From Mesorhizobium opportunistum WSM2075 (lineage in GTDB: Bacteria > Pseudomonadota > Alphaproteobacteria > Rhizobiales > Rhizobiaceae): a stretch of 64,000 nucleotides of DNA. The notes beneath the pieces were generated by a model. The model did no database searches. It saw nothing but the letters and a program-made list of their open reading frames with translations, and had not been told where the DNA came from. The stretch lies in the NCBI RefSeq assembly GCF_000176035.2, contig NC_015675.1, positions 5,770,001-5,834,000 on the forward strand, given 5' to 3'. Of this stretch, positions 1 through 64,000 are shown piece by piece (the first letter of the stretch is position 1; the number at the start of each line of letters is the position of its first letter). Both the position numbers and the translations under genes were made by a program.

Positions 1-9
1 AGAAAAACT

Positions 10-627
10 ATGAGTGACACTGAGTTAACAAGCGGTGACTTTACCGAGGCCGGCGAGCCGTTTCGCCTCTTTGCCGCATGGCTGGACGACGCCACGAAGA
101 GCGAAATCAATGACGCCAACGGCGTGGCGCTGGCGACCGTCGATGCCGAAGGCATGCCGGATGTGCGGATGGTGCTGCTGAAGGGGTTCGATGAGGGCGG
201 CTTTGTGTTCTACACGAATTTCGAGAGCGCCAAGGGCCAGGAGATTCTGGGCAGCATGAAGGCGGCGATGTGCTTCCACTGGAAATCGCTGCGCCGCCAG
301 GTGCGCATTCGCGGTCCGGTGGAGATCGTCAGCGATGCCGAAGCCGACGCCTATTATGCGACGCGGCCGCGCGGCAGCCGTATCGGCGCCTGGGCCTCGA
401 AACAGTCGCGGCCGCTGGAAAGCCGGTTCGCGCTGGAAAAAGCTGTCGCCGAATACACGGCCCGTTACGCCATCGGCGAGATTCCGCGACCCAAACACTG
501 GTCGGGGTTTCGCATCGTGCCGAAGACGATCGAGTTTTGGCACGACAGGCCGTTCCGGCTGCATGACCGGGTGGTCTTTTCCCGCGATGCGAAAGGCGGT
601 TGGGACAAGACGCGGCTTTATCCCTGA
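10..627 (+). CDS. pdxH: pyridoxamine 5'-phosphate oxidase
   Basis: This cytosolic FMN enzyme oxidises pyridoxamine/pyridoxine 5'-phosphate to pyridoxal 5'-phosphate, the last step of B6 salvage and synthesis. The 205-residue length is normal for PdxH. The N-terminal half carries the FMN-binding split-barrel pattern ([20 protein letters not shown] near residue 50, then the [14 protein letters not shown] stretch near 90). The C-terminal dimerisation part has [11 protein letters not shown] near 120 and ends in the family signature RLYP. Only nine bases precede the start in the window, so the promoter and ribosome site cannot be judged. The next gene is convergent. Identification is firm. Confidence 0.95.
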
Positions 628-646
628 ACGCGGTAAGTCGGCACTT

Positions 647-694
647 CACCCCACCCGGCCCTGCGGGCCGACCTCCCCATCTAGGAGAGGTAGA
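647..694. repeat. palindromic intergenic repeat
   Basis: Two short palindromes (GGCCCTGCGGGCC and ACCTCCCCATCTAGGAGAGGT) fill the gap between the convergent pdxH and enoyl-CoA isomerase-like genes. They resemble the repeat arms seen elsewhere in this window, for example around the DUF559 pseudogene. Such a structure could stop transcription from both sides, but there is no clear U-tract. Confidence 0.45.
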
Positions 695-702
695 AGACCG
701 AG

Positions 703-1452
703 CTATTTCTTCCTGGTCATGAACGCCGTGAGCGCGGAGCGCGCTTCATCCGATTTCAGCCGCTCGCGAAAATGTTCGCTTTCTTCGCCTATCCGGGCGA
801 CCAGGTCGTCGCGCGAGCCGCGCATCAGGTCGCGCGCGATCTTCAGCGCCTGCGGCGGCTTTGCCGCGATCTGGCCAGCCGCCGCCAGCACCGAGGCCTC
901 CAGCGCTCCTTCCTCGACCATTTCGTAGATCAGGCCGGCGGCCTTGGCGCGCTCGGCCGAAAAGCCCTCGCCAAGGCCAAGCAACGCGAAAGCGGCCTGC
1001 TGCCCCAGCACGCGCGGCGCCAAGAGGCTCGATCCCGCCTCCGGCACCAGGCCGAGGTCGACGAAAGGCGTCCTGAACACGGTGCGCGGCGTGGCGAAGG
1101 TCAGGTCGCAGTGCAGGTTGATCGTCGTGCCGATACCGACCGCGATGCCGTCGACACCGGAGACGATCGGTTTTTCGACCCTGGCCAGCGCTATCAGGAA
1201 ATCCCAGACTTCGGAGCCGCAATCGCCGCCGGTGGCCACCACCATGAAATCGGCAAGGTCGTTGCCGGAGGAGAAGGCGCCGGGCACCCCGAGGAACACA
1301 TGGACTCGGATGGCCGGATCGGCATCGCCTTCGGCCAATGTTTGCGACATCTTGGCATACATGGCGCGCGTCAGTGCGTTCTTCTTGTCCGGGCGGTTCA
1401 TGCGGATGATCTGGATAGCGCCCTGGCGCTCGACGAGGATGTGGTCTGTCAC
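703..1452 (-). CDS. enoyl-CoA hydratase/isomerase family protein
   Basis: A 249-residue crotonase-fold protein. The oxyanion-hole segments are visible as AFSSGNDLADF near residue 60 and DGIAVGIGTTINLHCDL near 100. At the two positions where hydratases have catalytic glutamates (GGGCE and PE motifs) this protein has Thr and Val. It does have a glutamate in LVPEAGSS near 137, the position used by delta3,delta2-enoyl-CoA isomerases. I therefore infer isomerase rather than hydratase activity. It lies 28 bp downstream of the acyl-CoA dehydrogenase on the same strand, which fits a small fatty-acid oxidation operon. Confidence 0.85.
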   Translation of the reverse strand: MTDHILVERQGAIQIIRMNRPDKKNALTRAMYAKMSQTLAEGDADPAIRVHVFLGVPGAFSSGNDLADFMVVATGGDCGSEVWDFLIALARVEKPIVSGVDGIAVGIGTTINLHCDLTFATPRTVFRTPFVDLGLVPEAGSSLLAPRVLGQQAAFALLGLGEGFSAERAKAAGLIYEMVEEGALEASVLAAAGQIAAKPPQALKIARDLMRGSRDDLVARIGEESEHFRERLKSDEARSALTAFMTRKK

Positions 1453-1480
1453 GGTTTTTCCTTGTTAGGCCTTGTGAACG

Positions 1481-3250
1481 TCAGGCGGAAATCAGCGCCT
1501 TGCCGGCAATGGCGAGACTTTCGGCACCGTCGATAACGCGCTCTTTCAGCGCGTGCGCCTCGCCAAGGAGATTTTCGGCGAAGAAGCGGCAAAGCGATAT
1601 ACGGCCCTGATCGGCCAGAGCGCCCCGCGCCAGGAAGGCGCCGCCGGCGGCCAACGAGATCAGCCTGAGATACGGCGTGGCGCCCGCCAGCGCCTGCTCC
1701 GACCGGCCGTCCGCTGACAGTTCTTGCAGGAAGCGGGTCGCTTGCGTCAGGTCGTCGAGTGCCGCGTCGAGAGCATCGGCGGTGCGGCCGAACCCCTGCA
1801 GGTTGGAGGTGCGCACGGCACTGGCGACCACGGCCAGTTCGCCGATGAAGCCATGGACATGCTCGCCGCCGCCGAGCGGCAGCTTGCGGGCAACCAGATC
1901 GATCGCCTGGATGCCGTTGGTGCCCTCATAGATCGGCGCTATGCGCGCGTCGCGATAGAGGGCAGCCGCGCCAGTCTCCTCGATGAAACCCATGCCGCCA
2001 TGCACCTGGAGGCCGAGCGAGGCCACTTCGACGCCGACATCGGTCGAAAATGCCTTGGCCAGCGGTGTCAAAAGGTTGGCACGGTCGCGCCAATGCGCCG
2101 CCTCGTCGCCGGACGATACACGCGCCATGTCGATGGCGTGCGCGCAGGAATAGCTGATCGCTCGTGCAGTCTGCGTCAGCGCCTTCATGGTCAGGAGATT
2201 GCGCTGCACGTCGGGGTGATGGACGATCGGCGCCATGCCGGCGCCGGCATAATCCGCCGCCTTGCCCTGGCGGCGCTCATTGGCATAGGCGATCGCCTTC
2301 TGGGTCGCGGCTTCGGCGACCGCCACGCCCTGCATGCCGACGCAAAGCCGCGCATTGTTCATCATGGTGAACATGCAGGCGAGGCCCTTGTTCTCCTCGC
2401 CGATCAGCCAGCCGATGGCACCCGGCTTGGCGCCCTGGAAGCCGTCGCCATAGATCATGGTGCAGGTCGGCGAGGCATGGATGCCGAGCTTGTGTTCGAG
2501 GCCGGAACAGAAGACGTCGTTGCGCGCGCCAAGCGAGCCGTCGTCGCCGACCAGGAATTTCGGCACCAGGAACAGCGAGATGCCGCGCGTTCCGGCAGGC
2601 GCGTCCGGCAGTCGCGCCAGCACCAGATGAATGATGTTGTCGGTGAAATCGTGCTCACCATAGGTGATGAAGATCTTCTGGCCGAAGATGCGGTATGTGC
2701 CGTCACCGGCCGGCTCCGCGCGGGCGCGCAAGGCGGCGAGGTCCGAGCCGGCCTGGGGCTCGGTCAGGTTCATCGTGCCCATCCATTCGCCGGAGACGAG
2801 CTTTTCCAGATATTTCGCCTTGAGGTCTTCGGAGGCGTGCTTGTCGAGCGCTTCGACCGCGCCCATGGTCAGCGTCGGGCCGATGCCGAAAGCCATGGCG
2901 GCGGAGTTCCACATTTCGAGCGCTGCGACGCCAAGCATGGTCGGCAGCGCCTGACCGCCATACGCTTCCGGCCCGGACAGCGCGTTCCAACCACCGTCGA
3001 TCCAGCGGCGATAGAGTTCCTTCCAGCCGGGCGGGGTGATGACGGAAGCGTCCTTCAACACCGCACCGTGTTCGTCGCCGATCTTGTAGAGCGGGGCAAC
3101 CTCCTCGGTGGCGAAACGGCCTGCCTCGCCGAGGACGGCGTCGACCAGGTCCTCGCCGAGATCGCCGAACGAGCCGGCTTCGAGGGCGGATTTCATGCCG
3201 GCCACGTGCTTCAGCGTGAACGCGATATCTTCGACGGGTGCCCGATACAT
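1481..3250 (-). CDS. acyl-CoA dehydrogenase with C-terminal extension domain
   Basis: A FAD-dependent acyl-CoA dehydrogenase of 589 residues, longer than the usual ~380 because of the extra C-terminal helical domain of the DmdC-like subgroup. The FAD/substrate segment MNLTEPQAGSDL lies near residue 155 and FGQKIFITYGEHD near 185. The catalytic-base region IYEGTNGIQAIDL is near 430. I chose the ATG giving MYRAPVED because family members start this way; an ATG 27 bp upstream adds an unconserved acidic leader. It heads a two-gene unit with the enoyl-CoA isomerase-like gene. The acyl chain length accepted cannot be told from sequence. Confidence 0.9.
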   Translation of the reverse strand: MYRAPVEDIAFTLKHVAGMKSALEAGSFGDLGEDLVDAVLGEAGRFATEEVAPLYKIGDEHGAVLKDASVITPPGWKELYRRWIDGGWNALSGPEAYGGQALPTMLGVAALEMWNSAAMAFGIGPTLTMGAVEALDKHASEDLKAKYLEKLVSGEWMGTMNLTEPQAGSDLAALRARAEPAGDGTYRIFGQKIFITYGEHDFTDNIIHLVLARLPDAPAGTRGISLFLVPKFLVGDDGSLGARNDVFCSGLEHKLGIHASPTCTMIYGDGFQGAKPGAIGWLIGEENKGLACMFTMMNNARLCVGMQGVAVAEAATQKAIAYANERRQGKAADYAGAGMAPIVHHPDVQRNLLTMKALTQTARAISYSCAHAIDMARVSSGDEAAHWRDRANLLTPLAKAFSTDVGVEVASLGLQVHGGMGFIEETGAAALYRDARIAPIYEGTNGIQAIDLVARKLPLGGGEHVHGFIGELAVVASAVRTSNLQGFGRTADALDAALDDLTQATRFLQELSADGRSEQALAGATPYLRLISLAAGGAFLARGALADQGRISLCRFFAENLLGEAHALKERVIDGAESLAIAGKALISA

Positions 3251-3462
3251 GCCGCTTTCCTCTTCACCTTCCGCCAACGGACCCTATGGCTCGCGGAGCC
3301 GCAAAACCATCCGCCTTTGGGCGACCTTCCGCTTTCCTTTTTACGTAAACGTCAAATTTTGTCACGCGGATTTTGCAATCGTCCCGGCACGTATTAAATT
3401 CGATCGAAGCCGGATCAATTCGACCGGCGACAGACCAGAACCAGCCGACTGGAACCAATCCC

Positions 3463-3699
3463 ATGCTCGCCAGACCCGACGCCTACCGTTGTATCGAATG
3501 CGGCCTGCCCTACCGGGCGGCGGGGTTCTCTTACTATCACGGCGACTTGGAAAACGGCGCCGCCTATTGGTCGGATCGCGGCATATTGTGCTCGCCGAAA
3601 TGCTCGCTCGCCCACCACCGCAAACGCGCCGCCGAAGGTACGCTGCAGCAGGCGCCGGCGCCGGATCCTTTTGAATTCCAGCCATTCAGCCGGCGCTGA
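3463..3699 (+). CDS. small zinc-ribbon-like protein, unknown function
   Basis: A 78-residue protein with two cysteine pairs, YRCIECGLPY near residue 7 and ILCSPKCSLAHHRK near 45. That spacing (C-x2-C and C-x3-C) is typical of a small treble-clef or zinc-ribbon fold that binds one zinc ion. No further domain is visible and I do not recognise the family. The ATG at 3463 places the first cysteine pair near the N-terminus; an in-frame start 90 bp upstream would add a low-complexity leader. It lies between the divergent acyl-CoA dehydrogenase and the GH25 gene. Confidence 0.6.
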   Translation: MLARPDAYRCIECGLPYRAAGFSYYHGDLENGAAYWSDRGILCSPKCSLAHHRKRAAEGTLQQAPAPDPFEFQPFSRR

Positions 3700-3790
3700 C
3701 TTCCCGGCATTGGCCGGCATCTTCATAGAGAAGCATTTCCTTAACCATAGCGGTCCAGCATCTGTCTTTGATCCACGGGGATTCCCTGTT

Positions 3791-4957
3791 TTGAAAAGGA
3801 CGGTGCGCCTCCTTCGCCGCACAGCGCTTCTCGCTCTTGCGGCGACGATGACGCTGTCGGCGGCGGCAAGGGCCTCGGATTTTTCCGAGCCGTGGAAGAA
3901 TGCCGACCGCGCTTTGGTGGTCGATGCCTACGAATACAATTCCATCGACTGGGCGCAGCTTGCCACCGACAAACGCGTCGTCGCCTTCATCAACAAGGCA
4001 TCGGACGGCATGCCGCCGCCCTATTTCTGCTTTGGCAGCGACACCGAGGTGAAGCTCTGCAAGGCGTTGTGGAAGCGCCATGCGGTGACGCGCGAGCTGT
4101 TCCAGACGCGCCGGGTCGTGGCCAAGGCGCTCGGCTTGAAATGGGGCGCCTATCATCTTGCCCGCCCCGGCAATCCGGTCGAGCAGGCCAATAATTTCCT
4201 CGATTTCGCCGAACCCGCGCCCGACGATCTCATGGCTCTCGACATCGAGGGCAACGATCCCTCGCAATGGATGTCGCTCGACGATGCCGAGGAGTTCGTG
4301 CGCCAGGTGCACAGGCGCATCGGCCGTTTCCCGGTGCTCTACACCAACGGCAGGACCGCACAGTTCATCGCCGACAACCGCTACAAGTACCGGCTCTTGT
4401 CGCGGCTGCCGCTCTGGTACGCGCGCTACAAGCCTGATATCGACGTGCATTTTCCGATGGGCAACTGGCAGGGCTATGCACTCTGGCAATTTTCAGCGCA
4501 GGCCAATTGCGGCCATTTCCGTTGCCCCTACAGGGTCGCCGGCACGCCTGACAATATCGACGTCAACGTCGCGCCGACAGATGCCGCCACGCTGCGCCAG
4601 CAATGGCCTTTCGGCGGGCTGATCGACGTGCCGTCAGACTATCTCGCCAGCGTACCGGTGCCGCTGTCGCGCGAAGCAGCGTTGGCCGGCAAGACCACCC
4701 TCATCTATGCCGATGTCGCGACGCCGCCGACGTTCGAGGAACTGGTCGCGGTGCTCGGTACGCGCTGGTCCAGATTCCGCAATGGTTTTCGCATGCCTGT
4801 CGTGAAGACCGTACCGCGACGGCCGAGCTTCGGCATCGTCCAATATGTTGCCTGGAAGCGGACCGAGCAGCGTTCACCCGCGCAACTCGATGCCGCCTTC
4901 GCCGCGGCCGACCCGGTCAGCACCGCTTCGACCAAAAGCGATCGCGGCCAGCGGTAG
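3791..4957 (+). CDS. exported glycoside hydrolase family 25 (lysozyme-like)
   Basis: A putative exported muramidase that would hydrolyse the MurNAc-GlcNAc bond of peptidoglycan. After a signal peptide (basic KRTVRLLRR, then LLALAATMTLSAAARA) comes a GH25 barrel: VVDAYEYNSIDW near the start, FINKASDG, KWGAYHLARPG, and the acidic catalytic strand LMALDIEGND. YTNGRTAQF and ALWQFSAQ follow. I chose the TTG at 3791 because it places the signal peptide correctly and avoids overlap with the previous gene; the upstream ATG at 3671 would bury the signal. The last ~120 residues match nothing I recognise. Confidence 0.8.
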   Translation: MKRTVRLLRRTALLALAATMTLSAAARASDFSEPWKNADRALVVDAYEYNSIDWAQLATDKRVVAFINKASDGMPPPYFCFGSDTEVKLCKALWKRHAVTRELFQTRRVVAKALGLKWGAYHLARPGNPVEQANNFLDFAEPAPDDLMALDIEGNDPSQWMSLDDAEEFVRQVHRRIGRFPVLYTNGRTAQFIADNRYKYRLLSRLPLWYARYKPDIDVHFPMGNWQGYALWQFSAQANCGHFRCPYRVAGTPDNIDVNVAPTDAATLRQQWPFGGLIDVPSDYLASVPVPLSREAALAGKTTLIYADVATPPTFEELVAVLGTRWSRFRNGFRMPVVKTVPRRPSFGIVQYVAWKRTEQRSPAQLDAAFAAADPVSTASTKSDRGQR

Positions 4958-4978
4958 CGGCCGTCCACAATCCGAGCT

Positions 4979-6256
4979 TCAGTGCGCCTGTTCGCGCGCC
5001 ACGGCCTGCCAGCCGATGTCGCGGCGGCAGAATCCGTCGGGCCAGTCGATGCGGTCGAGCGCGGCATAGGCCCGCGCCTGCGCCTCGCCGACGGTCGCGC
5101 CGGTCGCCGTGACATTGAGCACGCGGCCGCCATTGGCAACCAGTGCGCCGCCGTTGATGGCGGTGCCGGCATGGAAGATCTGGACGCCGTCAGCCGCCGC
5201 GTCCTCGACGCCGCGGATGACCGAGCCTTTTTCCGGCGTGCCGGGATAGCCCCGCGCCGCCATCACCACGGTGAGCGCCGCCTGGTCGCGCCAGCGCACG
5301 GAGGTGTGTGCCAGCTGGCCGTCGGTTGCCGCGTTGAGCAGCACCAGCAGGTCGTCCTTCAGCCGCATCATCAGCACCTGGCATTCCGGGTCGCCGAAGC
5401 GGGTGTTGTATTCGATCAGCTTCGGCCCCTTGTCCGTGATCATCAACCCGGCGAAAAGGATGCCGGCGAAGGGCGCGCCGAGATTGGCCATGCCGCGCAT
5501 GGTCGGCTGGATGATCTCGCGCATGGTGCGCTCGACCGTTTCCGGCGTCATCACCGGGGCCGGCGAATAGGCCCCCATGCCGCCCGTATTGGGGCCGACG
5601 TCGCCGTCACCGACGCGCTTGTGGTCCTGCGCGGTGCCGAAGGGCAGCGCCGTGGTGCCGTCGCAGAGGCAGAAGAAGCTCGCCTCCTCGCCGGTCATGA
5701 ATTCCTCGATCACCACTTCGGCGCCTGCGGCGCCGAAGGAACCGTCGAAGCAGGAATCGAGTGCCGCCCGTGCCTCGTCCAGCGTCATGGCGACGGTGAC
5801 ACCCTTGCCGGCGGCAAGCCCATCGGCCTTGATGACGATCGGCGCGCCCGTTTTCTCGACATAGGCTTTCGCGGAGGCCAGATCGCCGAAGCGGCCGTAG
5901 GCCGCGGTCGGGATGTTGTACCTGGCGCAGAGATCCTTGGTGAAACCCTTGGAGCCTTCCAGCCGCGCGGCAGCCTTGGAAGGCCCGAAGACGCGGATGT
6001 TTTCGGCGCGCAGATCGTCCGCGATACCGGCGACGAGCGGCCCTTCCGGACCGACCACGACGAGGTCGATTTTTTTCTCCCGACAGAAGACGGCGATGGC
6101 GGCATGATCGGTGATGTCAAGCTTAGCCAGCTCGGCCTCGCTGCCGATGCCCGGATTGCCGGGGGCCGCGTAGAGCTTGGTCAGCAGCGGCGACGCCGCG
6201 ATCTTCCAGGCCAGCGCATGTTCGCGGCCGCCGGAGCCCAGAAGAAGAACGTTCAT
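4979..6256 (-). CDS. purD: phosphoribosylamine--glycine ligase (GARS)
   Basis: This is the second step of purine synthesis, the ATP-dependent joining of phosphoribosylamine and glycine. The protein has 425 residues, the normal size. It starts [18 protein letters not shown], the PurD N-domain signature. [14 protein letters not shown] near 70, the ATP-grasp lysine region [14 protein letters not shown] near 145, [12 protein letters not shown] near 225 and [12 protein letters not shown] near 290 follow in order. An upstream in-frame extension of 26 basic residues is not part of the family and was left out. The gene is convergent with the GH25 gene. Confidence 0.97.
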
Positions 6257-6272
6257 GGCCACCTCTTGATGC

Positions 6273-6394
6273 CGAAATTCTGCTCTGGCGGCCACCTGGC
6301 GGCGTTTTCTGCGCTTCCGTTGCTCACGGACCAAATGTCCGCTCCGCTACGGTTCTCGAAACCACCACCATATGACTCGCCAGAGCGAATTTCG
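6273..6394. repeat. imperfect inverted repeat upstream of purD
   Basis: CGAAATTCTGCTCTGGCG at 6273-6290 and CGCCAGAGCGAATTTCG at 6378-6394 are reverse complements apart from one inserted base. They are separated by 87 bp. The left arm begins 17 bp upstream of the purD start codon. No protein is encoded between the arms. The whole gap 6257-6534 otherwise holds only the hairpin at 6494 and the presumed purD promoter. Confidence 0.5.
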
Positions 6395-6493
6395 AAACAG
6401 TCTCTTGGAGCACCCGCTATTGCTCTCTGGGCTACGGGTCAAGGCATCAGGGTATTTTGATCCGATTTGCGCACGGGAACGTTATCCCCTGCC

Positions 6494-6526
6494 GAATATG
6501 GGCGCCGAATTCCGACGCCCATATTC
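6494..6526 (-). terminator. hairpin after the PhyH gene
   Basis: GAATATGGGCG (6494-6504) pairs perfectly with CGCCCATATTC (6516-6526) across an 11-base loop. It lies 8 bp past the stop of the PhyH-family gene on the minus strand. There is no U-tract, so it may protect the mRNA end or act with Rho. Confidence 0.45.
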
Positions 6527-6534
6527 TGGCCCGC

Positions 6535-7356
6535 TCAGCCAGGGAAAACGACCGGAAACCAGTCTTCGCGCAATTTCTGGCCTGGCTGCATGCCATGGCC
6601 ATGATAGGGAGGCGAGGTGCGGCCCGGCCGCTCGACATAATGGGCATCGTCACCGACCCAGCGCAGCGAGAGTGCCCGGCGCCGTGCCGCGGTCAGGTTG
6701 CCGCGCGCGCCATGCGCGGTCCGGAAGTCGAACAGGATGGCATCGCCCGGCTCCATCTCCCATTCGAGCACCTTCATCGACGGATCCTTGTCGGGATCGG
6801 GAACCGGCAGGTAGTCGCCCTCGCTGGCGTAGAAATTGCTGTCGTCGAGCCAGCGCACCGGCAGGATCATCTTGTCCCATTTGTGCGAGCCGGCGATCAG
6901 ACGCAGCGTCGCCTCCTTCACCGGGTCGATGGGGATCCAGAAGCTGACCGTCTGCTGGCCATCGACGAAGTAGTAGGGGATGTCCTGATGCCAGGGCGTC
7001 GGCTTCTGCGTGCCGGGTTCCTTGACCAGAACATGGTCATGGAAGAATTGCGCGGTGCGCGACTGCATCACCGCCGCCGCCAGTTGGGCGGCGGGCGATT
7101 GCCGCACCAGCTCGACGAATTCGGGGATGCGTTCCCAGTTGCAATAATCGTCGAAGAAACTGCCGCGGCCATTGGCGATATCAGACGCGGTGGCGCTGCG
7201 GTTCCCCATGTTGCGCTCGATGCCGGCGGCGATCGTATCGACCCAGCCCTTGAAGGCGCCGCGGATGCAAACCGCGCCGTCGCGCTGATAGTCGGCAATC
7301 ATCTCCGCATCGATCAGGCCGGTGTCGATTGAGCGGGCGGCAGTCTGGGAAGCCAT
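6535..7356 (-). CDS. phytanoyl-CoA dioxygenase (PhyH) family protein
   Basis: A 273-residue Fe(II)/2-oxoglutarate-dependent dioxygenase. The iron facial triad is readable as the HQD of PTPWHQDIPYY near residue 143 and a distal histidine in FDFRTAHGARGN near 222. An arginine about 15 residues after the latter (RRRALSLRW) would bind 2-oxoglutarate. The substrate is not predictable; family members hydroxylate fatty acyl-CoA, ectoine and many small molecules. It diverges from a LysR-type gene across 90 bp, which suggests that regulator controls it. Confidence 0.88.
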   Translation of the reverse strand: MASQTAARSIDTGLIDAEMIADYQRDGAVCIRGAFKGWVDTIAAGIERNMGNRSATASDIANGRGSFFDDYCNWERIPEFVELVRQSPAAQLAAAVMQSRTAQFFHDHVLVKEPGTQKPTPWHQDIPYYFVDGQQTVSFWIPIDPVKEATLRLIAGSHKWDKMILPVRWLDDSNFYASEGDYLPVPDPDKDPSMKVLEWEMEPGDAILFDFRTAHGARGNLTAARRRALSLRWVGDDAHYVERPGRTSPPYHGHGMQPGQKLREDWFPVVFPG

Positions 7357-7446
7357 GGTGTCCTCCTTTCAGGATCGAGACGACTATCGCAGCCCTCCTT
7401 CATTCGGTAAAATAATAACTTCTCATCTGACACATAGGTCTGAACT

Positions 7447-8358
7447 ATGAGTCCTACTCTGACGCAATTGCGCTATCTGGTCGCCGTCGCCCGCCACGGC
7501 AGTGTCACAGGCGCGGCCAAAGCGCTGAACATTTCGCAACCGTCGATTTCGGTCGCGATCGACGCCGTGGAAAAGGATTTCGGGCAGAAACTGTTCGTGC
7601 GCCAGCGCGGAAGCGGCGTTTCGCTGACCTCCTTCGGCCGCACCGTGGCGGTCAAGGCAAAACAGGTCCTTGCCGAGACCGACGAGCTGATGAGCCTGGG
7701 TGCGGACAACTCGGCCGTCGGCGGAGAGCTGGTGCTTGGATGTTTCGAGGATCTGGCGCCGTTCTTCGCACCTGCGCTGATCCGTGCTTTTTCCGAACGC
7801 CATCCGGCGGTGAAAATCGTCGTTCGCGACGAGACCTTCGAGACGCTGGGGCGGAGACTCGGCGACGCCGCCATCGATCTCGGTCTCACCTATGATCTGA
7901 GCCTGCCGACCCACTTCGCCCGCGTCCTGCTGCACGAACTTCGCCCGCACGCGCTGTTGCCGGCGGGCCATGCCCTGGCGGACCAACCATCGGTCAGCCT
8001 GGCGGACCTCGCCGTCTACCCGCTGATCACGACGGATCAGCCGCACAGCTGGCAGCACATGCTCGATCTGTTCCGCGGCCGGGGTCTCTCGCCGGTCGCC
8101 GACAAGGCGACGAGTTCGTTCGAACTCCAGCGCAGCATGGTGGCGAACGGCTTCGGGGTCGCGGTCAGCTACACCCGCCCGCATGGCGACCGCAGCTATG
8201 ACGGGCTGCCGCTGATCTGCAGGCCGTTGTCGGATCCGCTGCCCATGCAACGGATCATTCTCACCTATGACACGCATCAGCGGGTTTCGAACGCAGCGCT
8301 GGCATTCGTCGACGTGGCGAAAGCCTGGTTCTCCACACGCGACATCTTCACCGCCTGA
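7447..8358 (+). CDS. LysR-family transcriptional regulator
   Basis: A 303-residue LysR-type regulator. The N-terminal winged helix-turn-helix covers TLTQLRYLVAVARHGSVTGAAKALNISQPSIS to about residue 60. A periplasmic-binding-like effector domain follows (LVLGCFEDLAPFFAPALIRAF near 95). It is divergent from the PhyH dioxygenase with a shared 90-bp AT-rich gap, the usual LysR/target arrangement. The effector is unknown. The ATG at 7447 fits the family length. Confidence 0.92.
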   Translation: MSPTLTQLRYLVAVARHGSVTGAAKALNISQPSISVAIDAVEKDFGQKLFVRQRGSGVSLTSFGRTVAVKAKQVLAETDELMSLGADNSAVGGELVLGCFEDLAPFFAPALIRAFSERHPAVKIVVRDETFETLGRRLGDAAIDLGLTYDLSLPTHFARVLLHELRPHALLPAGHALADQPSVSLADLAVYPLITTDQPHSWQHMLDLFRGRGLSPVADKATSSFELQRSMVANGFGVAVSYTRPHGDRSYDGLPLICRPLSDPLPMQRIILTYDTHQRVSNAALAFVDVAKAWFSTRDIFTA

Positions 8359-8420
8359 CGGGCGGACCGTCGTCGACCGACTGCTTGCCGCTTGACGGTT
8401 TCCACGGCTGCTGCCACTCC

Positions 8421-9410
8421 ATGCGCATGGAACCTATCCAATCGAAAGTGGCCCAGGGCCGTGTCGCCGATGCGCCGAACGGCCATTGGGTCTACCGCGT
8501 GCTGCCGCGCTCGGTTTGGCCCTATGCGCAGCTTGCGAGATGGGACAGGCCGATCGGCTGGCAATTGCTTTTGTGGCCATGCTGGTGGTCGGCAGCGCTT
8601 GCGGCGAGCGCCTATCCGCGCCCCGGCGACCCGCTGCTCTCGCTTCTGCCGGCCCCCCTGTATCTCGTGTTGTTCCTCATCGGCGCCATCGCCATGCGTG
8701 GCGCCGGCTGCACCTACAACGACCTTGTCGACGAGGGCATCGACAACCAGGTCGAACGCACCCGCTCGCGTCCGCTGCCCTCGGGCCAGACGACGCGCCG
8801 GCGGGCCTGGCTGTTTCTTGTCCTGCAAGCCCTGGCCGGCCTTGCGGTGCTCATGCAGTTCAACAGCTTCGCCATTCTGCTCGGCGTCTGTTCGCTGGCG
8901 ATCGTTGCCGTCTATCCATTCATGAAGCGGATAACCAACTGGCCGCAACTGTTTCTCGGCCTTGCCTTTTCCTGGGGCGCGCTGATGGGATGGGCGGTCG
9001 AGTTCGGCGATCTCGATGGCCCCGCCATCATGCTTTATATCGGCTCGATCCTGTGGGTGATCGGCTACGACACGATCTATGCGCATCAGGACAAGGAAGA
9101 CGACGCCATTGTCGGCGTGCGCTCGACGGCACGGCTGTTCGGCGACAACACCAAGGCGTGGCTGGCAGGACTTTATGGCGGCACGCTGATCTGCTTCGCC
9201 ATCGCCTTCGCGTCGGCGCAAGCCCCGGTGGTGGCGCTGGCCGGGTTGATCGCCGCCGGCGCGCACATGGCCCGTCAGATCACGGTTCTAGACATCGACA
9301 ATCCGGACCAATGCCTGCGGCTGTTCCGCTCGAACAACCAGGTCGGCTGGCTGATCTTCCTCGGCTTGATCGGCGGCGCGCTATGGGTGGCGCTGAAGCC
9401 GCTGGTGTAG
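8421..9410 (+). CDS. ubiA: 4-hydroxybenzoate polyprenyltransferase
   Basis: An integral inner-membrane prenyltransferase that attaches the polyprenyl tail to 4-hydroxybenzoate in ubiquinone synthesis. The 329 residues form about eight to nine membrane segments. Both Mg-diphosphate binding motifs are present: NDLVDEGIDNQVERTRSRPL near residue 97 and YDTIYAHQDKEDD near 215. I start at the ATG at 8421 (MRMEPIQSK); a TTG 36 bp upstream is also open. The polyprenyl diphosphate synthase that could supply its donor is at 23226-24251. Confidence 0.94.
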   Translation: MRMEPIQSKVAQGRVADAPNGHWVYRVLPRSVWPYAQLARWDRPIGWQLLLWPCWWSAALAASAYPRPGDPLLSLLPAPLYLVLFLIGAIAMRGAGCTYNDLVDEGIDNQVERTRSRPLPSGQTTRRRAWLFLVLQALAGLAVLMQFNSFAILLGVCSLAIVAVYPFMKRITNWPQLFLGLAFSWGALMGWAVEFGDLDGPAIMLYIGSILWVIGYDTIYAHQDKEDDAIVGVRSTARLFGDNTKAWLAGLYGGTLICFAIAFASAQAPVVALAGLIAAGAHMARQITVLDIDNPDQCLRLFRSNNQVGWLIFLGLIGGALWVALKPLV

Positions 9411-9415
9411 TCTTC

Positions 9416-9612
9416 CTTCTCCCCGTCACTATACGGGGAGAAGGTGGCGGCAGCCGGATGAGGGGCAGCGCCAACCTTGAAGGCGAGGCGAGAGGTTCAG
9501 CGCGACACAACGCACACTCAACCAAGTCTTGAGGTGGTAGCCAAACACTTAGGTCAGCGCTGCCCCTCATCGCCCTGCCGGGCACTTCTCCCCGTATAGT
9601 GACGGGGAGAAG
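9416..9612. repeat. long inverted-repeat intergenic element
   Basis: A 55-bp arm at 9416-9472 is repeated in inverted orientation at 9558-9612, with an ~85-bp spacer. Each arm contains its own palindrome, TTCTCCCCGTCACTATACGG followed by GGAGAAG, and ends in GATGAGGGGCAGCG. The element exactly fills the gap between the convergent ubiA and DUF6101-like genes. Its layout matches the elements at 31739 and 47781. No protein is encoded in it. Confidence 0.85.
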
Positions 9613-9615
9613 AAG

Positions 9616-10182
9616 CTAATCCCTTGAAATGATCTCCTGGCCGTCGATGACCAGCCTGAGACCGAGGTCGCCGGCCCGGCGGCGGGCGAGGAAGCGCGGA
9701 CGGCGCATGGTCGAAACGCGGCCCTTGCGGCGATCCTGCGGCGGCAGCGTCTTGATGGCGGCGCCGAGAGATTCTTCCAAAGTGCGGGCGATGCCGTCCG
9801 ATTCGATCAACAGCATCGGCAGGCGGTAGGCGTCGGCCCAGGCGCGCCAGTCGGCGGCGACATCTTCAAGATCGTCGGCCACCAGCAGCGGGACCGACAG
9901 CATGGGGTCGTTGTGCAGGAGTTCCAGGGTCACCGTGACATTGCCGTCCGGATCCTCCATTGCGCGGGCGGCAACGCCGCGGAACGCATTGGCGGGCAGA
10001 GCGATGATCGCCGGCACGCCGCTCATCTCGAGCAGGCGGCGGATCACGGCGCCGCGATGGTCGATGGTGAAAGTCACGTCGCCATAATCGTCGCGCGTGG
10101 CGTAGCTGACCATCTGGGGCAGTCGGAATGGGTCGAGGCGCATGTTGCGTCCCGCCCAGACTGGCTTAAGTCCGGTGTTCAT
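9616..10182 (-). CDS. conserved hypothetical protein (possibly DUF6101)
   Basis: A 188-residue soluble protein with no signal peptide or membrane segment. It starts MNTGLKPVWAGRNMRLDPFRLPQ and has a basic stretch RRPRFLARRRAGDLG near the end. I believe it belongs to DUF6101, a rhizobial family of unknown function, but that is from memory. It has its own 5' region of about 180 bp, in which GAGAGCCGG-TGT-CCGGTTCTCTC (10208-10230) can form a leader hairpin. No function is proposed. Confidence 0.7.
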   Translation of the reverse strand: MNTGLKPVWAGRNMRLDPFRLPQMVSYATRDDYGDVTFTIDHRGAVIRRLLEMSGVPAIIALPANAFRGVAARAMEDPDGNVTVTLELLHNDPMLSVPLLVADDLEDVAADWRAWADAYRLPMLLIESDGIARTLEESLGAAIKTLPPQDRRKGRVSTMRRPRFLARRRAGDLGLRLVIDGQEIISRD

Positions 10183-10366
10183 AGAGTGCCTTCCTGTCTG
10201 TCTCCTGAGAGCCGGTGTCCGGTTCTCTCCGGGCCAGTTTTCCCGGCCTCGTTATGGGGAAACATTAGCGCTGGCTCCTTACCGCCGCGCTTAAGAAAGT
10301 CGGTTAAATTTTGCTGATCTCAGGGATGGTTATCGGAATGCCACCAGCCAGAAGATGTAGAAAGGA

Positions 10367-11797
10367 TCAGATAACCTTACCCGGATTCATGATGCCGGCC
10401 GGATCGAAGGCAGCCTTCACCCGGCGCATCAGATCGATCGCCATCGGCGGCGCGGTGGCGATCAGTTCGTCGCGCTTCAACTGGCCGATGCCGTGCTCGG
10501 CGGAGATGGAGCCATGGAAGGAGCGGACGACATCGTGCACGGCCTTGTTCATGGCGTGGTAGAGGCCGAGGAAAGCCTCGTCCTCGGCGTCCTCCGGCCG
10601 CGAGATGTTGTAGTGCAAATTGCCGTCGCCCATGTGGCCGAAACAGACGACCCGCGCGGCGGGGCTGACTGAAGCGACAGCACCGGCGGCTTTGCCGATG
10701 AATTCGGGGATCGACGATATCGGCACGGAAATGTCGTGCTTGATCGAGGCTCCTTCGGGCTTCTGGCTCTCGGGCAGTACCTCGCGGAAATTCCAGAAGG
10801 CATCGGCCTGGGCGAGGCTTGCCGCGATCACCGCGTCGCCGACGATGCCCTGCTCCAGAGCGGCCGACAGCACCTCCTCGACAAGCGCCTTGCCGTCTTC
10901 TTCCGAACGGCCCGAGGACACCTGCATCAGCACATACCAGGGCCAGTCCTCGGCCAGCGGCCGGGTCACGCCTTGCGCATGCTTCAAAGTGAAGTCGTAC
11001 GGCCGTTTGCCGATCAGTTCGAAGGCGGTGAGCGAAGCGCCGGCGCGGTCCATGGCCAAGCCGAACAGGGAGAGCGCGGCCTCTGGCGACGACAGGCCGG
11101 CAAAGGCCACTTCGCGCCCCTTCGGCTTCGGGAACAACTTGAGCACGGCGGCGGTGATGACACCGAGCGTGCCTTCGGCGCCGACGAACAGGTCCTTCAA
11201 ATCGTAGCCGGTGTTGTCCTTCTTCAGCTTGCGCAGATCGTCGAACACCTCGCCGGTAGGCAGCACCACTTCGACGCCGAGACAGAGTTCGCGCGCATTG
11301 CCGTAAGCTAGCACCCCGGTGCCGCCGGCATTGGACGAGAGGTTGCCGCCGAGCTGGCAGGAGCCTTGCGCGGCCAGCGACAACGGAAACAGCCGGCCGG
11401 CGGCATCGGCCGCTTCCTGCAGCGTCTGCAGGATGACGCCGGCTTCGACCGTCACCGTGTTGGACAGGAGGTCGATCTCGCGAATGCGGTTCAGCCGTGA
11501 CAGCGACAGGATGATCTCGCGGCCGGACCTGTCCGGCACCTGGGCGCCGACAAGCCCGGTGTTGCCGCTCTGCGGCACGACCGGCGTTCCCGTCTCTGTC
11601 GCCAGCCGCATGATCCGGCTGACTTCGTCGACGCTGCCCGGCCGCAGCACCAGTGACGTCGCGCCGTGCCAAAGCCCACGCCGTTCGACGAGGAAAGGCG
11701 CAATGTCCCGCACGTCGCGCAGCGCATATTTATCGCCGACGATCGCCGCGAAGCGATCGATGAGAGCGGGATCGAGTGTCTGTGAAATTTCGGTCAT
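10367..11797 (-). CDS. FAD-binding oxidase, GlcD/D-2-hydroxyacid dehydrogenase type
   Basis: A 476-residue flavoprotein of the vanillyl-alcohol-oxidase fold. The FAD pyrophosphate segment is VVPQSGNTGLVGAQ near residue 73, followed by GGNLSSNAGGTGVLAYGNARELCLG near 150. The C-terminal FAD-oxidase domain ends with the metal-site motif CFGHMGDGNLHYNI near 385 and SAEHGIGQLKR near 435. This composition fits D-lactate, glycolate or D-2-hydroxyglutarate dehydrogenases; I cannot choose between them. It lies 9 bp after the tsaC stop on the same strand, so the two are probably cotranscribed. Confidence 0.88.
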   Translation of the reverse strand: MTEISQTLDPALIDRFAAIVGDKYALRDVRDIAPFLVERRGLWHGATSLVLRPGSVDEVSRIMRLATETGTPVVPQSGNTGLVGAQVPDRSGREIILSLSRLNRIREIDLLSNTVTVEAGVILQTLQEAADAAGRLFPLSLAAQGSCQLGGNLSSNAGGTGVLAYGNARELCLGVEVVLPTGEVFDDLRKLKKDNTGYDLKDLFVGAEGTLGVITAAVLKLFPKPKGREVAFAGLSSPEAALSLFGLAMDRAGASLTAFELIGKRPYDFTLKHAQGVTRPLAEDWPWYVLMQVSSGRSEEDGKALVEEVLSAALEQGIVGDAVIAASLAQADAFWNFREVLPESQKPEGASIKHDISVPISSIPEFIGKAAGAVASVSPAARVVCFGHMGDGNLHYNISRPEDAEDEAFLGLYHAMNKAVHDVVRSFHGSISAEHGIGQLKRDELIATAPPMAIDLMRRVKAAFDPAGIMNPGKVI

Positions 11798-11806
11798 GTG
11801 GGAAAA

Positions 11807-12790
11807 CTATGTCGTGGGCTGTGTGTTGTCACGAGGGGCGGCGGCGCGTGAAAGCCGATCGTTGATGGCTTCGCCCAGCCCATCGAAGGGTATCGGCTCG
11901 ACGGCGATGGTCCGCGCGCCGCTGCGGTCGAGATCCTGCATATAGGCGAAGAGATTGGTCGCCGCTTCGCGCAGGTCGCCCGTGTCGGACAAATTGCGGA
12001 AGGCGGCGGCGCGTTGCCAGCCGGCGGCCCGCCGGTTGCCGAAAGCCAGCAAGGCTTCGCCGTCGCCGACCGTGCCGGCATTGAGCCGCACTGCGGCCCC
12101 TGGCGCATAGTGCGAGGCAAGCATGCCGGGCGCTTCGACGCCGGCGCCGCCACCGCGCAACAGCTCCATGCCGACGGCCGCCTCGATGTCCTCGGCGGCA
12201 ATGCCGCCGGGCCGGAGCAGCCGCAATCGTCCCGCCTCGGCCTTGACTATGGTCGATTCCAGCCCGACCGGCGTCGCGCCGCCGTCGACCACCAGCCTGA
12301 TGCGTGCGCCGAGATCGGCCGCCACCGCTTGCGCCGTCGTCGCGCTGATCTTGCCGGATGAATTGGCGCTGGGTGCGGCAAGCGGCCGGCCGAGACGGGC
12401 GATGAGGTCGCCGCCAAAGCCCCTAGGCATGCGCAGGGCGATCGTATCGAGCCCGGCGGTGACCAGCGGATGAATGCCGTTGCCGGGCCGCTGCGGCAAC
12501 ACCAGGGTCAGCGGGCCCGGCCAGAACGCAATCGCCAGTTTCTTCGACAGCGGATCGAACAGGGCGATGCGTTCGGCCATCGCCATGTCGGCGACATGGG
12601 CGATCAGCGGATTGAAACGCGGCCGTCCCTTGGCCTCGAAGATGCGCGCCACGCCGATGCCGTTCGTGGCGTCGCCAGCAAGCCCGTAGACCGTTTCCGT
12701 GGGGATGGCGACGACATCGCCGCCCTGGAGCAGTGCCAGCGCCCGCTCCAACGCCTCGCCGGCGCCAACTATCTCAGCCACTCTCGTCAC
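11807..12790 (-). CDS. tsaC: L-threonylcarbamoyladenylate synthase (Sua5 type)
   Basis: This enzyme makes threonylcarbamoyl-AMP from threonine, bicarbonate and ATP, the first step of the t6A37 tRNA modification. The YrdC domain is clear: IPTETVYGLAGDATN near residue 30, KGRPRFNPLIAHV near 54, and PSANSSGKISATT near 140. At 327 residues it is the long Sua5 form, with a C-terminal domain (residues ~210-327, including LASHYAPGA) that covers the active site. Most short TsaC proteins lack this domain. It precedes the GlcD-type oxidase in a likely operon. Confidence 0.93.
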   Translation of the reverse strand: MTRVAEIVGAGEALERALALLQGGDVVAIPTETVYGLAGDATNGIGVARIFEAKGRPRFNPLIAHVADMAMAERIALFDPLSKKLAIAFWPGPLTLVLPQRPGNGIHPLVTAGLDTIALRMPRGFGGDLIARLGRPLAAPSANSSGKISATTAQAVAADLGARIRLVVDGGATPVGLESTIVKAEAGRLRLLRPGGIAAEDIEAAVGMELLRGGGAGVEAPGMLASHYAPGAAVRLNAGTVGDGEALLAFGNRRAAGWQRAAAFRNLSDTGDLREAATNLFAYMQDLDRSGARTIAVEPIPFDGLGEAINDRLSRAAAPRDNTQPTT

Positions 12791-12952
12791 CTCGCAGATG
12801 CCGGCTGCGTAGTACGATGGCGGCTGTTGAGCAAGCCGGGCCGAGAACGGCCTTGGCGATTTATCAATCCCTAAAATGCTATGTTTCCGCGAAAGCCGGT
12901 ATCAATTCCAGTCCGCTATCATCGCGGCCAGGGCAAAAGGGAAGCGATATCA

Positions 12953-13390
12953 GTGTCTGTGCGTATCGTACTGGGGATCACCCTGGCGGCTTTGACATGC
13001 GGGGCTCAGGCCTCTTCGCTGGTTTTTCCCGGCGCGCCGGCCTCGACGCCCTCCGTCATCATGATGGCAGCCGACGCCAAGGCGAGCGACGTGGTGTCCG
13101 TGGTTGCGCTCGGCGAGCCCGATGTCACCTATGAAAAGGTGGCCGCGATCCCGAACGCGCCTGAAGCCCGGCATGGTTTCATGCGGAACCCGATGATCAT
13201 TCGTGGCGGCGTCGTCGGCGACGCCTTCTCGGCACCGATGCAAGCAACGGCGCCGGCCGCGGCGACCGCACCTGCTGCTGCGCCTGCAAGCGCGACCGCG
13301 TCGGCCGCGCCCGCGCCGGACACGCAAAAGAAACCCGCCGCGCCTGCAGCCGCATCGATGCCCGCCCCCGGGGTAGGCAAGGTCAAGTAG
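12953..13390 (+). CDS. small exported protein, unknown function
   Basis: A 145-residue protein with an N-terminal signal peptide (RIVLGITLAALTCGAQA). A region with repeated valines and a YEKVAAIP segment follows, then an Ala/Pro-rich tail of about 50 residues that is probably disordered. A GTG at 12953 preceded by AAGGGAAG at good spacing is my preferred start; an ATG 72 bp upstream would put 24 residues before the signal sequence. The tail suggests a periplasmic linker. I do not recognise the family. Confidence 0.6.
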   Translation: MSVRIVLGITLAALTCGAQASSLVFPGAPASTPSVIMMAADAKASDVVSVVALGEPDVTYEKVAAIPNAPEARHGFMRNPMIIRGGVVGDAFSAPMQATAPAAATAPAAAPASATASAAPAPDTQKKPAAPAAASMPAPGVGKVK

Positions 13391-13541
13391 CGGCCGCCCG
13401 CCAGTCAACCGGCAGCTTGACGGCGCGCCGGCGCCCTGCGCACCATCGCCGCGCGAATTCGTCCTGGCATATTTCGCCGGTCGACGTTGCCGCATGAATT
13501 TAGTCAAGCGGCGCGGGATTCATCTTCAAAGGGGGTTGATC

Positions 13542-13931
13542 ATGAGAAAATCCAAAACCGTCACCATGGCCGGGCTTCTGCTGGCGTCGCTGCTCGGCGC
13601 CAATGCAGCGCAAGCCGATGACATGCTGGGGTCCTATGTCGCGCGTATTTCCGACCGCGACCACCAGGCGAGCGATGGCTATGCGCTGGACGGCGCGGCA
13701 CAGATGGTGCGGCAGGATCGCGCCAACTGGCACAAGTTCCATCGCCGCGACCGCGACGACGAGGCTGACGGCTGGTTCAGGACCAACGACCAGCGCGCTG
13801 ATCTGCAGCGCATGCTGGAGCGCCCGGGCGCGATGAGTTCCTCGACCAGGCGGGCTATCGTCAATGGCGAGCCGCTGATCCAGGTCGACGTCTACGAAAA
13901 CAGCGTACGCGTCAGCATCCTGGAAGACTGA
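13542..13931 (+). CDS. small exported protein, unknown function
   Basis: A 129-residue protein beginning MRKSKTVTMAGLLLASLLGA, a typical Sec signal peptide with a likely cleavage after AAQA. The mature part is charged and rich in Arg/Asp, with no cysteines or membrane segments. The ATG at 13542 follows AAAGGGGG at suitable distance; an upstream in-frame ATG at 13494 would add 16 residues ahead of the signal. It ends at a hairpin shared with the convergent acidic-protein gene. I do not recognise a domain. Confidence 0.65.
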   Translation: MRKSKTVTMAGLLLASLLGANAAQADDMLGSYVARISDRDHQASDGYALDGAAQMVRQDRANWHKFHRRDRDDEADGWFRTNDQRADLQRMLERPGAMSSSTRRAIVNGEPLIQVDVYENSVRVSILED

Positions 13932-13951
13932 TAAGTCAGTTGCCGGGAACA

Positions 13952-13981
13952 GAAAGGGCGACGCTGATGCGCCGCCCTTTC
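13952..13981. terminator. bidirectional terminator hairpin
   Basis: GAAAGGGCG (13952-13960) pairs with CGCCCTTTC (13973-13981) over a 12-base loop. It sits between the convergent exported-protein gene (+) and acidic-protein gene (-). Each side shows a short A/T run inside the stem rather than a long U-tract. Confidence 0.6.
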
Positions 13982-14006
13982 TTGTCGACAGAACCGGACT
14001 GAAATC

Positions 14007-14276
14007 TCAGGCCGCTTCTTCCTTGTCGTCGTCTTCTTCGGATTCGCCATCTTCGGATTCTTCTTCGTCCTCGTCGTCGTCGCCCGAGAGCGTGGCGGCG
14101 TCTTCGTCGGACTCTTTGCCGTCTTCGTCATCGCCTTCTTCGTCGTCATCCGACAGATCGGCGGCCTCGACCGTGGCGGCGGCGGCATGATCGAGGGCGG
14201 TTTCGGAAGCGGATTCGATCGCCTCGGCGGCGGCCGGGGTTTCTTCTGTCACTTCGATTTCGTGATCGGAATTCAT
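14007..14276 (-). CDS. highly acidic low-complexity protein
   Basis: An 89-residue protein in which nearly half the residues are Asp or Glu. The C-terminal 45 residues are almost uninterrupted DDDEE-type runs. It has no hydrophobic core, so it should be intrinsically disordered. The start is supported by GGAGG five bases before the ATG. It lies 109 bp downstream of glyS on the same strand. Low complexity means homology is hard to judge; a spurious frame is unlikely because of the good ribosome site and the matching terminator. Function is unknown. Confidence 0.6.
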   Translation of the reverse strand: MNSDHEIEVTEETPAAAEAIESASETALDHAAAATVEAADLSDDDEEGDDEDGKESDEDAATLSGDDDEDEEESEDGESEEDDDKEEAA

Positions 14277-14385
14277 GGAAGCCTCCGTGGGGTTGGGGAA
14301 CATGTCCCTTTTGCCACGGAGAGATCATCGCCGTATGACTGTAAGCCGGCTCGAACGGCCGGCGGCAAAGAAAATTTTCTTCGCC

Positions 14386-16764
14386 TCAGCCGGCGATCTT
14401 CGAGAAATCCGCGACCTGACCGGTGGCCGAACGGATGCGGGCGAGTAGCGCCAGGCGGTTGGCGCGCACGGCCAGATTCTCATCATTCACGAGAACATGC
14501 TCGAAGAATGAATCAACCGGTTCACGCAACGCGCTAAGCGCCAGCATGGCGGCGGAAAAGTCTTCGTTTTGAATCGCTTCGCCGGCTTGCTTCTCGGCCT
14601 GATTCACCGCCGCAAACAGCGAGTTCTCGGCATCCTGCCGGAACAACGCCGGCTCAACGGTTTGCGCGATCGCGGTTTTCTTCTTCTCCTCGGCAGCCAG
14701 AATGTTGGCCGCACGCTTGGTGCCGGCGAGCAGATTTTTGCCGTCCTCGGTATCGAGGAAGGAGCCCAGCGCTTCGACCCTGCGTACGATCTGCAGGAGG
14801 TCGTCGGACCGCGGGGTAATGACGGCGTCGATCAGATCGTGGCGTGCGCCCTGGTCGCGGAGGTAGACCTTGAGGCGGTCGTGGAAGAAGGACAAAAGAT
14901 CGGCGATCAATGGCGACAGCGACGCTTCAAGCTCCATCAGACGCTGGCCGTCAAAGAACTCCCGCTCCTGATCGGCGGAGCCAAAAGTTTCCGAACTTGC
15001 CTTGGCCAGTCCACCTTTCAACAGGTTGGAAATCAAGCCTGCTTCCGACAACAGCTGGCTTGCGCCCTTGTAGTCGCGAATGCTGGAATCGAGCATCGCG
15101 ACGACGCCACGGCTCTCCGTTCCCTCGCCTTTTTGTTCATATACGGCGAGGGCCGAAGAGACCGCGGCCGCGATGGCGATGCCCAGCGAAAGCTTGAGCT
15201 TGTTTTCCAATATGACCCTGACCATGCCCAGCGCCGCTCGACGCAGCGCATACGGATCCTTCGATCCTGTCGGCTTTTCGTCGATGGCCCAGAAGCCGAC
15301 GAGCGTATCCAGCTTGTCGGCAAGTGCCACGGTGACCGACACCGGATCGCTCGGCACGTAATCGGACGGGCCCTGCGGCTTGTAATGTTCCTCGATGGCC
15401 GCTGCCACGGACGGATGTTCGCCCTGGAGCAGCGCATATTTGCGGCCCATGGCGCCCTGGAGTTCGGGGAACTCGCCGACGACTTCGGTGGTCAGATCTG
15501 CCTTTGCGAGAATGGCGGCGCGGCTCGCCAGCGCGGGGTCAGCGCCGACGATCGGCGCCAATTGCTCCGCCAATCGCTTGATCCGCTCCGCGCGCTCGCC
15601 CTGCGTGCCGAGCTTGGCGTGGAACGTCACATCGAGATGATCGAGGCGGGCCATGCGCTGGTCGAGCGGCTTCTTGAGATCGAGCCCGAACTTTTCGGCC
15701 GATGCCTCGAGCTGACCAAGGTCAGGCAGATCGCCCTGGTCGGTCGTCCAGAAATAGAGCGCGTCGGAGAGGCGCGCGCGCACCACCTTGCCGTTGCCGT
15801 GGGCGATCTCCTTGCCGCCGTCCGTGGCCTCGATGTTGGCGGTAAGGATGAAGCGGTTGGAAAGTGTCTCGCCTTCGCCTTGCGGCCGCGTGACAAAGCA
15901 CTTCTGGTTGGCGCGGATGGTCAGCCGGATGACTTCGGCGGGGATGGCGAGGAACGCCTCTTCGAACTCGCCCATCAGCACGACCGGCCATTCGACCAGC
16001 CCCGACACCTCCTCCAGCAAGCCCTCGTCTTCGACCAGGTCGAGCCCGTTGGCGAAAGCGAGGTTGCGGGCATCGGCGAGAATGATCTCCTTGCGGCGAT
16101 CGGCGTCGAGCACGACCTTCGCCGCCTCCAGCTTGCTCACATAGTCGTCGAAGCGACGCACAGTGATTTCGCCGGGCGCAAGAAAACGGTGCCCGTAAGT
16201 GACGTTGCAGGAGCGGATGCCGTCGATCTCGAAATCGACCACCACCGGCTCCTCGGTTTCCGGTCCGAAGGTGCACAGGATCGATTGCAGCGGCCGCACC
16301 CAGCGCAATGAGCCCGGTTTCGCGGAGGCCGGCCCCCAGCGCATCGATTTCGGCCAGGGGAAATTGCGGATGATACCGGGCACCAGTTCGGCGATGATCT
16401 GTTCGGCAGCCCTGCCTGGCTTTGAGATGTGGGCGACATAGAAGTCGCCCTTCTTCGGGTCGGAATGGACATGCGCCTCGGCGATCGAAGACAGCCCGGC
16501 CTTACGCAGGAAACCCTGGACCGCCTGCTCCGGCGCCGTCGTGGACGGACCCTTGATCTCTTCGCTTATATCCTTCGAGCGCGCGGTCAGCCCCCTGACA
16601 TCGAGCGTCAGCCGCCGCGGCGTCCAGTACTCGCGCGCCGCCTCGTAGGTCAGACCCGCTTCGACCAGACCGTCGGTCAGCATTTTCTTCAGATCACCCG
16701 CCGCCTTGCGCTGCATGCGCGCGGGAATTTCCTCGGAGCGAAGTTCTAGAAGCAGGTCGGGCAT
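14386..16764 (-). CDS. glyS: glycyl-tRNA synthetase beta subunit
   Basis: The beta subunit of the alpha2beta2 glycyl-tRNA synthetase, which binds tRNA-Gly. The 792 residues begin [18 protein letters not shown], the conserved start. [22 protein letters not shown] near residue 140 and the long C-terminal helical region ending in an anticodon-binding domain ([16 protein letters not shown]-like segment near 750) are typical. The ribosome site GAGGAG lies at the edge of an intergenic repeat that begins 10 bp upstream of the ATG. Its partner glyQ is 0.9 kb upstream on the same strand. Confidence 0.96.
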
Positions 16765-16773
16765 CGGTAGCTC

Positions 16774-17294
16774 CTCACCCTCCCCTCGATGGGGAGGGTC
16801 GGCGCGTCAGCGCCGGGGTGGGGTGGCGGCATCTCAGGATCGAGCGCCTTCGGCGTCTCGCGGGCCAAGGTGTGATTTTCGTTCTTCCACCGCCGCATAG
16901 ATCGTATCGAGCACGGAATCCAGTTCGTTTTCATGGTTCCAGAATCGGACGACGCGATAACCCTGGCTCCCGAACCATTTGTTCGACGTTCGTCGTGGCG
17001 TTGTTGGCCGTCGAAACTATGGTGGGCGCCGTCCACCTCGATGATCAGTTTCAGCCGGTGTGAGATGAAGTCGGGGAAGTAAATCCCGACTGACGCCTGC
17101 CTGCGGAAATGAGTGCCTTCAACTGGAATGCGCCAGAGATGTCGCCACAAGATGCGCTCCTCGTCGGTCATTGCCGCACGAAGCCGTTGGGCGGACTGCA
17201 GCTTGAACCGATCGAGCTTCGGCATGAGAAATCGCGCTATTACCCCCACCCGCCGCTTCGCGGCGACCTCCCCCATCAAGGGGGAGGTAAAAGG
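16774..17294. mobile_element. repeat-bounded DUF559 cassette between glyQ and glyS
   Basis: Inverted arms of about 55 bp lie at 16774-16830 (CTCACCCTCCCCTCGATGGG onward) and 17242-17294 (ACCCCCACCCGCCGCTTCGC onward). Between them is a frameshifted DUF559 endonuclease-like gene. The arms match when one is reverse-complemented (CCTCCCCTTGATGGGGGAGG core, then GC-rich stem and GGGTGGGG). This unit splits what would be a glyQ-glyS operon. Calling it mobile is inference; no target duplication was established. Confidence 0.5.
16834..17225 (-). pseudogene. DUF559 endonuclease-like protein, frameshifted
   Basis: Reading from the ATG at 17225 gives MPKLDRFKLQSAQRLR, LRAAMTDEERILWRHL, FRRQASVGIYFPDF and LIIEVDGAHHSF, the DUF559 core related to Vsr/restriction-fold nucleases. 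After HDERRT near 16980 the frame is lost. One base is missing, and the other frame continues as KWFGSQGYRVVRFWN and ENELDSVLDTIYAAVEE to a stop at 16834. The intact family would read through, so I call one single-base deletion. The gene lies inside the inverted-repeat cassette between glyQ and glyS. A sequencing error is the alternative. Confidence 0.75.
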
Positions 17295-17452
17295 GCATAG
17301 CAACTCGGCTGGCCGCTGTCACCCCTGCGGAAATTTTGGCAGTCCTGTCGGGACGAGGCGGCCCCACTCGTCCTTGAGTCAAAGATCTCCATGAACCGAA
17401 CGCAGCGCTGAAGCGACCTACGCTCAGGCAGGAAACTATTGGCTGAACGACC

Positions 17453-17617
17453 ATGAAAACGGTATCCAGACTTCTGCAGATCCTCGCGCTCAGCGCCTGC
17501 TTCACCGCGCAGGCCCACGGCGCCTTCTCGATGCCAGGTGTGCGGCAGGCGCTGCGGACCATGGCTGGCGCCAGCAGCCAGATCCTGTTGCCGATCGAAA
17601 TGATGACAGGCGTCTGA
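17453..17617 (+). CDS. possible small secreted peptide
   Basis: A 54-codon frame starting MKTVSRLLQILALSACFTAQ that looks like a complete signal peptide with cleavage after AQA. A short mature part of about 30 residues (SMPGVRQALRTMAGASSQ and a hydrophobic end) follows. It lies between the DUF559 cassette and the glyQ stop, on the opposite strand to both. The ribosome site is weak (GGAAA 13 bp upstream). I do not recognise it; it may be spurious. Confidence 0.35.
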   Translation: MKTVSRLLQILALSACFTAQAHGAFSMPGVRQALRTMAGASSQILLPIEMMTGV

Positions 17618-17643
17618 AACCAGAGCGGTTCCAGGAATTTTCT

Positions 17644-18588
17644 TTAGGCCGCCAATCCACCCGCCCGCGTCTTCAAAAACGCCTCGCCGCAGGCCTTCGC
17701 CAGATTGCGCACGCGCAGGATGTAGCTCTGCCGCTCGGTGACGGAGATCACGCCACGTGCGTCGAGCAGGTTGAAGACATGGCTGGCCTTGATGCACTGG
17801 TCGTAGGCGGGGAAGACCATCCTGTGCATCGGCAAATTGTCGTTCGATGCCGGCGCACCGGCGTCGAGCAACGCCTTGCACTCAGCCTCGGCGTCCTCGA
17901 AATGCCTGAGCAGCATCGCCGTGTTGGCGTATTCGAAATTGTAACGCGAATATTCCTGCTCGGCCTGCAGGAAGACGTCGCCATAGGTAACCTTTTCAGC
18001 GCCCTCACGGCCGTTGAAATTGAGGTCGTAGATGTTGTCCACGCCCTGCACATACATGGCCAGCCGTTCCAGCCCGTAGGTCAGTTCGCCCGCCACCGGC
18101 GCGCATTCGATGCCGCAGACCTGCTGGAAATAGGTGAACTGCGAGACCTCCATGCCATCGCACCAGCATTCCCAGCCAAGCCCCCAGGCACCCAGGGTCG
18201 GGCTTTCCCAGTCGTCCTCGACGAAGCGGATGTCATGTAGCAACGGGTCGACGCCGATCGCGGCGAGCGAGCCGAGGTAGAGCTCCTGCAGGTTCGGCGG
18301 GTTCGGCTTCAGGATAACCTGATACTGGTAATAATGCTGCAGCCGGTTCGGGTTCTCGCCATAGCGGCCATCCTTGGGACGGCGCGAGGGCTGGACGTAG
18401 GCGGCATTCCAGCCCCGGGGGCCGAGCGCGCGCAGCGTCGTTGCCGGGTGAAACGTACCGGCGCCGACCTCCATGTCATAGGGCTGGAGGATGACGCAAC
18501 CATAGGCCGCCCAGTAATTGTGCAAGGTCAGGATCAGCCCCTGGAAAGAGCGGCTGGGATGCATATGGGCAGGCATTTCGATCGTCAC
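17644..18588 (-). CDS. glyQ: glycyl-tRNA synthetase alpha subunit
   Basis: The catalytic alpha subunit of the heterotetrameric glycyl-tRNA synthetase. It begins [20 protein letters not shown], the family start, and continues with [19 protein letters not shown] near residue 33, [20 protein letters not shown] near 62 and [20 protein letters not shown] near 140. At 314 residues it is full length. I chose the GTG at 18588, which has a GAGG 7 bp upstream; the frame extends 18 bp further to another start. Together with glyS it charges tRNA-Gly. Confidence 0.95.
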
Positions 18589-18784
18589 GGGTGGCCTCGA
18601 CAGCAAAGGCTAGCTTAGCGCCACGTCCTAGAGACACGGCGGCGAAGCGTCAAGCAAGGCGCATCGAGGCTGGGTTGTCTTGGACGTACCGCGCGATGTT
18701 GAAAACTTTGCCGGGGCTGGCCCATTGTCGGCGTCGAGAACCTGCGATCTGTTCGACCCCTTACATGAACGACAGGTGCCAGCC

Positions 18785-19246
18785 ATGCCCAGTTCCATCA
18801 TAGTCCGCCCGGTCACGCGACAGGACTACGACCAATGGCTGCCGCTTTGGGACGGCTACAACGCATTCTACGGCCGCGCGGGTGAGACGGCGCTGTCGGG
18901 CGAGATCACAGCGATGACATGGTCGCGCTTCTTCGATGCCTATGAGCCCGTCCATGCGCTGGTTGCCGAAAGCGACGGGCAGCTTCTTGGCCTCGTGCAT
19001 TATCTTTTTCACCGCAGCACCACGGCGATCGCACCGAACTGCTATCTGCAGGACCTTTTCACCACGGAGGCCTCGCGGGGAAAAGGCATCGGCCGGGCCC
19101 TGATCGAAGGCGTTTATGAGCGCGCCCAGGCCGCCGGCTCGGGTCGGGTATACTGGCTGACGCATGAGACCAACCACACGGCGATTAAGCTCTACGACAA
19201 GGTTGGCGAGCGCTCCGGGTTCGTCGTCTACAGGAAGCTGTTTTAA
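18785..19246 (+). CDS. GNAT-family N-acetyltransferase
   Basis: A 153-residue GNAT acetyltransferase using acetyl-CoA. The acetyl-CoA pyrophosphate loop appears as TTEASRGKGIGRALIEGVYE near residue 98, after the beta strand CYLQDLF. The last motif is THETNHTAIKLYDKVGERSGFVVYRK, the usual end of the fold. The ATG at 18785 gives the expected start MPSSIIVRPVTRQDYDQW; an in-frame start 105 bp upstream adds no conserved sequence. The acceptor substrate is unknown. A strong terminator follows 20 bp downstream. Confidence 0.88.
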   Translation: MPSSIIVRPVTRQDYDQWLPLWDGYNAFYGRAGETALSGEITAMTWSRFFDAYEPVHALVAESDGQLLGLVHYLFHRSTTAIAPNCYLQDLFTTEASRGKGIGRALIEGVYERAQAAGSGRVYWLTHETNHTAIKLYDKVGERSGFVVYRKLF

Positions 19247-19266
19247 AGCGCGTCACTGCAAACGAA

Positions 19267-19292
19267 AAAGGGCTCCAAAATCGGAGCCCTTT
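19267..19292. terminator. bidirectional Rho-independent terminator
   Basis: AAAGGGCTCC (19267-19276) pairs perfectly with GGAGCCCTTT (19283-19292) over the 6-base loop AAAATC. A/T runs flank both sides, so it can stop both the GNAT gene (+) and the convergent TPR gene (-). Confidence 0.85.
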
Positions 19293-19312
19293 CGCAATCA
19301 AGATAGCCGATA

Positions 19313-21088
19313 TCACCCTTTCGGGGCGGGAACCGGCTCGGGCTTCACCTTCGGGGTTTCCTGCGCCGTGTTGGATTCGATCGGCGGCAGGCCCTTCATC
19401 AGCTTCTGCTGCAAGGTGGCCAGCACATCCGGGTCCGGCTTCAGGTCGCGAGCCTGGTTCCACTGGAAGGTGGCTTCCAGCTTGCGGCCGACGCGCCAGT
19501 AGGCGTCGCCCAAATGGTCGTTGAGAACCGGATCTTCCGGCTTCAGCGACACGGCGCGTTCCATCTCGCGCACCGCGTCATCGAACCTGCCGAGGCGGAA
19601 ATAGGCCCAGCCTAGCGAATCGACGATGTAACCGTCACTCGGCCTCAGATCGACGGCCTTCTGGATCATCGCCAGGCCTTCCTTGAGGTTGGTGTTCATG
19701 TCGACCCAGGAATAGCCGAGATAGTTCAGAACCTGCGGCTGGTCCGGTTGCAATTCCAGCGCCTTGCGGAAATTCGGCTCGGCTTTCGGCCATTCCTTCA
19801 GGCGCTCATAGGCGATGCCGCGCTGGTAGAAGATGTTCCAGTTGGCCGCGGTCGGCGTCTTCAGCGCGTCGACGGCCTTGTCGTAGATGTTGGCGGCCGA
19901 GCGGAAATCCTCCTTCGAGGAATAGACCCCACCGAGTGCCAGATAGGCGCGCATGTCGTTGGGATGGGCATCGACGAAAGCCTTGAGGTGCGTGATCGCC
20001 TCGTCATGACGATCGAGATCGGCAAGGTTGAGGCCAAGCTGCAGGTCCGAAAGCTGCTTCAGCGGCGAAGAATCGGGGATGCGCCGATAGAGCGCGATGG
20101 CGCCCTCGCCGTCCTTCAACTGTTCGGCGACGGCGGCGAGCTGCACCAGAGCCGCGTCGCTGTCAGGTCTCAGAGCCAGGGCATATTGCAAATAGAGGCG
20201 CACGAACGGCTCACCGCCGCCACGGTTGAGTGCGGTGGCGAGATCGAGCAGGATTTCGGAAGCACCGTCGGACGGGCCGGAAACGAAGGGGTCAATCTTG
20301 TCACCCTTGGCGATCCTGTCGCGCAAGGTGACGATTTCCAGCTTGCCGGGCGAGAACGCCTCGGCCTGATCGAGCACCGATATCGCCTTGTCCTTCTCGC
20401 CCTTGCGGGCCAGGAATGAGGCATAGGCCTGTGCGTTGCGCATCCAGGTTTCGGGAGCTGCGCCGCCGGCGGCCGTATCCTGCATCGTCGCGGCGTAGAT
20501 CGCCTCGGCCTTCTCGGGCATGTTGGAGGCATCGGCGATCAGCGCGCGGTGGAAGGACTTGAACAGGCCGAACCAGTCCGGCCCCTGCAATTTGTCGATC
20601 GCGGCCATTGCGTCGGCGGGCTGGCCGGCACCTTGTTCGGCCCAGCCGGACATGACGCCCGAGATCAGCCGATCAAGATCGGATTCCAGCGACAGCTTGA
20701 GCCAGTACTGCGCCTTGGTGAAATCCTTCTTGTGGAAGGAATCGACCGCCAGCGCCAGGCGCGAGAAACGCTCGACGTCGGGCACTTCCTTGAGCTTGTC
20801 GGCATAGACCAGCGATTCGTCGAAGCGGCCTTGCGCGATCAGCGACAGCATCAGGCTCTGCTGCAGCGCTGTGTCGCTTGGATTGAAGGCTAGGGCCTGC
20901 TTGTAGTAGGCGATGGCGCTGTCGAGGTCGTTGTCGCCTTCGGCGATCCGGGCCGCCAGATAGGCGCCAGAGAATGACGAGATCTTGACCGGCTCGGTGG
21001 ATTGCTTGGCATAGGCCGGCAAAGCCGAGAGCGCCATGCCCGTCACAATTGCCAGCCTTGTCAGCCAGCGCGCACGTCCTTGCTGCAT
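19313..21088 (-). CDS. exported tetratricopeptide-repeat protein
   Basis: A 591-residue protein with a signal peptide (RWLTRLAIVTGMALSALPAYA) and TPR repeats over most of its length. Clear units include SAIAYYKQALAFNPSDTALQ near residue 60, EPNFRKALELQPDQPQVLNY near 465 and DAVREMERAVSLKPEDPVLN near 530. The C-terminus is a proline-rich tail. The ATG at 21088 has AAAGGG upstream; an in-frame start 18 bp earlier is less well placed. It probably acts as a periplasmic or outer-membrane-associated scaffold. Partners are not evident from the neighbours. Confidence 0.85.
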   Translation of the reverse strand: MQQGRARWLTRLAIVTGMALSALPAYAKQSTEPVKISSFSGAYLAARIAEGDNDLDSAIAYYKQALAFNPSDTALQQSLMLSLIAQGRFDESLVYADKLKEVPDVERFSRLALAVDSFHKKDFTKAQYWLKLSLESDLDRLISGVMSGWAEQGAGQPADAMAAIDKLQGPDWFGLFKSFHRALIADASNMPEKAEAIYAATMQDTAAGGAAPETWMRNAQAYASFLARKGEKDKAISVLDQAEAFSPGKLEIVTLRDRIAKGDKIDPFVSGPSDGASEILLDLATALNRGGGEPFVRLYLQYALALRPDSDAALVQLAAVAEQLKDGEGAIALYRRIPDSSPLKQLSDLQLGLNLADLDRHDEAITHLKAFVDAHPNDMRAYLALGGVYSSKEDFRSAANIYDKAVDALKTPTAANWNIFYQRGIAYERLKEWPKAEPNFRKALELQPDQPQVLNYLGYSWVDMNTNLKEGLAMIQKAVDLRPSDGYIVDSLGWAYFRLGRFDDAVREMERAVSLKPEDPVLNDHLGDAYWRVGRKLEATFQWNQARDLKPDPDVLATLQQKLMKGLPPIESNTAQETPKVKPEPVPAPKG

Positions 21089-21231
21089 CGTATCCCTTTC
21101 AGCCACGCGCCGTCACCGCGTCAGCGGAATCGGCGTAGACTCGATCTTTCCAGGCAAAGCATGTCCTTTTTGGGGTCGCGCTTCAATCCGCCTGAAATTC
21201 ACAATCGGGTCACCCGATTAACAAACCATGG

Positions 21232-21681
21232 CTAGAAAGGACAGTTTTCCGTCTCGGCGGACCGCTGCAGCCGGGTATCGCGATAATTGCCGGCCGCAAC
21301 GGTGCTGCACAGCGCACTCCATTCGCAGCCTTCGCACGCCTTGCGCACGAGGCCGGTCGAAAACGCCTGCCGCATCCGTACCAGCGTGGCGGCGTCGAGA
21401 TCGAGACGGGCGCCGGCGTGGATCGGCCGGGCCAGCAGATCCTCAACGTCCCGCGCGGCCAGTTGGTCGCGTGCGGACGCGCTGTCGCGCAGGCAGTGCG
21501 GCTCGGGCTCGTCGAGCAGCGGGGCGCAGATGTCGTCCGGTTCGGAGACGAGGAGGATGTCCTCGCCCCGGCTCAGACGCTCCGCGATCCCGTCATAGTT
21601 GGCGGTGAAGGCAGAGCTGTATCCTTTGCCCACATAGGTGAGCAGGCAAAGGAGATGGTGGGCGCGCAGTCTGATCGTCAC
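21232..21681 (-). CDS. DUF1284 family protein
   Basis: A 149-residue protein with the DUF1284 signature MTIRLRAHHLLCLLTYVGKG at its very start. Cysteines recur at DICAPLL, HCLRD and KACEGCEWSALC, which could hold a metal or Fe-S cluster. The position just after bioY, 15 bp downstream on the same strand, suggests cotranscription with bioY and possibly BioR control. The biochemical role of DUF1284 is not known to me. Confidence 0.8.
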   Translation of the reverse strand: MTIRLRAHHLLCLLTYVGKGYSSAFTANYDGIAERLSRGEDILLVSEPDDICAPLLDEPEPHCLRDSASARDQLAARDVEDLLARPIHAGARLDLDAATLVRMRQAFSTGLVRKACEGCEWSALCSTVAAGNYRDTRLQRSAETENCPF

Positions 21682-21696
21682 GGATTGGGCTGATCG

Positions 21697-22287
21697 TCAC
21701 GGATTGGCGGGCTTGGCCTTGCCGCGAAGCGCCATGAGCGTCGCGGCACCGAGCGCCGATTTGAGCAAGCCACCGACGATGAACGGCAGGAAGCCGAAGG
21801 TGATGGCCTGTTCGGCGCCGATCATGACAGCGAGCCATGCCGTTCCGAGCACCAGACATGCAAGGTTGCCGAGCAGCATGGCGGCGAAGGCGAGCACCAC
21901 CCTGTTGCCGTTCCAGCCACGTTGCGCCAGCCAGCCGACAAGCGCGCCCACAACCGGGAAGGCAAAGAGATAACCACCCGTTGGCCCGACGAAATACGAC
22001 GCGCCTGCTGCCCCTCCAGACAGAACCGGGAAGCCGACAGCGCCTTCGACCAGCCAGGCGGCAATGGTGACCGCACCGAGCCGCCAGCCGTAAAGCGCGC
22101 CGATAAGCGTCACGGCGAAGGTCTGCATAGTCACCGGCACGGGCACCATGGGCACTTCGATGTAGGAGGACATCGCCAGGAACAGCGTGCCGAGCACGAC
22201 GGCCCCGACCTGCCAGGCGAGCGAGCGATCCTGGAGCCGGAGCGGGCTGAAGGACGGCTTGCGGGACGCGAATGCGATGTCTGTCAT
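21697..22287 (-). CDS. bioY: biotin transporter substrate-binding subunit BioY
   Basis: The S component of a biotin ECF-type transporter, an inner-membrane protein of 196 residues with about six hydrophobic segments. Typical BioY features are VPMVPVPVTMQTFAVTLIGA near residue 45, GLPVLSGGAAG-like VGFPVLSGGAAGASYFVGPT near 85 and GGYLFAFPVVGALVGWL. No bioM/bioN genes are nearby, so it acts alone or with distant modules. A BioR box lies 25 bp upstream of the ATG, and the bioR gene is the next gene upstream on the same strand. Confidence 0.93.
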   Translation of the reverse strand: MTDIAFASRKPSFSPLRLQDRSLAWQVGAVVLGTLFLAMSSYIEVPMVPVPVTMQTFAVTLIGALYGWRLGAVTIAAWLVEGAVGFPVLSGGAAGASYFVGPTGGYLFAFPVVGALVGWLAQRGWNGNRVVLAFAAMLLGNLACLVLGTAWLAVMIGAEQAITFGFLPFIVGGLLKSALGAATLMALRGKAKPANP

Positions 22288-22311
22288 GAGAGTTCCTTCG
22301 ACCAATTGAAA

Positions 22312-22321
22312 TTATAGATAA
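22312..22321. promoter_or_regulatory. BioR operator upstream of bioY
   Basis: TTATAGATAA matches the published alphaproteobacterial BioR consensus TTATMKATAA on either strand. It lies 25 bp before the bioY ATG in the bioR-bioY gap, where it can repress bioY transcription when biotin is sufficient. A second identical box precedes bioR. Confidence 0.85.
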
Positions 22322-22449
22322 TTTCTGTTTTCGATCTATTATCGAATCCACATTTCTTCGGAGATAGCAAGCCTTGACTGCGCAAAGACCGTTCAGTGCT
22401 TTTGGTTTTGCGTGATTTCCGGACGGAAAACCGTTTGACAGGACTGGCT

Positions 22450-23118
22450 CTAACCGACGATGGCAAAGGCTTCGCGCGTCGCGCCGGAGGCCGTCCTGAC
22501 CGGCTTGCGGCCAATCCATTGGACATGCCGTCCCAGCGTCGCGGCGGCGGATTCGGTGTTTCCCTGCCGCAAGGCGGCCAATATCGCCCTGTGGTCCTGA
22601 TCGGTCCGCGTCTCCCACTCCGAGCGCCATGCCGCGAACAGGAAGCGGGCGCTGGCGGCGTGCAGGTCGTCGATGGTGGCGAGCAGGCGCGGCATGCCAC
22701 ATGGCGCCAGGATCAGCCGGTGAAAGGCGCGGTTGGCTTCTTCCCACGACCTGACGTCGCGGGATTTGTCGCCGGCCTTTGTGGCTTCCTCGGCGAGATC
22801 GAGAATGGCTGATGTCAAATGCGGCGCGGCATGGCGCAGCGCCAGCACTTCGAGGGCGGCCCGCATTTCGGCGACTTCCTTGACTTCGCCGAGATCGAAA
22901 GCCGCGACACGCACGCCGCGGCGCGGCTCGCTGACGGCCAGCCCTTGCGCCTCCAGGCGGCGGAAAGCCTCGCGCACCGGAACATGGCTGGTGTTGAATT
23001 CCTCGGCGATATGATCCTGCCGAAGCCTTGCCCCCGGCTCGATGGCGCCGGAGATGATGCGGTCCGCCAACGCCTTGCCGATGCGCACCGCGATGGTGTC
23101 GTCCGTGCCCTTTGCCAT
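22450..23118 (-). CDS. bioR: GntR-family (FCD) biotin regulator BioR
   Basis: A 222-residue GntR regulator with the FCD effector domain. The winged helix spans GARLRQDHIAEEFNTSHVPV to about residue 70, and the helical FCD domain includes EMRAALEVLALRHAAPHL and WEEANRAFHRLILAPCGMPR. The BioR assignment rests on its position just upstream of bioY and on TTATAGATAA boxes in front of both genes. The box before bioR is three bases from the ATG, which leaves no room for a ribosome site. The gene therefore looks autoregulated and possibly leaderless. Confidence 0.88.
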   Translation of the reverse strand: MAKGTDDTIAVRIGKALADRIISGAIEPGARLRQDHIAEEFNTSHVPVREAFRRLEAQGLAVSEPRRGVRVAAFDLGEVKEVAEMRAALEVLALRHAAPHLTSAILDLAEEATKAGDKSRDVRSWEEANRAFHRLILAPCGMPRLLATIDDLHAASARFLFAAWRSEWETRTDQDHRAILAALRQGNTESAAATLGRHVQWIGRKPVRTASGATREAFAIVG

Positions 23119-23121
23119 GTT

Positions 23122-23131
23122 TTATAGATAA
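23122..23131. promoter_or_regulatory. BioR operator at the bioR start
   Basis: A second exact TTATAGATAA lies three bases upstream of the bioR ATG. Binding here would cover the transcription or translation start, so autorepression is likely. Confidence 0.82.
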
Positions 23132-23225
23132 TTTGCAGTCGGGCAGTTTGTCGAGACGGCGGGAACGAATTCACAGATTTTCCCCTCCAGCATGAACCAG
23201 AGAGAATTCCCTGAAAGACAGCCGC

Positions 23226-24251
23226 TCAATTCACCCGGCTGATGCAGAAATCGATGACGTCGATCAGCGCCGACTTCTGCGGCGTCTCTTCCAGCGGCGC
23301 CAGGGCATCGCGGGCGATCTCGCCGAAATGGCGGGCGCGTCCGATCGTGTCGGCAATGGCGCCGTGGCGGGTCATCAGGCCGATCGCCTTTTCCAGGCCG
23401 GCGTCATCGACGACATTGTCCTCGATGGCGCGCTTCCAGAAGGTGCGTTCGGCCTTGCTGCCGCGCCGGTAGGCGAGGATGACCGGCAGGGTCACCTTGC
23501 CCTCGCGAAAATCGTCGCCGACATTCTTGCCGAGATCCTTGCTGGTGCCGCCATAATCGAGCGCATCGTCGATCAGCTGGAAGGCAAGACCGAGATTCAT
23601 GCCATAGGAGCGCAGGGCCGCACGGTCGTTGCGGGTCGCCTGGGCGATGACGGGACCGACCTCGGCAGCGGCCGAAAACAGGGCCGCGGTCTTGGCCTTG
23701 ATGACGGCGAAATGCTCATCCTCGGTGGTTTCGAGGTTCTTGGCGGCGGCAAGCTGCATGACCTCGCCCTCGGCGATGATCGAGGCCGCGCTGGACAGGA
23801 TATCCAATGCCTCGAGCGAGCCGACATCGACCATCATGCGGAAGGCCTGGCCGAGCAGGAAATCGCCGACCAGCACGCTCGCCTGGTTGCCCCAGATCAT
23901 GCGGGCCGTCTTCTTGCCGCGGCGCATGCCGCTCTCGTCGACAACGTCGTCGTGCAGAAGCGTCGCCGTATGCATGAACTCGACCGCGGTGGCGAGCTTG
24001 ACGTGGCCCTCGCCGGAATAGCCGAACATCTGGGCGGCGGCGAGCGTCAGCATCGGCCTCAGCCGCTTGCCGCCGGACGAGATCAGATGGTTGGCGACCT
24101 CCGGGATCATCTCGACGTCGGAGCCGGCCTTGGACAGGATCAATTCGTTGACGCGGCCCATGTCGGCTGCCGTCAGGTCGATGAGATCCTTGATGGACGC
24201 GGGTTCCCGCTTCCCATTTTCGATGTTGAGAACGACACCCACGACAATCAC
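23226..24251 (-). CDS. ispB: long-chain polyprenyl diphosphate synthase
   Basis: A trans-prenyltransferase that adds isopentenyl units to make the C40-C50 tail of ubiquinone. Both aspartate-rich motifs are present: LLHDDVVDESGMRRGKKTAR near residue 100 and FQLIDDALDYGG near 228. SSGGKRLRPMLTL near 60 binds isopentenyl diphosphate. The 341 residues from the GTG start fit octaprenyl/decaprenyl synthases; chain length cannot be read directly. Its product would feed UbiA at 8421-9410. It diverges from the DUF2007 gene across 220 bp. Confidence 0.92.
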   Translation of the reverse strand: MIVVGVVLNIENGKREPASIKDLIDLTAADMGRVNELILSKAGSDVEMIPEVANHLISSGGKRLRPMLTLAAAQMFGYSGEGHVKLATAVEFMHTATLLHDDVVDESGMRRGKKTARMIWGNQASVLVGDFLLGQAFRMMVDVGSLEALDILSSAASIIAEGEVMQLAAAKNLETTEDEHFAVIKAKTAALFSAAAEVGPVIAQATRNDRAALRSYGMNLGLAFQLIDDALDYGGTSKDLGKNVGDDFREGKVTLPVILAYRRGSKAERTFWKRAIEDNVVDDAGLEKAIGLMTRHGAIADTIGRARHFGEIARDALAPLEETPQKSALIDVIDFCISRVN

Positions 24252-24472
24252 TCCCGTCTTGGTATAACGCGTGCGACGGCACCCTTAGTCCCGAATGGAC
24301 TCTAGGGCGGCGGATACGGCCACGGCAAGTGGCGAATTGGCGCGGCGTCCGTGACAGGCTGTCAACCGATGCCGATCGGGCCGACACCGGGGCGGGCCGA
24401 GACCGCGCCGGAGTGTGCCATGGAATCCGCGTGGCCGTTTACATCGGCGCCGCAAACTGAGAGTTTCGCCTG

Positions 24473-24697
24473 ATGATAGAGCTGATCCGCACCAACGACG
24501 CCGTCATCATCTCCTTTGTCGAATCGCTGATGCGCGATGCCGGCATCGGCTGTTTCGTCGCCGACCAGAACATGAGCGTGCTCGATGGCTCGCTCGGCAT
24601 CCTGCCGCGGCGCGTCATGGTCGACGCCGAAAAGGCCGACGCGGCACGGCGCATCCTGACCGATGCCGGCATCGCCAACGAGATACGCGGAAAATAA
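24473..24697 (+). CDS. DUF2007 small protein
   Basis: A 74-residue protein matching DUF2007: MIELIRTNDAVIISFVESLM, then LDGSLGILPRRVMVDAEKAD and a helical end. It is an all-in-one alpha/beta mini-domain with no cysteine pairs. The stop codon TAA overlaps the start of the next gene (TAATG), so translation is coupled to the methyltransferase. Some members have been suggested to take part in signalling, but no function is established. Confidence 0.8.
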   Translation: MIELIRTNDAVIISFVESLMRDAGIGCFVADQNMSVLDGSLGILPRRVMVDAEKADAARRILTDAGIANEIRGK

Positions 24698-25512
24698 TGT
24701 CGGCAGCCCCAGCCGCCCCTGCCCTTGACACCCTTGGCCCGGACACACCGGCCCATACGGTCGACGCCTTCCATCGCGGCCGGTTCTGGCTCGTGCAGCC
24801 CAAGCATGGCGGCCATCGCGCCGGCATGGATGCGATGATACTGGCGGCATCCGTACCATCCTCCTTTAGCGGTCGCCTCGCCGATTTCGGCGCTGGAGCG
24901 GGAGCTGCGGGCCTCGCCGTGCTGTCGCGCTGTCCGGGTGCAGCGGCCGTGCTTGTCGAGCGCGCGCCGGAAATGGCGGCCTTCGCGGCGGCCACCCTTG
25001 CCCATCCCGGCAATGCGCATCTCAGCGATCGTGCGTCGGTGCTTGTCGCCGATGTCACGATGTCGGGCCGGGCACGGGCGGCGTCCGGCCTCGCCGACAA
25101 TGATTTCGACTTCGTCATCATGAACCCGCCTTTCAACGCCCCCCGGGACCGGGCGACGCCCGCCCCCCTGAGGAAGGAAGCCCATGTCATGGAGGACGGG
25201 CTATTCGAGAGCTGGATCAGAAGTGCGGCGGCCGTGGTCAGGCCGCGCGGCAGGCTTGCGGTCATTGCGCGGCCCGAGCAGCTCGGTGCCCTCCTCGATG
25301 CGATATCAGGCCGTTTCGGCGATGCCGAGATGCTGGCCGTCCATCCTCGCCCCGACGCGGCGGCGATCCGCATCGTCGTGCGGGCGACGCTCGGGGCGCG
25401 GGGAAAGCTTGCCATCCGCCCGCCGCTGATGCTTCACGCGCTATCGGGCAATGGTCCTGACGAGCGCAGCGAAATGATCACCAACGGTCTCGCCTCGCTG
25501 TTCGGAGATTGA
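24697..25512 (+). CDS. SAM-dependent methyltransferase, TrmN6-like
   Basis: A 271-residue class I methyltransferase. The catalytic motif is FVIMNPPFNAPRDRATP near residue 140, the N-P-P-F of N6-adenine methyltransferases. The SAM-binding region is GRLADFGAGAGAAGLAVLSR near 60, preceded by PKHGGHRAGMDAMILAAS. This pattern fits tRNA1(Val) A37 N6-methyltransferase (TrmN6/YfiC), though other N6-adenine targets are possible. The ATG overlaps the DUF2007 stop, and the S49 peptidase follows 79 bp downstream. Confidence 0.85.
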   Translation: MSAAPAAPALDTLGPDTPAHTVDAFHRGRFWLVQPKHGGHRAGMDAMILAASVPSSFSGRLADFGAGAGAAGLAVLSRCPGAAAVLVERAPEMAAFAAATLAHPGNAHLSDRASVLVADVTMSGRARAASGLADNDFDFVIMNPPFNAPRDRATPAPLRKEAHVMEDGLFESWIRSAAAVVRPRGRLAVIARPEQLGALLDAISGRFGDAEMLAVHPRPDAAAIRIVVRATLGARGKLAIRPPLMLHALSGNGPDERSEMITNGLASLFGD

Positions 25513-25591
25513 GCTATTCCTGGCCACCACATTGCCGTTGGCCGGGGAATCCCTACATGCCTGCAACCCCTCGACCGGAGAGCCAACCCAC

Positions 25592-26455
25592 GTGAAACGA
25601 CTTTTCAACCGCCTGCTGCCGAAATCCTGGCGCTCCACCGTCGTCACCATTCCGGTCATCCGGCTGCACGGCACCATCATGGCCGGCGGCGGTCCGTTCC
25701 GGCCGAGCCTGTCGCTTGCCTCCACTGCCGGCCTGATCGAGAAGGCGTTCTCCTTCGAAGCGCCCGCTGTCGCCATCTCGATCAATTCGCCTGGCGGCTC
25801 ACCGGTGCAGTCGCGGCTGATCTTCAAGCGCATCCGCGACCTGGCGACCGAAAAGAACAAAAAGGTGCTGGTCTTCGTCGAGGATGTGGCGGCTTCGGGC
25901 GGCTACATGATCGCGGTCGCCGGCGACGAAATCTTCGCCGATCCGTCCTCGATCGTCGGTTCCATCGGCGTGGTCTCGGCCTCGTTCGGCTTTCCGGAGC
26001 TGATGAAGAAGATCGGCGTCGAGCGCCGTGTCCACACCGCCGGCCAGAACAAGGCGGTGCTCGATCCGTTCAAGCCGGAGAAGAAGGAGGACGTCGAACG
26101 GCTGAAGGCACTGCAGCTCGAGGTGCACGAGACCTTCATCGATCTGGTCAAGGAGCGGCGAGGCACCAAGCTGAAGGACGATCCGGACCTGTTCACCGGC
26201 CTGTTCTGGACCGGCAAGAAGGGCCTGGAGCTTGGCCTCGTCGACGCGCTCAGCGACATGCGCACGGTGCTCAAGACCCGGTTCGGGGCGAAGACCCAGC
26301 TCAGGCTGATCACCGCGCCGCGCGGCTTCCTCGGCCGCTTCGGCCTGTTCGGCTCGAGCCAGGGCTTTTCCGCGCCCGATATCGCCGCCGCCGCTGCCAG
26401 CGGGGTGATCGATGCGGCGGAAGAGCGCGCGTTGTGGGCTCGGTTCGGGCTTTGA
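25592..26455 (+). CDS. S49-family peptidase (SppA/SohB-like)
   Basis: A 287-residue serine protease of the signal-peptide-peptidase A family, the short single-domain form. The substrate loop SINSPGGSPVQSRLIF is near residue 70. The catalytic serine lies in VEDVAASGGYMIAVAGDEIF near 110, and the general-base lysine is probably in TAGQNKAVLDPFKPEKKEDV near 160. The N-terminus has no clear membrane anchor. I chose the GTG at 25592 with an upstream GGAG; a frame 60 bp longer is open. It follows the methyltransferase. Confidence 0.88.
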   Translation: MKRLFNRLLPKSWRSTVVTIPVIRLHGTIMAGGGPFRPSLSLASTAGLIEKAFSFEAPAVAISINSPGGSPVQSRLIFKRIRDLATEKNKKVLVFVEDVAASGGYMIAVAGDEIFADPSSIVGSIGVVSASFGFPELMKKIGVERRVHTAGQNKAVLDPFKPEKKEDVERLKALQLEVHETFIDLVKERRGTKLKDDPDLFTGLFWTGKKGLELGLVDALSDMRTVLKTRFGAKTQLRLITAPRGFLGRFGLFGSSQGFSAPDIAAAAASGVIDAAEERALWARFGL

Positions 26456-26496
26456 AAACCGCGTAAAACCGTCTAGCATAGGTGCCTTGAAGTCTC

Positions 26497-26544
26497 GTGC
26501 CTGTCGTTTTGCCAAAGCCGAACACATTTTTGGGCGACATGCAT
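26497..26544. repeat. 48-bp palindromic repeat, copy 1
   Basis: An element with imperfect terminal inverted repeats (GTGCCTGTCG and CGACATGCAT) and a central CCAAA / TTTTTGG pairing. A near-identical element lies at 40136-40184. It sits 40 bp after the S49 peptidase stop and could fold as a mRNA 3' hairpin. Confidence 0.7.
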
Positions 26545-26596
26545 TAACCGACCCGACCGGCCGCCTTCGCCGGCCCAGCGTGGGAGGAGTTTTGAC

Positions 26597-26782
26597 ATGC
26601 CGCAGATCATTTTCTTCACCGTCGTTGGCGTCGCCGCCTATTTCGGCTACCGCACATTCGTGCGCGAAGCCGAGCGCGTGACGGCCAAGGTGCGGCGCAC
26701 CGAAAAGCAGGCGGCCAACGGCGCGATGGGAACGCTGGTCAAGGATCCCAAGACCGGCGAATACCGGCTGGCCAAGGACTGA
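26597..26782 (+). CDS. small membrane-anchored protein, unknown function
   Basis: A 61-residue protein with one N-terminal hydrophobic segment (IIFFTVVGVAAYFGY) followed by a charged cytosolic tail (VREAERVTAKVRRTEKQA) and DPKTGEYRLAKD at the end. GGAGG lies about 8 bp before the ATG. It is 26 bp upstream of ispE on the same strand. The tail pattern recurs in rhizobial small proteins, but I know no function. Confidence 0.7.
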   Translation: MPQIIFFTVVGVAAYFGYRTFVREAERVTAKVRRTEKQAANGAMGTLVKDPKTGEYRLAKD

Positions 26783-26808
26783 GGATCATCCCCCAAACGA
26801 CTGACGCC

Positions 26809-27708
26809 GTGGACACCGACATCGGTTCGCGTACCTGGCATGCGCCCGCCAAGATCAACCTGGCGCTGCATGTCACGGGAAGGCGCGCCGACGGCTATCA
26901 CCTGATCGAAAGCCTGGCGGTGTTCACGCGTTTTGGCGACCGGGTCGAGGTCGCGCTCGCCGACAGCGACGACTTCACCGTGTCCGGGCGCTATGCGCCG
27001 GAGGTCCCCCTCGACGCCGGCAATCTGGTGCTGAAGGCACGCGATGCGCTGCGAAGAGCGGCCGGACCGCACAAGAGCCCGCCAGTCGCCATCAAGCTTG
27101 AAAAGAACCTGCCTGTCGCCTCCGGTGTCGGCGGCGGATCCAGCGACGCGGCGGCGGTATTGCGCGGCCTGGTGCAGGCATGGGGTCTGGACATCGATGG
27201 TGCCGGGCTGGCGCGGATCGGGCTTTCGCTTGGCGCCGATGTGCCGATGTGCCTGGCGGCCAGGCCGCTGGTCGCGCGCGGCATCGGGGACGATCTGTCG
27301 ATGGTGCCGGACGTCTCGGCGCTGGGGCTGGTGCTGGTCAACCCGGGCATGCCGGTCTCGACGGCCGAGGTGTTTTCGGCACTTTCCCGCCGCGACAACG
27401 AGCCGTTGCCGCCGCTGCCGCGCGGCATCGATTTTCACAGCCTGCGCAACTGGCTGGAACTCACCCGCAACGATCTCCAACCGGCGGCGCTGGCGATACA
27501 GCCCGCCATAGGCCGGGCGCTCTCATGGCTCGATAAGGCTGGATCGGGTTTTTCACGCATGTCCGGATCGGGCGCGACGTGCTTCGGCCTGTTCGAGACC
27601 GGCAATGTCGCCAAGCGCGCGGCGGCCGAGATCCGCGGGCGCCAGCCCGACTGGTTCGTCGCGGCGACGCGCAGCATCGCATCGGAGGGCGCAGATGGCC
27701 AGAACTGA
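26809..27708 (+). CDS. ispE: 4-diphosphocytidyl-2-C-methyl-D-erythritol kinase
   Basis: The GHMP kinase that phosphorylates CDP-methylerythritol in the MEP isoprenoid pathway. APAKINLALHVTGRRADGYH is the substrate motif near the N-terminus. PVASGVGGGSSDAAAVLRGL near residue 102 is the ATP loop, and RMSGSGATCFGLFE near 250 is the C-terminal motif. The 299-residue length is normal. I use the GTG at 26809. Its last 14 bases overlap the moaB start, so the two are coupled. Confidence 0.95.
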   Translation: MDTDIGSRTWHAPAKINLALHVTGRRADGYHLIESLAVFTRFGDRVEVALADSDDFTVSGRYAPEVPLDAGNLVLKARDALRRAAGPHKSPPVAIKLEKNLPVASGVGGGSSDAAAVLRGLVQAWGLDIDGAGLARIGLSLGADVPMCLAARPLVARGIGDDLSMVPDVSALGLVLVNPGMPVSTAEVFSALSRRDNEPLPPLPRGIDFHSLRNWLELTRNDLQPAALAIQPAIGRALSWLDKAGSGFSRMSGSGATCFGLFETGNVAKRAAAEIRGRQPDWFVAATRSIASEGADGQN

Positions 27709-28249
27709 CGAAAGCCGGTCCTTCATTCCGGTGCGTGTCGCGGTGCTGACCGTTTCCGACACACGCAGCCTCGCCGACGACAAATCCGGACAGACGCTGG
27801 CCGACCGCATCACCGAGGCCGGCCACATCCTGGCCGCCCGCGATATCGTCACCGATGACCGCGACAAGATCCGCGACACGGTGCTTGGCTGGTCGAAGGA
27901 CGCGGCGATCGACGTCGTCATCACCACCGGCGGCACCGGTTTCACCGGCCGCGACGTTACCCCGGAGGCGCTGGAACCGATCTTCGAAAAGCGCATGGAC
28001 GGCTTTTCGGAAGTGTTCCACCGCATCTCCTACGACAAGATCGGCACCTCGACGATCCAGAGCCGGGCGACGGGCGGCGTCGTCAATGCCACTTTCGTCT
28101 TCGTGCTGCCGGGTTCGCCCGGCGCCTGCAAGGACGCCTGGGACGGCATCTTGAAGGCGCAGCTCGACTACCGGCATATGCCCTGCAACTTCGTCGAGAT
28201 CATGCCGCGCCTGGACGAGCACCTGCGGCGCGGCAAATCGGCTCTGTAA
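27695..28249 (+). CDS. moaB: molybdenum cofactor biosynthesis protein B
   Basis: A MogA/MoaB-type protein of 184 residues that adenylylates molybdopterin. The fold signatures VAVLTVSDTRSLADDKSGQT near residue 15 and VVITTGGTGFTGRDVTPEAL near 78 are present, and the LPGSPGACKDAWDGIL loop is near 137. The ATG at 27695 overlaps ispE by 14 bases. MoaB and MogA are not separable on this evidence; the size suits MoaB. Confidence 0.93.
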   Translation: MARTDESRSFIPVRVAVLTVSDTRSLADDKSGQTLADRITEAGHILAARDIVTDDRDKIRDTVLGWSKDAAIDVVITTGGTGFTGRDVTPEALEPIFEKRMDGFSEVFHRISYDKIGTSTIQSRATGGVVNATFVFVLPGSPGACKDAWDGILKAQLDYRHMPCNFVEIMPRLDEHLRRGKSAL

Positions 28250-28385
28250 AAGCCGAGGCAAGGCGCCGGTTTCACGTCGCGTTTGCCGGGCAAAATGCTG
28301 CCCTCGCCTTCGAAAGACCATTCCAAACGCGATGCCGGAGGAAGTACCTTTCGTAGCGGGGGCCCTTGCCGTTGACGATGAGGCG

Positions 28386-28820
28386 ATGACTGTGCATGCC
28401 GGCGGATGCCATTGCGGCAACATACGCCTTCGATTTTCAACCGACCTCGACCCCTCGCAAATCGAAGTCCGCGCCTGCCAATGCGCGTTCTGCATCAAAC
28501 ATGGCTCGCGCGCCGTTGCCGATCCGCTCGGACAGTTGATCGTCTCGGTCGAGGACCACGCCCGTTTGCACAGATACCGGTTCGGATTGCGCACCGCCGA
28601 CTACTTGATCTGCCGGGACTGCGGCGTCTATGTCGCGGCGGTCACCACCGATGGCGGGGATGCAAGGGCGATCGTCATCGTCAATGCCCTGGACGACCGG
28701 CTGCGGTTCAGCCGCGAGCCAGCCGCCATGGACTATGATGCCGAGAGCAGGCAAGAACGCATTGCCCGGCGACAGGCACGCTGGATGCCTGTGGAGATCC
28801 TGTCCGCTTTCAGCGGATGA
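28386..28820 (+). CDS. GFA/CENP-V-type zinc protein
   Basis: A 144-residue protein of the glutathione-dependent formaldehyde-activating (GFA) fold. The zinc cysteines appear as AGGCHCGNIRLRF near residue 6, RACQCAFCIKHGSRA near 35 and CRDCGVY near 80. Most members are annotated as aldehyde-activating enzymes, but their real substrates are unclear. The ATG at 28386 gives the normal start; an ATG at 28332 would add 18 residues. It is a single gene about 80 bp after moaB. Confidence 0.85.
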   Translation: MTVHAGGCHCGNIRLRFSTDLDPSQIEVRACQCAFCIKHGSRAVADPLGQLIVSVEDHARLHRYRFGLRTADYLICRDCGVYVAAVTTDGGDARAIVIVNALDDRLRFSREPAAMDYDAESRQERIARRQARWMPVEILSAFSG

Positions 28821-28985
28821 CCGGTTCGCCGTGAAACCGCCGGCGCGAAAGCGCAGATACGCCGAAGCCGACTTCCATCATCAGCCGCGGCGTGCGTGCC
28901 GGCACGGTGCCCATGTGGAAGCCGAGGCCAGCTTCGCCGGTCAGTGTCACCGGGCTCTGCTCGCCATAGGCGTCCAGTACCTCCT
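28810..28985 (-). pseudogene. possible gene remnant resembling a PhyH C-terminus
   Basis: On the minus strand a 58-residue frame reads KEVLDAYGEQSPVTLTGEAG, then LGFHMGTVPARTPRLMMEVG and ends FHGEPVIR. The spacing of the histidine and the PRLMMEVG strand resembles the last part of phytanoyl-CoA dioxygenases. There is no start codon with upstream homology, and the frame runs into stops. It occupies most of the 253-bp gap after the GFA gene, overlapping its last few bases. The identity is a guess from pattern. Confidence 0.3.
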
Positions 28986-29073
28986 TGGCGGGATGGCCGA
29001 CAGTAGGGCTAGCTGATGCTTGAGGGCGCGGCGATTATGGCTGCCCCTGACGTAGACAGCAGCTGCAAAAGAA

Positions 29074-29595
29074 TCATTTGCGCGATTCCCGCTTCGCCGG
29101 CGCTATCCAGATCTCGGCGTCGAGCTTCTTTGTCGCCAGGCCGCGTGCAAGCGCCTCGGCACTGCCGGCGTGCTTCGACAAGGACGCTGCCTGCCGCTTG
29201 CTGATCACCAATCCGTCGGCCAGGGCACGGTTTCCCGAAAACACCCGCGCCAGGAACGGCACTCGGCTGCCGCGTGCACGCGAGAACCGCGCCGCCATGG
29301 TTTGCCTGGCCGTGTGGGCGACGACCGCTTCGGTCCAGCCCTCCACCAGCCTGGCGCCCGGTTCCAGCAGCAACAGCCAGTCGCCCTTGGCCTGCCTGAT
29401 GCCGGCGGCGACACCGCCGCTCGCGACATAGTGGCAGCCGGCATGCTCGGCGACATGATGCGTCTGGTCGGTGGAGCCGATGTCGCAGACGACGACCTCG
29501 CGCACCACGCCCTCGACGGCGCCGCCAATCAGCGAGCCGAGCGTGCGGGCGAGAGCCTCCTCGTCATTGCGGGTTTCGATGAGAACACTGAGCAT
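29074..29595 (-). CDS. glycosyltransferase family 2-like protein
   Basis: A 173-residue GT-A fold domain: MLSVLIETRNDEEALARTLG at the start, then EVVVCDIGSTDQTHHVAEHA near 35 with DIGSTD as the nucleotide-sugar motif, and GDWLLLLEPGARLVEGW near 70. It is shorter than usual GT2 enzymes (about 250 residues) and lacks a clear DxD. It may be a transferase of small substrate range or a degenerate one. An adjacent ATG one codon upstream is equally possible. It diverges from the radical SAM gene. Confidence 0.7.
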   Translation of the reverse strand: MLSVLIETRNDEEALARTLGSLIGGAVEGVVREVVVCDIGSTDQTHHVAEHAGCHYVASGGVAAGIRQAKGDWLLLLEPGARLVEGWTEAVVAHTARQTMAARFSRARGSRVPFLARVFSGNRALADGLVISKRQAASLSKHAGSAEALARGLATKKLDAEIWIAPAKRESRK

Positions 29596-29654
29596 CATCA
29601 GCCGAATAGCGGAAAGGTGGACACGATGCCAGTTCTTGCAGCGCATCATAGAAA

Positions 29655-29669
29655 GTTCTTGCTTTGTTC
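29655..29669 (+). promoter_or_regulatory. LexA (SOS) box
   Basis: GTTC-N7-GTTC, the alphaproteobacterial LexA consensus, with exact spacing. It overlaps the -35 of a promoter TTGCTT-N17-TAGGAA that reads into the radical SAM gene 27 bp downstream. LexA binding would block that promoter until DNA damage. The divergent glycosyltransferase starts 60 bp to the left. Confidence 0.75.
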
Positions 29670-29695
29670 TCATCAAGAGAATAGGAATAATTTCC

Positions 29696-30901
29696 ATGAG
29701 CAGAGCGATTCGACACAACATGGACAGTCCCTGGGAGCGGGCGAAGATGGAGCCGATCATGCGCGCCGACATTGCAGCCTTCGGAGCAGGACGAGCCGAG
29801 ATGGCCAATGCGATGATCGAGCAGAGCGGCATGCGCATCCGTCCGGACCGCAACCGTGGCCGGTCGGCGGGCATCAATCCGTCCGGCCGGTTCGAGCCGT
29901 TCACCCGGCATGTCTTCGATGATGGCTGGAGTTCGCTGGAGGAACTGCCGCCGTTCAAGACCGAGGTGCAGGTGGAAAAGCCGCGCACCATCATCACCCG
30001 CAACGAATCGCCAGACATCTCCTTCGACCGCTCGATCAACCCCTATCGCGGCTGCGAACACGGCTGCGTCTATTGCTTCGCGCGGCCGACGCATTCGTTC
30101 ATGGGCCTGTCGCCGGGCCTGGATTTCGAATCCAAGCTATTCGCCAAGCCGGATGCGGCGCGGCTGCTCGACAAGGAACTGTCGAAGGACGGCTACCAGC
30201 CACGCACCATCGCCATCGGCACCAACACCGATCCCTACCAGCCGATCGAGAAGCAGTACCGGATCATGCGCGAGATCCTCGAAGTGCTGGAGGCGCGCGG
30301 CCATCCGGTCGGCATCGTCACCAAATCCGCTTTGGTGACGCGCGACATCGACATCCTGTCGCGCATGGCCGAGCGCGGGCTCGCCAAGGTGGCGCTGTCG
30401 GTGACGACGCTCGACCGTATGCTGGCGCGCACGATGGAGCCGCGCGCATCGACGCCGACCAAGCGGCTGGAGGCGATCAGGCAGCTTTCCGATGCCGGCA
30501 TTCCGGCCTCGGTCATGGTGGCACCGATCATCCCTGGCCTGACCGACCAGGAGATGGAACGGATCCTCGATTCGGCGAGCGCTGCCGGCGCGCGCGAGGC
30601 GGGTTATGTCGTGCTGCGACTGCCGCTGGAGGTCAGCCCGATCTTCAAGGACTGGCTGCTGCGCCACTATCCCGACCGCTATCGCCACGTAATGTCGCTG
30701 ATCCGCTCGATGCGCGACGGCAAGGACTACGATTCGGAATGGGGCAAGCGCATGAAGGGCGCCGGACCCTATGCCTGGCAGATCGGCCGGCGCTTCGAGA
30801 TCACCGCCAAGCGGCTCGGCCTCAATGCCGAACGGCGCACGCTGAGAACCGACCAGTTCGTCGCCGCGGGAAAGGACCAGGAGCAGCTGATGCTGCTTTG
30901 A
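29696..30901 (+). CDS. PA0069-family radical SAM protein (SPL-like)
   Basis: A 401-residue radical SAM protein with cluster motif YRGCEHGCVYCFARPTHSF near residue 120 (C-x3-C-x2-C). The barrel strands IAIGTNTDPYQPIEKQYRIM near 182 and ALVTRDIDILSRMAERGLAK near 215 follow. The family is related to spore photoproduct lyase, but members in non-sporing bacteria have no proven reaction. The ATG at 29696 gives MSRAIRHNMDSPWERAKME. A LexA box just upstream supports a DNA damage role. Confidence 0.85.
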   Translation: MSRAIRHNMDSPWERAKMEPIMRADIAAFGAGRAEMANAMIEQSGMRIRPDRNRGRSAGINPSGRFEPFTRHVFDDGWSSLEELPPFKTEVQVEKPRTIITRNESPDISFDRSINPYRGCEHGCVYCFARPTHSFMGLSPGLDFESKLFAKPDAARLLDKELSKDGYQPRTIAIGTNTDPYQPIEKQYRIMREILEVLEARGHPVGIVTKSALVTRDIDILSRMAERGLAKVALSVTTLDRMLARTMEPRASTPTKRLEAIRQLSDAGIPASVMVAPIIPGLTDQEMERILDSASAAGAREAGYVVLRLPLEVSPIFKDWLLRHYPDRYRHVMSLIRSMRDGKDYDSEWGKRMKGAGPYAWQIGRRFEITAKRLGLNAERRTLRTDQFVAAGKDQEQLMLL

Positions 30902-31030
30902 TCTTCCTTTTCGCTTGTGAAATCCCGTCCGGCCTGCCCCGGCCAGCAGACGGTGCCCTCCCGGTCCGGCGCCCCACCCGACCCGGAGGGACTTGCGGAG
31001 AATCGGAACCGATGCGAACCTCGCCGCAAC

Positions 31031-31726
31031 ATGGCTCGCGCGCGTTCTGATTCTCCGCTTCTCTTCGAAATTGTCGAGAAACCCGATTTCTCCTTCGAGA
31101 CGAAGGCGATGGCCGACGGCCTGTGGCCCGTGGCGGGGATGGATGAGGCTGGCCGTGGCCCGCTGGCCGGGCCGGTGGTCGCTGCGGCAGTGGTGCTCGA
31201 CCCAGCCAACATCCCCGAGGGCCTCGACGATTCCAAACGGCTCAGCCATTTGCAGCGCGAGGCATTGTTCCTGCGCATTCTCGGCTCCGCGCAGGCGGTC
31301 TCGATGGCCTCGATCAGTGCCGAGGGCATCGACGGCAGCAATATCCTCAAGGCGAGCCTTGAGGCGATGCGACGCGCGCTGGTCGGGCTGTCGGTTCGGC
31401 CTAAGCTCGCGCTTGCCGACGGACGCGACGTGCCGCCGGGGTTGCCGTGCGAGGGCCGCGCGTTGATCAAGGGTGACCAGCGCTCGCAGTCGATCGCCGC
31501 TGCCTCCATCGTCGCCAAGGTCATGCGCGACCGCATGATGTGCGGTTGCGGCAGCCATAACGGCCGCTACGGATTCGAGGTGCACATGGGTTACGCCACG
31601 GCCCGGCACCGCACGGCCATCGAGGCGCACGGCCCGGTCGCGCGCCTGCATCGCGTGTCGTTTTCGCCGTTCAGGCTGGGCGGTGCCGAGGTGGTTGAAG
31701 AAGAGAGTTTCGACGGATTGGATTGA
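31031..31726 (+). CDS. rnhB: ribonuclease HII
   Basis: This enzyme cleaves RNA in RNA-DNA hybrids and removes single ribonucleotides from DNA. The DE motif is in [20 protein letters not shown] near residue 33, followed by [16 protein letters not shown] near 63 and the [20 protein letters not shown] signature near 147. The catalytic DEDD set is complete as far as can be seen. The ATG at 31031 gives 231 residues. A 114-bp longer frame carries no conserved sequence. Confidence 0.95.
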
Positions 31727-31738
31727 GCTTGAGCGTCT

Positions 31739-31893
31739 GATCTCCCCACTCGAGGGGGAGATGTCGCCGAAGGCGACAGAAGGGGTAGGTTCGACCGGGC
31801 GCGACGCCCCTTCATATGAAAGATCAGGCCGGCACATTACGTGAGGCGACCCCCTCTGGCCTGCCGGCCATCTCCCCCTCAAGGAGGGAGATT
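31739..31893. repeat. inverted-repeat intergenic element
   Basis: The left arm GATCTCCCCACTCGAGGGGG at 31739 and the right arm CCATCTCCCCCTCAAGGAGG ending near 31893 are inverted relative to each other, with about 65 bp between them. The layout is that of the elements at 9416 and 47781. The rest of the 258-bp gap between rnhB and atpF is a terminator. Confidence 0.7.
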
Positions 31894-31933
31894 AGCGCTT
31901 CGCCGCCTTCGCCATCTGATGTCCGCACAACAA

Positions 31934-31965
31934 AAAAAGCCGCCAGGTTGCCCCGGCGGCTTTTT
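31934..31965. terminator. bidirectional Rho-independent terminator
   Basis: AAAAAGCCGCC pairs with GGCGGCTTTTT over a short loop, with A and T tracts on the two sides. It follows the last F0 gene (atpF, minus) by 20 bp and also lies downstream of rnhB (plus). Confidence 0.85.
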
Positions 31966-31984
31966 GATTTCCAACGCTGTCAGC

Positions 31985-32476
31985 TCAGTTGAGCTTTGCC
32001 TTCACGTCCGCGAGCGAAGCCTTGAACAGATCGGCCCCGGCCTTGACGTCGACCTTGGCGGCGAGCAGCGCGCGGGCGGCTTCGACGGCAATGTCGACGG
32101 CGCTGGCGCGAACTTCGCTGATGGCGTCACGCTCGGCCTGGCCGATCTTCTGCTCGGCCAGCGCGGTGCGCCTGGTAACATAGTCTTCGGTCTTCTTGTG
32201 CGCTTCGGCGGCGAGCAGATCGGCCTCGCGCTTGGCGGCCGCGACGATGTCGGCTGCCTCCTGCTCGGCTTCCTTGCGCTTGCGCTGATACTGGCCAAGC
32301 AGTTGCTGAGCCTCCTCGCGGAGCTTGCGTGCCTCGTCGAGCTCGCTGCTGATGCGCATGGCGCGGGCATCGAGCGCCTTGGCGATCAGGCCTGGCACCT
32401 TGATATAGACGGCGATGGCCAGGAAGATGACGAGGGCTATCGTTGCCCAGAGCGTCGCGAGAGATGTGGCGTCCAT
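31985..32476 (-). CDS. atpF: ATP synthase F0 subunit b
   Basis: A peripheral-stalk subunit of 163 residues. One N-terminal membrane segment (LATLWATIALVIFLAIAVYI) is followed by a long amphipathic helix rich in Glu, Arg and Ala (ARKLREEAQQLLGQYQRKRK). It is the last gene of the F0 operon, 10 bp after subunit b'. Alphaproteobacteria carry two diverged b-type subunits, and this is the one closer to b. Confidence 0.92.
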   Translation of the reverse strand: MDATSLATLWATIALVIFLAIAVYIKVPGLIAKALDARAMRISSELDEARKLREEAQQLLGQYQRKRKEAEQEAADIVAAAKREADLLAAEAHKKTEDYVTRRTALAEQKIGQAERDAISEVRASAVDIAVEAARALLAAKVDVKAGADLFKASLADVKAKLN

Positions 32477-32486
32477 GATGCGCTCC

Positions 32487-33086
32487 TCACCGGGCCACGG
32501 ATTTGACCGCGGCCGCGATCTCGGCCTTGCTGGCCTTGCCGCCGACCAGTGCCTCGACGATCGCCGAAGCGGTATCCTCGGCGATGCTGCCGACTTCCTT
32601 CATGGCGTTGGCCTTGATGGAAGAAATGCGCGCCTCGGCCTCGCCGAGCTTTTCATCGAGCGCGGCCTCGATCTTCTTGCGCGCGGTATCGGCTTCCGCC
32701 TTGGCCGCATCGGCGGCCTGCTGGCCGATCGAGTTGGCGTTCTTCTTGGCTTCCGCCAGTTCCTGCTCGTAAGCGGCAACGGCGGCGTCGGCCTCGCCCT
32801 TCAACTTGGCTGCCTGGTCGAGATCCTGGCTGATGCGGTCGTTGCGGACATCGATGATGCCGCCGACGCGCGGCACCACGACCCGCTTCAGGAAGAGGTA
32901 GAACAGCCCAAAAGTGATCGCCAGCCACAGAAGCTGCGACGGGAAGGTCGCAGGATCGAACGGCGGAAATGTGCCGTGCGCCTCCGCAGGCACGCTGGTG
33001 CCGGAATGCGTGTCGCCTTCCGTCGCAGCGTGGCTGGTATCGGCTGATGGCGCGGACTCTTGCGCGAAGGCAGATGTCACGAACAT
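32487..33086 (-). CDS. atpG: ATP synthase F0 subunit b'
   Basis: The second b-type stalk subunit, 199 residues. A low-complexity N-terminus of about 50 residues precedes the membrane segment LLWLAITFGLFYLFLKRVVV. A long charged coiled-coil helix follows, with RNDRISQDLDQAAKLKGEAD near its start. The symbol follows common alphaproteobacterial use and is also written atpF' or atpX. It lies between atpE and atpF. The N-terminal extension is longer than in subunit b. Confidence 0.9.
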   Translation of the reverse strand: MFVTSAFAQESAPSADTSHAATEGDTHSGTSVPAEAHGTFPPFDPATFPSQLLWLAITFGLFYLFLKRVVVPRVGGIIDVRNDRISQDLDQAAKLKGEADAAVAAYEQELAEAKKNANSIGQQAADAAKAEADTARKKIEAALDEKLGEAEARISSIKANAMKEVGSIAEDTASAIVEALVGGKASKAEIAAAVKSVAR

Positions 33087-33150
33087 GGACTATCCCCAGA
33101 TATCAGGCCCGCCGCTTGCGCGGCCGGCCTGTCCAATCTTCCCAGTGCTC

Positions 33151-33375
33151 TCAGCCGAACAGGGCCAAAAGCGCGATGAGAAGCGAGAAAATGCCCAGAG
33201 CTTCGGTGACGGCGAAGCCGAAGATCAGGCGGCCGAACTGGCCGTCGGCAGCCGACGGGTTGCGCAGCGCGCCCGAGAGGTAGCTGCCGAAGATGTTGCC
33301 CAGGCCAATGCCCGCGCCGCCCATGCCCAGGCAAGCGATGCCGGCGCCGATGTACTTTGCTGCTTCTGCGTCCAT
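33151..33375 (-). CDS. atpE: ATP synthase F0 subunit c
   Basis: The proteolipid of the rotor ring, 74 residues forming two membrane helices. The glycine-rich first helix [20 protein letters not shown] packs in the ring, and the loop is RNPSAADGQ. The ion-binding carboxylate is the glutamate in [15 protein letters not shown]. It lies between atpB and the b' gene. Confidence 0.95.
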
Positions 33376-33462
33376 TTGTTCAACTCCTTTGGATCTGAAA
33401 TTCCGTTGCGATTTCCATCCGGCGCCAATGTTGGAAACGTTGGGCCGGAAACTCTTGGGGCC

Positions 33463-34221
33463 TTAGTGCCCGGGATGCAGGGCGTCGTTGAGATACATAC
33501 AGGTCAACACCGCGAAGACGTAGGCCTGCAGGAAGGCGACCAGCAATTCAAGCGCCGTCAGCGCCACCGCCATGGCCAGCGGCAGGACCGAGCCCGCGAC
33601 ACCGACCGCGCCGAGCGCGGAGAGGCTGACGACGAAGCCGGAGAACACCTTGAGCGTGATGTGGCCCGCCAACATGTTGGCGAACAGACGAACCGAGAGG
33701 CTGACCGGGCGCGATACGAAGGAAATGACTTCGATCAACACCACCAGCGGCAACAGGAACACCGGCACACCATGCGGCACGAACAGTTTCAGGAAACCGA
33801 GGCCATGCTTCATGAAGCCGTAGACCACCACGGTTCCGATCACCAATGCGGCGAGGCCGAAGGTGACGATGATGTGGCTGGTGACGGTGAAGAAATAGGG
33901 GAACAGGCCGAGCAGGTTGGCGACCAGAACGAACATGAACAGCGAGAACACGAAGGGGAAGAACTTCATGCCTTGCGTGCCGGCGGCGTCGCGCAACATA
34001 TTGCCGACGAACTCATAGGCCATTTCGGAGATCGACTGCAGCCGGCCGGGAACCAGGCTGCGGCTCGACGTCGTCAGCAGCAGGAAGGCTGCGGCAACGA
34101 CCACGGTCGCGACCATGAACAGTGCCGAATTCGTGAAAGACAGGTCGTAGCCGCCGATGTTAATCGGAACCAGCTTGATGATATGGAACTGGTGGATCGG
34201 ATCGACCTTGTCAGCTGCCAC
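33463..34221 (-). CDS. atpB: ATP synthase F0 subunit a
   Basis: The stator subunit carrying the proton half-channels, 252 residues with five to six membrane helices. The essential arginine lies in [20 protein letters not shown] near residue 173. [20 protein letters not shown] at the start and [20 protein letters not shown] at the end are family-conserved. It lies 56 bp after atpI and upstream of atpE. Confidence 0.95.
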
Positions 34222-34277
34222 GTTCTAACCCCGTCAATGCCGCGTACGGCCAAATTATCATTGCCGCGCGAGCGCGG

Positions 34278-34685
34278 CTATTTGCTGTCGTCGTGGTCAG
34301 GGCGCGATTTGTTGCCCTGTCCGAATTCTGCCACAACGCCCGCGGAACGCATGACATTGAGCACGCCGGCGCCAAACCCAAGCAGCAGGAAAACGATCAG
34401 ACCCCACGGCGATGTCCCCGCCATACGGTCGATGATCCAGCCGATGCCGGCGCCCACCACCACGCCAGCGATGAATTCACTGGAGAGTTTGACCGCCTGG
34501 CCGTATCCGGCCGCACTGCCCGCTTTCGCGTCGTCTTTCCCCTCGAGCCGGTTCGGCAGCCTTGTCGCAAGCGATGCTTCAAGTTCACGCCGACGTCGCT
34601 CAAGATCGTCGTCACGGATGTCAGGTTCATGCTGCTTGCCGCGGCCGGTTTCTCCGGTTCCGTCTGGCCTGCTTTTCTCGGCCAT
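34278..34685 (-). CDS. atpI: ATP synthase protein I (AtpI)
   Basis: The first gene of the F0 operon. The 135-residue protein has a charged N-terminal half and two membrane helices (SSEFIAGVVVGAGIGWIIDR and SPWGLIVFLLLGFGAGVLNV). AtpI helps assemble the c-ring. The ATG at 34685 starts MAEKSRPDGTGETG. The operon promoter should lie between 34686 and 34941. Confidence 0.9.
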   Translation of the reverse strand: MAEKSRPDGTGETGRGKQHEPDIRDDDLERRRRELEASLATRLPNRLEGKDDAKAGSAAGYGQAVKLSSEFIAGVVVGAGIGWIIDRMAGTSPWGLIVFLLLGFGAGVLNVMRSAGVVAEFGQGNKSRPDHDDSK

Positions 34686-34941
34686 CGCAACCCCCCTGCC
34701 CGGTCAGACCGTCACCGTCCGTCCGCTTGTAAAGTCGCCGGCAACATAGTTAGAGGGTTTGCGCCCGTCAAGCCACGGGCGGAAGTTCATTGCCATGTAT
34801 TTTAGCCAATAAAATCAGTCGATTAGTGGGGTGCGACATCGTGCCCGCAGCAAGGATGGGGATGCATTGCGCGAATCCCCCCGACAATGGCTCCCTAGTC
34901 GATCGCACGGCCGCCCGAAAAAGACCGGCGACCGACGCCAC

Positions 34942-36126
34942 TCAGCTCCAGCCGCCACTATAGGTGCGGTAGAAGATATGCAGGCCGATCTTGGTCATCT
35001 TCTGCATCGTGCGCGCCCAGCCCGGATGAACGTACTGGGCGTAGTAGTGGGTCGACGATCCGACCTCCGGGATGAATATCTTGCCGGCGGTGACGGCCAT
35101 GGCGATATCCTGGGCAGTCTTGTAGGCGACAGGATCGTCGATGCGCTTCTTGCGGCCATCGCACGCGAAGGAGAACTGGCAACGGTTGAACCAGCTGTCG
35201 TTCTGGTAGACGACGCCGCAGATCGAATTGGGGTAGGCCGGGTTGCGGACGCGGTTGAGGATGACCTGGGCGACGGCAGCCTGGCCGCGCACGGATTCGC
35301 TCCTCGCCTCGAAGTAGATGCCGTTGGCCAGGCATTTCTGCTCCGGCTTGGAAAAGACGCTCTCAGGCAGCGGGTTCTGGATCCACGAGTGGTCACCCTT
35401 GACCATCGGTGGAATGAAGCGGCCGCTGTTGGGCTGTTCGTCCTGCAGCAGGGCTTCGAAGGGTGAAGCCTTGGCATAGTCCGGCTCGGATTGTGCATAG
35501 GCCGTCGCCAGCACATCCGGATGATCGTTGTTGACCAGGGCGGCAAGCATGGCCGGCACGCCGGGATCAGGCTTCTTGTCCTCACGCGCATGGAACGCCG
35601 CGGCGATCTGGATCTCCTTGCCTTTGATCTGCGGCTTGGCGAAGGCCATCTTCAGGTCGCTGTCCATGCTCGGCCGCATCAAGGACGAGGTCCGCTGGAA
35701 GATCGATCCGGCGTTGAAGTTCTTCGGCGGGGCAACGGGAGACATCTGGACGATACGGCCCTTCTTGTCGCCACGCACGACGCGATCCTCGTCGGGCGTG
35801 GCGCTGACCTTGCCGCCCTTGCCGCGAAACGACACATTGCCGACGCCGGCCAGATGAATACCGGATCCGGAGATCGAACCGGTGACGTCGGAATCGATGA
35901 ACGGCATCTCGGCAGCGTGAACCGAGCCGGCGACGGATTTTTCGACGTAGGAATTCCAGCGCGCGGTGGGCGCTTCCAGGCCAGACACAAGGCTTGTCAT
36001 GTCCTGGTAGGCGGCGACGGTCGGGAAGCCGATCCAGATGCCTAGACCGATGATGAACGGAGACACGAGGCTGCGTTTTTTCTCACCGGCGACGGCTGCC
36101 AGCCGCTTCAACAGACGTCGATGCAC
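34942..36126 (-). CDS. membrane-anchored SleB-type cell wall hydrolase
   Basis: A 394-residue protein with an N-terminal membrane anchor (VSPFIIGLGIWIGFPTVAAY near residue 20) and a C-terminal hydrolase_2 (SleB) domain from about 265. The domain shows LANGIYFEARSESVRGQAAV with the catalytic glutamate, then VILNRVRNPAYPNSICGVVY and FACDGRKKRID. The middle of the protein is poorly conserved. The GTG at 36126 has GGAGAGA upstream and is preferred; the frame extends 42 bp further. It probably cuts peptidoglycan in the periplasm. Confidence 0.85.
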   Translation of the reverse strand: MHRRLLKRLAAVAGEKKRSLVSPFIIGLGIWIGFPTVAAYQDMTSLVSGLEAPTARWNSYVEKSVAGSVHAAEMPFIDSDVTGSISGSGIHLAGVGNVSFRGKGGKVSATPDEDRVVRGDKKGRIVQMSPVAPPKNFNAGSIFQRTSSLMRPSMDSDLKMAFAKPQIKGKEIQIAAAFHAREDKKPDPGVPAMLAALVNNDHPDVLATAYAQSEPDYAKASPFEALLQDEQPNSGRFIPPMVKGDHSWIQNPLPESVFSKPEQKCLANGIYFEARSESVRGQAAVAQVILNRVRNPAYPNSICGVVYQNDSWFNRCQFSFACDGRKKRIDDPVAYKTAQDIAMAVTAGKIFIPEVGSSTHYYAQYVHPGWARTMQKMTKIGLHIFYRTYSGGWS

Positions 36127-36272
36127 GGAACTCTCTCCAGGAACGCTACTGACCCCACTGGAGAGCAAAATGATGCATTAACCTTGATGGGACGTTAACG
36201 GGATCGATCGGGTTGTCCCAGTCTCCTCAGGGTCGTGGCGCCGAAGTCGGGCGGTTTTGCGGCAGGTGTTCC

Positions 36273-37571
36273 TCAGGCTTGCCGCAGGAAGATCGGCCAG
36301 GCGATCAGCGCGCAGATGGCGGCCGACAGCCAGACGCCGGACCAGGACCAGAGATGCAGCAGCCCGGGAATGGCCACCGGCACCAGGAAGAAGCCGACGA
36401 AAACAAATGTGTTGGCAAGGCTGAGCGCGGTTCCGACATGGCCGGCGCCGGCCAGCGTGGCAAGCTCGGTGTAGGCGACGCCATGCCAGGCCGAAACCGA
36501 GATGCCCGCGACAATCAGCACCAGGGGAAGGACAGCGATCAGGAAGGATTGGCCGCCAGGCATGGCGGGGCTGGCTAGGACCAGCACCCAGAGCACCAGG
36601 AAGGCAAGCGCGCTGAGCGCACTGCATGAGCGCAGAAACTGGCGGCGGTTGTCATGGCGGTCGGTGAAGCGGCCGCTCCAGACGCGCATGACCATGGCAC
36701 CGGTCTGCACCGCGGCGAGGCTGGCGCTGATCGCTGCCGTTCCCAGCCTGGCGAAATCGTGCAGGAACACCGAGGCGAATGTGAGCACCGCCACCTGCGG
36801 GAAGCAGAGCAGGCCAATGGCGGTGGCGATCCGCCAGACCTCGATGTTGCGCAATGGCGCCGGTCCGGCCCCAGCCGATGAAGAGATGTGGCCCGCATCC
36901 ATTGTCGGCGGCTCGTGCAGCCAGCGCCAGGCGAACAGGGCGGAGAGAGCGGACGCCGCCGCGAGCAGCCCGAACACCGCGGCAAAGCCGAACGCCAGGG
37001 CAAGCGAGGGCAGCACCAGTGCGCCGAGGCCGCCGCCAAGCGGCACGGCCGTCTGCCTTATGCTCATGGCAAAGCCGCGTTCGCTTTCCCGGAACCAGGC
37101 CATGATGGCGCGGCCGCTCGAACCGTTGACGCTGCCGCCGAGCAGTCCCGCGAAGAGCAGGCTCGCCGACAGGAGCGTGACATCGGGGATGCCAGCCCTG
37201 GTTGGCACGACGAGCATCGCCATGGCGAACAACCATGCCGCCGTCGCGCCGAGCCCGATCAGAAGCACGCGGCGATCGCCCCAGCGGTCGGTGAGCAGGC
37301 CCCATGGCAGCTCGCTGAGTGCAACGCCCAGCCCGAGAAGGCCGAGCGCCACGCCGAGTTGCGCATTGCTCAAGTGATAGCCCTGGCGAAGCACGACGGC
37401 TGTTGCAGGTATGCCGGAGAAGGTCGCCGAGAAACTGGCATTCGCGGCGACGCCGATGCCGAGAACCTTCCAGCGATGGCCAGGACCGAATACCCTCCCC
37501 GCGGGACCGGCGGCCCTGTCTTTAAGGATTTGTGCTGGCTGTTGATCGGCGCAGTCGACGATGGCGGACAT
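36273..37571 (-). CDS. MFS transporter
   Basis: A 432-residue major facilitator with 12 predicted membrane helices. The loop between helices 2 and 3 reads LPWGLLTDRWGDRRVLLIGL, the MFS A-motif (G-x3-D-R-x-G-R-R form), and FGFAAVFGLLAAASALSALF marks a later pair. The substrate is unknown. It diverges from a LysR-type gene across about 120 bp, so that regulator probably controls it. Confidence 0.85.
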   Translation of the reverse strand: MSAIVDCADQQPAQILKDRAAGPAGRVFGPGHRWKVLGIGVAANASFSATFSGIPATAVVLRQGYHLSNAQLGVALGLLGLGVALSELPWGLLTDRWGDRRVLLIGLGATAAWLFAMAMLVVPTRAGIPDVTLLSASLLFAGLLGGSVNGSSGRAIMAWFRESERGFAMSIRQTAVPLGGGLGALVLPSLALAFGFAAVFGLLAAASALSALFAWRWLHEPPTMDAGHISSSAGAGPAPLRNIEVWRIATAIGLLCFPQVAVLTFASVFLHDFARLGTAAISASLAAVQTGAMVMRVWSGRFTDRHDNRRQFLRSCSALSALAFLVLWVLVLASPAMPGGQSFLIAVLPLVLIVAGISVSAWHGVAYTELATLAGAGHVGTALSLANTFVFVGFFLVPVAIPGLLHLWSWSGVWLSAAICALIAWPIFLRQA

Positions 37572-37689
37572 GGTTCCATTCCCGTGGCGGCCAGCGCTGC
37601 CGGCCTTGACGGGTTCTATCTATCGCCATAAATCAGTCCTTAAAATCAGGAAGTTTTTGACACACGGTTCGAAAATTCGGGACAATCGC

Positions 37690-38610
37690 ATGCGACGCGT
37701 GACATTCGACCTCGACGTTCTCCGCAGTTTCGTCACCGGCATGGAGCTGGGCAGTTTCGCCAAGGCGGCCGACCGGCTTGGCCGCTCGACCTCGGCGGTC
37801 AGCGCCCAGTTGAAGAAACTGGAAGAGCAGGCGGCGACGCCGATCTTCCGCAAGTCGGGACGCGGCCTCGCCTTGACGGAGGCCGGCGAGACCATGCTCG
37901 GCTATGCGCGCCGGCTGCTCGAATTGAATGACGAAGCGGCTGCGGCTATCCACGACGTCGAACTGGAAGGCTGGGTGCGGCTCGGCCTGCAGGAGGATTT
38001 CGGCGAGGCGGTGCTGCCCGAAGTGCTCGGCCGCTTCGCCCGCGCCCACCCCAAAGTGAAGATCGAAGCCAGGATCGCACGCAGCCACGAGCTCGCCGAG
38101 AGGATCATGTCCGGCAATCTGGACATCGCGCTGGCCTGGCACAGCGGTGAGACGCTGCCTTACAGCCAGCACGTCGCCGAGGTTCAAATGCGCTGGATCG
38201 GTCCGGCAAAGCGCATCGAGACCAGCCTGCGCGACGGCGAGCCGCTGCCGCTGGTGGCGCTCGAAGCACCCTGCCTGTTGCGCACGGTGGCGACCGAAAC
38301 GCTCGACCGTGCCGGCCTGCCTTGGCGCATGGCCTTCTCCAGCCCGAGCCTTGGCGGCATCTGGGCGGCGGTCGCCGCGGGGCTGGGGCTGACGATCCGC
38401 ACCGATATCGGCCTGCCGGCCAGCGTCAGCGCGATGACGCCGGAGATCGCCGGGCTGCCGTCGCTGCCCAAGATGGCGCTGTTGCTGCATCGCAGCGATG
38501 CCGAGCCCGAGCCGGTGGCGGCCCGTCTCGGCGATATCCTGCTGGAGGCGGCGCGGCAGGCGCTGCCTAAGGGCGTGCGGGGGACTGAGGGGCTAAGGGC
38601 CGTTGCTTAG
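37690..38610 (+). CDS. LysR-family transcriptional regulator
   Basis: A 306-residue LysR regulator. The winged helix is FDLDVLRSFVTGMELGSFAK through LGRSTSAVSAQLKKLEEQAA to about residue 60. The effector domain begins VRLGLQEDFGEAVLPEVLGR near 95. The ATG at 37690 gives the normal start; the frame runs 129 bp upstream without conserved residues. It lies divergent from the MFS gene, its likely target. Confidence 0.9.
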   Translation: MRRVTFDLDVLRSFVTGMELGSFAKAADRLGRSTSAVSAQLKKLEEQAATPIFRKSGRGLALTEAGETMLGYARRLLELNDEAAAAIHDVELEGWVRLGLQEDFGEAVLPEVLGRFARAHPKVKIEARIARSHELAERIMSGNLDIALAWHSGETLPYSQHVAEVQMRWIGPAKRIETSLRDGEPLPLVALEAPCLLRTVATETLDRAGLPWRMAFSSPSLGGIWAAVAAGLGLTIRTDIGLPASVSAMTPEIAGLPSLPKMALLLHRSDAEPEPVAARLGDILLEAARQALPKGVRGTEGLRAVA

Positions 38611-38690
38611 ACGCGATGGCCATCCGGCGTCGAGTTCCCGCACACCCCCAGCGCTAAAATGAGCAAACGCGCAGCATACCTGAACGAGGC

Positions 38691-40121
38691 TCAGCCGCGT
38701 TTCTTGGCCCGGCCGGCGAATGGATTGTCCGAGGTGCGCAGCGCGATGCGGATCGGCACGCCCGGCATGTCGAAGGCTTCGCGCAGGCTGTTGGAGAGAT
38801 AGCGGACGTAGGATTGCGGCATCGCGTCCGGCCGCGAACACTGGACCACGAAGCCCGGCGGACGTGTCTTGGCCTGGGTGACATATTTGACCTTCAGCCG
38901 GCGTCCGGCGACGGCAGGCGGCGGATGATGCGCCAGAATGGCTTCGAGCCAACGGTTGAGCTTGCCGGTCGAAACACGGCTGTTCCACACCTTGTGCGTC
39001 TTCAGCACCGCATCCATCAGCTTGTCGAGGCCGCGCCCGGTCTCGGCCGAGACCGGCACGGCCTGGATGCCGCGCGCCTGCGGCAACAGCCGTTCGGTCT
39101 TCTCGCGCAGTTCCGCCAGGAGCTCCTGGGGATGATCGATCAGGTCCCATTTGTTGAAGGCGATCACCGGCGCTCTGCCCTCGCGGATGATCAGGTCGGC
39201 GATCTGCAGATCCTGCTTCTCGAAGGGAATGGTGGCGTCGAGCACGATGATGACGATCTCGGCGAAACGGATGGCGCGCAAGCCGTCCTGCACCGACATC
39301 ACTTCCAGCTTCTCGTGAATCCTGGCCTTGCGGCGCATGCCGGCCGTGTCGAACAGCTTTATCCGGCGTCCGCGCCAATCCCAGTCGACCGAGATCGAAT
39401 CACGGGTGATGCCGGCTTCCGGTCCGGTCAAAAGCCGCTCCTCGCCGATCAGCGCGTTGATCAGCGTCGACTTGCCGGCGTTCGGACGGCCGACGACGGC
39501 GATGCGCATCGGCTTGGTGTCGTCATAGGCAGGCTCGGCGTCCGGATCGGCGATGTCCTCGCCGATCAGCACCTCGCCGGTAGCGATCTCCTGGTCGTCT
39601 TCCTCGTCCTCGCCGAAAGCGCGCGCCTCGCCAAGTGCCGCGATCACCGCATCGCGCAGATCGGGCATGCCCTGGCCGTGTTCGGCCGAAACCGGGATCG
39701 GCTCGCCGAGACCCAGTTCCCAGGCCTCCAGCATGCCGCCCTGCGCACCCTTGGCCTCGGCCTTGTTGGCGACCAGCACGACCGGCTTGCCGGATTTTCG
39801 CACGATCTCGGCAAAAGTCCTGTCGTCGGGCAACAGGCCGGATTTGGCATCGATGGTGAAGAAGATCAGGTCGGCTTCGTGGATGGCGATCTCGGTCTGA
39901 GCGCGCATGCGGCCCGGCAATGTCGAGGCAGCCGCGTCCTCGAAGCCGGCGGTATCGATGACGTCGAAATGTAGGTCGTAGAGCTTGGCGGCATGGACGC
40001 GACGGTCACGGGTGACGCCCGGCGTGTCGTCGACAAGCGCCAGCTTCCTTCCCACCAGCCGATTGAAAAGGGTCGATTTGCCGACGTTAGGTCTGCCGAT
40101 GATGGCGACTTTGAAGGTCAT
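38691..40121 (-). CDS. der: ribosome biogenesis GTPase Der (EngA)
   Basis: A 476-residue essential GTPase for 50S subunit assembly with two tandem G domains. The first P-loop is [18 protein letters not shown] near residue 8 and the second [18 protein letters not shown] near 210. The C-terminal KH-like domain ([20 protein letters not shown]) is complete. Two switch motifs (DTPG and DTAG) are present. It lies downstream of the YfgM-like gene on the same strand, separated by the 49-bp repeat. Confidence 0.97.
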
Positions 40122-40135
40122 ACGGTCCTACAATG

Positions 40136-40184
40136 ATGCATGTCGTTGTCCCAAAACCGCTGCACACTTTTGGGCGACATGCAT
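40136..40184. repeat. 49-bp palindromic repeat, copy 2
   Basis: Perfect 10-bp terminal inverted repeats ATGCATGTCG and CGACATGCAT enclose CCCAAAA and TTTTGGG arms. The same element occurs at 26497-26544. Here it lies exactly in the gap between the YfgM-like gene and der. Confidence 0.8.
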
Positions 40185-40850
40185 TTACGACGCATTGCCC
40201 GAACCACGGATCAGCTCGGACATCAGCGTTGCCCGCTCGCGGGTGTTGCGCGGAGCGCCGTCATCGGAGGCGATCTGGTCGAACAACTTCAGAGCGTCCT
40301 GCGTCTTGCCTTCCTTCCAGGCGGCAAGGCCGAGCGCCTCGCGCGCCGTGTGGCGCAGCGTGTTGGTGTCCGAGGTCAGCGCCTCGACGCGGCTGGACAC
40401 GTCGGCGAAGGAGCCGTGGTCGACGAGCAGGAGCGCCGCCCTGAGCCGCGCCATGTCGCGAATGCCCTGGGGAATGGCGGTGTCGGCGGCGACCTCGTCG
40501 AAGTCCTTGACGGCGGCATCGACGTCGCCCTTGCTTGCCTTGACTGTCGCGGCGCGCATGCGGGCGAGCAGCGGATAGGCGCCGTAGCCGTCCTTCTCCA
40601 ATTGATCGAGCGCGGCCAGCGCCTCGTCGTTCTTGCCGTCATTGGCAAGCTTGAGCGCCTGCGAGAAGGCGTCGCCGGAGCGGTTGGCGCGCGTCTCGTC
40701 CCAGTAGCGATAGCCGACGAATGCGGCGGTGCCGAGCACCACGAGGATCGCAGCGACGAGCAACGCCGGGCCGAAACGGTCCCACAGCTTCTGCGCCTGG
40801 TCGCGGCGCATCTCGTCGTTGACTTCACGGATAAAACTGTCGTCGGACAT
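40185..40850 (-). CDS. YfgM-like membrane protein with TPR-type domain
   Basis: A 221-residue protein with a cytoplasmic N-terminus (REVNDEMRRDQAQKLWDRFG), one membrane segment (PALLVAAILVVLGTAAFVGY) and a periplasmic helical repeat domain. This is the layout of YfgM, the ancillary SecYEG/PpiD partner. Its place just upstream of der matches the conserved neighbourhood of YfgM in many bacteria. I start at the ATG at 40850; a TTG one codon upstream is less likely. Confidence 0.8.
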   Translation of the reverse strand: MSDDSFIREVNDEMRRDQAQKLWDRFGPALLVAAILVVLGTAAFVGYRYWDETRANRSGDAFSQALKLANDGKNDEALAALDQLEKDGYGAYPLLARMRAATVKASKGDVDAAVKDFDEVAADTAIPQGIRDMARLRAALLLVDHGSFADVSSRVEALTSDTNTLRHTAREALGLAAWKEGKTQDALKLFDQIASDDGAPRNTRERATLMSELIRGSGNAS

Positions 40851-40960
40851 CAATCAAACCATTCCTGCCCCGGGGTCGGGGCGGTTCACGAGCCCCGCGT
40901 TTTAGCGAAATTTTGTCGGCATGGAAGGGGTTCAGCCGGAAAATCGCCTATTCCCCCCGG

Positions 40961-41034
40961 AGCAAACCGATGTTTGCCTGGGGCAAACGGATGTTTACCC
41001 CGGCAAAGCGACGTTTGCCCTGGGGGCAAACCGG
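40961..41034. repeat. 20-bp tandem repeats with internal dyads
   Basis: Three 20-bp units follow each other (AGCAAACCGATGTTTGCCTG, GGGCAAACGGATGTTTACCC, CGGCAAAGCGACGTTTGCCC) and a fourth half-unit GGGGGCAAACCGG trails. Each unit has an internal dyad GCAAAC / GTTTGC. They lie 70-145 bp upstream of the polysaccharide deacetylase gene in the gap to the divergent YfgM-like gene. The spacing of two helical turns suggests a multi-site operator. Confidence 0.75.
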
Positions 41035-41105
41035 CGAAAAGCCCAATCGCATCCGCGCCACATTTAGGCGATAGCCGGCTTGCTGACCCGCCCGGATCCC
41101 TGCCC

Positions 41106-42113
41106 ATGTATCGCTCGTCCCGTATTGTTGCGTTCTCGCTTGCCTTGCTCGCCCCTGCCGGCGTCGCTTTGGCCGATCCGCCCGCGCCGCCGACGCCGGC
41201 AAAGCCGAAGCAGGTCGTCATCATCTCCTTCGACAGCGCCCGCGACATCTCGCAGTGGAAGCGCAGCCGGGCACTGGCACAGCGCACCGGCGCGCATTTC
41301 ACCTATTTTCTCTCCTGCGTCTTCCTGCTGTCGCCGGAGACACGCAAGGAATACACCGCGCCGGGCAAGACACCGGGCAAATCCAACATCGGCTTTGCCG
41401 CTTCGAAACAGGAAGTGGCCGAGCGGCTCGAACAGATCGGCCTCGCCGCGCATGAGGGCCACGACATCGCCAGCCACGCTTGCGGCCATTTCGACGGCAA
41501 GGATTGGAGCAAAGCCGACTGGCTGAAGGAGTTCGGCTCGTTCGAGCACATTCTCGAGAACGCCTATGCGATCAACGGCATCACGCCCGAGCCCACGGGC
41601 TGGCGCGAGTTCGCGCGGCATGCGGCTGCCGGTTTCCGCGCGCCCTATCTGTCGACGAGCAAGGCGCTCTACGAGGCACTTCCCGCCGCCCGCTACCAGT
41701 TCGACGCCAGCGGCGTCTCGCAAGGCCCTGCCCTGCCGACGGCCAGCAACGGCATCATGCATTTTTCACTGCCGCAGATTCCGGAGGGACCGAAATCACG
41801 GCCGGTGATCGCCATGGATTACAATCTTTATGTCAGGCATTCTGGCGGCTTCGAGCGGCCAAGCAAGGCGGACGAGTTCGCCAACCGGACCTACGAAGCC
41901 TTTCGCGCCGCCTTCGATGCGCAATACCAGGGCAAGCGCATTCCGCTCGAACTCGGCTTCCACTTTACGCTGATGAATGAGGGCGCCTACTGGAACGCGC
42001 TGGAGCGCTTTGCCGGCGAGGTCTGCGTCAAAGCGGATGTCGAGTGCATCAGCTTTCGCGGCTATGTTTCGCGGCAACGCGACGGCGAGAGACAGGCGTC
42101 GGTTGGCGGCTGA
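41106..42113 (+). CDS. exported polysaccharide deacetylase-like protein
   Basis: A 335-residue protein with a signal peptide (SRIVAFSLALLAPAGVALA) and a NodB-homology fold. The first strand is QVVIISFDSARDISQWKRSR, where the usual FDDG is replaced by FDSARD. The metal histidines fit DIASHACGHFDGKDW near residue 124 and HFTLMN near 290. The substitution raises the question of activity. The ATG at 41106 starts the signal sequence; the same frame is open for nearly 1 kb upstream but antisense to the YfgM-like gene. Tandem 20-bp repeats lie in its promoter region. Confidence 0.75.
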   Translation: MYRSSRIVAFSLALLAPAGVALADPPAPPTPAKPKQVVIISFDSARDISQWKRSRALAQRTGAHFTYFLSCVFLLSPETRKEYTAPGKTPGKSNIGFAASKQEVAERLEQIGLAAHEGHDIASHACGHFDGKDWSKADWLKEFGSFEHILENAYAINGITPEPTGWREFARHAAAGFRAPYLSTSKALYEALPAARYQFDASGVSQGPALPTASNGIMHFSLPQIPEGPKSRPVIAMDYNLYVRHSGGFERPSKADEFANRTYEAFRAAFDAQYQGKRIPLELGFHFTLMNEGAYWNALERFAGEVCVKADVECISFRGYVSRQRDGERQASVGG

Positions 42114-42137
42114 GCCGCCAACCCGTTCGCCGAAATA

Positions 42138-43400
42138 TCAGGCTGGATCACCTCCGTAGCCTTGACGCTCCATGAAGCGTCTGTCGATGGCCGGCAGCGG
42201 CTCACCGTGAATCCTCGCCTCAAAGGCGCGTAGACGCTTGTAGATTGAAAGTAGCTCAACGATCGTTGGCCAGGAATTTACCAGATACTGAAACGACGAT
42301 CGAACTTGTTCAAAAGAATTTAGAATCTGATTCAGAGCACCGAGCTTGATCTTTCCGGCAACCATCGTCGGAACAAGAACGATATATGGAAAAATGTTAT
42401 CGATCTGGAGGTAAAATATCCTCGCTACGTTGAAATAGACGTAGTGAAAATATAAGCGGAAATAATTTTTCCGGACATTACTAAATAGCTCCGCTACGGT
42501 AGGAGGCTGCGCGCGATTAGTGTCATCCTCACCATAGACTAGTTCCTTGCGGTAGGCGGCTTCGACCCGCTGATTACGAAACTCCAACCCGGGAAGCTTG
42601 ATACCAACAAGCGCCAAGAACGTCGTTCCGAAGAGCGACCATAGAATTGCTACAACGACTAGTGAGTATGGCACGGCACCGACGATGGGCAACTCTGTTA
42701 CGTCTCGAGAGAGATGCAGCAGCACAGGCAGAAACGCTATCAGTGTCATGACCGACCCGACCAAGCTTACGCCGAGATCTTCCATCGTGGTGGAGAAACG
42801 CATGGTATCTTCCTGCACGCGTTGCGACGCACCTTCGATCGGTCTCAATTTCTCCCAATTATCCATGTAATAATCGTTCATCGCAGTGCGCCAACGAAAT
42901 ATCCAATGGCTGACGAAAAACCTGTTAAGCACCCCGATAAAAACTGCTAGAAGTGCAATCCACATTATTGTCAATAACTGTCCGTAGAAATCCCACGGCG
43001 TTGTCGAAAATGGAGTACCCAATGCCTTCTGAATAAGATCATAGAATGGACCGTACCAGTCATTGAAAGCCACACTTACCTGAACTTGATAGTATATGAC
43101 AAAAAGTATTAATGACGACCCGAGAATTGACCAATTCTGCCAAGGATGCGGCCGATACAAGGCCCAAAATATATAAAAAGTAAAGACAACAGCAGAAAAA
43201 TACACATAGAACCACAGAAATGGCTTTGACCAAAAAAGTGCAACACCAACAATCTTATCGGTGCCATCACCCAACGGCGGTAATCCAAAAACGGCACCTA
43301 ACTGTTCGCCCCCAAAAAACCAGAATAGAACGGCCGCAAGGCTCCAGACGGCGGCCGAAGTGAAGAACAGCTTCGGCTGCGGGAAGAAAGATACGAACAC
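42138..43400 (-). CDS. bacA: BacA/SbmA-family peptide importer, AT-rich
   Basis: A 420-residue inner-membrane protein matching BacA/SbmA throughout: [20 protein letters not shown], then [45 protein letters not shown] and [20 protein letters not shown]. These proteins import antimicrobial peptides (bleomycin, microcins, legume NCR peptides), driven by the proton gradient. The coding sequence is visibly AT-richer than the flanks, with many A/T third positions, which suggests acquisition from another lineage. Whether it is the only bacA of the genome cannot be seen here. Confidence 0.9.
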
Positions 43401-43514
43401 TGTGGCGAATTCCTCGATCTATGCGCAAATCAGCGGGTTTGAGCGGGCATAAGGTCACACATTAGGGGGAAAGAAAATGCCTGCCCGATGCCCGGCGCAG
43501 AGCAAGACCACAAA

Positions 43515-44675
43515 TCATGGCGATTTTGGCGCAGCCGACCATGTGACGGCGCCGGAGACCAGCAGCATGGCCGCGGCAACGATCGAAGCGAGGAAGAAAT
43601 TACCCGATGCCTGGGCCAGCAACCCGGCGGCGATCGGACCGATGATCTGGCCGAGACCGAAGGATGCCGTCATCAAGGCAAAGACACGCCGGGGCGCCCT
43701 CGGCGCCTGCTGGCGCGCGGCCTGCAGACCAAACGCCGTGATGGCGATGAAGGTGCCACCGAGCAGCAGACCGCCAAGCAGCGGTCCGGAATATCCGCCA
43801 AGTGCCACGCTGGCGATGACGCCTATCACTTCGATGAAGCATGCCAGCGCATAGGCGGCGTGAAGCCCGGTCCAGGCCGCGATCTTCTGCCAGAACCAGA
43901 TCGAGGGAAAGCCGGCAAGGCCAGCGACCATCCACACCATGGCCTCGAAAACACGGCTGCCGCCGCCTTGCCGGACGATGGCGACCAGGAATGTCGCGGT
44001 CACCACATAGCCAAACCCGAACAGGCCGTAGGCGACTATGATCTTCATCAGCGATCGGTCTTTCGGCAGCGCCGGCTCGCGTGCGGCCTCGCCATCGGCG
44101 AGCGGGCCTTCGTCCGCCAACAGCGCGACGACCACGAAACCGCAGGCCGAAATTGCCGCCGACCACAACCAGCCAGCCGCCCAGCCGGCATGTTCGGCGA
44201 CCAGCACCGCCATCATCGCCGCCGAGATCGCGATGCCCAAGCCAACGCCGCCAAAATGCCACGCCTGCAGATCGCTGCGTCCCACCGCCGCGATGTGGCT
44301 GAAAACGATGCTGGCCATGAAGACCATGACGAAGGCGCTCGCCATGCCGGCCAGAAAGCGGACGGCGAGAAAGGCGGCCATGGCATCGGTCAGCCCCATC
44401 AGCGCGGCCAGAATGGTGCTGGCGCCGAGGCCGACCAGCATCAGCGGACGCTCGCGCCCATGCGCCCAACCGCCCGCCGCGGCAAGCGCGCCGAGGAGAT
44501 AACCAAGATAGTTGGCCGAGGCGATCCAGCCGGCATTGGCCGGCGACAGATGCAGTTCTTCCATCATGCCGGGCAGGATCGGCGTGTAGACGAAACGGCC
44601 GATGCCCATGGCGACGGCCATGGCGATCATGCCGGCGAAGGCGTAGCGTAGCGCTGTCGAGTTGGCTGATGTCAT
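43515..44675 (-). CDS. YbfB/YjiJ-family MFS transporter
   Basis: A 386-residue 12-helix exporter of the YbfB/YjiJ branch, recognised by the start ALRYAFAGMIAMAVAMGIGR and FVYTPILPGMMEELHLSPAN. WIASANYLGYLLGALAA and the last helices IIGPIAAGLLAQASGNFFLA follow. The ATG at 44675 fits; a frame 165 bp longer lacks conserved sequence. A small gene lies 121 bp upstream on the same strand and may be cotranscribed. The substrate is unknown. Confidence 0.85.
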   Translation of the reverse strand: MTSANSTALRYAFAGMIAMAVAMGIGRFVYTPILPGMMEELHLSPANAGWIASANYLGYLLGALAAAGGWAHGRERPLMLVGLGASTILAALMGLTDAMAAFLAVRFLAGMASAFVMVFMASIVFSHIAAVGRSDLQAWHFGGVGLGIAISAAMMAVLVAEHAGWAAGWLWSAAISACGFVVVALLADEGPLADGEAAREPALPKDRSLMKIIVAYGLFGFGYVVTATFLVAIVRQGGGSRVFEAMVWMVAGLAGFPSIWFWQKIAAWTGLHAAYALACFIEVIGVIASVALGGYSGPLLGGLLLGGTFIAITAFGLQAARQQAPRAPRRVFALMTASFGLGQIIGPIAAGLLAQASGNFFLASIVAAAMLLVSGAVTWSAAPKSP

Positions 44676-44796
44676 TGCAGCGCACAATAAATGCAGGGAT
44701 TGCTGAAACAATCCGCCATCCGTTGGGCCAGTGCGGCCGCGGAATGCCACGTCGTGGTCGACCTGTCCTGAAACCGGAACGTGCGGGCGCTTCCGC

Positions 44797-45021
44797 TCAG
44801 CAGCGCCCGCCGAAACTGGCGCGCAGTGAAGCGGTCTCATGCGCGGTCCGCCGTGCCGTCAGCCTGAACGGCACATCGCCGAGTTCGCGCTCCGACATGG
44901 TGTTCAGCACAGGATGCGAAAGCGGATCGGTCAGCCACCTCTGCGTGTCGCCCTCGCGGCCTGGTTCGTACGGCGAGGCCGCGGCGAACAAGACCTTCAG
45001 CGATGACAATATCCTTGGCAT
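44797..45021 (-). CDS. small hypothetical protein
   Basis: A 74-residue protein with the motif DPLSHPVLNTMSERELGDVP, a pattern I recall from small rhizobial proteins related to DUF1127 neighbours. A GGAG lies 8 bp before the ATG. A 9-bp hairpin GCGGGCGCT / AGCGCCCGC (44783-44810) overlaps its stop codon. It sits between the LysR gene (divergent) and the MFS gene (downstream). No function is known. Confidence 0.5.
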   Translation of the reverse strand: MPRILSSLKVLFAAASPYEPGREGDTQRWLTDPLSHPVLNTMSERELGDVPFRLTARRTAHETASLRASFGGRC

Positions 45022-45117
45022 TTTCGGCTCCGCCGGTCTGTCTCCCGTCGATAAAATCCGCCGTTTCGATATGCCTTTCAATTGAGATTTCGGCCAGATC
45101 GGTTTAGAAAATCTCAA

Positions 45118-46110
45118 ATGAGCGTGCTCAACCGCATCCACCTCAACGGCCTTCGCGCCGTCGAAACCGTCGCCCGTCTCGGATCGCTCGCAGCGGCGGC
45201 GAGCGAACTCAATGTTTCTGTCAGCGCCGTCAGCCAGCAGATAAGCCGCACCGAAAAGCAGCTCGGCCAGGCTCTATTCGAGCGCACGACGAGCGGCCTG
45301 GTGCTGACCGAATTCGGCACTGTGTTCGCGACCCGGCTCGGCGCGGGGTTTCGCGAGCTGGCCCAGGCGGTGGCGCTGGCCGATGAAGCGACACAATGCA
45401 CATTGGTGGTTTCGGTGGCGCCGGCCTTCGCGTCGAAATGGCTGCTGCCCAGGCTGTCGCGTCATTTCGACCGGCATCCCAACGTGCTGCTGCGCATCGA
45501 TGCCTCGGTACGGCTGGCCAATCTCGATCACTCCGACATCGATATCGCCATCCGGCTCGGCGACGGCAAATGGCCGGGCGGGCGGGCGGAACTGCTTTTG
45601 GCGCAGGAGGTCTTCCCGGTCTGCGCGCCTGACATCGCCCGCAAACTGAGATCGATCGAGGACCTTGCCCAGACCTGCGCCATCACTGACGAGCGGGCGA
45701 TGATCAACTGGGAAAGCTGGTTCACCGCGGCCGGCGTCCAGCCCGTCACCTTCCAGAAGGGCGCGCGCTTCACCGATCCGATGCTGTGCCTGGAATCGGC
45801 CATTGCCGGCCATGGCGTGATGCTCGGCTGGCAGTTGCTGGCTGCCGATGCGCTGGCCGACGGGCGGCTGGTGGCGCCATTCGGAATCCGCGCCCAGAGC
45901 GGGCTCGGCTACTGGCTGGTGACTTCGGCGGAGAAGACCGAGAGCCGCAAGGTCCGCGACTTCAAGGCCTGGATCAAGGAGGAGATCGCGGCGACGATGG
46001 CGCAGTTCGGATCCGTGAAGACGGGCCACTCCGGCGCGATCGCGGTGGAAAGCACGGTGGCGCCGGTCTATGTAGGAACGGATATCCAATCAAGGCAGGC
46101 AGGATCATGA
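45118..46110 (+). CDS. LysR-family transcriptional regulator (GcvA-like)
   Basis: A 330-residue LysR protein. The HTH is HLNGLRAVETVARLGSLAAA through VSVSAVSQQISRTEKQLGQA. The effector domain has VSVAPAFASKWLLPRLSRHF near 105, the GcvA-type start. Its stop overlaps the aminopeptidase start (ATGA), so the two are translated together. It probably regulates its own operon or the divergent small gene/MFS unit. Confidence 0.9.
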   Translation: MSVLNRIHLNGLRAVETVARLGSLAAAASELNVSVSAVSQQISRTEKQLGQALFERTTSGLVLTEFGTVFATRLGAGFRELAQAVALADEATQCTLVVSVAPAFASKWLLPRLSRHFDRHPNVLLRIDASVRLANLDHSDIDIAIRLGDGKWPGGRAELLLAQEVFPVCAPDIARKLRSIEDLAQTCAITDERAMINWESWFTAAGVQPVTFQKGARFTDPMLCLESAIAGHGVMLGWQLLAADALADGRLVAPFGIRAQSGLGYWLVTSAEKTESRKVRDFKAWIKEEIAATMAQFGSVKTGHSGAIAVESTVAPVYVGTDIQSRQAGS

Positions 46111-47363
46111 CCACACATTCGCGCGGCGTTTCCGCATCGATCGACCCGGTGAAGCTCGACAGGCTGGCGGAAGTCGCCATCAAGGTCGGATTGCAACTGC
46201 AACCCGGGCAGGATCTGGTGCTGACCTCATCGATCGCGGCCCTGCCGCTGACCAGGCGCATCGTCGAGCATGCCTACAGGGCCGGCGCCGGACTGGTGAC
46301 GCCAATCTTCAACGACGACGAGATGACCCTGGCGCGCTACCGCTTCGGCGCCGATGCCGGTTTCGACCGCGCTGCCGGCTGGCTCTATGAAGGCATGGCG
46401 AAGGCCTTTTCCAACAATGCGGCGCGGCTGGCCGTGCGTGGCGAGGATCCCTCGCTGTTGTCGGCGCAAGACCCGGCAAAAGTGGCGCGCGCCAACAAAG
46501 CAAACTCGATGGCCTACCAGCCGGCGCTGGAAAAGATCACCGGCTTCGACATCAACTGGAATATCGTTGCCTATCCGGACCTCGCCTGGGCAAAGCAGGT
46601 GTTTCCGGACGACGCCGACGATGTCGCGGTGGCCAAGCTCGCCGACGCCATATTCGCCGCCTCGCGGGTAGACGTGGAGGATCCGATCGGCAACTGGAAG
46701 GCGCACAATGCAGCGCTGCGCGGCCGGACCGAATGGCTCAACGGCCACAATTTTCACGCGCTGCATTTCACGGGACCGGGCACCGACCTCACTGTCGGGC
46801 TGGCGGACGGCCACGAATGGATGGGCGGCGCCTCGACCGCCAAGAATGGCATCACCTGCAATCCCAACATCCCGACCGAGGAGGTCTTCACCACGCCGCA
46901 TGCGCGGCGCGTCGAGGGTCATGTCTCGTCGACCAAGCCGCTGTCCTACCAGGGCACGCTGATCGACGATATCTCGGTGCGGTTCGAAGAGGGTCGGATC
47001 GTCGAGGCAAAGGCATCGAAGGGCGAGAACGTGCTGAAGAAGGTGCTCGACACCGACGAAGGCGCGCGGCGCCTCGGCGAAGTGGCGCTTGTGCCGCATT
47101 CATCGCCGATCTCGGCCAGCGGCCTGTTGTTCTTCAACACGCTGTTCGACGAGAACGCCGCCTGCCACATCGCGCTCGGCCAGTGCTATTCCAAGTGCTT
47201 CGTCGACGGCGCATCGCTCAGCCAGGACGAGATTGCAGCGCGCGGCGGCAACAAGAGCTTCATCCACATCGACTGGATGATCGGTTCGGACAAGATCGAC
47301 ATCGACGGCGTCCATAAGGACGGCGCCCGCGTGCCGGTGATGCGCAAGGGCGAGTGGGCCTGA
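46107..47363 (+). CDS. M29-family aminopeptidase
   Basis: A 418-residue metallo-aminopeptidase of the AmpS/thermophilic (M29) family. AEVAIKVGLQLQPGQDLVLT near residue 17, TGPGTDLTVGLADGHEWMGG near 220, and NIPTEEVFTTPHARRVEGHV near 253 hold the conserved metal and substrate residues. HIALGQCYSKCF and HIDWMIGSDKIDIDGV mark the C-terminal metal site. Translation is coupled to the LysR gene, which is an unusual pairing for this peptidase. Confidence 0.9.
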   Translation: MTTHSRGVSASIDPVKLDRLAEVAIKVGLQLQPGQDLVLTSSIAALPLTRRIVEHAYRAGAGLVTPIFNDDEMTLARYRFGADAGFDRAAGWLYEGMAKAFSNNAARLAVRGEDPSLLSAQDPAKVARANKANSMAYQPALEKITGFDINWNIVAYPDLAWAKQVFPDDADDVAVAKLADAIFAASRVDVEDPIGNWKAHNAALRGRTEWLNGHNFHALHFTGPGTDLTVGLADGHEWMGGASTAKNGITCNPNIPTEEVFTTPHARRVEGHVSSTKPLSYQGTLIDDISVRFEEGRIVEAKASKGENVLKKVLDTDEGARRLGEVALVPHSSPISASGLLFFNTLFDENAACHIALGQCYSKCFVDGASLSQDEIAARGGNKSFIHIDWMIGSDKIDIDGVHKDGARVPVMRKGEWA

Positions 47364-47379
47364 CGGCACGGAGGGTCGG

Positions 47380-47733
47380 ATGGCTTTCGACCTGGAAGTC
47401 AAGCGGATCTATGAACCACCCGCTTCCGATGACGGGCAGCGGGTTCTCGTCGACCGGGTATGGCCGCGCGGCGTCAGCAAGAAGGACGCAGCGCTGACGC
47501 AGTGGCTGAAGGACATCGCGCCGAGCGACGAGTTGCGCAAATGGTTCGGCCATGAGCCGGCTCGCTGGGCCGAGTTTCAGAAGCGATATCGCGCCGAGCT
47601 GGACGGCAATGACGAGGCGGTGACGCAACTGCGCGGACTGCTCCGCCAGGGTAAGGTAACGCTGCTCTACGGCGCGCATGATGAGGCGCATAACAATGCC
47701 GTGGCGCTGGCGGGGTATTTGCGCGCGGGTTGA
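47380..47733 (+). CDS. DUF488 family protein
   Basis: A 117-residue single-domain DUF488 protein with the signature RVLVDRVWPRGVSKKDAALT near residue 21 and LRKWFGHEPARWAEFQKRY near 52. A later segment is LLYGAHDEAHNNAVALAGYL. It lies 16 bp after the aminopeptidase and is probably in that operon. The function of DUF488 is not established. Confidence 0.85.
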   Translation: MAFDLEVKRIYEPPASDDGQRVLVDRVWPRGVSKKDAALTQWLKDIAPSDELRKWFGHEPARWAEFQKRYRAELDGNDEAVTQLRGLLRQGKVTLLYGAHDEAHNNAVALAGYLRAG

Positions 47734-47780
47734 GGCTTCGTTTCGCAGCGTTGGCGATTGGCGAAAGCCGAGGCGACATC

Positions 47781-47963
47781 TGATCTCCCTCCTTGCGGGG
47801 GAGATGCCCGGCAGGGCAGAGGGGGGTGCTGTCCCTCCAGCCTATCAATCAATCGCAGCGACTTGAGATAGGCTTTCGCAAGAACGAAATTCGTTGGGGC
47901 TGGCAATCCTTCACACCCCCCTCTGGCCTGCCGGCCATCTCCCCCGCAAGGGGGGGAGATTGG
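47781..47963. repeat. long inverted-repeat intergenic element
   Basis: The left arm at 47781-47828 (GATCTCCCTCCTTGCGGGGG onward to AGAGGGGGGTG) is repeated inverted at 47912-47963 with few differences. An 83-bp spacer lies between them. The element fills most of the gap between the convergent DUF488 and YffB-like genes. It is the same architecture as the one at 9416. Confidence 0.85.
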
Positions 47964-47983
47964 CAGCGTTGCCGTCTCGCTGC

Positions 47984-48331
47984 TTACTTCACCGCCTGCT
48001 CATAAACATCAGCCTTGAACCCGACCAGAATCCGATCCCCCACCTCCAGCACCGGCCGCTTGATCATCGTTGGCTTGGCCAGCATCAGCGCCTTGGCCTT
48101 CTTCTCGTCAAGGTCCTGCTTGTCCTTGTCCGGCAGTTCGCGAAACGTAGTGCTGCCCTTGTTGAGCAGCTTTTCCCAGCCGACCTTGCCGACCCAGCCG
48201 TTCAGCTTGCCGGCCTCGATCCCTTCGGCCCGGTAGTCGTGGAACCGGTACGGCACGTCATGGCCCTCCAGCCAGACGCGCGCCTTCTTGATCGTGTCGC
48301 AGTTTGTGATGCCGTACATGGTGATCGTCAC
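47984..48331 (-). CDS. YffB-like ArsC/Spx-family protein
   Basis: A 115-residue thioredoxin-fold protein very like E. coli YffB. It starts TMYGITNCDTIKKARVWLEG with a single redox cysteine, and continues PYRFHDYRAEG, GWEKLLNKGSTTFRELP and PTMIKRPVLEVGDRILVGF. YffB proteins are called arsenate reductase-like but are more likely glutathione-dependent thiol reductases. I start at the GTG at 48331; the internal ATG 12 bp later is also plausible. Confidence 0.85.
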   Translation of the reverse strand: MTITMYGITNCDTIKKARVWLEGHDVPYRFHDYRAEGIEAGKLNGWVGKVGWEKLLNKGSTTFRELPDKDKQDLDEKKAKALMLAKPTMIKRPVLEVGDRILVGFKADVYEQAVK

Positions 48332-48534
48332 AGCGCGCTTCCCTTGGGCTGACCGTCGAATCCGTCCCGCGGCGCATGCAGTCACCCGACGGCAAAGAAG
48401 TCAAAGACCGCCATTGCTGTGATCTCGACGACGCCTGGTGTGGACGGATGCGCATGGCGGCCAGGGCATTGTCCCGGCCGCCATATTTGTCTTAACCCCG
48501 CACCGAGAGCGGGCTCCCGGAAGCCGTTTCGGCC

Positions 48535-48888
48535 TCAGTAGTAAAAGCGCTCTTCGGTGATCTTGCCGTTCTTGACCGTGTACAGGCCAACCTCATCCAT
48601 GGTGACACGCTCGCCGGTGGCCTTGGGCGTTATGTCGAACTTGAAGCGCACCGCGAACTGGTCGCCGTTGACATAGGGGCCCTCGACCAAACCGCCATGC
48701 ACTTCGTTGTTCTCCTGCCACCACTGGCCCTTCTGCTTGAGGGCAGCCTTGCCGCGGCTGACGGCCATCGGCCCGTCCATGGCTTCATAGCTGACGATAT
48801 CGTCGGCATTGTACTTTTCGGCAGCACCCTCATTGTCACCCTGCTTGAGGCGTTCGGTGAAATCCTTGGCAATTTCCGTGATGGTCAT
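48535..48888 (-). CDS. SnoaL/NTF2-like protein
   Basis: A 117-residue alpha+beta cone-fold protein: MTITEIAKDFTERLKQGDNE, then EKYNADDIVSYEAMDG and FAVRFKFDITPKATGER, ending in GKITEERFYY. The pattern fits the SnoaL-like domain. These proteins often bind small ligands or act as polyketide cyclases, but the length and lone-gene setting give no specific role. GGAGG lies 8 bp before the ATG at 48888. Confidence 0.8.
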   Translation of the reverse strand: MTITEIAKDFTERLKQGDNEGAAEKYNADDIVSYEAMDGPMAVSRGKAALKQKGQWWQENNEVHGGLVEGPYVNGDQFAVRFKFDITPKATGERVTMDEVGLYTVKNGKITEERFYY

Positions 48889-49000
48889 GTGTGTTCCTCC
48901 TGTTCGACGCGATGAATGCAAGTAGGGGACAGCTTGCCCGCCTGCCACTGTCGAGCCGATCGATAGCTGACACTTCATGTCAGGACGGATCAGGTGCCGA

Positions 49001-49615
49001 CTACGATGCCTCCATCAAGGGCCAACGGTCCAGGAAGAGATATTTCGTCAGACCGCGCAGGCTGTGAACAAGGATGAAGTCATTGGCAACGAACGTGATC
49101 GGTTCGATGGGCTGCCGAGGGACAAACTTTTGATCGTAGGCGAGTGTCAGATGCGGAACGAAATGATCCGGCGCCTTGAGCCCGTTCTTCAGCATCTCGA
49201 CCCCAAGCAATTTGTGGAGTTCGAAAACTGGTCCATCATCGGCCAGAAGCACAAACGGGTGGCGAGGCGGCCTGCCCCGGGTCGCCGGGCGACCCGGAAA
49301 ACTGCCGACATGGCCAAACGTGACCTCAAAGGCGGGCATTTGGACATGCCGGCCCGATCGAGACGCTGCAAAGACGACCTTGGACCGCAGCCGTCTGTAG
49401 TCGCCGGCATGCCGCAAGCTCAGGTGAAACCGCTCAACCGATAACCGCTTCCCAACAATTCCATGCCGATGACAAAGCTGGTTCTGCAAATCGGCGAAGG
49501 GAGCATGGAACCGGGGCTGTAAGAATAACCCGAAGAAGGCACGATCCGGCCGTTTTGGCCGCCATGGCGGCTCGGGAATTCCGAAGTCGAATTCGCCTTG
49601 CAGATACATACGCAT
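49001..49615 (-). CDS. 2'-5' RNA ligase/cyclic phosphodiesterase family protein
   Basis: A 204-residue 2H-phosphoesterase-type protein with the paired motifs FHLSLRHAGDYR near residue 63 and HFVPHLTLAYDQKF near 155. The H-x-S and H-x-T pairs are the catalytic signature of LigT/ThpR-like RNA cyclic phosphodiesterases. It lacks a signal peptide. The ATG at 49615 (MRMYLQGEFDFG) is chosen; a longer upstream frame has no conserved sequence. The RNA substrate is unknown. Confidence 0.75.
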   Translation of the reverse strand: MRMYLQGEFDFGIPEPPWRPKRPDRAFFGLFLQPRFHAPFADLQNQLCHRHGIVGKRLSVERFHLSLRHAGDYRRLRSKVVFAASRSGRHVQMPAFEVTFGHVGSFPGRPATRGRPPRHPFVLLADDGPVFELHKLLGVEMLKNGLKAPDHFVPHLTLAYDQKFVPRQPIEPITFVANDFILVHSLRGLTKYLFLDRWPLMEAS

Positions 49616-49740
49616 ACGCCCGGCAAGGAACGCTCCTGTTTCGCTCTGTTCTGGAACAAAACAGGAACATTCCTTTCGAGTCAAGCGTCGATTGATCCAA
49701 ATCCCGCGCTCCGCAATCCTGCCCTTGACCTCAAGAAAGA

Positions 49741-50826
49741 TTAGCTTGGCAGCATGGGACAGCTGGCGCCACGGCGCAGGCTGACATGCGCCACGTCGCC
49801 TACGTTGAATTGAAAGCCATCGGCCCGGCGCGGTGCGTCGATCACCACGGGCATTCCCTCCCAAAGTTCGGCGTGCAAGCGCAGCGTGCGGCCGTGAAAG
49901 ACGATGCTGTTGACGCGCGCCGGCGCCGTGCCCGGCGAGACTTCGGTCGTCGCCAGCAAATCCTCAGGACGCACGCCGATGGTACGCACGTCGCCTTCAC
50001 CGGGTGACTGGCCGGTTTCAGAAATGGCTTCCAGCGCCAGTGTTCCGGCGGTGAAACGCAGGCGATCGCCGTCGTGGCCGATAAACCGCGACTGCAGGAG
50101 ATTCATGGTGCCGATGAAGCTCGCCACGAACTTCGTGGCGGGCCGATCATAGAGTGTCGCCGGCGGCGCGATCTGCTCGATGCGGCCCTTGTTCATGACG
50201 ACGATGCGATCGGAGATCGACAGCGCCTCGGTCTGGTCGTGGGTGACCATGACGAAGGTGGTGCCGAGCCGCGACTGCAGCCGCTTCAGTTCCACCTGCA
50301 TCTGTTCGCGCAGATGCGCATCGAGCGCCGACAGCGGCTCGTCGAGCAGCAGCACGCGCGGCTCGCAGACGATGGCTCGGGCAAGTGCCACGCGCTGGCG
50401 CTGGCCGCCCGACAATTCCAAGACCCGGGCACGAAGCTTGTCGGCGAGACCGACCATGTCCAGGGCTTCGCCGACGCGTTTTGCCTGCTCGCTGCCGGAG
50501 AGCTTGCGCAGCGACAGGCCGAAGCCGACATTCTCGGCGACGTTCATATGCGGAAACAGCGCGTAGTCCTGGAACACGGTGTTGACCGGCCGGTCGAAGG
50601 GCCGAAGCGCCGTGATGTCGCGCCCGTCAAGCAGCACCTTGCCGCTCGACGGGCTTTCGAAGCCGGCGATGACGCGCAGGCTGGTGGTCTTGCCGCATCC
50701 CGATGGCCCGAGCAGCGTAATGAACTCGCCGCTGACGATGTCGAGATCGACGGCGTCGAGCCCGACGATGCCGCCGGGAAAGATCTTCGAGATCGCCTGC
50801 AGCCGCACAAGACGATCAGGCGCCAT
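49741..50826 (-). CDS. ABC transporter ATP-binding protein (PotA type)
   Basis: A 361-residue ATPase for a polyamine-type importer. Walker A is LLGPSGCGKTTSLRVIAG near residue 40, the signature VLELSGGQRQRVALARAIV near 137, and Walker B RVLLLDEPLSALDAHLREQM near 160. The C-terminal TOBE domain is present from about 285. It overlaps the XRE-cupin gene by 11 bp. With the permeases and binding protein upstream it forms one importer. Confidence 0.92.
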   Translation of the reverse strand: MAPDRLVRLQAISKIFPGGIVGLDAVDLDIVSGEFITLLGPSGCGKTTSLRVIAGFESPSSGKVLLDGRDITALRPFDRPVNTVFQDYALFPHMNVAENVGFGLSLRKLSGSEQAKRVGEALDMVGLADKLRARVLELSGGQRQRVALARAIVCEPRVLLLDEPLSALDAHLREQMQVELKRLQSRLGTTFVMVTHDQTEALSISDRIVVMNKGRIEQIAPPATLYDRPATKFVASFIGTMNLLQSRFIGHDGDRLRFTAGTLALEAISETGQSPGEGDVRTIGVRPEDLLATTEVSPGTAPARVNSIVFHGRTLRLHAELWEGMPVVIDAPRRADGFQFNVGDVAHVSLRRGASCPMLPS

Positions 50827-51424
50827 CGCGAACCTCGGACGGTTTCGTGGTGTTGACCCAGAGGATCTGGCACTGCTCGGCGCCGGGATTGCGGAAGGCA
50901 TGCAAGAGCGTGCTCTTGAAGGCAAAGCTGTCGCCCTCCTTCAGCACGTATTTTGTCGAATCCACCACCAGTTCGACCTCGCCCGCCAGCACGTAGCCGA
51001 ATTCATGGCCGGCATGCGCATAGGCTTCCGCCGTGCCGCCATTGGCCTCCACGGTCACCAGCATGCCGGTCAGCGTCGCGCCTGGCGGCGACAGCAGCGC
51101 CTTGGCGATGCCTTCGGATTTGACGGGAATCGCGCGGCGGCTGTTGGCGCGCACGCAATAGAGATCATTGACTGCGTCGTTGCCGTCGGCGATCAGCGCC
51201 GACGGCTCGATGTCGAGTGCTGCCGCAAGCGGCCAGATCACCTTGACACGCAGCGATGACATGCCTCGCTCGATCTGGCTCAGCGCACCGATCGACACTC
51301 CGGCTTTTGCCGCCAGTTCGGCCAGCGAAAGGCCGCGCTCCAGCCGCAGCGCCCGCACCCGCCGGCCAACGCGGACGTCTGCATCGTCCTTGGGTTTTTC
51401 CGCGGCGTCGTCAAGCATGTCCAT
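50816..51424 (-). CDS. XRE-family regulator with cupin domain
   Basis: A 202-residue protein with an N-terminal Cro/C1-type HTH (RVRALRLERGLSLAELAAKA, then GVSIGALSQIERGMSSLRVK) and a C-terminal cupin (HAGHEFGYVLAGEVELVV near residue 135). Such regulators (PuuR-like) sense small metabolites such as polyamines through the cupin. It sits inside the importer operon, directly before the ATPase gene. It is the first candidate to bind the GAGAGTTT-type sites upstream of the operon. Confidence 0.88.
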   Translation of the reverse strand: MDMLDDAAEKPKDDADVRVGRRVRALRLERGLSLAELAAKAGVSIGALSQIERGMSSLRVKVIWPLAAALDIEPSALIADGNDAVNDLYCVRANSRRAIPVKSEGIAKALLSPPGATLTGMLVTVEANGGTAEAYAHAGHEFGYVLAGEVELVVDSTKYVLKEGDSFAFKSTLLHAFRNPGAEQCQILWVNTTKPSEVRDGA

Positions 51425-51474
51425 GTATGGGTCCTCGTAGTCTTCTCAATCGACGTGGCGCAGCGCCGCTAGGC

Positions 51475-51713
51475 TCCCCCTTCTCCCCTTGTGGGTGAGA
51501 AGCGGTTCGCGCAGCGAACGAAAAGCCAATTGCTTGGCTTTTCGAGCTTCGAACGCCCTGAGCCTGCGAAGGGCCGGGCGTGGTAGCCGATCCACCCTGC
51601 TGGGTCCCCGCTGCTTCGCAGCGTCCCAGCGTTCGCCGGCCTTTCATCGTGCCACTGGCACGATGAATTCGCTTACGCGAACCGGCTGCTCACCCCACAA
51701 GGGGAGAAGGAAG
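51475..51713. repeat. inverted-repeat element inside the pot-like operon
   Basis: CCCCCTTCTCCCCTTGTGGG followed by GCGGTTCGCGC (51475-51520) is inverted at 51668-51713, with an ~150-bp spacer containing further short palindromes such as AAAAGCCAATTGCTTGGCTTTT and ATCGTGCCACTGGCACGAT. It occupies nearly all of the 297-bp gap between the binding-protein and XRE-cupin genes. It could reduce expression of the distal genes. Confidence 0.75.
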
Positions 51714-51721
51714 AACCAGCC

Positions 51722-52801
51722 TCACCCGCCCGCCTTCACCTTTTCGAACATCTTGGCCATATCGTCATTCTGTTTCATCGGCCCGGTGAAGATCGTGCTT
51801 TTCAGCATCACTTCCGGATCGGACGGCAGCTGCAGCTTGTCCAGGTCTTCCTTCGGCACGCCGGCGAAAGCGGTCGAGAGCGAGCTGCCGTAGCCATAAG
51901 ACTCGATCAGGTATTTGCCGGACTCGGCATCCAGCCGGCTGTTCATGAAATCGTAGGCGAGGTCGACATTCTTGGCGTCCTTGAGCATGACGAAGCCGCA
52001 GGCCCAGGTCAGCATGCCTTCCTTCGGTTTCATGAACTCGACCGGCACGCCCTGCTTCTTCAGCGAGGTGGCCGACGCATTCCAGGTCATGGCGGCGACC
52101 AGCTGGCCGCTGGCCAAGGCCTGTTCGACCGAGGTCATGTCGGTTGTGTAATTGGAGAGCAGCGGACGCTGCTCGCGCAGTTTCGCCGCCACCTTGTCCA
52201 TTTGCTCCGGCGTCATGTCGAACGGATTGACGCCGGCCAGAAGCGCGGCAACGATCGGCGTGTCATGCACGGCGTCGATGGTCGCCATGCGGCCGGCATA
52301 CTGCTTGTCCCACAGCAGGTTCCAGCTCGCTTCCGGGTTCTTCACCAGATCGGTGCGGTAGAGGATCGAGGTGTTGCCCCAGTCCCACGGCACCATCCAG
52401 ACCTTGCCGTCGCCGGCCTGCAGATCGGGCAGGTTCTTGAATACCGGGAAGATCGAATCCCAGTTCTTGATGCGCTTGGTGTCGATCGGCTGCAGCAGGC
52501 CTTCCTTGTTCCAGCGCGCCACCTTGTCATAGCAGGGATGCGCGATATCGGGACGGAAGCCGGCCTTGACCTTGGTGAAGGCGTCATCGTCGTCACCGAA
52601 TATGGAAGCCTCGACGCCATCGGGGTGCGCGGCGAGGAAACTCTTGTTGAAGTCGGGCAGTTCATAGCCCGACCAGGTGAAATATTGCAGCTTGTCGCCA
52701 GCGAAAGCGACGGTCGACGACAGCGCCAACGCCAAAGCGGCGAGGCCGGCCCGGGCCGTCTTTCCGGATATCAGGTCGCCGGATATCAGGTCGAATGCCA
52801 T
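51722..52801 (-). CDS. ABC transporter substrate-binding protein (PotD type)
   Basis: A 359-residue periplasmic binding protein with a signal peptide (RAGLAALALALSSTVAFA). The mature protein starts KLQYFTWSGYELPDFNKSF and has KVWMVPWDWGNTSILYRTDL near 135 and YAGRMATIDAVHDTPIVAAL near 175, typical of spermidine/putrescine-type binders. The N-terminus carries a small tandem duplication, DLISGDLISG, encoded by a repeated GGATATCAGGTCG. It overlaps the permease gene by 16 bp. The ligand is inferred only from family. Confidence 0.88.
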   Translation of the reverse strand: MAFDLISGDLISGKTARAGLAALALALSSTVAFAGDKLQYFTWSGYELPDFNKSFLAAHPDGVEASIFGDDDDAFTKVKAGFRPDIAHPCYDKVARWNKEGLLQPIDTKRIKNWDSIFPVFKNLPDLQAGDGKVWMVPWDWGNTSILYRTDLVKNPEASWNLLWDKQYAGRMATIDAVHDTPIVAALLAGVNPFDMTPEQMDKVAAKLREQRPLLSNYTTDMTSVEQALASGQLVAAMTWNASATSLKKQGVPVEFMKPKEGMLTWACGFVMLKDAKNVDLAYDFMNSRLDAESGKYLIESYGYGSSLSTAFAGVPKEDLDKLQLPSDPEVMLKSTIFTGPMKQNDDMAKMFEKVKAGG

Positions 52802-53652
52802 TGCAGTTCTCCTCTCTTGGTTTGTTTTGGTTGTGATGGATTCGCGGGTCGCGGCGCGGTCGCTGACAGGCCGCGATGGCGAAGGATCTCGGCAAGGCCG
52901 GCGATGACGAAGGACACCGCCAGAATCGATGTGCCCAGCGCCATGACCGTCGGCAGCGACTTCGGAAACCGCAGCTGGCTCCAGATGTAGAGCGGCAGCG
53001 TCGGCTCGGTGCCGGCAAGGAAGAAGACGACGATGAATTCGTCGAACGATATCAGGAAGGCCAGCATGAAGGCCGAAACGATGGCCGGCAGGCTGAGCGG
53101 CAGCATCACCCGCCGGAAGGTTGTCCAGTCGGACGCGCCGAGGTCGAGGGCGGCCTCGCGAATGGTCTTCGGGATGGCGGCGAAGCGGCTGCGCATGATC
53201 ACCACGGTTGTCGGCAGCGCCACCAGTATGTGGCCGAGCACGATGGCGATGCGCGACGGTCCGAGGCCGATGAGGTTGATCAGGATCAGCAGCGATATGC
53301 CGACGATGACGCCCGGGATCAGGATCGGCAGCCGGGCGATGGCGCTGATGGTGGCGGCCAGCGGCGAGCGGCCATAGAGGTCCATGTAGGACACGGTGAT
53401 GCCGCAAAGCGTGGCGCCCGTGGCGGCAATGATGCCGATGACGAGGCTGTTGACGAGCGCGCCGGACAGCGCCGAATTGCCGTACAAAGTCGCGTACCAT
53501 TGCAAGGTGAAACCTTGCAGCGGAAACGCCGCCTGGATCGAGTCGTTGAAGGAAAACAGCGGGATCAGCAGCACCGGCAGATAGAGGAAAAACAGATAGG
53601 CGACGACGTAGACGCCAAGCCAGCGGCCGCCACCTTGCGTGCGCGCGCTCAT
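52786..53652 (-). CDS. ABC transporter permease (PotC type)
   Basis: A 288-residue inner-membrane permease with six predicted helices. The ATPase-contact loop is IREAALDLGASDWTTFRRVM near residue 170 and the preceding LPTTVVIMRSRFAAIP. The start WLGVYVVAYLFFLYLPVLLI is typical for PotC. It overlaps the PotB-type gene by 4 bp and the binding-protein gene by 16 bp, so the operon is tight. Confidence 0.92.
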   Translation of the reverse strand: MSARTQGGGRWLGVYVVAYLFFLYLPVLLIPLFSFNDSIQAAFPLQGFTLQWYATLYGNSALSGALVNSLVIGIIAATGATLCGITVSYMDLYGRSPLAATISAIARLPILIPGVIVGISLLILINLIGLGPSRIAIVLGHILVALPTTVVIMRSRFAAIPKTIREAALDLGASDWTTFRRVMLPLSLPAIVSAFMLAFLISFDEFIVVFFLAGTEPTLPLYIWSQLRFPKSLPTVMALGTSILAVSFVIAGLAEILRHRGLSATAPRPANPSQPKQTKRGELQWHST

Positions 53653-54533
53653 GTGCGGCTGCCAAATCTGCGGTCGGTGAAGCGCGCGACCAGCACCACC
53701 GCCAGGATCACCAGCATGACGGCTACGGAGAGTGCTGCTCCAAACGGCCAGTCATTGGCCTTGCCGAACTCAGCCTGGATCAGCGTGCCGATCATCGTGG
53801 AGGCCGGGCCGCCGACGAGCGCCGGCGTGACATAGTCGCCGACGGTCGGCACGAAGACGACGAGCGCGGCGGCCAGCACGCCCGGCATAGAATTGGGCAG
53901 CACGACCCGGCGGAAGGAGGTGAACGGCCGCGCGCCGAGATCGGAAGCGGCCTCGATCAGCGATTTCGGGATAGTGTCCAGCGCGACATAGATCGGCAGG
54001 ATGGCGAAGGGCGCATAGGCGTGGGCCAGCGTGACGACGACGGCGGCCGGCGTGTTGAGAAAGGCCAGCGTCGGCTCCGACCAGATGCCGGTTTCGATCA
54101 GCGCCGAGTTCAACACGCCATTGTAGGCGAGCACGATCTTCCAGGCGAAGACGCGCAGGAGATAGCTGGTCCAGAACGGCAGCGTCACCAGGAACAAGAG
54201 CAGACCGCGCCGCCGCCCGGCGTGGAAAGCGAGATAGTAGGCGACGGGATAGGCAGTGGCGACCGTGGCCAGCGTGACCAGAGCGGCAATCACCAGCGAG
54301 CGCAGCGTCACCGTCCAGTAGAGCGGATCGGAGACCACTGTGGCGAAGTTGGCGAGGCTGAAACCGCTGCCCAGCAGCGAGCCGTCATTGTTGCGGAAGG
54401 CGAGGAAAAGCACGAGGCCAAGCGCAAACAGGATCAGCAGGAAGGTGACGGCCGCGCCCGGCAGCAGCATGGCGAAGCTGAAGCCCGATGAAGACCGGGC
54501 CTTTGGCATCTGGTTTGCAACAAGGGCCGACAT
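53649..54533 (-). CDS. ABC transporter permease (PotB type)
   Basis: The first gene of the importer operon, a 294-residue permease. It has an N-terminal helix AMLLPGAAVTFLLILFALGL and the EAA loop LIEAASDLGARPFTSFRRVV near 190. Its promoter lies in the 302-bp gap to the divergent FAH-family gene, where GAGAGTTT / AAACTGTC half-sites occur just upstream of its start. Confidence 0.92.
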   Translation of the reverse strand: MSALVANQMPKARSSSGFSFAMLLPGAAVTFLLILFALGLVLFLAFRNNDGSLLGSGFSLANFATVVSDPLYWTVTLRSLVIAALVTLATVATAYPVAYYLAFHAGRRRGLLLFLVTLPFWTSYLLRVFAWKIVLAYNGVLNSALIETGIWSEPTLAFLNTPAAVVVTLAHAYAPFAILPIYVALDTIPKSLIEAASDLGARPFTSFRRVVLPNSMPGVLAAALVVFVPTVGDYVTPALVGGPASTMIGTLIQAEFGKANDWPFGAALSVAVMLVILAVVLVARFTDRRFGSRT

Positions 54534-54560
54534 CGACCTGTCCGATTTTTGAAATTAGTT

Positions 54561-54588
54561 GAGAGTTTTTCATATTCATGAAACTGTC
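54561..54588. promoter_or_regulatory. candidate operator upstream of the pot-like operon
   Basis: GAGAGTTT at 54561 and AAACTGTC at 54581 are inverted half-sites (7 of 8 bases) with an inner near-dyad TTTTTCAT/ATGAAA. It lies 30 bp upstream of the PotB-type start. The half-sites match those of the palindrome at 54700. In the 302-bp gap 54534-54835 I see no gene; it holds two opposed promoters with these sites. Confidence 0.55.
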
Positions 54589-54699
54589 AAGTGAAATCCC
54601 CCGGCGGGAGCTTTGGCAGGGCTTCCGTTCTTCATGGCCGCGTGCATTTCACACTTTTGAACAAGCGCATCAGTTTTCACGGCATAGGAAGTGACCCTG

Positions 54700-54715
54700 G
54701 AGAGTTGAAACTCTC
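54700..54715. promoter_or_regulatory. candidate operator upstream of the FAH-family gene
   Basis: GAGAGTTGAAACTCTC is a perfect dyad of 7-bp arms with a 2-bp centre, 120 bp upstream of the FAH-family start. Its arms resemble GAGAGTTT/AAACTGTC at 54561, so one regulator could bind both. The XRE-cupin protein encoded in the divergent operon is the obvious candidate. Confidence 0.6.
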
Positions 54716-54835
54716 ACAACCGAACGCGGCACCTTTGGATTGCCAATGACGGGATAGACCTTTGAGAGGAATCCGGTGAAAGTGCCGCGCCGATCCGGCC
54801 AAGCGCATTTTCGATCATTCGGAGGACCCAACGCC

Positions 54836-55993
54836 ATGACCAACCTGACACATCTGCCGGCCGAAGGCCTGTTTGTCGGGCGCGCCGGCAGCCGAGATGC
54901 CTCGCATCCGATGGTGGTCACGGTGCGTGACGGCACCGTCTTCGACATCACGTCGAGCACGGCGCCGACCGTGCGCGATGTCTGCGAAATGGCCGATCCG
55001 GCAAAGCACGTGCGCTCGGCCAAGGGCAAGCCGATCGGCTCGCTCGACGACATCGCCGCCAATAGTTTCGAGACCGCGCGCGACCCGGCCAAGCCGTATT
55101 TGCTGTCTCCCGCCGACTTGCAGGCGGTGAAGGCGTCCGGCGTGACTTTTGTCGTCAGCCTGCTAGAACGGGTGATCGAGGAACAGGCGCGCGGCTCGGC
55201 GGAAAAGGCCGACGCCATCCGCGCCGACATTGCCGGGCTGATCGGCCACGACCTTTCGAAGCTCAAGCCTGGTTCGCCGGCAGCCATGGAGATCAAGGCC
55301 AAGCTGATCGCGCGCGGCGCCTGGTCGCAATATCTGGAAGTCGGCATCGGCCCCGATGCCGAGATCTTCACCAAGTGCCAGCCGATGGCCTCGGTCGGCT
55401 TCGGCGCCGATGTCGGCCTGCACCCCGTTTCGACCTGGAACAATCCGGAGCCGGAGATCGCCATGATCGCCGCCTCGAGCGGCAGGATCGTCGGCGCCAC
55501 CATCGGCAACGACGTCAATCTGCGCGATGTCGAAGGGCGTTCGGCGCTGCTGCTCGGCAAGGCGAAGGACAACAACGCCTCCGCGTCGCTCGGCCCCTTC
55601 ATCCGCCTGTTCGACGACACGTTCACGATCGCCGACGTGAAGAACGCGGTCGTGCGCCTGAAGGTCGAAGGCGAGGACGGGTTCTCGCTGGAGGGCGCGA
55701 GCTCGATGGCCGAGATCAGCCGCTCGCCGGAAGAACTGGTTGCCGCTGCCATGGGCCCGCACCACCAGTATCCGGACGGGCTGGCGCTTTACCTCGGAAC
55801 CATGTTCGTGCCCTCGAAGGACCGCGGCGAAAAGGGCAAGGGTTTTACCCACAAGGTCGGCGACATCGTCACCATCTCGTCGGAGAAATTCGGCGCGCTG
55901 GTCAACCGGGTGCGGCTGTCGCCCGATTGCCCGCACTGGACCTACGGCGCCAGCCATTTGATGCGCGACCTCGCCAAGGCCGGCCTGATCTAG
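54836..55993 (+). CDS. fumarylacetoacetate hydrolase family protein
   Basis: A 385-residue FAH-fold enzyme. The C-terminal catalytic part shows EVGIGPDAEIFTKCQPMASV near residue 172, WNNPEPEIAMIAASSGRIVG near 200 and ATIGNDVNLRDVEGRSALLL near 222, which hold the metal-binding acids. Such enzymes cleave or dehydrate 2-oxo acids, including sugar-derived 2-keto-3-deoxy acids. GGAGG lies 10 bp before the ATG at 54836. It is divergent from the polyamine-type importer, which suggests a linked catabolic role. Confidence 0.85.
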   Translation: MTNLTHLPAEGLFVGRAGSRDASHPMVVTVRDGTVFDITSSTAPTVRDVCEMADPAKHVRSAKGKPIGSLDDIAANSFETARDPAKPYLLSPADLQAVKASGVTFVVSLLERVIEEQARGSAEKADAIRADIAGLIGHDLSKLKPGSPAAMEIKAKLIARGAWSQYLEVGIGPDAEIFTKCQPMASVGFGADVGLHPVSTWNNPEPEIAMIAASSGRIVGATIGNDVNLRDVEGRSALLLGKAKDNNASASLGPFIRLFDDTFTIADVKNAVVRLKVEGEDGFSLEGASSMAEISRSPEELVAAAMGPHHQYPDGLALYLGTMFVPSKDRGEKGKGFTHKVGDIVTISSEKFGALVNRVRLSPDCPHWTYGASHLMRDLAKAGLI

Positions 55994-56300
55994 CGGTTTC
56001 TTCAAGTGGTTCGGTCCTGAAGGGCAGCTATCGCTTGTGGAGCATGCAGCGCCGATCGCACAACCCGCTCGGCTGAGCCTCGACGCCAATCATCCGGCTG
56101 CCCGGAAAACCGTCCCAACTGATGCAATCTGATGGGACCGCTGATGGCGCCGCGTCAGCCGACAACTACATCTGCAGATGGAGGCTTGCCATCCGTCGAA
56201 AAAGGGAATGCTCTGAGGCATCCGACCGGCGCTGGCAAAAGACGCAATCCGGCTGACGCCGGAACAAGGGACGGATCATCTTCAACCGGGAGGAAATCAA
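55994..56300 (+). other. intergenic region before the sugar ABC operon
   Basis: No gene is seen in these 307 bp. They hold the leader of the sugar importer. Candidate regulator sites are the perfect palindrome CATCTGCAGATG (56169-56180), GTCCCA-N14-TGGGAC (56112-56137) and TCCGGC-TGAC-GCCGGA (56248-56263). GGGAGG at 56288 is the ribosome site of the binding-protein gene. Confidence 0.5.
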
Positions 56301-57236
56301 ATGCTGACAAGACTGAGACTTGTGCTCTACGGACTGCTGGTCGCGCTGACGCTCGTTCCGGCGGCGGCGCAGGCCAAGACGTTCTACTGGATTTCACATG
56401 GCGGTCCGGCCGATCCGGTCTGGACCTACTTCCTGGCCGGCGCCAAGCAATGGGCCAAGGACACCGGCAATACCGTCAACACCTCGTTCCACAATGGTGA
56501 CGTCGCCTCGCAGCAGGAAGCGGTTCGCGCCGCCCTCTCCGCCAAGGCCGACGGCATCGTCACCACCAGCCCCGACCCGGGCAGCCTTGTCGAGATCGTC
56601 AAGGAGGCCCGCGCGGCCAACGTCCCGATCATCAACTTCAACACGCCCGATCCCAAGGCCAATTTCAACGCCTATGTCGGCGGCGACAATGTCACCTTCG
56701 GCAAGCATTGGGCGCAGTATCTGGTCGACAAGGGCCTGGTGAAGAAGGGCGACTTCGTCTGGATGCCGGTCGAGATTCCCGGCGCCACCTATGGCGTCCA
56801 GGAAGAGGAAGGCATCAAGAGCGTCTTCGGACCGCTCGGCATCACCTATGAAGTGACCGAAGCGACGCTCGACCAGGCCGAGGTGATCAACCGCATGGTC
56901 GACTACCTCACCGCCCACAAGGGCAAGGTGAAGGCGATCATCGGCCTTGGCGATCTGGTCACCGGCTCGATCAAGCGGGTATTCGACCAGGTCGGGGTCA
57001 AGCCCGGCGAAATTCCGGTCGTCGGTTGGGGCAACTCGCTCGACACAACGCAGGAAGTGCTGAACGGCTATGTCAATGCCGGCCAGTGGCAGGACCCGCA
57101 GGCAACCAGCTATGTCGCGCTCTCGCTCGCCAATATGGCCGCGTCAGGCATTCCTCCGGGCTTCAACGTCATCACCGGCGCGCTCTATGAAAAGGACACC
57201 GCCGAGGTCTACGACAAGATCCTGTCGGGTAAATAA
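56301..57236 (+). CDS. sugar ABC transporter substrate-binding protein (RbsB type)
   Basis: A 311-residue periplasmic protein of the ribose/galactose type. The signal peptide is RLVLYGLLVALTLVPAAAQA, and the mature part begins KTFYWISHGGPADPVWTYFL. The hinge and ligand regions include ADGIVTTSPDPGSLVEIVKE near 90 and GKVKAIIGLGDLVTGSIKRV near 210. A GGGAGG precedes the ATG. The permease and ATPase follow. The specific sugar is unknown; ligands of this fold also include AI-2 and polyols. Confidence 0.9.
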   Translation: MLTRLRLVLYGLLVALTLVPAAAQAKTFYWISHGGPADPVWTYFLAGAKQWAKDTGNTVNTSFHNGDVASQQEAVRAALSAKADGIVTTSPDPGSLVEIVKEARAANVPIINFNTPDPKANFNAYVGGDNVTFGKHWAQYLVDKGLVKKGDFVWMPVEIPGATYGVQEEEGIKSVFGPLGITYEVTEATLDQAEVINRMVDYLTAHKGKVKAIIGLGDLVTGSIKRVFDQVGVKPGEIPVVGWGNSLDTTQEVLNGYVNAGQWQDPQATSYVALSLANMAASGIPPGFNVITGALYEKDTAEVYDKILSGK

Positions 57237-57353
57237 GATCCGAGACCGAGACGGTCGCGATCGCACCCGCGGTCGCGACTGTCTGTCCATTCGCCGAGCC
57301 TGGCTGGATTCCGGTGCAGCGCTCCGCCTCTCCAATCATGTCGCGGGTTATCA

Positions 57354-58340
57354 GTGGAAAATCATTCGCTCGTCCAACGCCTGATCGCGCGGCCGGAATT
57401 CGGTCCCTTCGTGCTCCTGGTCGTCGAAATCGGCGTTTTCTGGAGCTTCAATCACGACTTCCTGTCGCCGCAGAACATCTCCAATACGCTGGCATTCACG
57501 GTCGAGCTCGGCCTGATCGCGCTGGCGATGACATTGCTGATGACATCGGGCGAATTCGACCTGTCCGTCGGTTCCCTATTCGGTTTCTCGCCGGTGCTGA
57601 TGTGGACGCTGTTCAATGCCGGCGTCACCTCGCTGGAGATGGGCTTCGTCGTCGCGCTGGTGGTCGCAGCCTTGATCGGACTGGTCAACGGCTGGTTCGT
57701 CACGCAGCTCAAGATCCCGTCCTTCCTGGTCACGCTCGGCATGTTGCTGGTGGTGCGCGGCAGCGCCCTTTTCATCACCGACGGCTTCCCACAGCGCACC
57801 TGGAGCGCCGAGGGCAGCTGGCTGGCGGAAGCGCTGGTCGGAGACTTCTTCATCGGGCCGTTCCGCATCTACATGTCGCTGTTCTGGTTCATCGCCGCGG
57901 CGATCGCGCTCGGCTACGTGCTGACGCAAAGCCGAACCGGAAACTGGATCCAGGCGGCGGGCGGCAATCCCAACGCGGCGCGCGCCCGCGGCGTCAACGT
58001 CAACCGCGTCAAGATCGGCCTGTTCGTGCTGTCATCGGTCATGGCCTCGCTTGCCGGCGTCATCTCCTCGCTGCGCACCTCCGCCGCCAACCCCAACAGC
58101 GGCACCGGTTACGAGCTCGAAGTCATCGCCATGGTGGTGATCGGCGGCACGGCGCTGACCGGCGGGCGCGGCACCATCATCGGCACCGTGCTCGGCATCC
58201 TGATCCTGCGCGTGATGCGCAACGGCATCGTGCTGATCGGCGTGCCCGGCCTTGCCTACAACATCTTCATCGGCGCGATCATCCTTGGCATGATGGCGCT
58301 TCATTCATGGCTGGAACGCCGGCACCAGGCAGGGACTTGA
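57354..58340 (+). CDS. sugar ABC transporter permease (RbsC type)
   Basis: A 328-residue permease with eight to ten helices. ALAMTLLMTSGEFDLSVGSL near residue 58 is the conserved IDLSVG-type motif, and LKIPSFLVTLGMLLVVRG near 117 follows. The C-terminal VIGGTALTGGRGTIIGTVLG near 262 contacts the ATPase. The start is a GTG. The ATPase gene follows after 3 bp. Confidence 0.92.
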   Translation: MENHSLVQRLIARPEFGPFVLLVVEIGVFWSFNHDFLSPQNISNTLAFTVELGLIALAMTLLMTSGEFDLSVGSLFGFSPVLMWTLFNAGVTSLEMGFVVALVVAALIGLVNGWFVTQLKIPSFLVTLGMLLVVRGSALFITDGFPQRTWSAEGSWLAEALVGDFFIGPFRIYMSLFWFIAAAIALGYVLTQSRTGNWIQAAGGNPNAARARGVNVNRVKIGLFVLSSVMASLAGVISSLRTSAANPNSGTGYELEVIAMVVIGGTALTGGRGTIIGTVLGILILRVMRNGIVLIGVPGLAYNIFIGAIILGMMALHSWLERRHQAGT

Positions 58341-58343
58341 ACC

Positions 58344-59135
58344 ATGGCCGAGCCACTGATCCGCATGCAGAACATCCGCAAGTCCTATGGCCGCGTGCAG
58401 GCGCTCGAGGACGCCAACTTCCATGTCAACGAACGCGAGATCGTCGGCCTGCTCGGCGACAATGGTGCCGGCAAGTCGACGCTGATCAAGGTGCTCTCGG
58501 GTGCCGTGCCGCTGACCAGCGGCGACATCTTCATCCGCGGCAAGAAGGTCGCCCTGCGCAGCACAAGCGACGCCATCGCCCACGGCATCGAGACCATCTA
58601 CCAGGACTCGGCGCTGGTCACGCAGCTGTCGATTGCGCGCAATCTGTTTCTTGGGCGCGAGCCGATCAAGCCGCCGCGCTTCCTCAACCGCATGGACCAG
58701 GAGGCGATGAACACTGTCGCCCGCGACCTGCTCAAGCAGGTCGGCATTTCGAAGAACATCCCGCCGACGACGCCGATCGGCTCGCTCTCCGGCGGCGAGC
58801 GCCAGGCAGTGGCGATCGCGCGCGCCATGCATTTCGACAGCGACCTCATCATCCTCGACGAACCGACCAACAATCTCGGCGTTGCCGAAACACAGGGCGT
58901 GCTGAGCTTCGTGCGCAGCGCGCGCGATTCCGGCCATTCCTGTATCTTCATTGCGCACAACATCCATCACGTCTTCCAGGTGGTCGACCGCATCGTCGTC
59001 ATGCGCAGGGGCAAGGTGGTCGCCGACGACATCGACCCGAAGACGACAACCGTGGCGGAAGTCGAACGGATCATCACCGGCATGTCGGACAAGGAAATCC
59101 GCGACGCCGTCGCCGACGGCAAGCCGCCGCACTGA
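58344..59135 (+). CDS. sugar ABC transporter ATP-binding protein
   Basis: A 263-residue single-cassette ATPase of the carbohydrate type (half the length of RbsA, so it works as a dimer). Walker A is GLLGDNGAGKSTLIKVLSG near residue 35, the signature GSLSGGERQAVAIARAMHF near 145 and Walker B DLIILDEPTNNLGVAETQGV near 166. It completes a binding protein-permease-ATPase operon on the plus strand. Confidence 0.92.
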   Translation: MAEPLIRMQNIRKSYGRVQALEDANFHVNEREIVGLLGDNGAGKSTLIKVLSGAVPLTSGDIFIRGKKVALRSTSDAIAHGIETIYQDSALVTQLSIARNLFLGREPIKPPRFLNRMDQEAMNTVARDLLKQVGISKNIPPTTPIGSLSGGERQAVAIARAMHFDSDLIILDEPTNNLGVAETQGVLSFVRSARDSGHSCIFIAHNIHHVFQVVDRIVVMRRGKVVADDIDPKTTTVAEVERIITGMSDKEIRDAVADGKPPH

Positions 59136-59155
59136 AGACGGGCGGAAGCCGTCTT
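59135..59155 (+). terminator. weak hairpin after the sugar ABC operon
   Basis: AAGACGG (59135-59141) pairs with CCGTCTT (59149-59155) directly after the ATPase stop. There is no U-tract, so read-through into the LacI-family gene 118 bp further on is possible. Confidence 0.35.
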
Positions 59156-59272
59156 GCCGAAGCAGCCGAATGGACATCGCGGTGATGGGTGGCGATCACC
59201 CACCACTCAGACCACATCGCCTGCCACATCATCGGTCTGGTGCGCCATGGCATCGGCGCATAGGGTTGCGGC

Positions 59273-60295
59273 ATGAAGGCCACCGTCTCCGATATCGCCA
59301 GGACCTGCGGGCTCTCGACGGCAACGGTCGACAGGGTGCTCAACAATCGGCCGGGCGCCAGCGCCGCCAACCGGCAGCGCGTCATGGAGGCCGCCAAGCA
59401 GCTCGGCTATCTGCCGGTCGCCGACCAGGTGACGCTTCCCTCCAAGCCCGCAAACCTCGAATTCTTCCTGCCGATCGGCAGCAACGCCTTCATGCAGGAT
59501 CTGGCAAGATACATCGAAGACTATGCGTCGCGCCTGCCGCTCGTCGCTTCCTGCCGGATCCACAATCTAGCCGGCATATCGCCGAACGCGCTGCAGACAG
59601 CCGTCGAGAACCTGTCGCTGCGGGCCAATGGCGTCGGTGTCATCGCCATCGACCATCCGCGAACCCGCAACATCCTGCGCGACATCGTCGACACCGGCAT
59701 CCGCCTGGTGACGCTGGTGTCCGATATTCCGGCCGCTCCCCGCTCGGCCTATGTCGGCATCGACAACCGCATGGCGGGACGGACGGCGGCGCTTTTGATG
59801 GGACGTTTCCTCGGCGGCCGTGAGGGCCGCCTGGCGATGGTCGTCGGCTCGCGCTCCTATCGCGGCCATGAGGAACGCGAAATGGGCTTCCGTTCCGTGC
59901 TCGGCGAGGAGTTTCCCAACCTGACCATCAGCAGCGCTGTCGAGATCAATGACGAGCCCGATGTCAGCTATGCCGAGACGATGAAGGCGCTGCGCAACGA
60001 GCCGGAACTGCTCGGCATCTATTGTGTCGGGGCCGGACGCTCCGGCGTCGCGAAAGCCATCCGGGAAGCCAGGCCAAATCGCAAGCCGGTGTTCATCTGC
60101 CACGATCTGACCAAGGAAACACGCGGCTATCTCGTCGATGACCTCGCCGATGTCGTCATCGACCAGAACGCCAGGCTGATCGCCGAACAGTCGGTCATCC
60201 GCCTGCTTGGCTCGATTGCCTCATCGGCGCCTTATCTCACCCGGAAATTCATCGAACCGCGCCTGATCTTCAGGGAAAACGTTCCGGTTCAATAG
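59273..60295 (+). CDS. LacI-family transcriptional regulator
   Basis: A 340-residue LacI-type regulator. The HTH and hinge helix are VSDIARTCGLSTATVDRVLN to about residue 55, followed by a periplasmic-binding-like effector domain (LEFFLPIGSNAFMQDLARYI near 63). It lies downstream of the sugar importer on the same strand and probably represses it in the absence of the sugar. The palindromes in 55994-56300 are candidate sites. Confidence 0.9.
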   Translation: MKATVSDIARTCGLSTATVDRVLNNRPGASAANRQRVMEAAKQLGYLPVADQVTLPSKPANLEFFLPIGSNAFMQDLARYIEDYASRLPLVASCRIHNLAGISPNALQTAVENLSLRANGVGVIAIDHPRTRNILRDIVDTGIRLVTLVSDIPAAPRSAYVGIDNRMAGRTAALLMGRFLGGREGRLAMVVGSRSYRGHEEREMGFRSVLGEEFPNLTISSAVEINDEPDVSYAETMKALRNEPELLGIYCVGAGRSGVAKAIREARPNRKPVFICHDLTKETRGYLVDDLADVVIDQNARLIAEQSVIRLLGSIASSAPYLTRKFIEPRLIFRENVPVQ

Positions 60296-60391
60296 GTTAG
60301 CGCGCCTGCGCAAGGCGGCTTTGTTCGGATTTGTAGGAGGATTGACGGGTGCTGCGGCAATTCTGCACACCTGCTATGCAACTTTTATGGT

Positions 60392-60420
60392 TGCCGAATC
60401 ATTGGGCAACTCGTAGGTTC
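60392..60420 (+). promoter_or_regulatory. candidate promoter of the alpha-r14 sRNA
   Basis: TTGCCG (60392-60397), a 17-bp spacer and TAGGTT (60415-60420) form a sigma70-type promoter. Transcription would start a few bases further on, giving an RNA of about 115-120 nt ending at the terminator. Confidence 0.5.
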
Positions 60421-60423
60421 TGG

Positions 60424-60539
60424 TTGTCGGCCATCTACTCCTCCCAGATGCGATGCCGGCGCTGAGTGGGGTGCACCTCCTCCCGCACCACATTCGAAAT
60501 CGAGCCCGCTGCCACCTCCTCCCGGCAGCGGGCTTTTTT
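60424..60539 (+). ncRNA. alpha-r14 (NfeR1/suhB-type) small RNA
   Basis: Three hairpins each expose an anti-Shine-Dalgarno loop CTCCTCCC. Hairpin 1 is CATCT / AGATG with the motif at 60438-60445, hairpin 2 is GGTGC / GCACC with it at 60476-60484, and hairpin 3, also the terminator, has it at 60515-60523. This is the architecture of the rhizobial alpha-r14 family (S. meliloti NfeR1, Rfam suhB), which binds mRNA leaders. The length of about 116 nt also fits. No protein is encoded in the 343-bp gap. Confidence 0.88.
60503..60539 (+). terminator. Rho-independent terminator of the sRNA
   Basis: AGCCCGCTGCC (60503-60513) pairs with GGCAGCGGGCT (60524-60534), an 11-bp perfect stem, followed by a run of Ts. 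The loop ACCTCCTCCC carries the third anti-SD motif. Confidence 0.92.
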
Positions 60540-60638
60540 CGTTCCGTTGGCAGGAATTGCAGTGCTGCCCGGCGCCAAAGGGCACCAGGCATCGCCTAGA
60601 TCGCACGACAAGTTGAATGGAACGCGCGGCCGATCACT

Positions 60639-61232
60639 TCAGCTGGCGGCAGTGCCCCGGAAAGAAACAATCAGCCCCTCGGCCATGCGCACGAACTGCG
60701 CGCTTGGCCCTTCGGCGCCCACGGTCTGCACGCTGACACGCGCGCCCTCGAACAGCAGCGACAGCGTATCGGCGAGCAGTTCTACCTGACCGATGCCGGC
60801 ATCCCGGCACAGCGCCACAAGACGTTCGCGCTGGGCTTCCTTGAGTTCCTTGATCACGCGTCGGGCCGGATGGTCGGGCTCGGTCAGCTCGGCCGCGGCA
60901 TTGGCCATGTCGCAGCCGCGACCATCGGCATTGAGCATGGCGGCCGCCTTGCGAACCCAGGCGTGAAGCTGCGCGAGCTTGTCGCCCGGAAATTCGGCCT
61001 CGAAGGCTTCCCACATCGCGCCGGCCTTGGACGCATTGGCGCGCAGGCATTCGACGATCAGATCGTCCTTGGATTCGAAGTGACGATAAAGCGTCATCTT
61101 GTTCGTGCCGGCAGCTTCGGTGATGGCGTCGACGCCAACGCCTTTGATGCCGTGCTTGTGGAACATGTCACGCGCCGTCTCCAGGATCCGATCCCGGGGA
61201 CGAGGGCGCTCCACGACGCCGTCTGTCATCAT
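60639..61232 (-). CDS. TetR/AcrR-family transcriptional regulator
   Basis: A 197-residue TetR regulator. The HTH is RDRILETARDMFHKHGIKGV through GTNKMTLYRHFESKDDLIVE to about residue 60. The rest is a helical ligand-binding domain. Two adjacent ATGs (61232 and 61229) are possible; AGGAG lies best for the second. It is divergent from the RND pump genes. A 47-bp dyad in the gap is its likely operator. Confidence 0.9.
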   Translation of the reverse strand: MMTDGVVERPRPRDRILETARDMFHKHGIKGVGVDAITEAAGTNKMTLYRHFESKDDLIVECLRANASKAGAMWEAFEAEFPGDKLAQLHAWVRKAAAMLNADGRGCDMANAAAELTEPDHPARRVIKELKEAQRERLVALCRDAGIGQVELLADTLSLLFEGARVSVQTVGAEGPSAQFVRMAEGLIVSFRGTAAS

Positions 61233-61269
61233 GATCTCCTTTCGTTTCCTAAAAACCCTCGGCCACCTC

Positions 61270-61298
61270 TTGACTAGGGTGTTACCGGTCTGTAACTA
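61270..61298 (+). promoter_or_regulatory. candidate promoter of the RND efflux operon
   Basis: TTGACT (61270-61275), a 17-bp spacer and TAACTA (61293-61298) face the efflux genes. The -10 element lies inside the left half of the operator dyad, so a bound TetR protein would block RNA polymerase. Confidence 0.6.
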
Positions 61299-61324
61299 TG
61301 CAAATGTTACTTACTGGTAACACC
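61278..61324. promoter_or_regulatory. TetR-type operator dyad
   Basis: GGTGTTACCGGTCTGTAAC (61278-61296) and GTTACTTACTGGTAACACC (61306-61324) are reverse complements at 16 of 19 positions with a 9-bp centre. Each arm holds two sub-sites (GGTGTTACC and GTAAC). It lies in the gap between the TetR gene and the efflux genes and overlaps the promoter at 61270. Confidence 0.8.
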
Positions 61325-61474
61325 TATGTCGCCCGTCGTCAATAACAAGACCGTGAACTGGTCCTGCCAGATCGAGGGGTGGAAAAACTGCCAATCATGC
61401 GGCCTCGGCCGGTGAAGAGATGAAAAAACGGTTCGCGAGCATGGGCTGCGAATCGACAGACAAGGAGCCGGCCA

Positions 61475-61729
61475 ATGCCACAGCGCCGCGATCTTACCAT
61501 AGATGAGGCCGTCCGGGATCCGATGATCCGGCTGGTCATGAAAGCAGATGGGGTCGATCCCCGCGCCTTCGAGACAATGCTTCGCTCGCTCGCCAATGGG
61601 CAGCGTCGCAAGGTGCCGCTGCTGCGTTCGCTGGAAGCTTCCAGCGACGAGCGCGGCCAAAAACTGTCCAGGCTTGCCAGTGCCTTCGGCAGGGCAAGAG
61701 CAGCCGGCGAGGCATGTGTGTCGTGGTAA
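61475..61729 (+). CDS. small hypothetical protein before the RND pump
   Basis: An 84-residue soluble protein: MPQRRDLTIDEAVRDPMIRL, then MKADGVDPRAFETMLRSLAN and LSRLASAFGRARAAGEACV. AAGGAG lies 9 bp before the ATG. Its end overlaps the RND start by 16 bp, so the two are translationally coupled. It is not a membrane-fusion protein, which would be expected at this place in an RND operon. The family is unknown to me. Confidence 0.6.
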   Translation: MPQRRDLTIDEAVRDPMIRLVMKADGVDPRAFETMLRSLANGQRRKVPLLRSLEASSDERGQKLSRLASAFGRARAAGEACVSW

Positions 61730-64000
61730 ACTTTTTCATCCATCGTCCGATCTTCGCCTCGGCGATCGCCATCATCATGGTGCTCGCCGGGACGATTTGT
61801 TATTTTCTGCTGCCGGTCTCGCAGTTCCCCGACATCACACCGCCGCAGGTCGTGGTCAGCGCCCATTATCCGGGCGCCAGCGCGCAGGTCGTCGCCGATA
61901 CGGTGACGACGCCGCTGGAACAGCAGATCAACGGCGTGCAAGGCATGACCTACATGTCGTCGACGAGCTCCAATGACGGCTCCTCGACCATCACCATCAC
62001 CTTCGATGTCGGCTATTCCTTGAGCACGGCCGCCGTCGACGTCCAGAACCGCGTCTCGCAGGCGGCCTCGTCGCTGCCGGCGATCGTCAACCAGGGCGGC
62101 GTGACGATCAAGAAGCAGAACCCGAATTTCGTTCTGATCGTCAATCTCACCTCGCCCGACAGTTCCGTCGATCCGGTGGCGCTCTCGAACCTTGCCTATC
62201 TGCAGGTCGTCGATCCGCTGAAGCGGCTGCAAGGCGTCGGCGACGTACAGATCTTCGGCGAGCGGCGCTATTCGATGCGCGTCTGGCTCGACCCGGACAA
62301 GCTCGCCAATCTCGGCATCACCGCCGTCGACGTCCAGAATGCCATCGCGGAACAGAACGTCCAGGTGGCGGCCGGCAAGATCGGCCAGTCGCCGGCCCCG
62401 GCCGGCACCGCCTTCGAGATGCAGGTCAACGCCGTCGGCCGCTTGAGCGACCCGAAGGAATTCGGCGACATCGTCGTGCGCGCCAACACCGACAGCGGCT
62501 CGCTGGTGCGGCTGCGCGACGTTGCCCGCATCGAGCTCGGCGCGCTGCAATATTCATCGTCGGCCTTCTTCGGCAAGGATCCGACCGTGGTGCTCGCCGT
62601 CTACCAGATGCCGGGCTCCAACGCGCTCGATCTGCAGCAGCGCGTCAAGGACAAGATGCAGGAGCTGTCGGGCCGTTTCCCCAAGGGCGTTTCCTACGCC
62701 ATGCACTACGACACGACGCGCTTCGTCTCGGCGTCGATGCATGACGTGCTGATCACGCTCGGCGAAGCCCTGGTGCTGGTCGTCGCCGTGGTGTTCGTCT
62801 TCCTGCAGAGCTGGCGCACGACCATCATTCCAACCATCGCCATCCCGGTTTCGCTGGTGGCGACGCTCGTGGTCATGGAGATGCTCGGCTTCTCGCTCAA
62901 CATGCTCTCGCTCCTCGGCATGGTGCTGGCGATCGGACTTGTCGTCGACGATGCCATCGTGGTGGTCGAGAACGTCGAACGACAGCTCGAGGCTGGGCTG
63001 AAACCGCTGGCGGCGACCAAGGCCGCCATGGCCGAAGTCACCGGCCCGATCATCGCCACCACCGCCGTCCTGATGGCGGTGTTCGTGCCGGTCGCCTTCA
63101 TTCCCGGCGTCTCGGGGCGGCTCTACAACCAGTTCGCGCTGACAGTGGCGATTTCGGTCGGCATCTCCGCCTTCAACTCGCTGACGCTCAGCCCGGCGCT
63201 CAGTGCCGCTTTCCTGCGCTATCGCCAGGGCACGCAGTTCGTGCTCTTCCGCTGGTTCAACAGTGGCTTCGACAAGCTGTCGCATGCCTACGCCCATGGC
63301 GTGCGCTTCCTCATCCGCCTGCGCTGGATCATGCTCGGCCTGTTCGCAGCCGGACTGGTCGCCACCTACTTCGTCTGGCAGAAACTGCCCTCGACCTTCC
63401 TTCCGGTCGAGGACCAGGGCTACTTCTTCGTCGTCATCCAGCTGCCCGACGGCGCCTCGCTGGAACGCACCGACGCGGTGGCCAAGAAGGCGCGCGACAT
63501 CCTGCAGGCGACGCCCGGCGTCGACATCGTCGGTTCGATCAGCGGCCTGAACTTCCTGACCAGTGCTGCGCAGTCGAACTCGGCGGTCGAATTCGCCATC
63601 CTGAAACCCTGGGAGGAGCGCGGTCCCGACCAGAGCGCCTCCAAGCTCGTCGCCGACGTGCGCGGCAAGCTGATGCAGATTCCGGAGGCCTTTGCGCTGA
63701 GCTTCGATCCGCCTTCCATCCCTGGTATCGGCACCACGGGCGGCTTCGAATTCGTCGTCGAGGATCTCACCGGCCGTGGCAGCACAGCCCTCAACGATGC
63801 GACGCAAGCCGTGATCGCCGAGGCGCGCAAGCAGCCGGAAATCAATCCGCAGCAGCTGTTCTCGCCGTTCTCGACGTCGACGCCGCAGTTCAACTACGAC
63901 CTCGACCGCTCCAAGGCGAAGCTGCTCGGCCTCAACCTGCCTGACGTGTTCAACACGCTGCAGATCTATCTCGGCTCGCTCTACGTGAACGACTTCAACC
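61714..64000 (+). CDS. RND efflux transporter permease (partial, runs off window)
   Basis: The N-terminal ~762 residues of an HAE1-type RND pump, open to the window end. The start is NFFIHRPIFASAIAIIMVLA; TTPLEQQINGVQGMTYMSST near residue 67 is the porter domain. The essential proton-relay aspartates lie in LGMVLAIGLVVDDAIVVVEN near 408, helix 4. ATTAVLMAVFVPVAFIPGVS follows. The ATG at 61714 overlaps the previous gene; a GTG at 61723 is an alternative start. No membrane-fusion or outer-membrane partner gene precedes it. Drug or solvent export is probable. Confidence 0.93.
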   Translation, partial: MCVVVNFFIHRPIFASAIAIIMVLAGTICYFLLPVSQFPDITPPQVVVSAHYPGASAQVVADTVTTPLEQQINGVQGMTYMSSTSSNDGSSTITITFDVGYSLSTAAVDVQNRVSQAASSLPAIVNQGGVTIKKQNPNFVLIVNLTSPDSSVDPVALSNLAYLQVVDPLKRLQGVGDVQIFGERRYSMRVWLDPDKLANLGITAVDVQNAIAEQNVQVAAGKIGQSPAPAGTAFEMQVNAVGRLSDPKEFGDIVVRANTDSGSLVRLRDVARIELGALQYSSSAFFGKDPTVVLAVYQMPGSNALDLQQRVKDKMQELSGRFPKGVSYAMHYDTTRFVSASMHDVLITLGEALVLVVAVVFVFLQSWRTTIIPTIAIPVSLVATLVVMEMLGFSLNMLSLLGMVLAIGLVVDDAIVVVENVERQLEAGLKPLAATKAAMAEVTGPIIATTAVLMAVFVPVAFIPGVSGRLYNQFALTVAISVGISAFNSLTLSPALSAAFLRYRQGTQFVLFRWFNSGFDKLSHAYAHGVRFLIRLRWIMLGLFAAGLVATYFVWQKLPSTFLPVEDQGYFFVVIQLPDGASLERTDAVAKKARDILQATPGVDIVGSISGLNFLTSAAQSNSAVEFAILKPWEERGPDQSASKLVADVRGKLMQIPEAFALSFDPPSIPGIGTTGGFEFVVEDLTGRGSTALNDATQAVIAEARKQPEINPQQLFSPFSTSTPQFNYDLDRSKAKLLGLNLPDVFNTLQIYLGSLYVNDFN

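Follow-up and report, generated by a model that had tools for sequence, protein, structure and literature searches.

A conserved ar14-family small RNA gene behind a LacI regulator gene in Mesorhizobium, with a probable double-dyad promoter

Behind a LacI-family regulator gene in the window (the whole 64-kb stretch of DNA analyzed here), three successive hairpins present a common anti-Shine-Dalgarno loop. The locus raises the question of whether these hairpins constitute an RNA gene of their own and, if so, to which family it belongs, what controls it, and which messages it acts on. The explanation that we favor, and consider likely, is a stand-alone gene for a trans-acting sRNA of the ar14 family, whose loops would block GGGAGGA ribosome sites and whose promoter would be governed by a dyad-binding repressor, likely of the NtrC type.

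Structure and family of the RNA

Pfam matches bear out the placement given in a preliminary description of this DNA, after an ABC operon and a LacI gene. The operon comprises genes for a periplasmic binding protein (56301..57236, + strand; Peripla_BP_4), a permease (57354-58340, +; BPD_transp_2), and an ATPase (58344-59135, +; ABC_tran), and it is followed by the LacI-family gene (59273..60295, +; LacI and Peripla_BP_4). Downstream of the RNA lies a convergent TetR-family gene (60639..61232, −; TetR_N). A weak terminator-like hairpin 3' of LacI (60303..60317, +) is at about chance level (1 found versus 0.5 expected).

The predicted fold consists of three hairpins with CUCCUCCC loops (minimum free energy of −52.9 kcal/mol, z −5.0), and none of 200 shuffles was equally stable. 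Hairpin 1 (60426..60460, +) presents ACUCCUCCC at 60437-60445, hairpin 2 (60464..60495, +) presents ACCUCCUCCC at 60475-60484, and hairpin 3 (60502..60539, +) presents ACCUCCUCCC again at 60514-60523; loops 2 and 3 thus share ACCTCCTCCC, and loop 1 is ACTCCTCCC, shorter by one C. This fold and the motif positions uphold the earlier claim of three successive hairpins with a common loop or core. Among the loop positions listed at that time, 60438 is the start of the octamer CTCCTCCC, and 60476 and 60515 mark where CCTCCTCCC begins; the octamers themselves start at 60477 and 60516. The triple array is unique in the 64-kb window, and 100 dinucleotide shuffles never produced it; the octamer CTCCTCCC alone is unremarkable there (5 seen versus 2.4 expected, with 8 of 100 shuffles reaching at least 5). 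Hairpin 3 is, as had been described, a perfect 11-bp terminator, in which 60503-60513 pair with 60524-60534 and six T follow the stem (T-run at 60534-60539). It is missing from the list of a generic terminator scan because that scan admits loops of 3 to 8 only.

The covariance model for ar14 (alpha-r14, cuckoo family), RF02344, matches 60422-60539 (+) over its full length (1-123) with 72.5 bits against a gathering cut-off of 58.8, in agreement with the alpha-r14 identity proposed earlier. The suhB model (RF00519), which had been suggested as the check, gave no match over 60200-60700 even at E values up to 1, and suhB was ruled out as the family. In published work, cited here and below from the portions available to us, the ar14 family and S. 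meliloti NfeR1 (SmelC397, Smr14C2) are described as having three hairpins with CCUCCUCCC in each loop and several copies per genome (PMC10746234, PMC7143759). Like NfeR1, the window RNA matches the ar14 model, belongs to a genome with several copies, and has three hairpins with this motif unpaired in the loops, complete in loops 2 and 3 and minus one C in loop 1 (ACUCCUCCC). Its final hairpin is a Rho-independent terminator of 11 bp and six T, and its structure is conserved despite variation in the stems. Judged by sequence and predicted fold, the window RNA is a further member of the already known ar14 family.

Covariation was assessed over 56 distinct sequences (the window, 53 LacI loci, and 2 from other genera) against the window's own predicted fold, a choice that favors this structure. 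Across the alignment, 96.8% of cells pair, compared with 32-46% when partners are slid by 1-3 columns. Both sides are altered in 11 of 33 pairs versus 2.6 in shuffles, and none of 500 shuffles reached as high. Hairpin 2 carries both-sided changes in 4 of its 10 pairs, and hairpin 3 is paired in 99.9% of cells. The apical stem of hairpin 1 is paired in 85.5% of cells, with no both-sided change, on the automatic alignment, where the aligner misplaces part of it; read directly, this stem is CATCT/AGATG in 32 of the 56 sequences and TGTCT/AGACA in 13.

Two related groups share features with the window RNA. The loop motif is common to CcsR1-4 of Rhodobacter (Cuckoo family, RF02791) and to the CIN1 loci, which in other alphaproteobacteria include a DUF1127 gene (PMC10253847); in contrast, the window copy is single, has LacI and TetR genes as neighbors with no DUF1127 gene beside it, and reaches 39.2 bits with the CcsR1 model at 60200-60700 in a permissive search, under the cut-off of 65.3. 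AbcR1 and AbcR2, termed NfeR1-related in PMC10746234, are small RNAs whose loops are, at least in part, anti-Shine-Dalgarno (PMC3927594), and AbcR homologues regulate ABC transporters according to a published abstract. Such loops are also present here, but the covariance searches reported no AbcR-type family at the locus. The accessible portions of the open-licence literature on ar14 and Mesorhizobium sRNAs yielded no description of the window locus, which may figure among the candidates of an M. huakuii sRNA survey (PMC5596092).

The promoter and its two dyads

The preliminary description started the RNA at 60392, a position that falls inside the promoter. Upstream of the RNA, a first conserved dyad, TGCACACCTGCTATGCA (TGC-N11-GCA), occupies 60364..60380 (+), and a second, TGCCGAATCATTGGGCA (TGC-N11-GCA), occupies 60392..60408 (+) and overlaps the probable −35 element TTGCCG (60391..60396, +). 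Promoters were compared in a set of 80, namely the window and 79 loci from the best LacI relatives. The −35 element was found in all 80, with TA 16-18 nt further on in all 80; the probable −10 element, TAGGTT (60414..60419, +), is weak and reads TATATT in L067. The box of dyad 1, TGCACANNNGCTATGCA, is exact in 74 of the 80 and has at most 2 mismatches in every one. Two TGC-N11-GCA dyads lie exactly 28 bp apart in 78 of the 80 LacI-locus promoters, with L067 and L068 the exceptions. Base-shuffled promoters gave such a 28-bp pair in 1 of 16000, a figure that is no probability since the promoter rows are related. In the 64-kb window, the only TGC-N11-GCA pair spaced 20-40 bp apart is the promoter pair. 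A generic sigma-70 promoter scan reported nothing at the RNA promoter. From these elements, the RNA would start near 60422-60426, and the transcript likely spans about 60426 to 60539.

Elsewhere in the genome the dyad 1 box does not occur at 0-1 mismatches, and at 2 mismatches it has 4 other places versus 2 for the reversed control; a widespread operator was discarded as an interpretation of the box. Within the accessible parts of the open-licence literature on ar14 RNAs and rhizobial NtrC sites, we found no description of the double dyad.

Conservation was followed in the best 80 LacI relatives retained by the search, in which relatives at 96% identity belong to Mesorhizobium. The triple motif is present 3' of LacI in 79 of the 80 (78 exact, L067 with one changed base); L115, with a LacI only 69% identical, has none downstream. 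At least 135 of 146 genus genomes match a 206-base query of promoter plus RNA, at least 130 of them at E 4e-30 or better; five matches are weak (E above 1e-10), some cover the RNA without the promoter, and the best match in a genome may be a paralogue.

These comparisons bear on whether there is a separate sRNA gene at all, or whether the hairpins merely form the 3' UTR of the LacI mRNA together with its terminator, as the position of the array about 130 bp 3' of LacI on the same strand, with a strong terminator at its end, might suggest. The promoter block is conserved, whereas aligned columns closer to LacI are not. At four loci, the first loop motif lies 2834-2847 bases from LacI, with the promoter intact. 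Other genera, described below, have the same promoter and RNA with no LacI relative in the fetched flanks. A LacI 3' UTR is thus very improbable, and we rejected it on promoter conservation and on the loci separated by about 2.8 kb.

For the protein that would act on the dyads, NfeR1 offers a precedent. The NfeR1 promoter of S. meliloti is repressed by NtrC, which binds to TGC-N11-GCA (published site at −116), and LsrB activates NfeR1 through TGCA-N6-GCAT (PMC10746234). The window dyads have the same 17-bp spacing as published for NtrC and begin at about −62 and −34, closer to the start than the NtrC site reported for NfeR1; the LsrB motif is absent within 200 nt upstream of the window RNA. 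The symmetric form TGCAYA-N5-TRTGCA occurs at 76 of 78 LacI-linked loci but in only 4 of 14 other-genus boxes. The region upstream of dusB contains three TGCACA/TGTGCA half-sites and one TGC-N11-GCA dyad, which adds little to the case for NtrC because the 64-kb window has 17 single dyads of this kind. We therefore infer only as a best guess that an NtrC-type repressor acts on the dyads.

Its main rival is a LysR-type regulator. More broadly, control by a different protein, whether of the LysR type or another TGC-N11-GCA binder, and perhaps as an activator rather than a repressor, is a credible alternative to which we give somewhat less than even weight. The two boxes, which span about −62 to −46 and about −34 to −18, also resemble a LysR-type paired site, which favors this alternative, as do the better conservation of the left half of dyad 1 than of its right half across genera and the scarcity of the symmetric form among other-genus boxes. 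The NtrC-like spacing and the overlap of the second dyad with the −35 element argue against it. Under NtrC-type control, the regulator would most likely occupy both TGC-N11-GCA sites, and the gene would probably be repressed when nutrients are plentiful, repression being suggested because the second dyad covers the −35 element.

A closer equivalence, in which this Mesorhizobium gene would be orthologous to S. meliloti NfeR1, follow the same LsrB/NtrC logic, and act on ntrB, appears unlikely. The two belong to one family; of the five copies in its own genome, only that in the window has TGC-N11-GCA within 200 nt upstream; and the form TGCAYA-N5-TRTGCA of dyad 1 also fits the upstream box of L205, a promoter from another genus with the published NfeR1 site order. 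However, the window promoter differs from that of NfeR1 in having two dyads 28 bp apart near −35 and no TGCA-N6-GCAT motif, so that dyad number and position are not the same, and the published site order is found instead in 2 of 30 other-genus promoters (L199 and L205). The window copy further differs in sitting behind a LacI gene and in the loop 1 that lacks one C. The translation start of ntrB is where NfeR1 loops silence this gene in S. meliloti (PMC10746234), but the ntrB leader of the window's own genome pairs weakly with the 10-nt loop (−5.8 kcal/mol), and the strong pairing expected of an orthologue was not found.

Candidate targets

The ribosome site of the binding-protein gene, GGGAGGA (56288..56294, +), is a 7-nt match to the loops and hence a candidate target. 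Its leader forms a duplex of −13.5 kcal/mol with the loop, the best of the seven leaders tested; the others gave −3.6 (permease), −7.2 (ATPase), −6.9 (LacI), −7.7 (RND pump), −9.2 (TetR), and −5.8 kcal/mol (ntrB). The GGGAGGA leader is kept in 74 of the 80 loci from the best LacI relatives. In four of the six misses (L097, L100, L108, and L114), the upstream sequence is too short to reach the leader; L104 reads TGGAGGA, and no such gene was found in the distant L115. As GGGAGGA is in itself a strong ribosome site, the needs of translation may be enough to explain why it is conserved.

Genome-wide, 159 GGGAGGA leaders were counted versus 8 for the reversed pattern, and 6 full GGGAGGAGG leaders versus 2 in the control. 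From the first 30 of the 159 (two overlap), we scanned every open frame that reached 60 aa, 26 in total. The comparison comprised 26 frames behind AAAGGAGA leaders, of which the genome has 36 (control 4); 24 of these frames were scanned, the window TetR gene made a 25th, and L275 was left out. Reading the Pfam names as labels, transport genes made up 12 of 26 GGGAGGA leaders versus 5 of 25 comparison leaders (p 0.075, a trend only and not significant), and binding-protein genes 8 of 26 versus 3 of 25 (p 0.17).

Under the favored explanation, the three CUCCUCCC loops would base-pair with strong GGGAGGA ribosome sites and so keep ribosomes from entering. Most of these sites would belong to nutrient-uptake genes, among them the binding-protein gene of the adjacent operon. 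The conserved loop complement supports, without proving, silencing of transporter mRNAs. The strong duplex and the leader kept in most loci strengthen the earlier proposal that the RNA acts on such mRNAs, and the action itself is still something that we infer.

Other genera and other copies

Searches of the family extend the promoter-RNA combination beyond Mesorhizobium. Dyad 1 followed by TTGC, with no RNA required, occurs in 6 of 297 genomes of the family and its reversed control in none; all six places, the window and five others, two of these in other genera, directly precede a CTCCTCC array. The double dyad followed by CTCCTCC was found in 19 of 394 family genomes and 12 of 109 genera, with no hit for the reversed control; the exact pattern is absent in the other 375, including 3 of the 8 genus genomes sampled. 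Ten of the 12 genera have ar14 above the cut-off. After removal of overlapping duplicates, 20 places remained, 15 of them outside the genus in 11 genera, and ar14 reached the cut-off at 12 of these 15, in 9 genera. A tblastn search (E 1e-10) found no LacI, TetR, binding-protein, or ATPase relatives in the 2-3 kb loci of the 15 places. Since the double dyad and RNA recur in other genera with no LacI relative in the fetched flanks, promoter and RNA, as far as these genomic comparisons reach, are a unit that travels together, and the LacI neighbor looks like a Mesorhizobium feature.

This promoter is a minority type, one among several, as two such dyads were present in none of the 30 best-scoring other-genus loci (150 upstream bases read). 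The strict NfeR1 core promoter CTTRGAC-N17-CTATAT was found before CTCCTCC in 0 of 199 genomes, and this strict pattern is therefore not useful.

Within its own genome (a single 6.88-Mb contig), the window RNA is one of five ar14 matches above the cut-off. Three are tandem copies with spacers of about 60 bp (4112139-4112620, minus strand), 3' of a DUF1127 small-protein gene, as at the CIN1 loci of other alphaproteobacteria (PMC10253847). The fifth (L005 1501-1613; 2663737-2663849 of the genome) lies directly 3' of a phasin gene and has no TGC-N11-GCA within 200 nt upstream. Matches to ar14 were obtained in 119 of 119 genus genomes examined, above the cut-off in 118 and numbering 1 to 9 each, and in 22 of 22 hand-picked genomes from 21 other genera of the family. 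Such multiplicity could mean that the window copy, with four other ar14 copies in the genome, is redundant or decaying and has no function of its own. We regard this as improbable in view of the compensatory changes in its stems, the promoter kept over 80 loci, and the at least 130 of 146 genus genomes with strong matches to the 206-base query, some of which may be promoter-less paralogues. The promoter-RNA unit offers one way to recognize a stand-alone, regulated ar14 gene among a genome's paralogues.

Twenty further stretches, hand-picked from the 206-base query matches and so not a random sample, included 14 in which an almost identical RNA stands under an unrelated promoter (GTGCRTTGCAATAT ... 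TATGAT), 5 with dyad 1, and 1 unclassified. The 14 (L146-L151, L153-L157, L161, L162, and L164, near position 4000) are partly on plasmids, and their RNA would be a promoter-swapped paralogue. In 11 of them, a crude frame caller gave a next downstream gene from one family, which in a named plasmid is annotated as a cold-shock protein. Among the five with dyad 1, L152 and L165 are LacI-locus copies, and L158 and L159 are alike; one dyad-1 copy is on plasmid pMESCI01 of M. ciceri WSM1271.

A conserved ar14 member is now placed at a fixed Mesorhizobium locus with a probable promoter, in a family whose Sinorhizobium member NfeR1 influences nodulation and nitrogen control (PMC10746234). We offer a wider reading only tentatively, as possible rather than probable: an anti-Shine-Dalgarno promoter-RNA unit with a double-dyad switch would extend across at least 10 genera, and in Mesorhizobium near-identical RNA bodies (about 90-94%), placed on chromosomes and plasmids behind a second promoter unrelated to the first, would let the silencer answer two signals, with the LacI-locus copy silencing its neighbor's binding-protein mRNA. 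The double-dyad site is directly testable with purified regulators.

Several individual loci showed further features. L279 (59.4 bits, barely above the cut-off), L281, and L296 (neither above it) have two loops under the same double-dyad promoter, and the hairpin RNA that follows the double dyad in L282 is a different one, which contains CTCCTCCC only once and ends in a strong terminator. The other-genus copies L294, L295, L296, and L297 have tRNA genes within about 300 bp. In L056, L062, L064, and L086, about 2.7 kb is inserted between LacI and the RNA. Named by eye, the genes of this insert resemble those for a nucleotidyltransferase and an HPr kinase, with a short third gene that ends in a cysteine-rich tail; the insert looks like a peptide-natural-product cluster.
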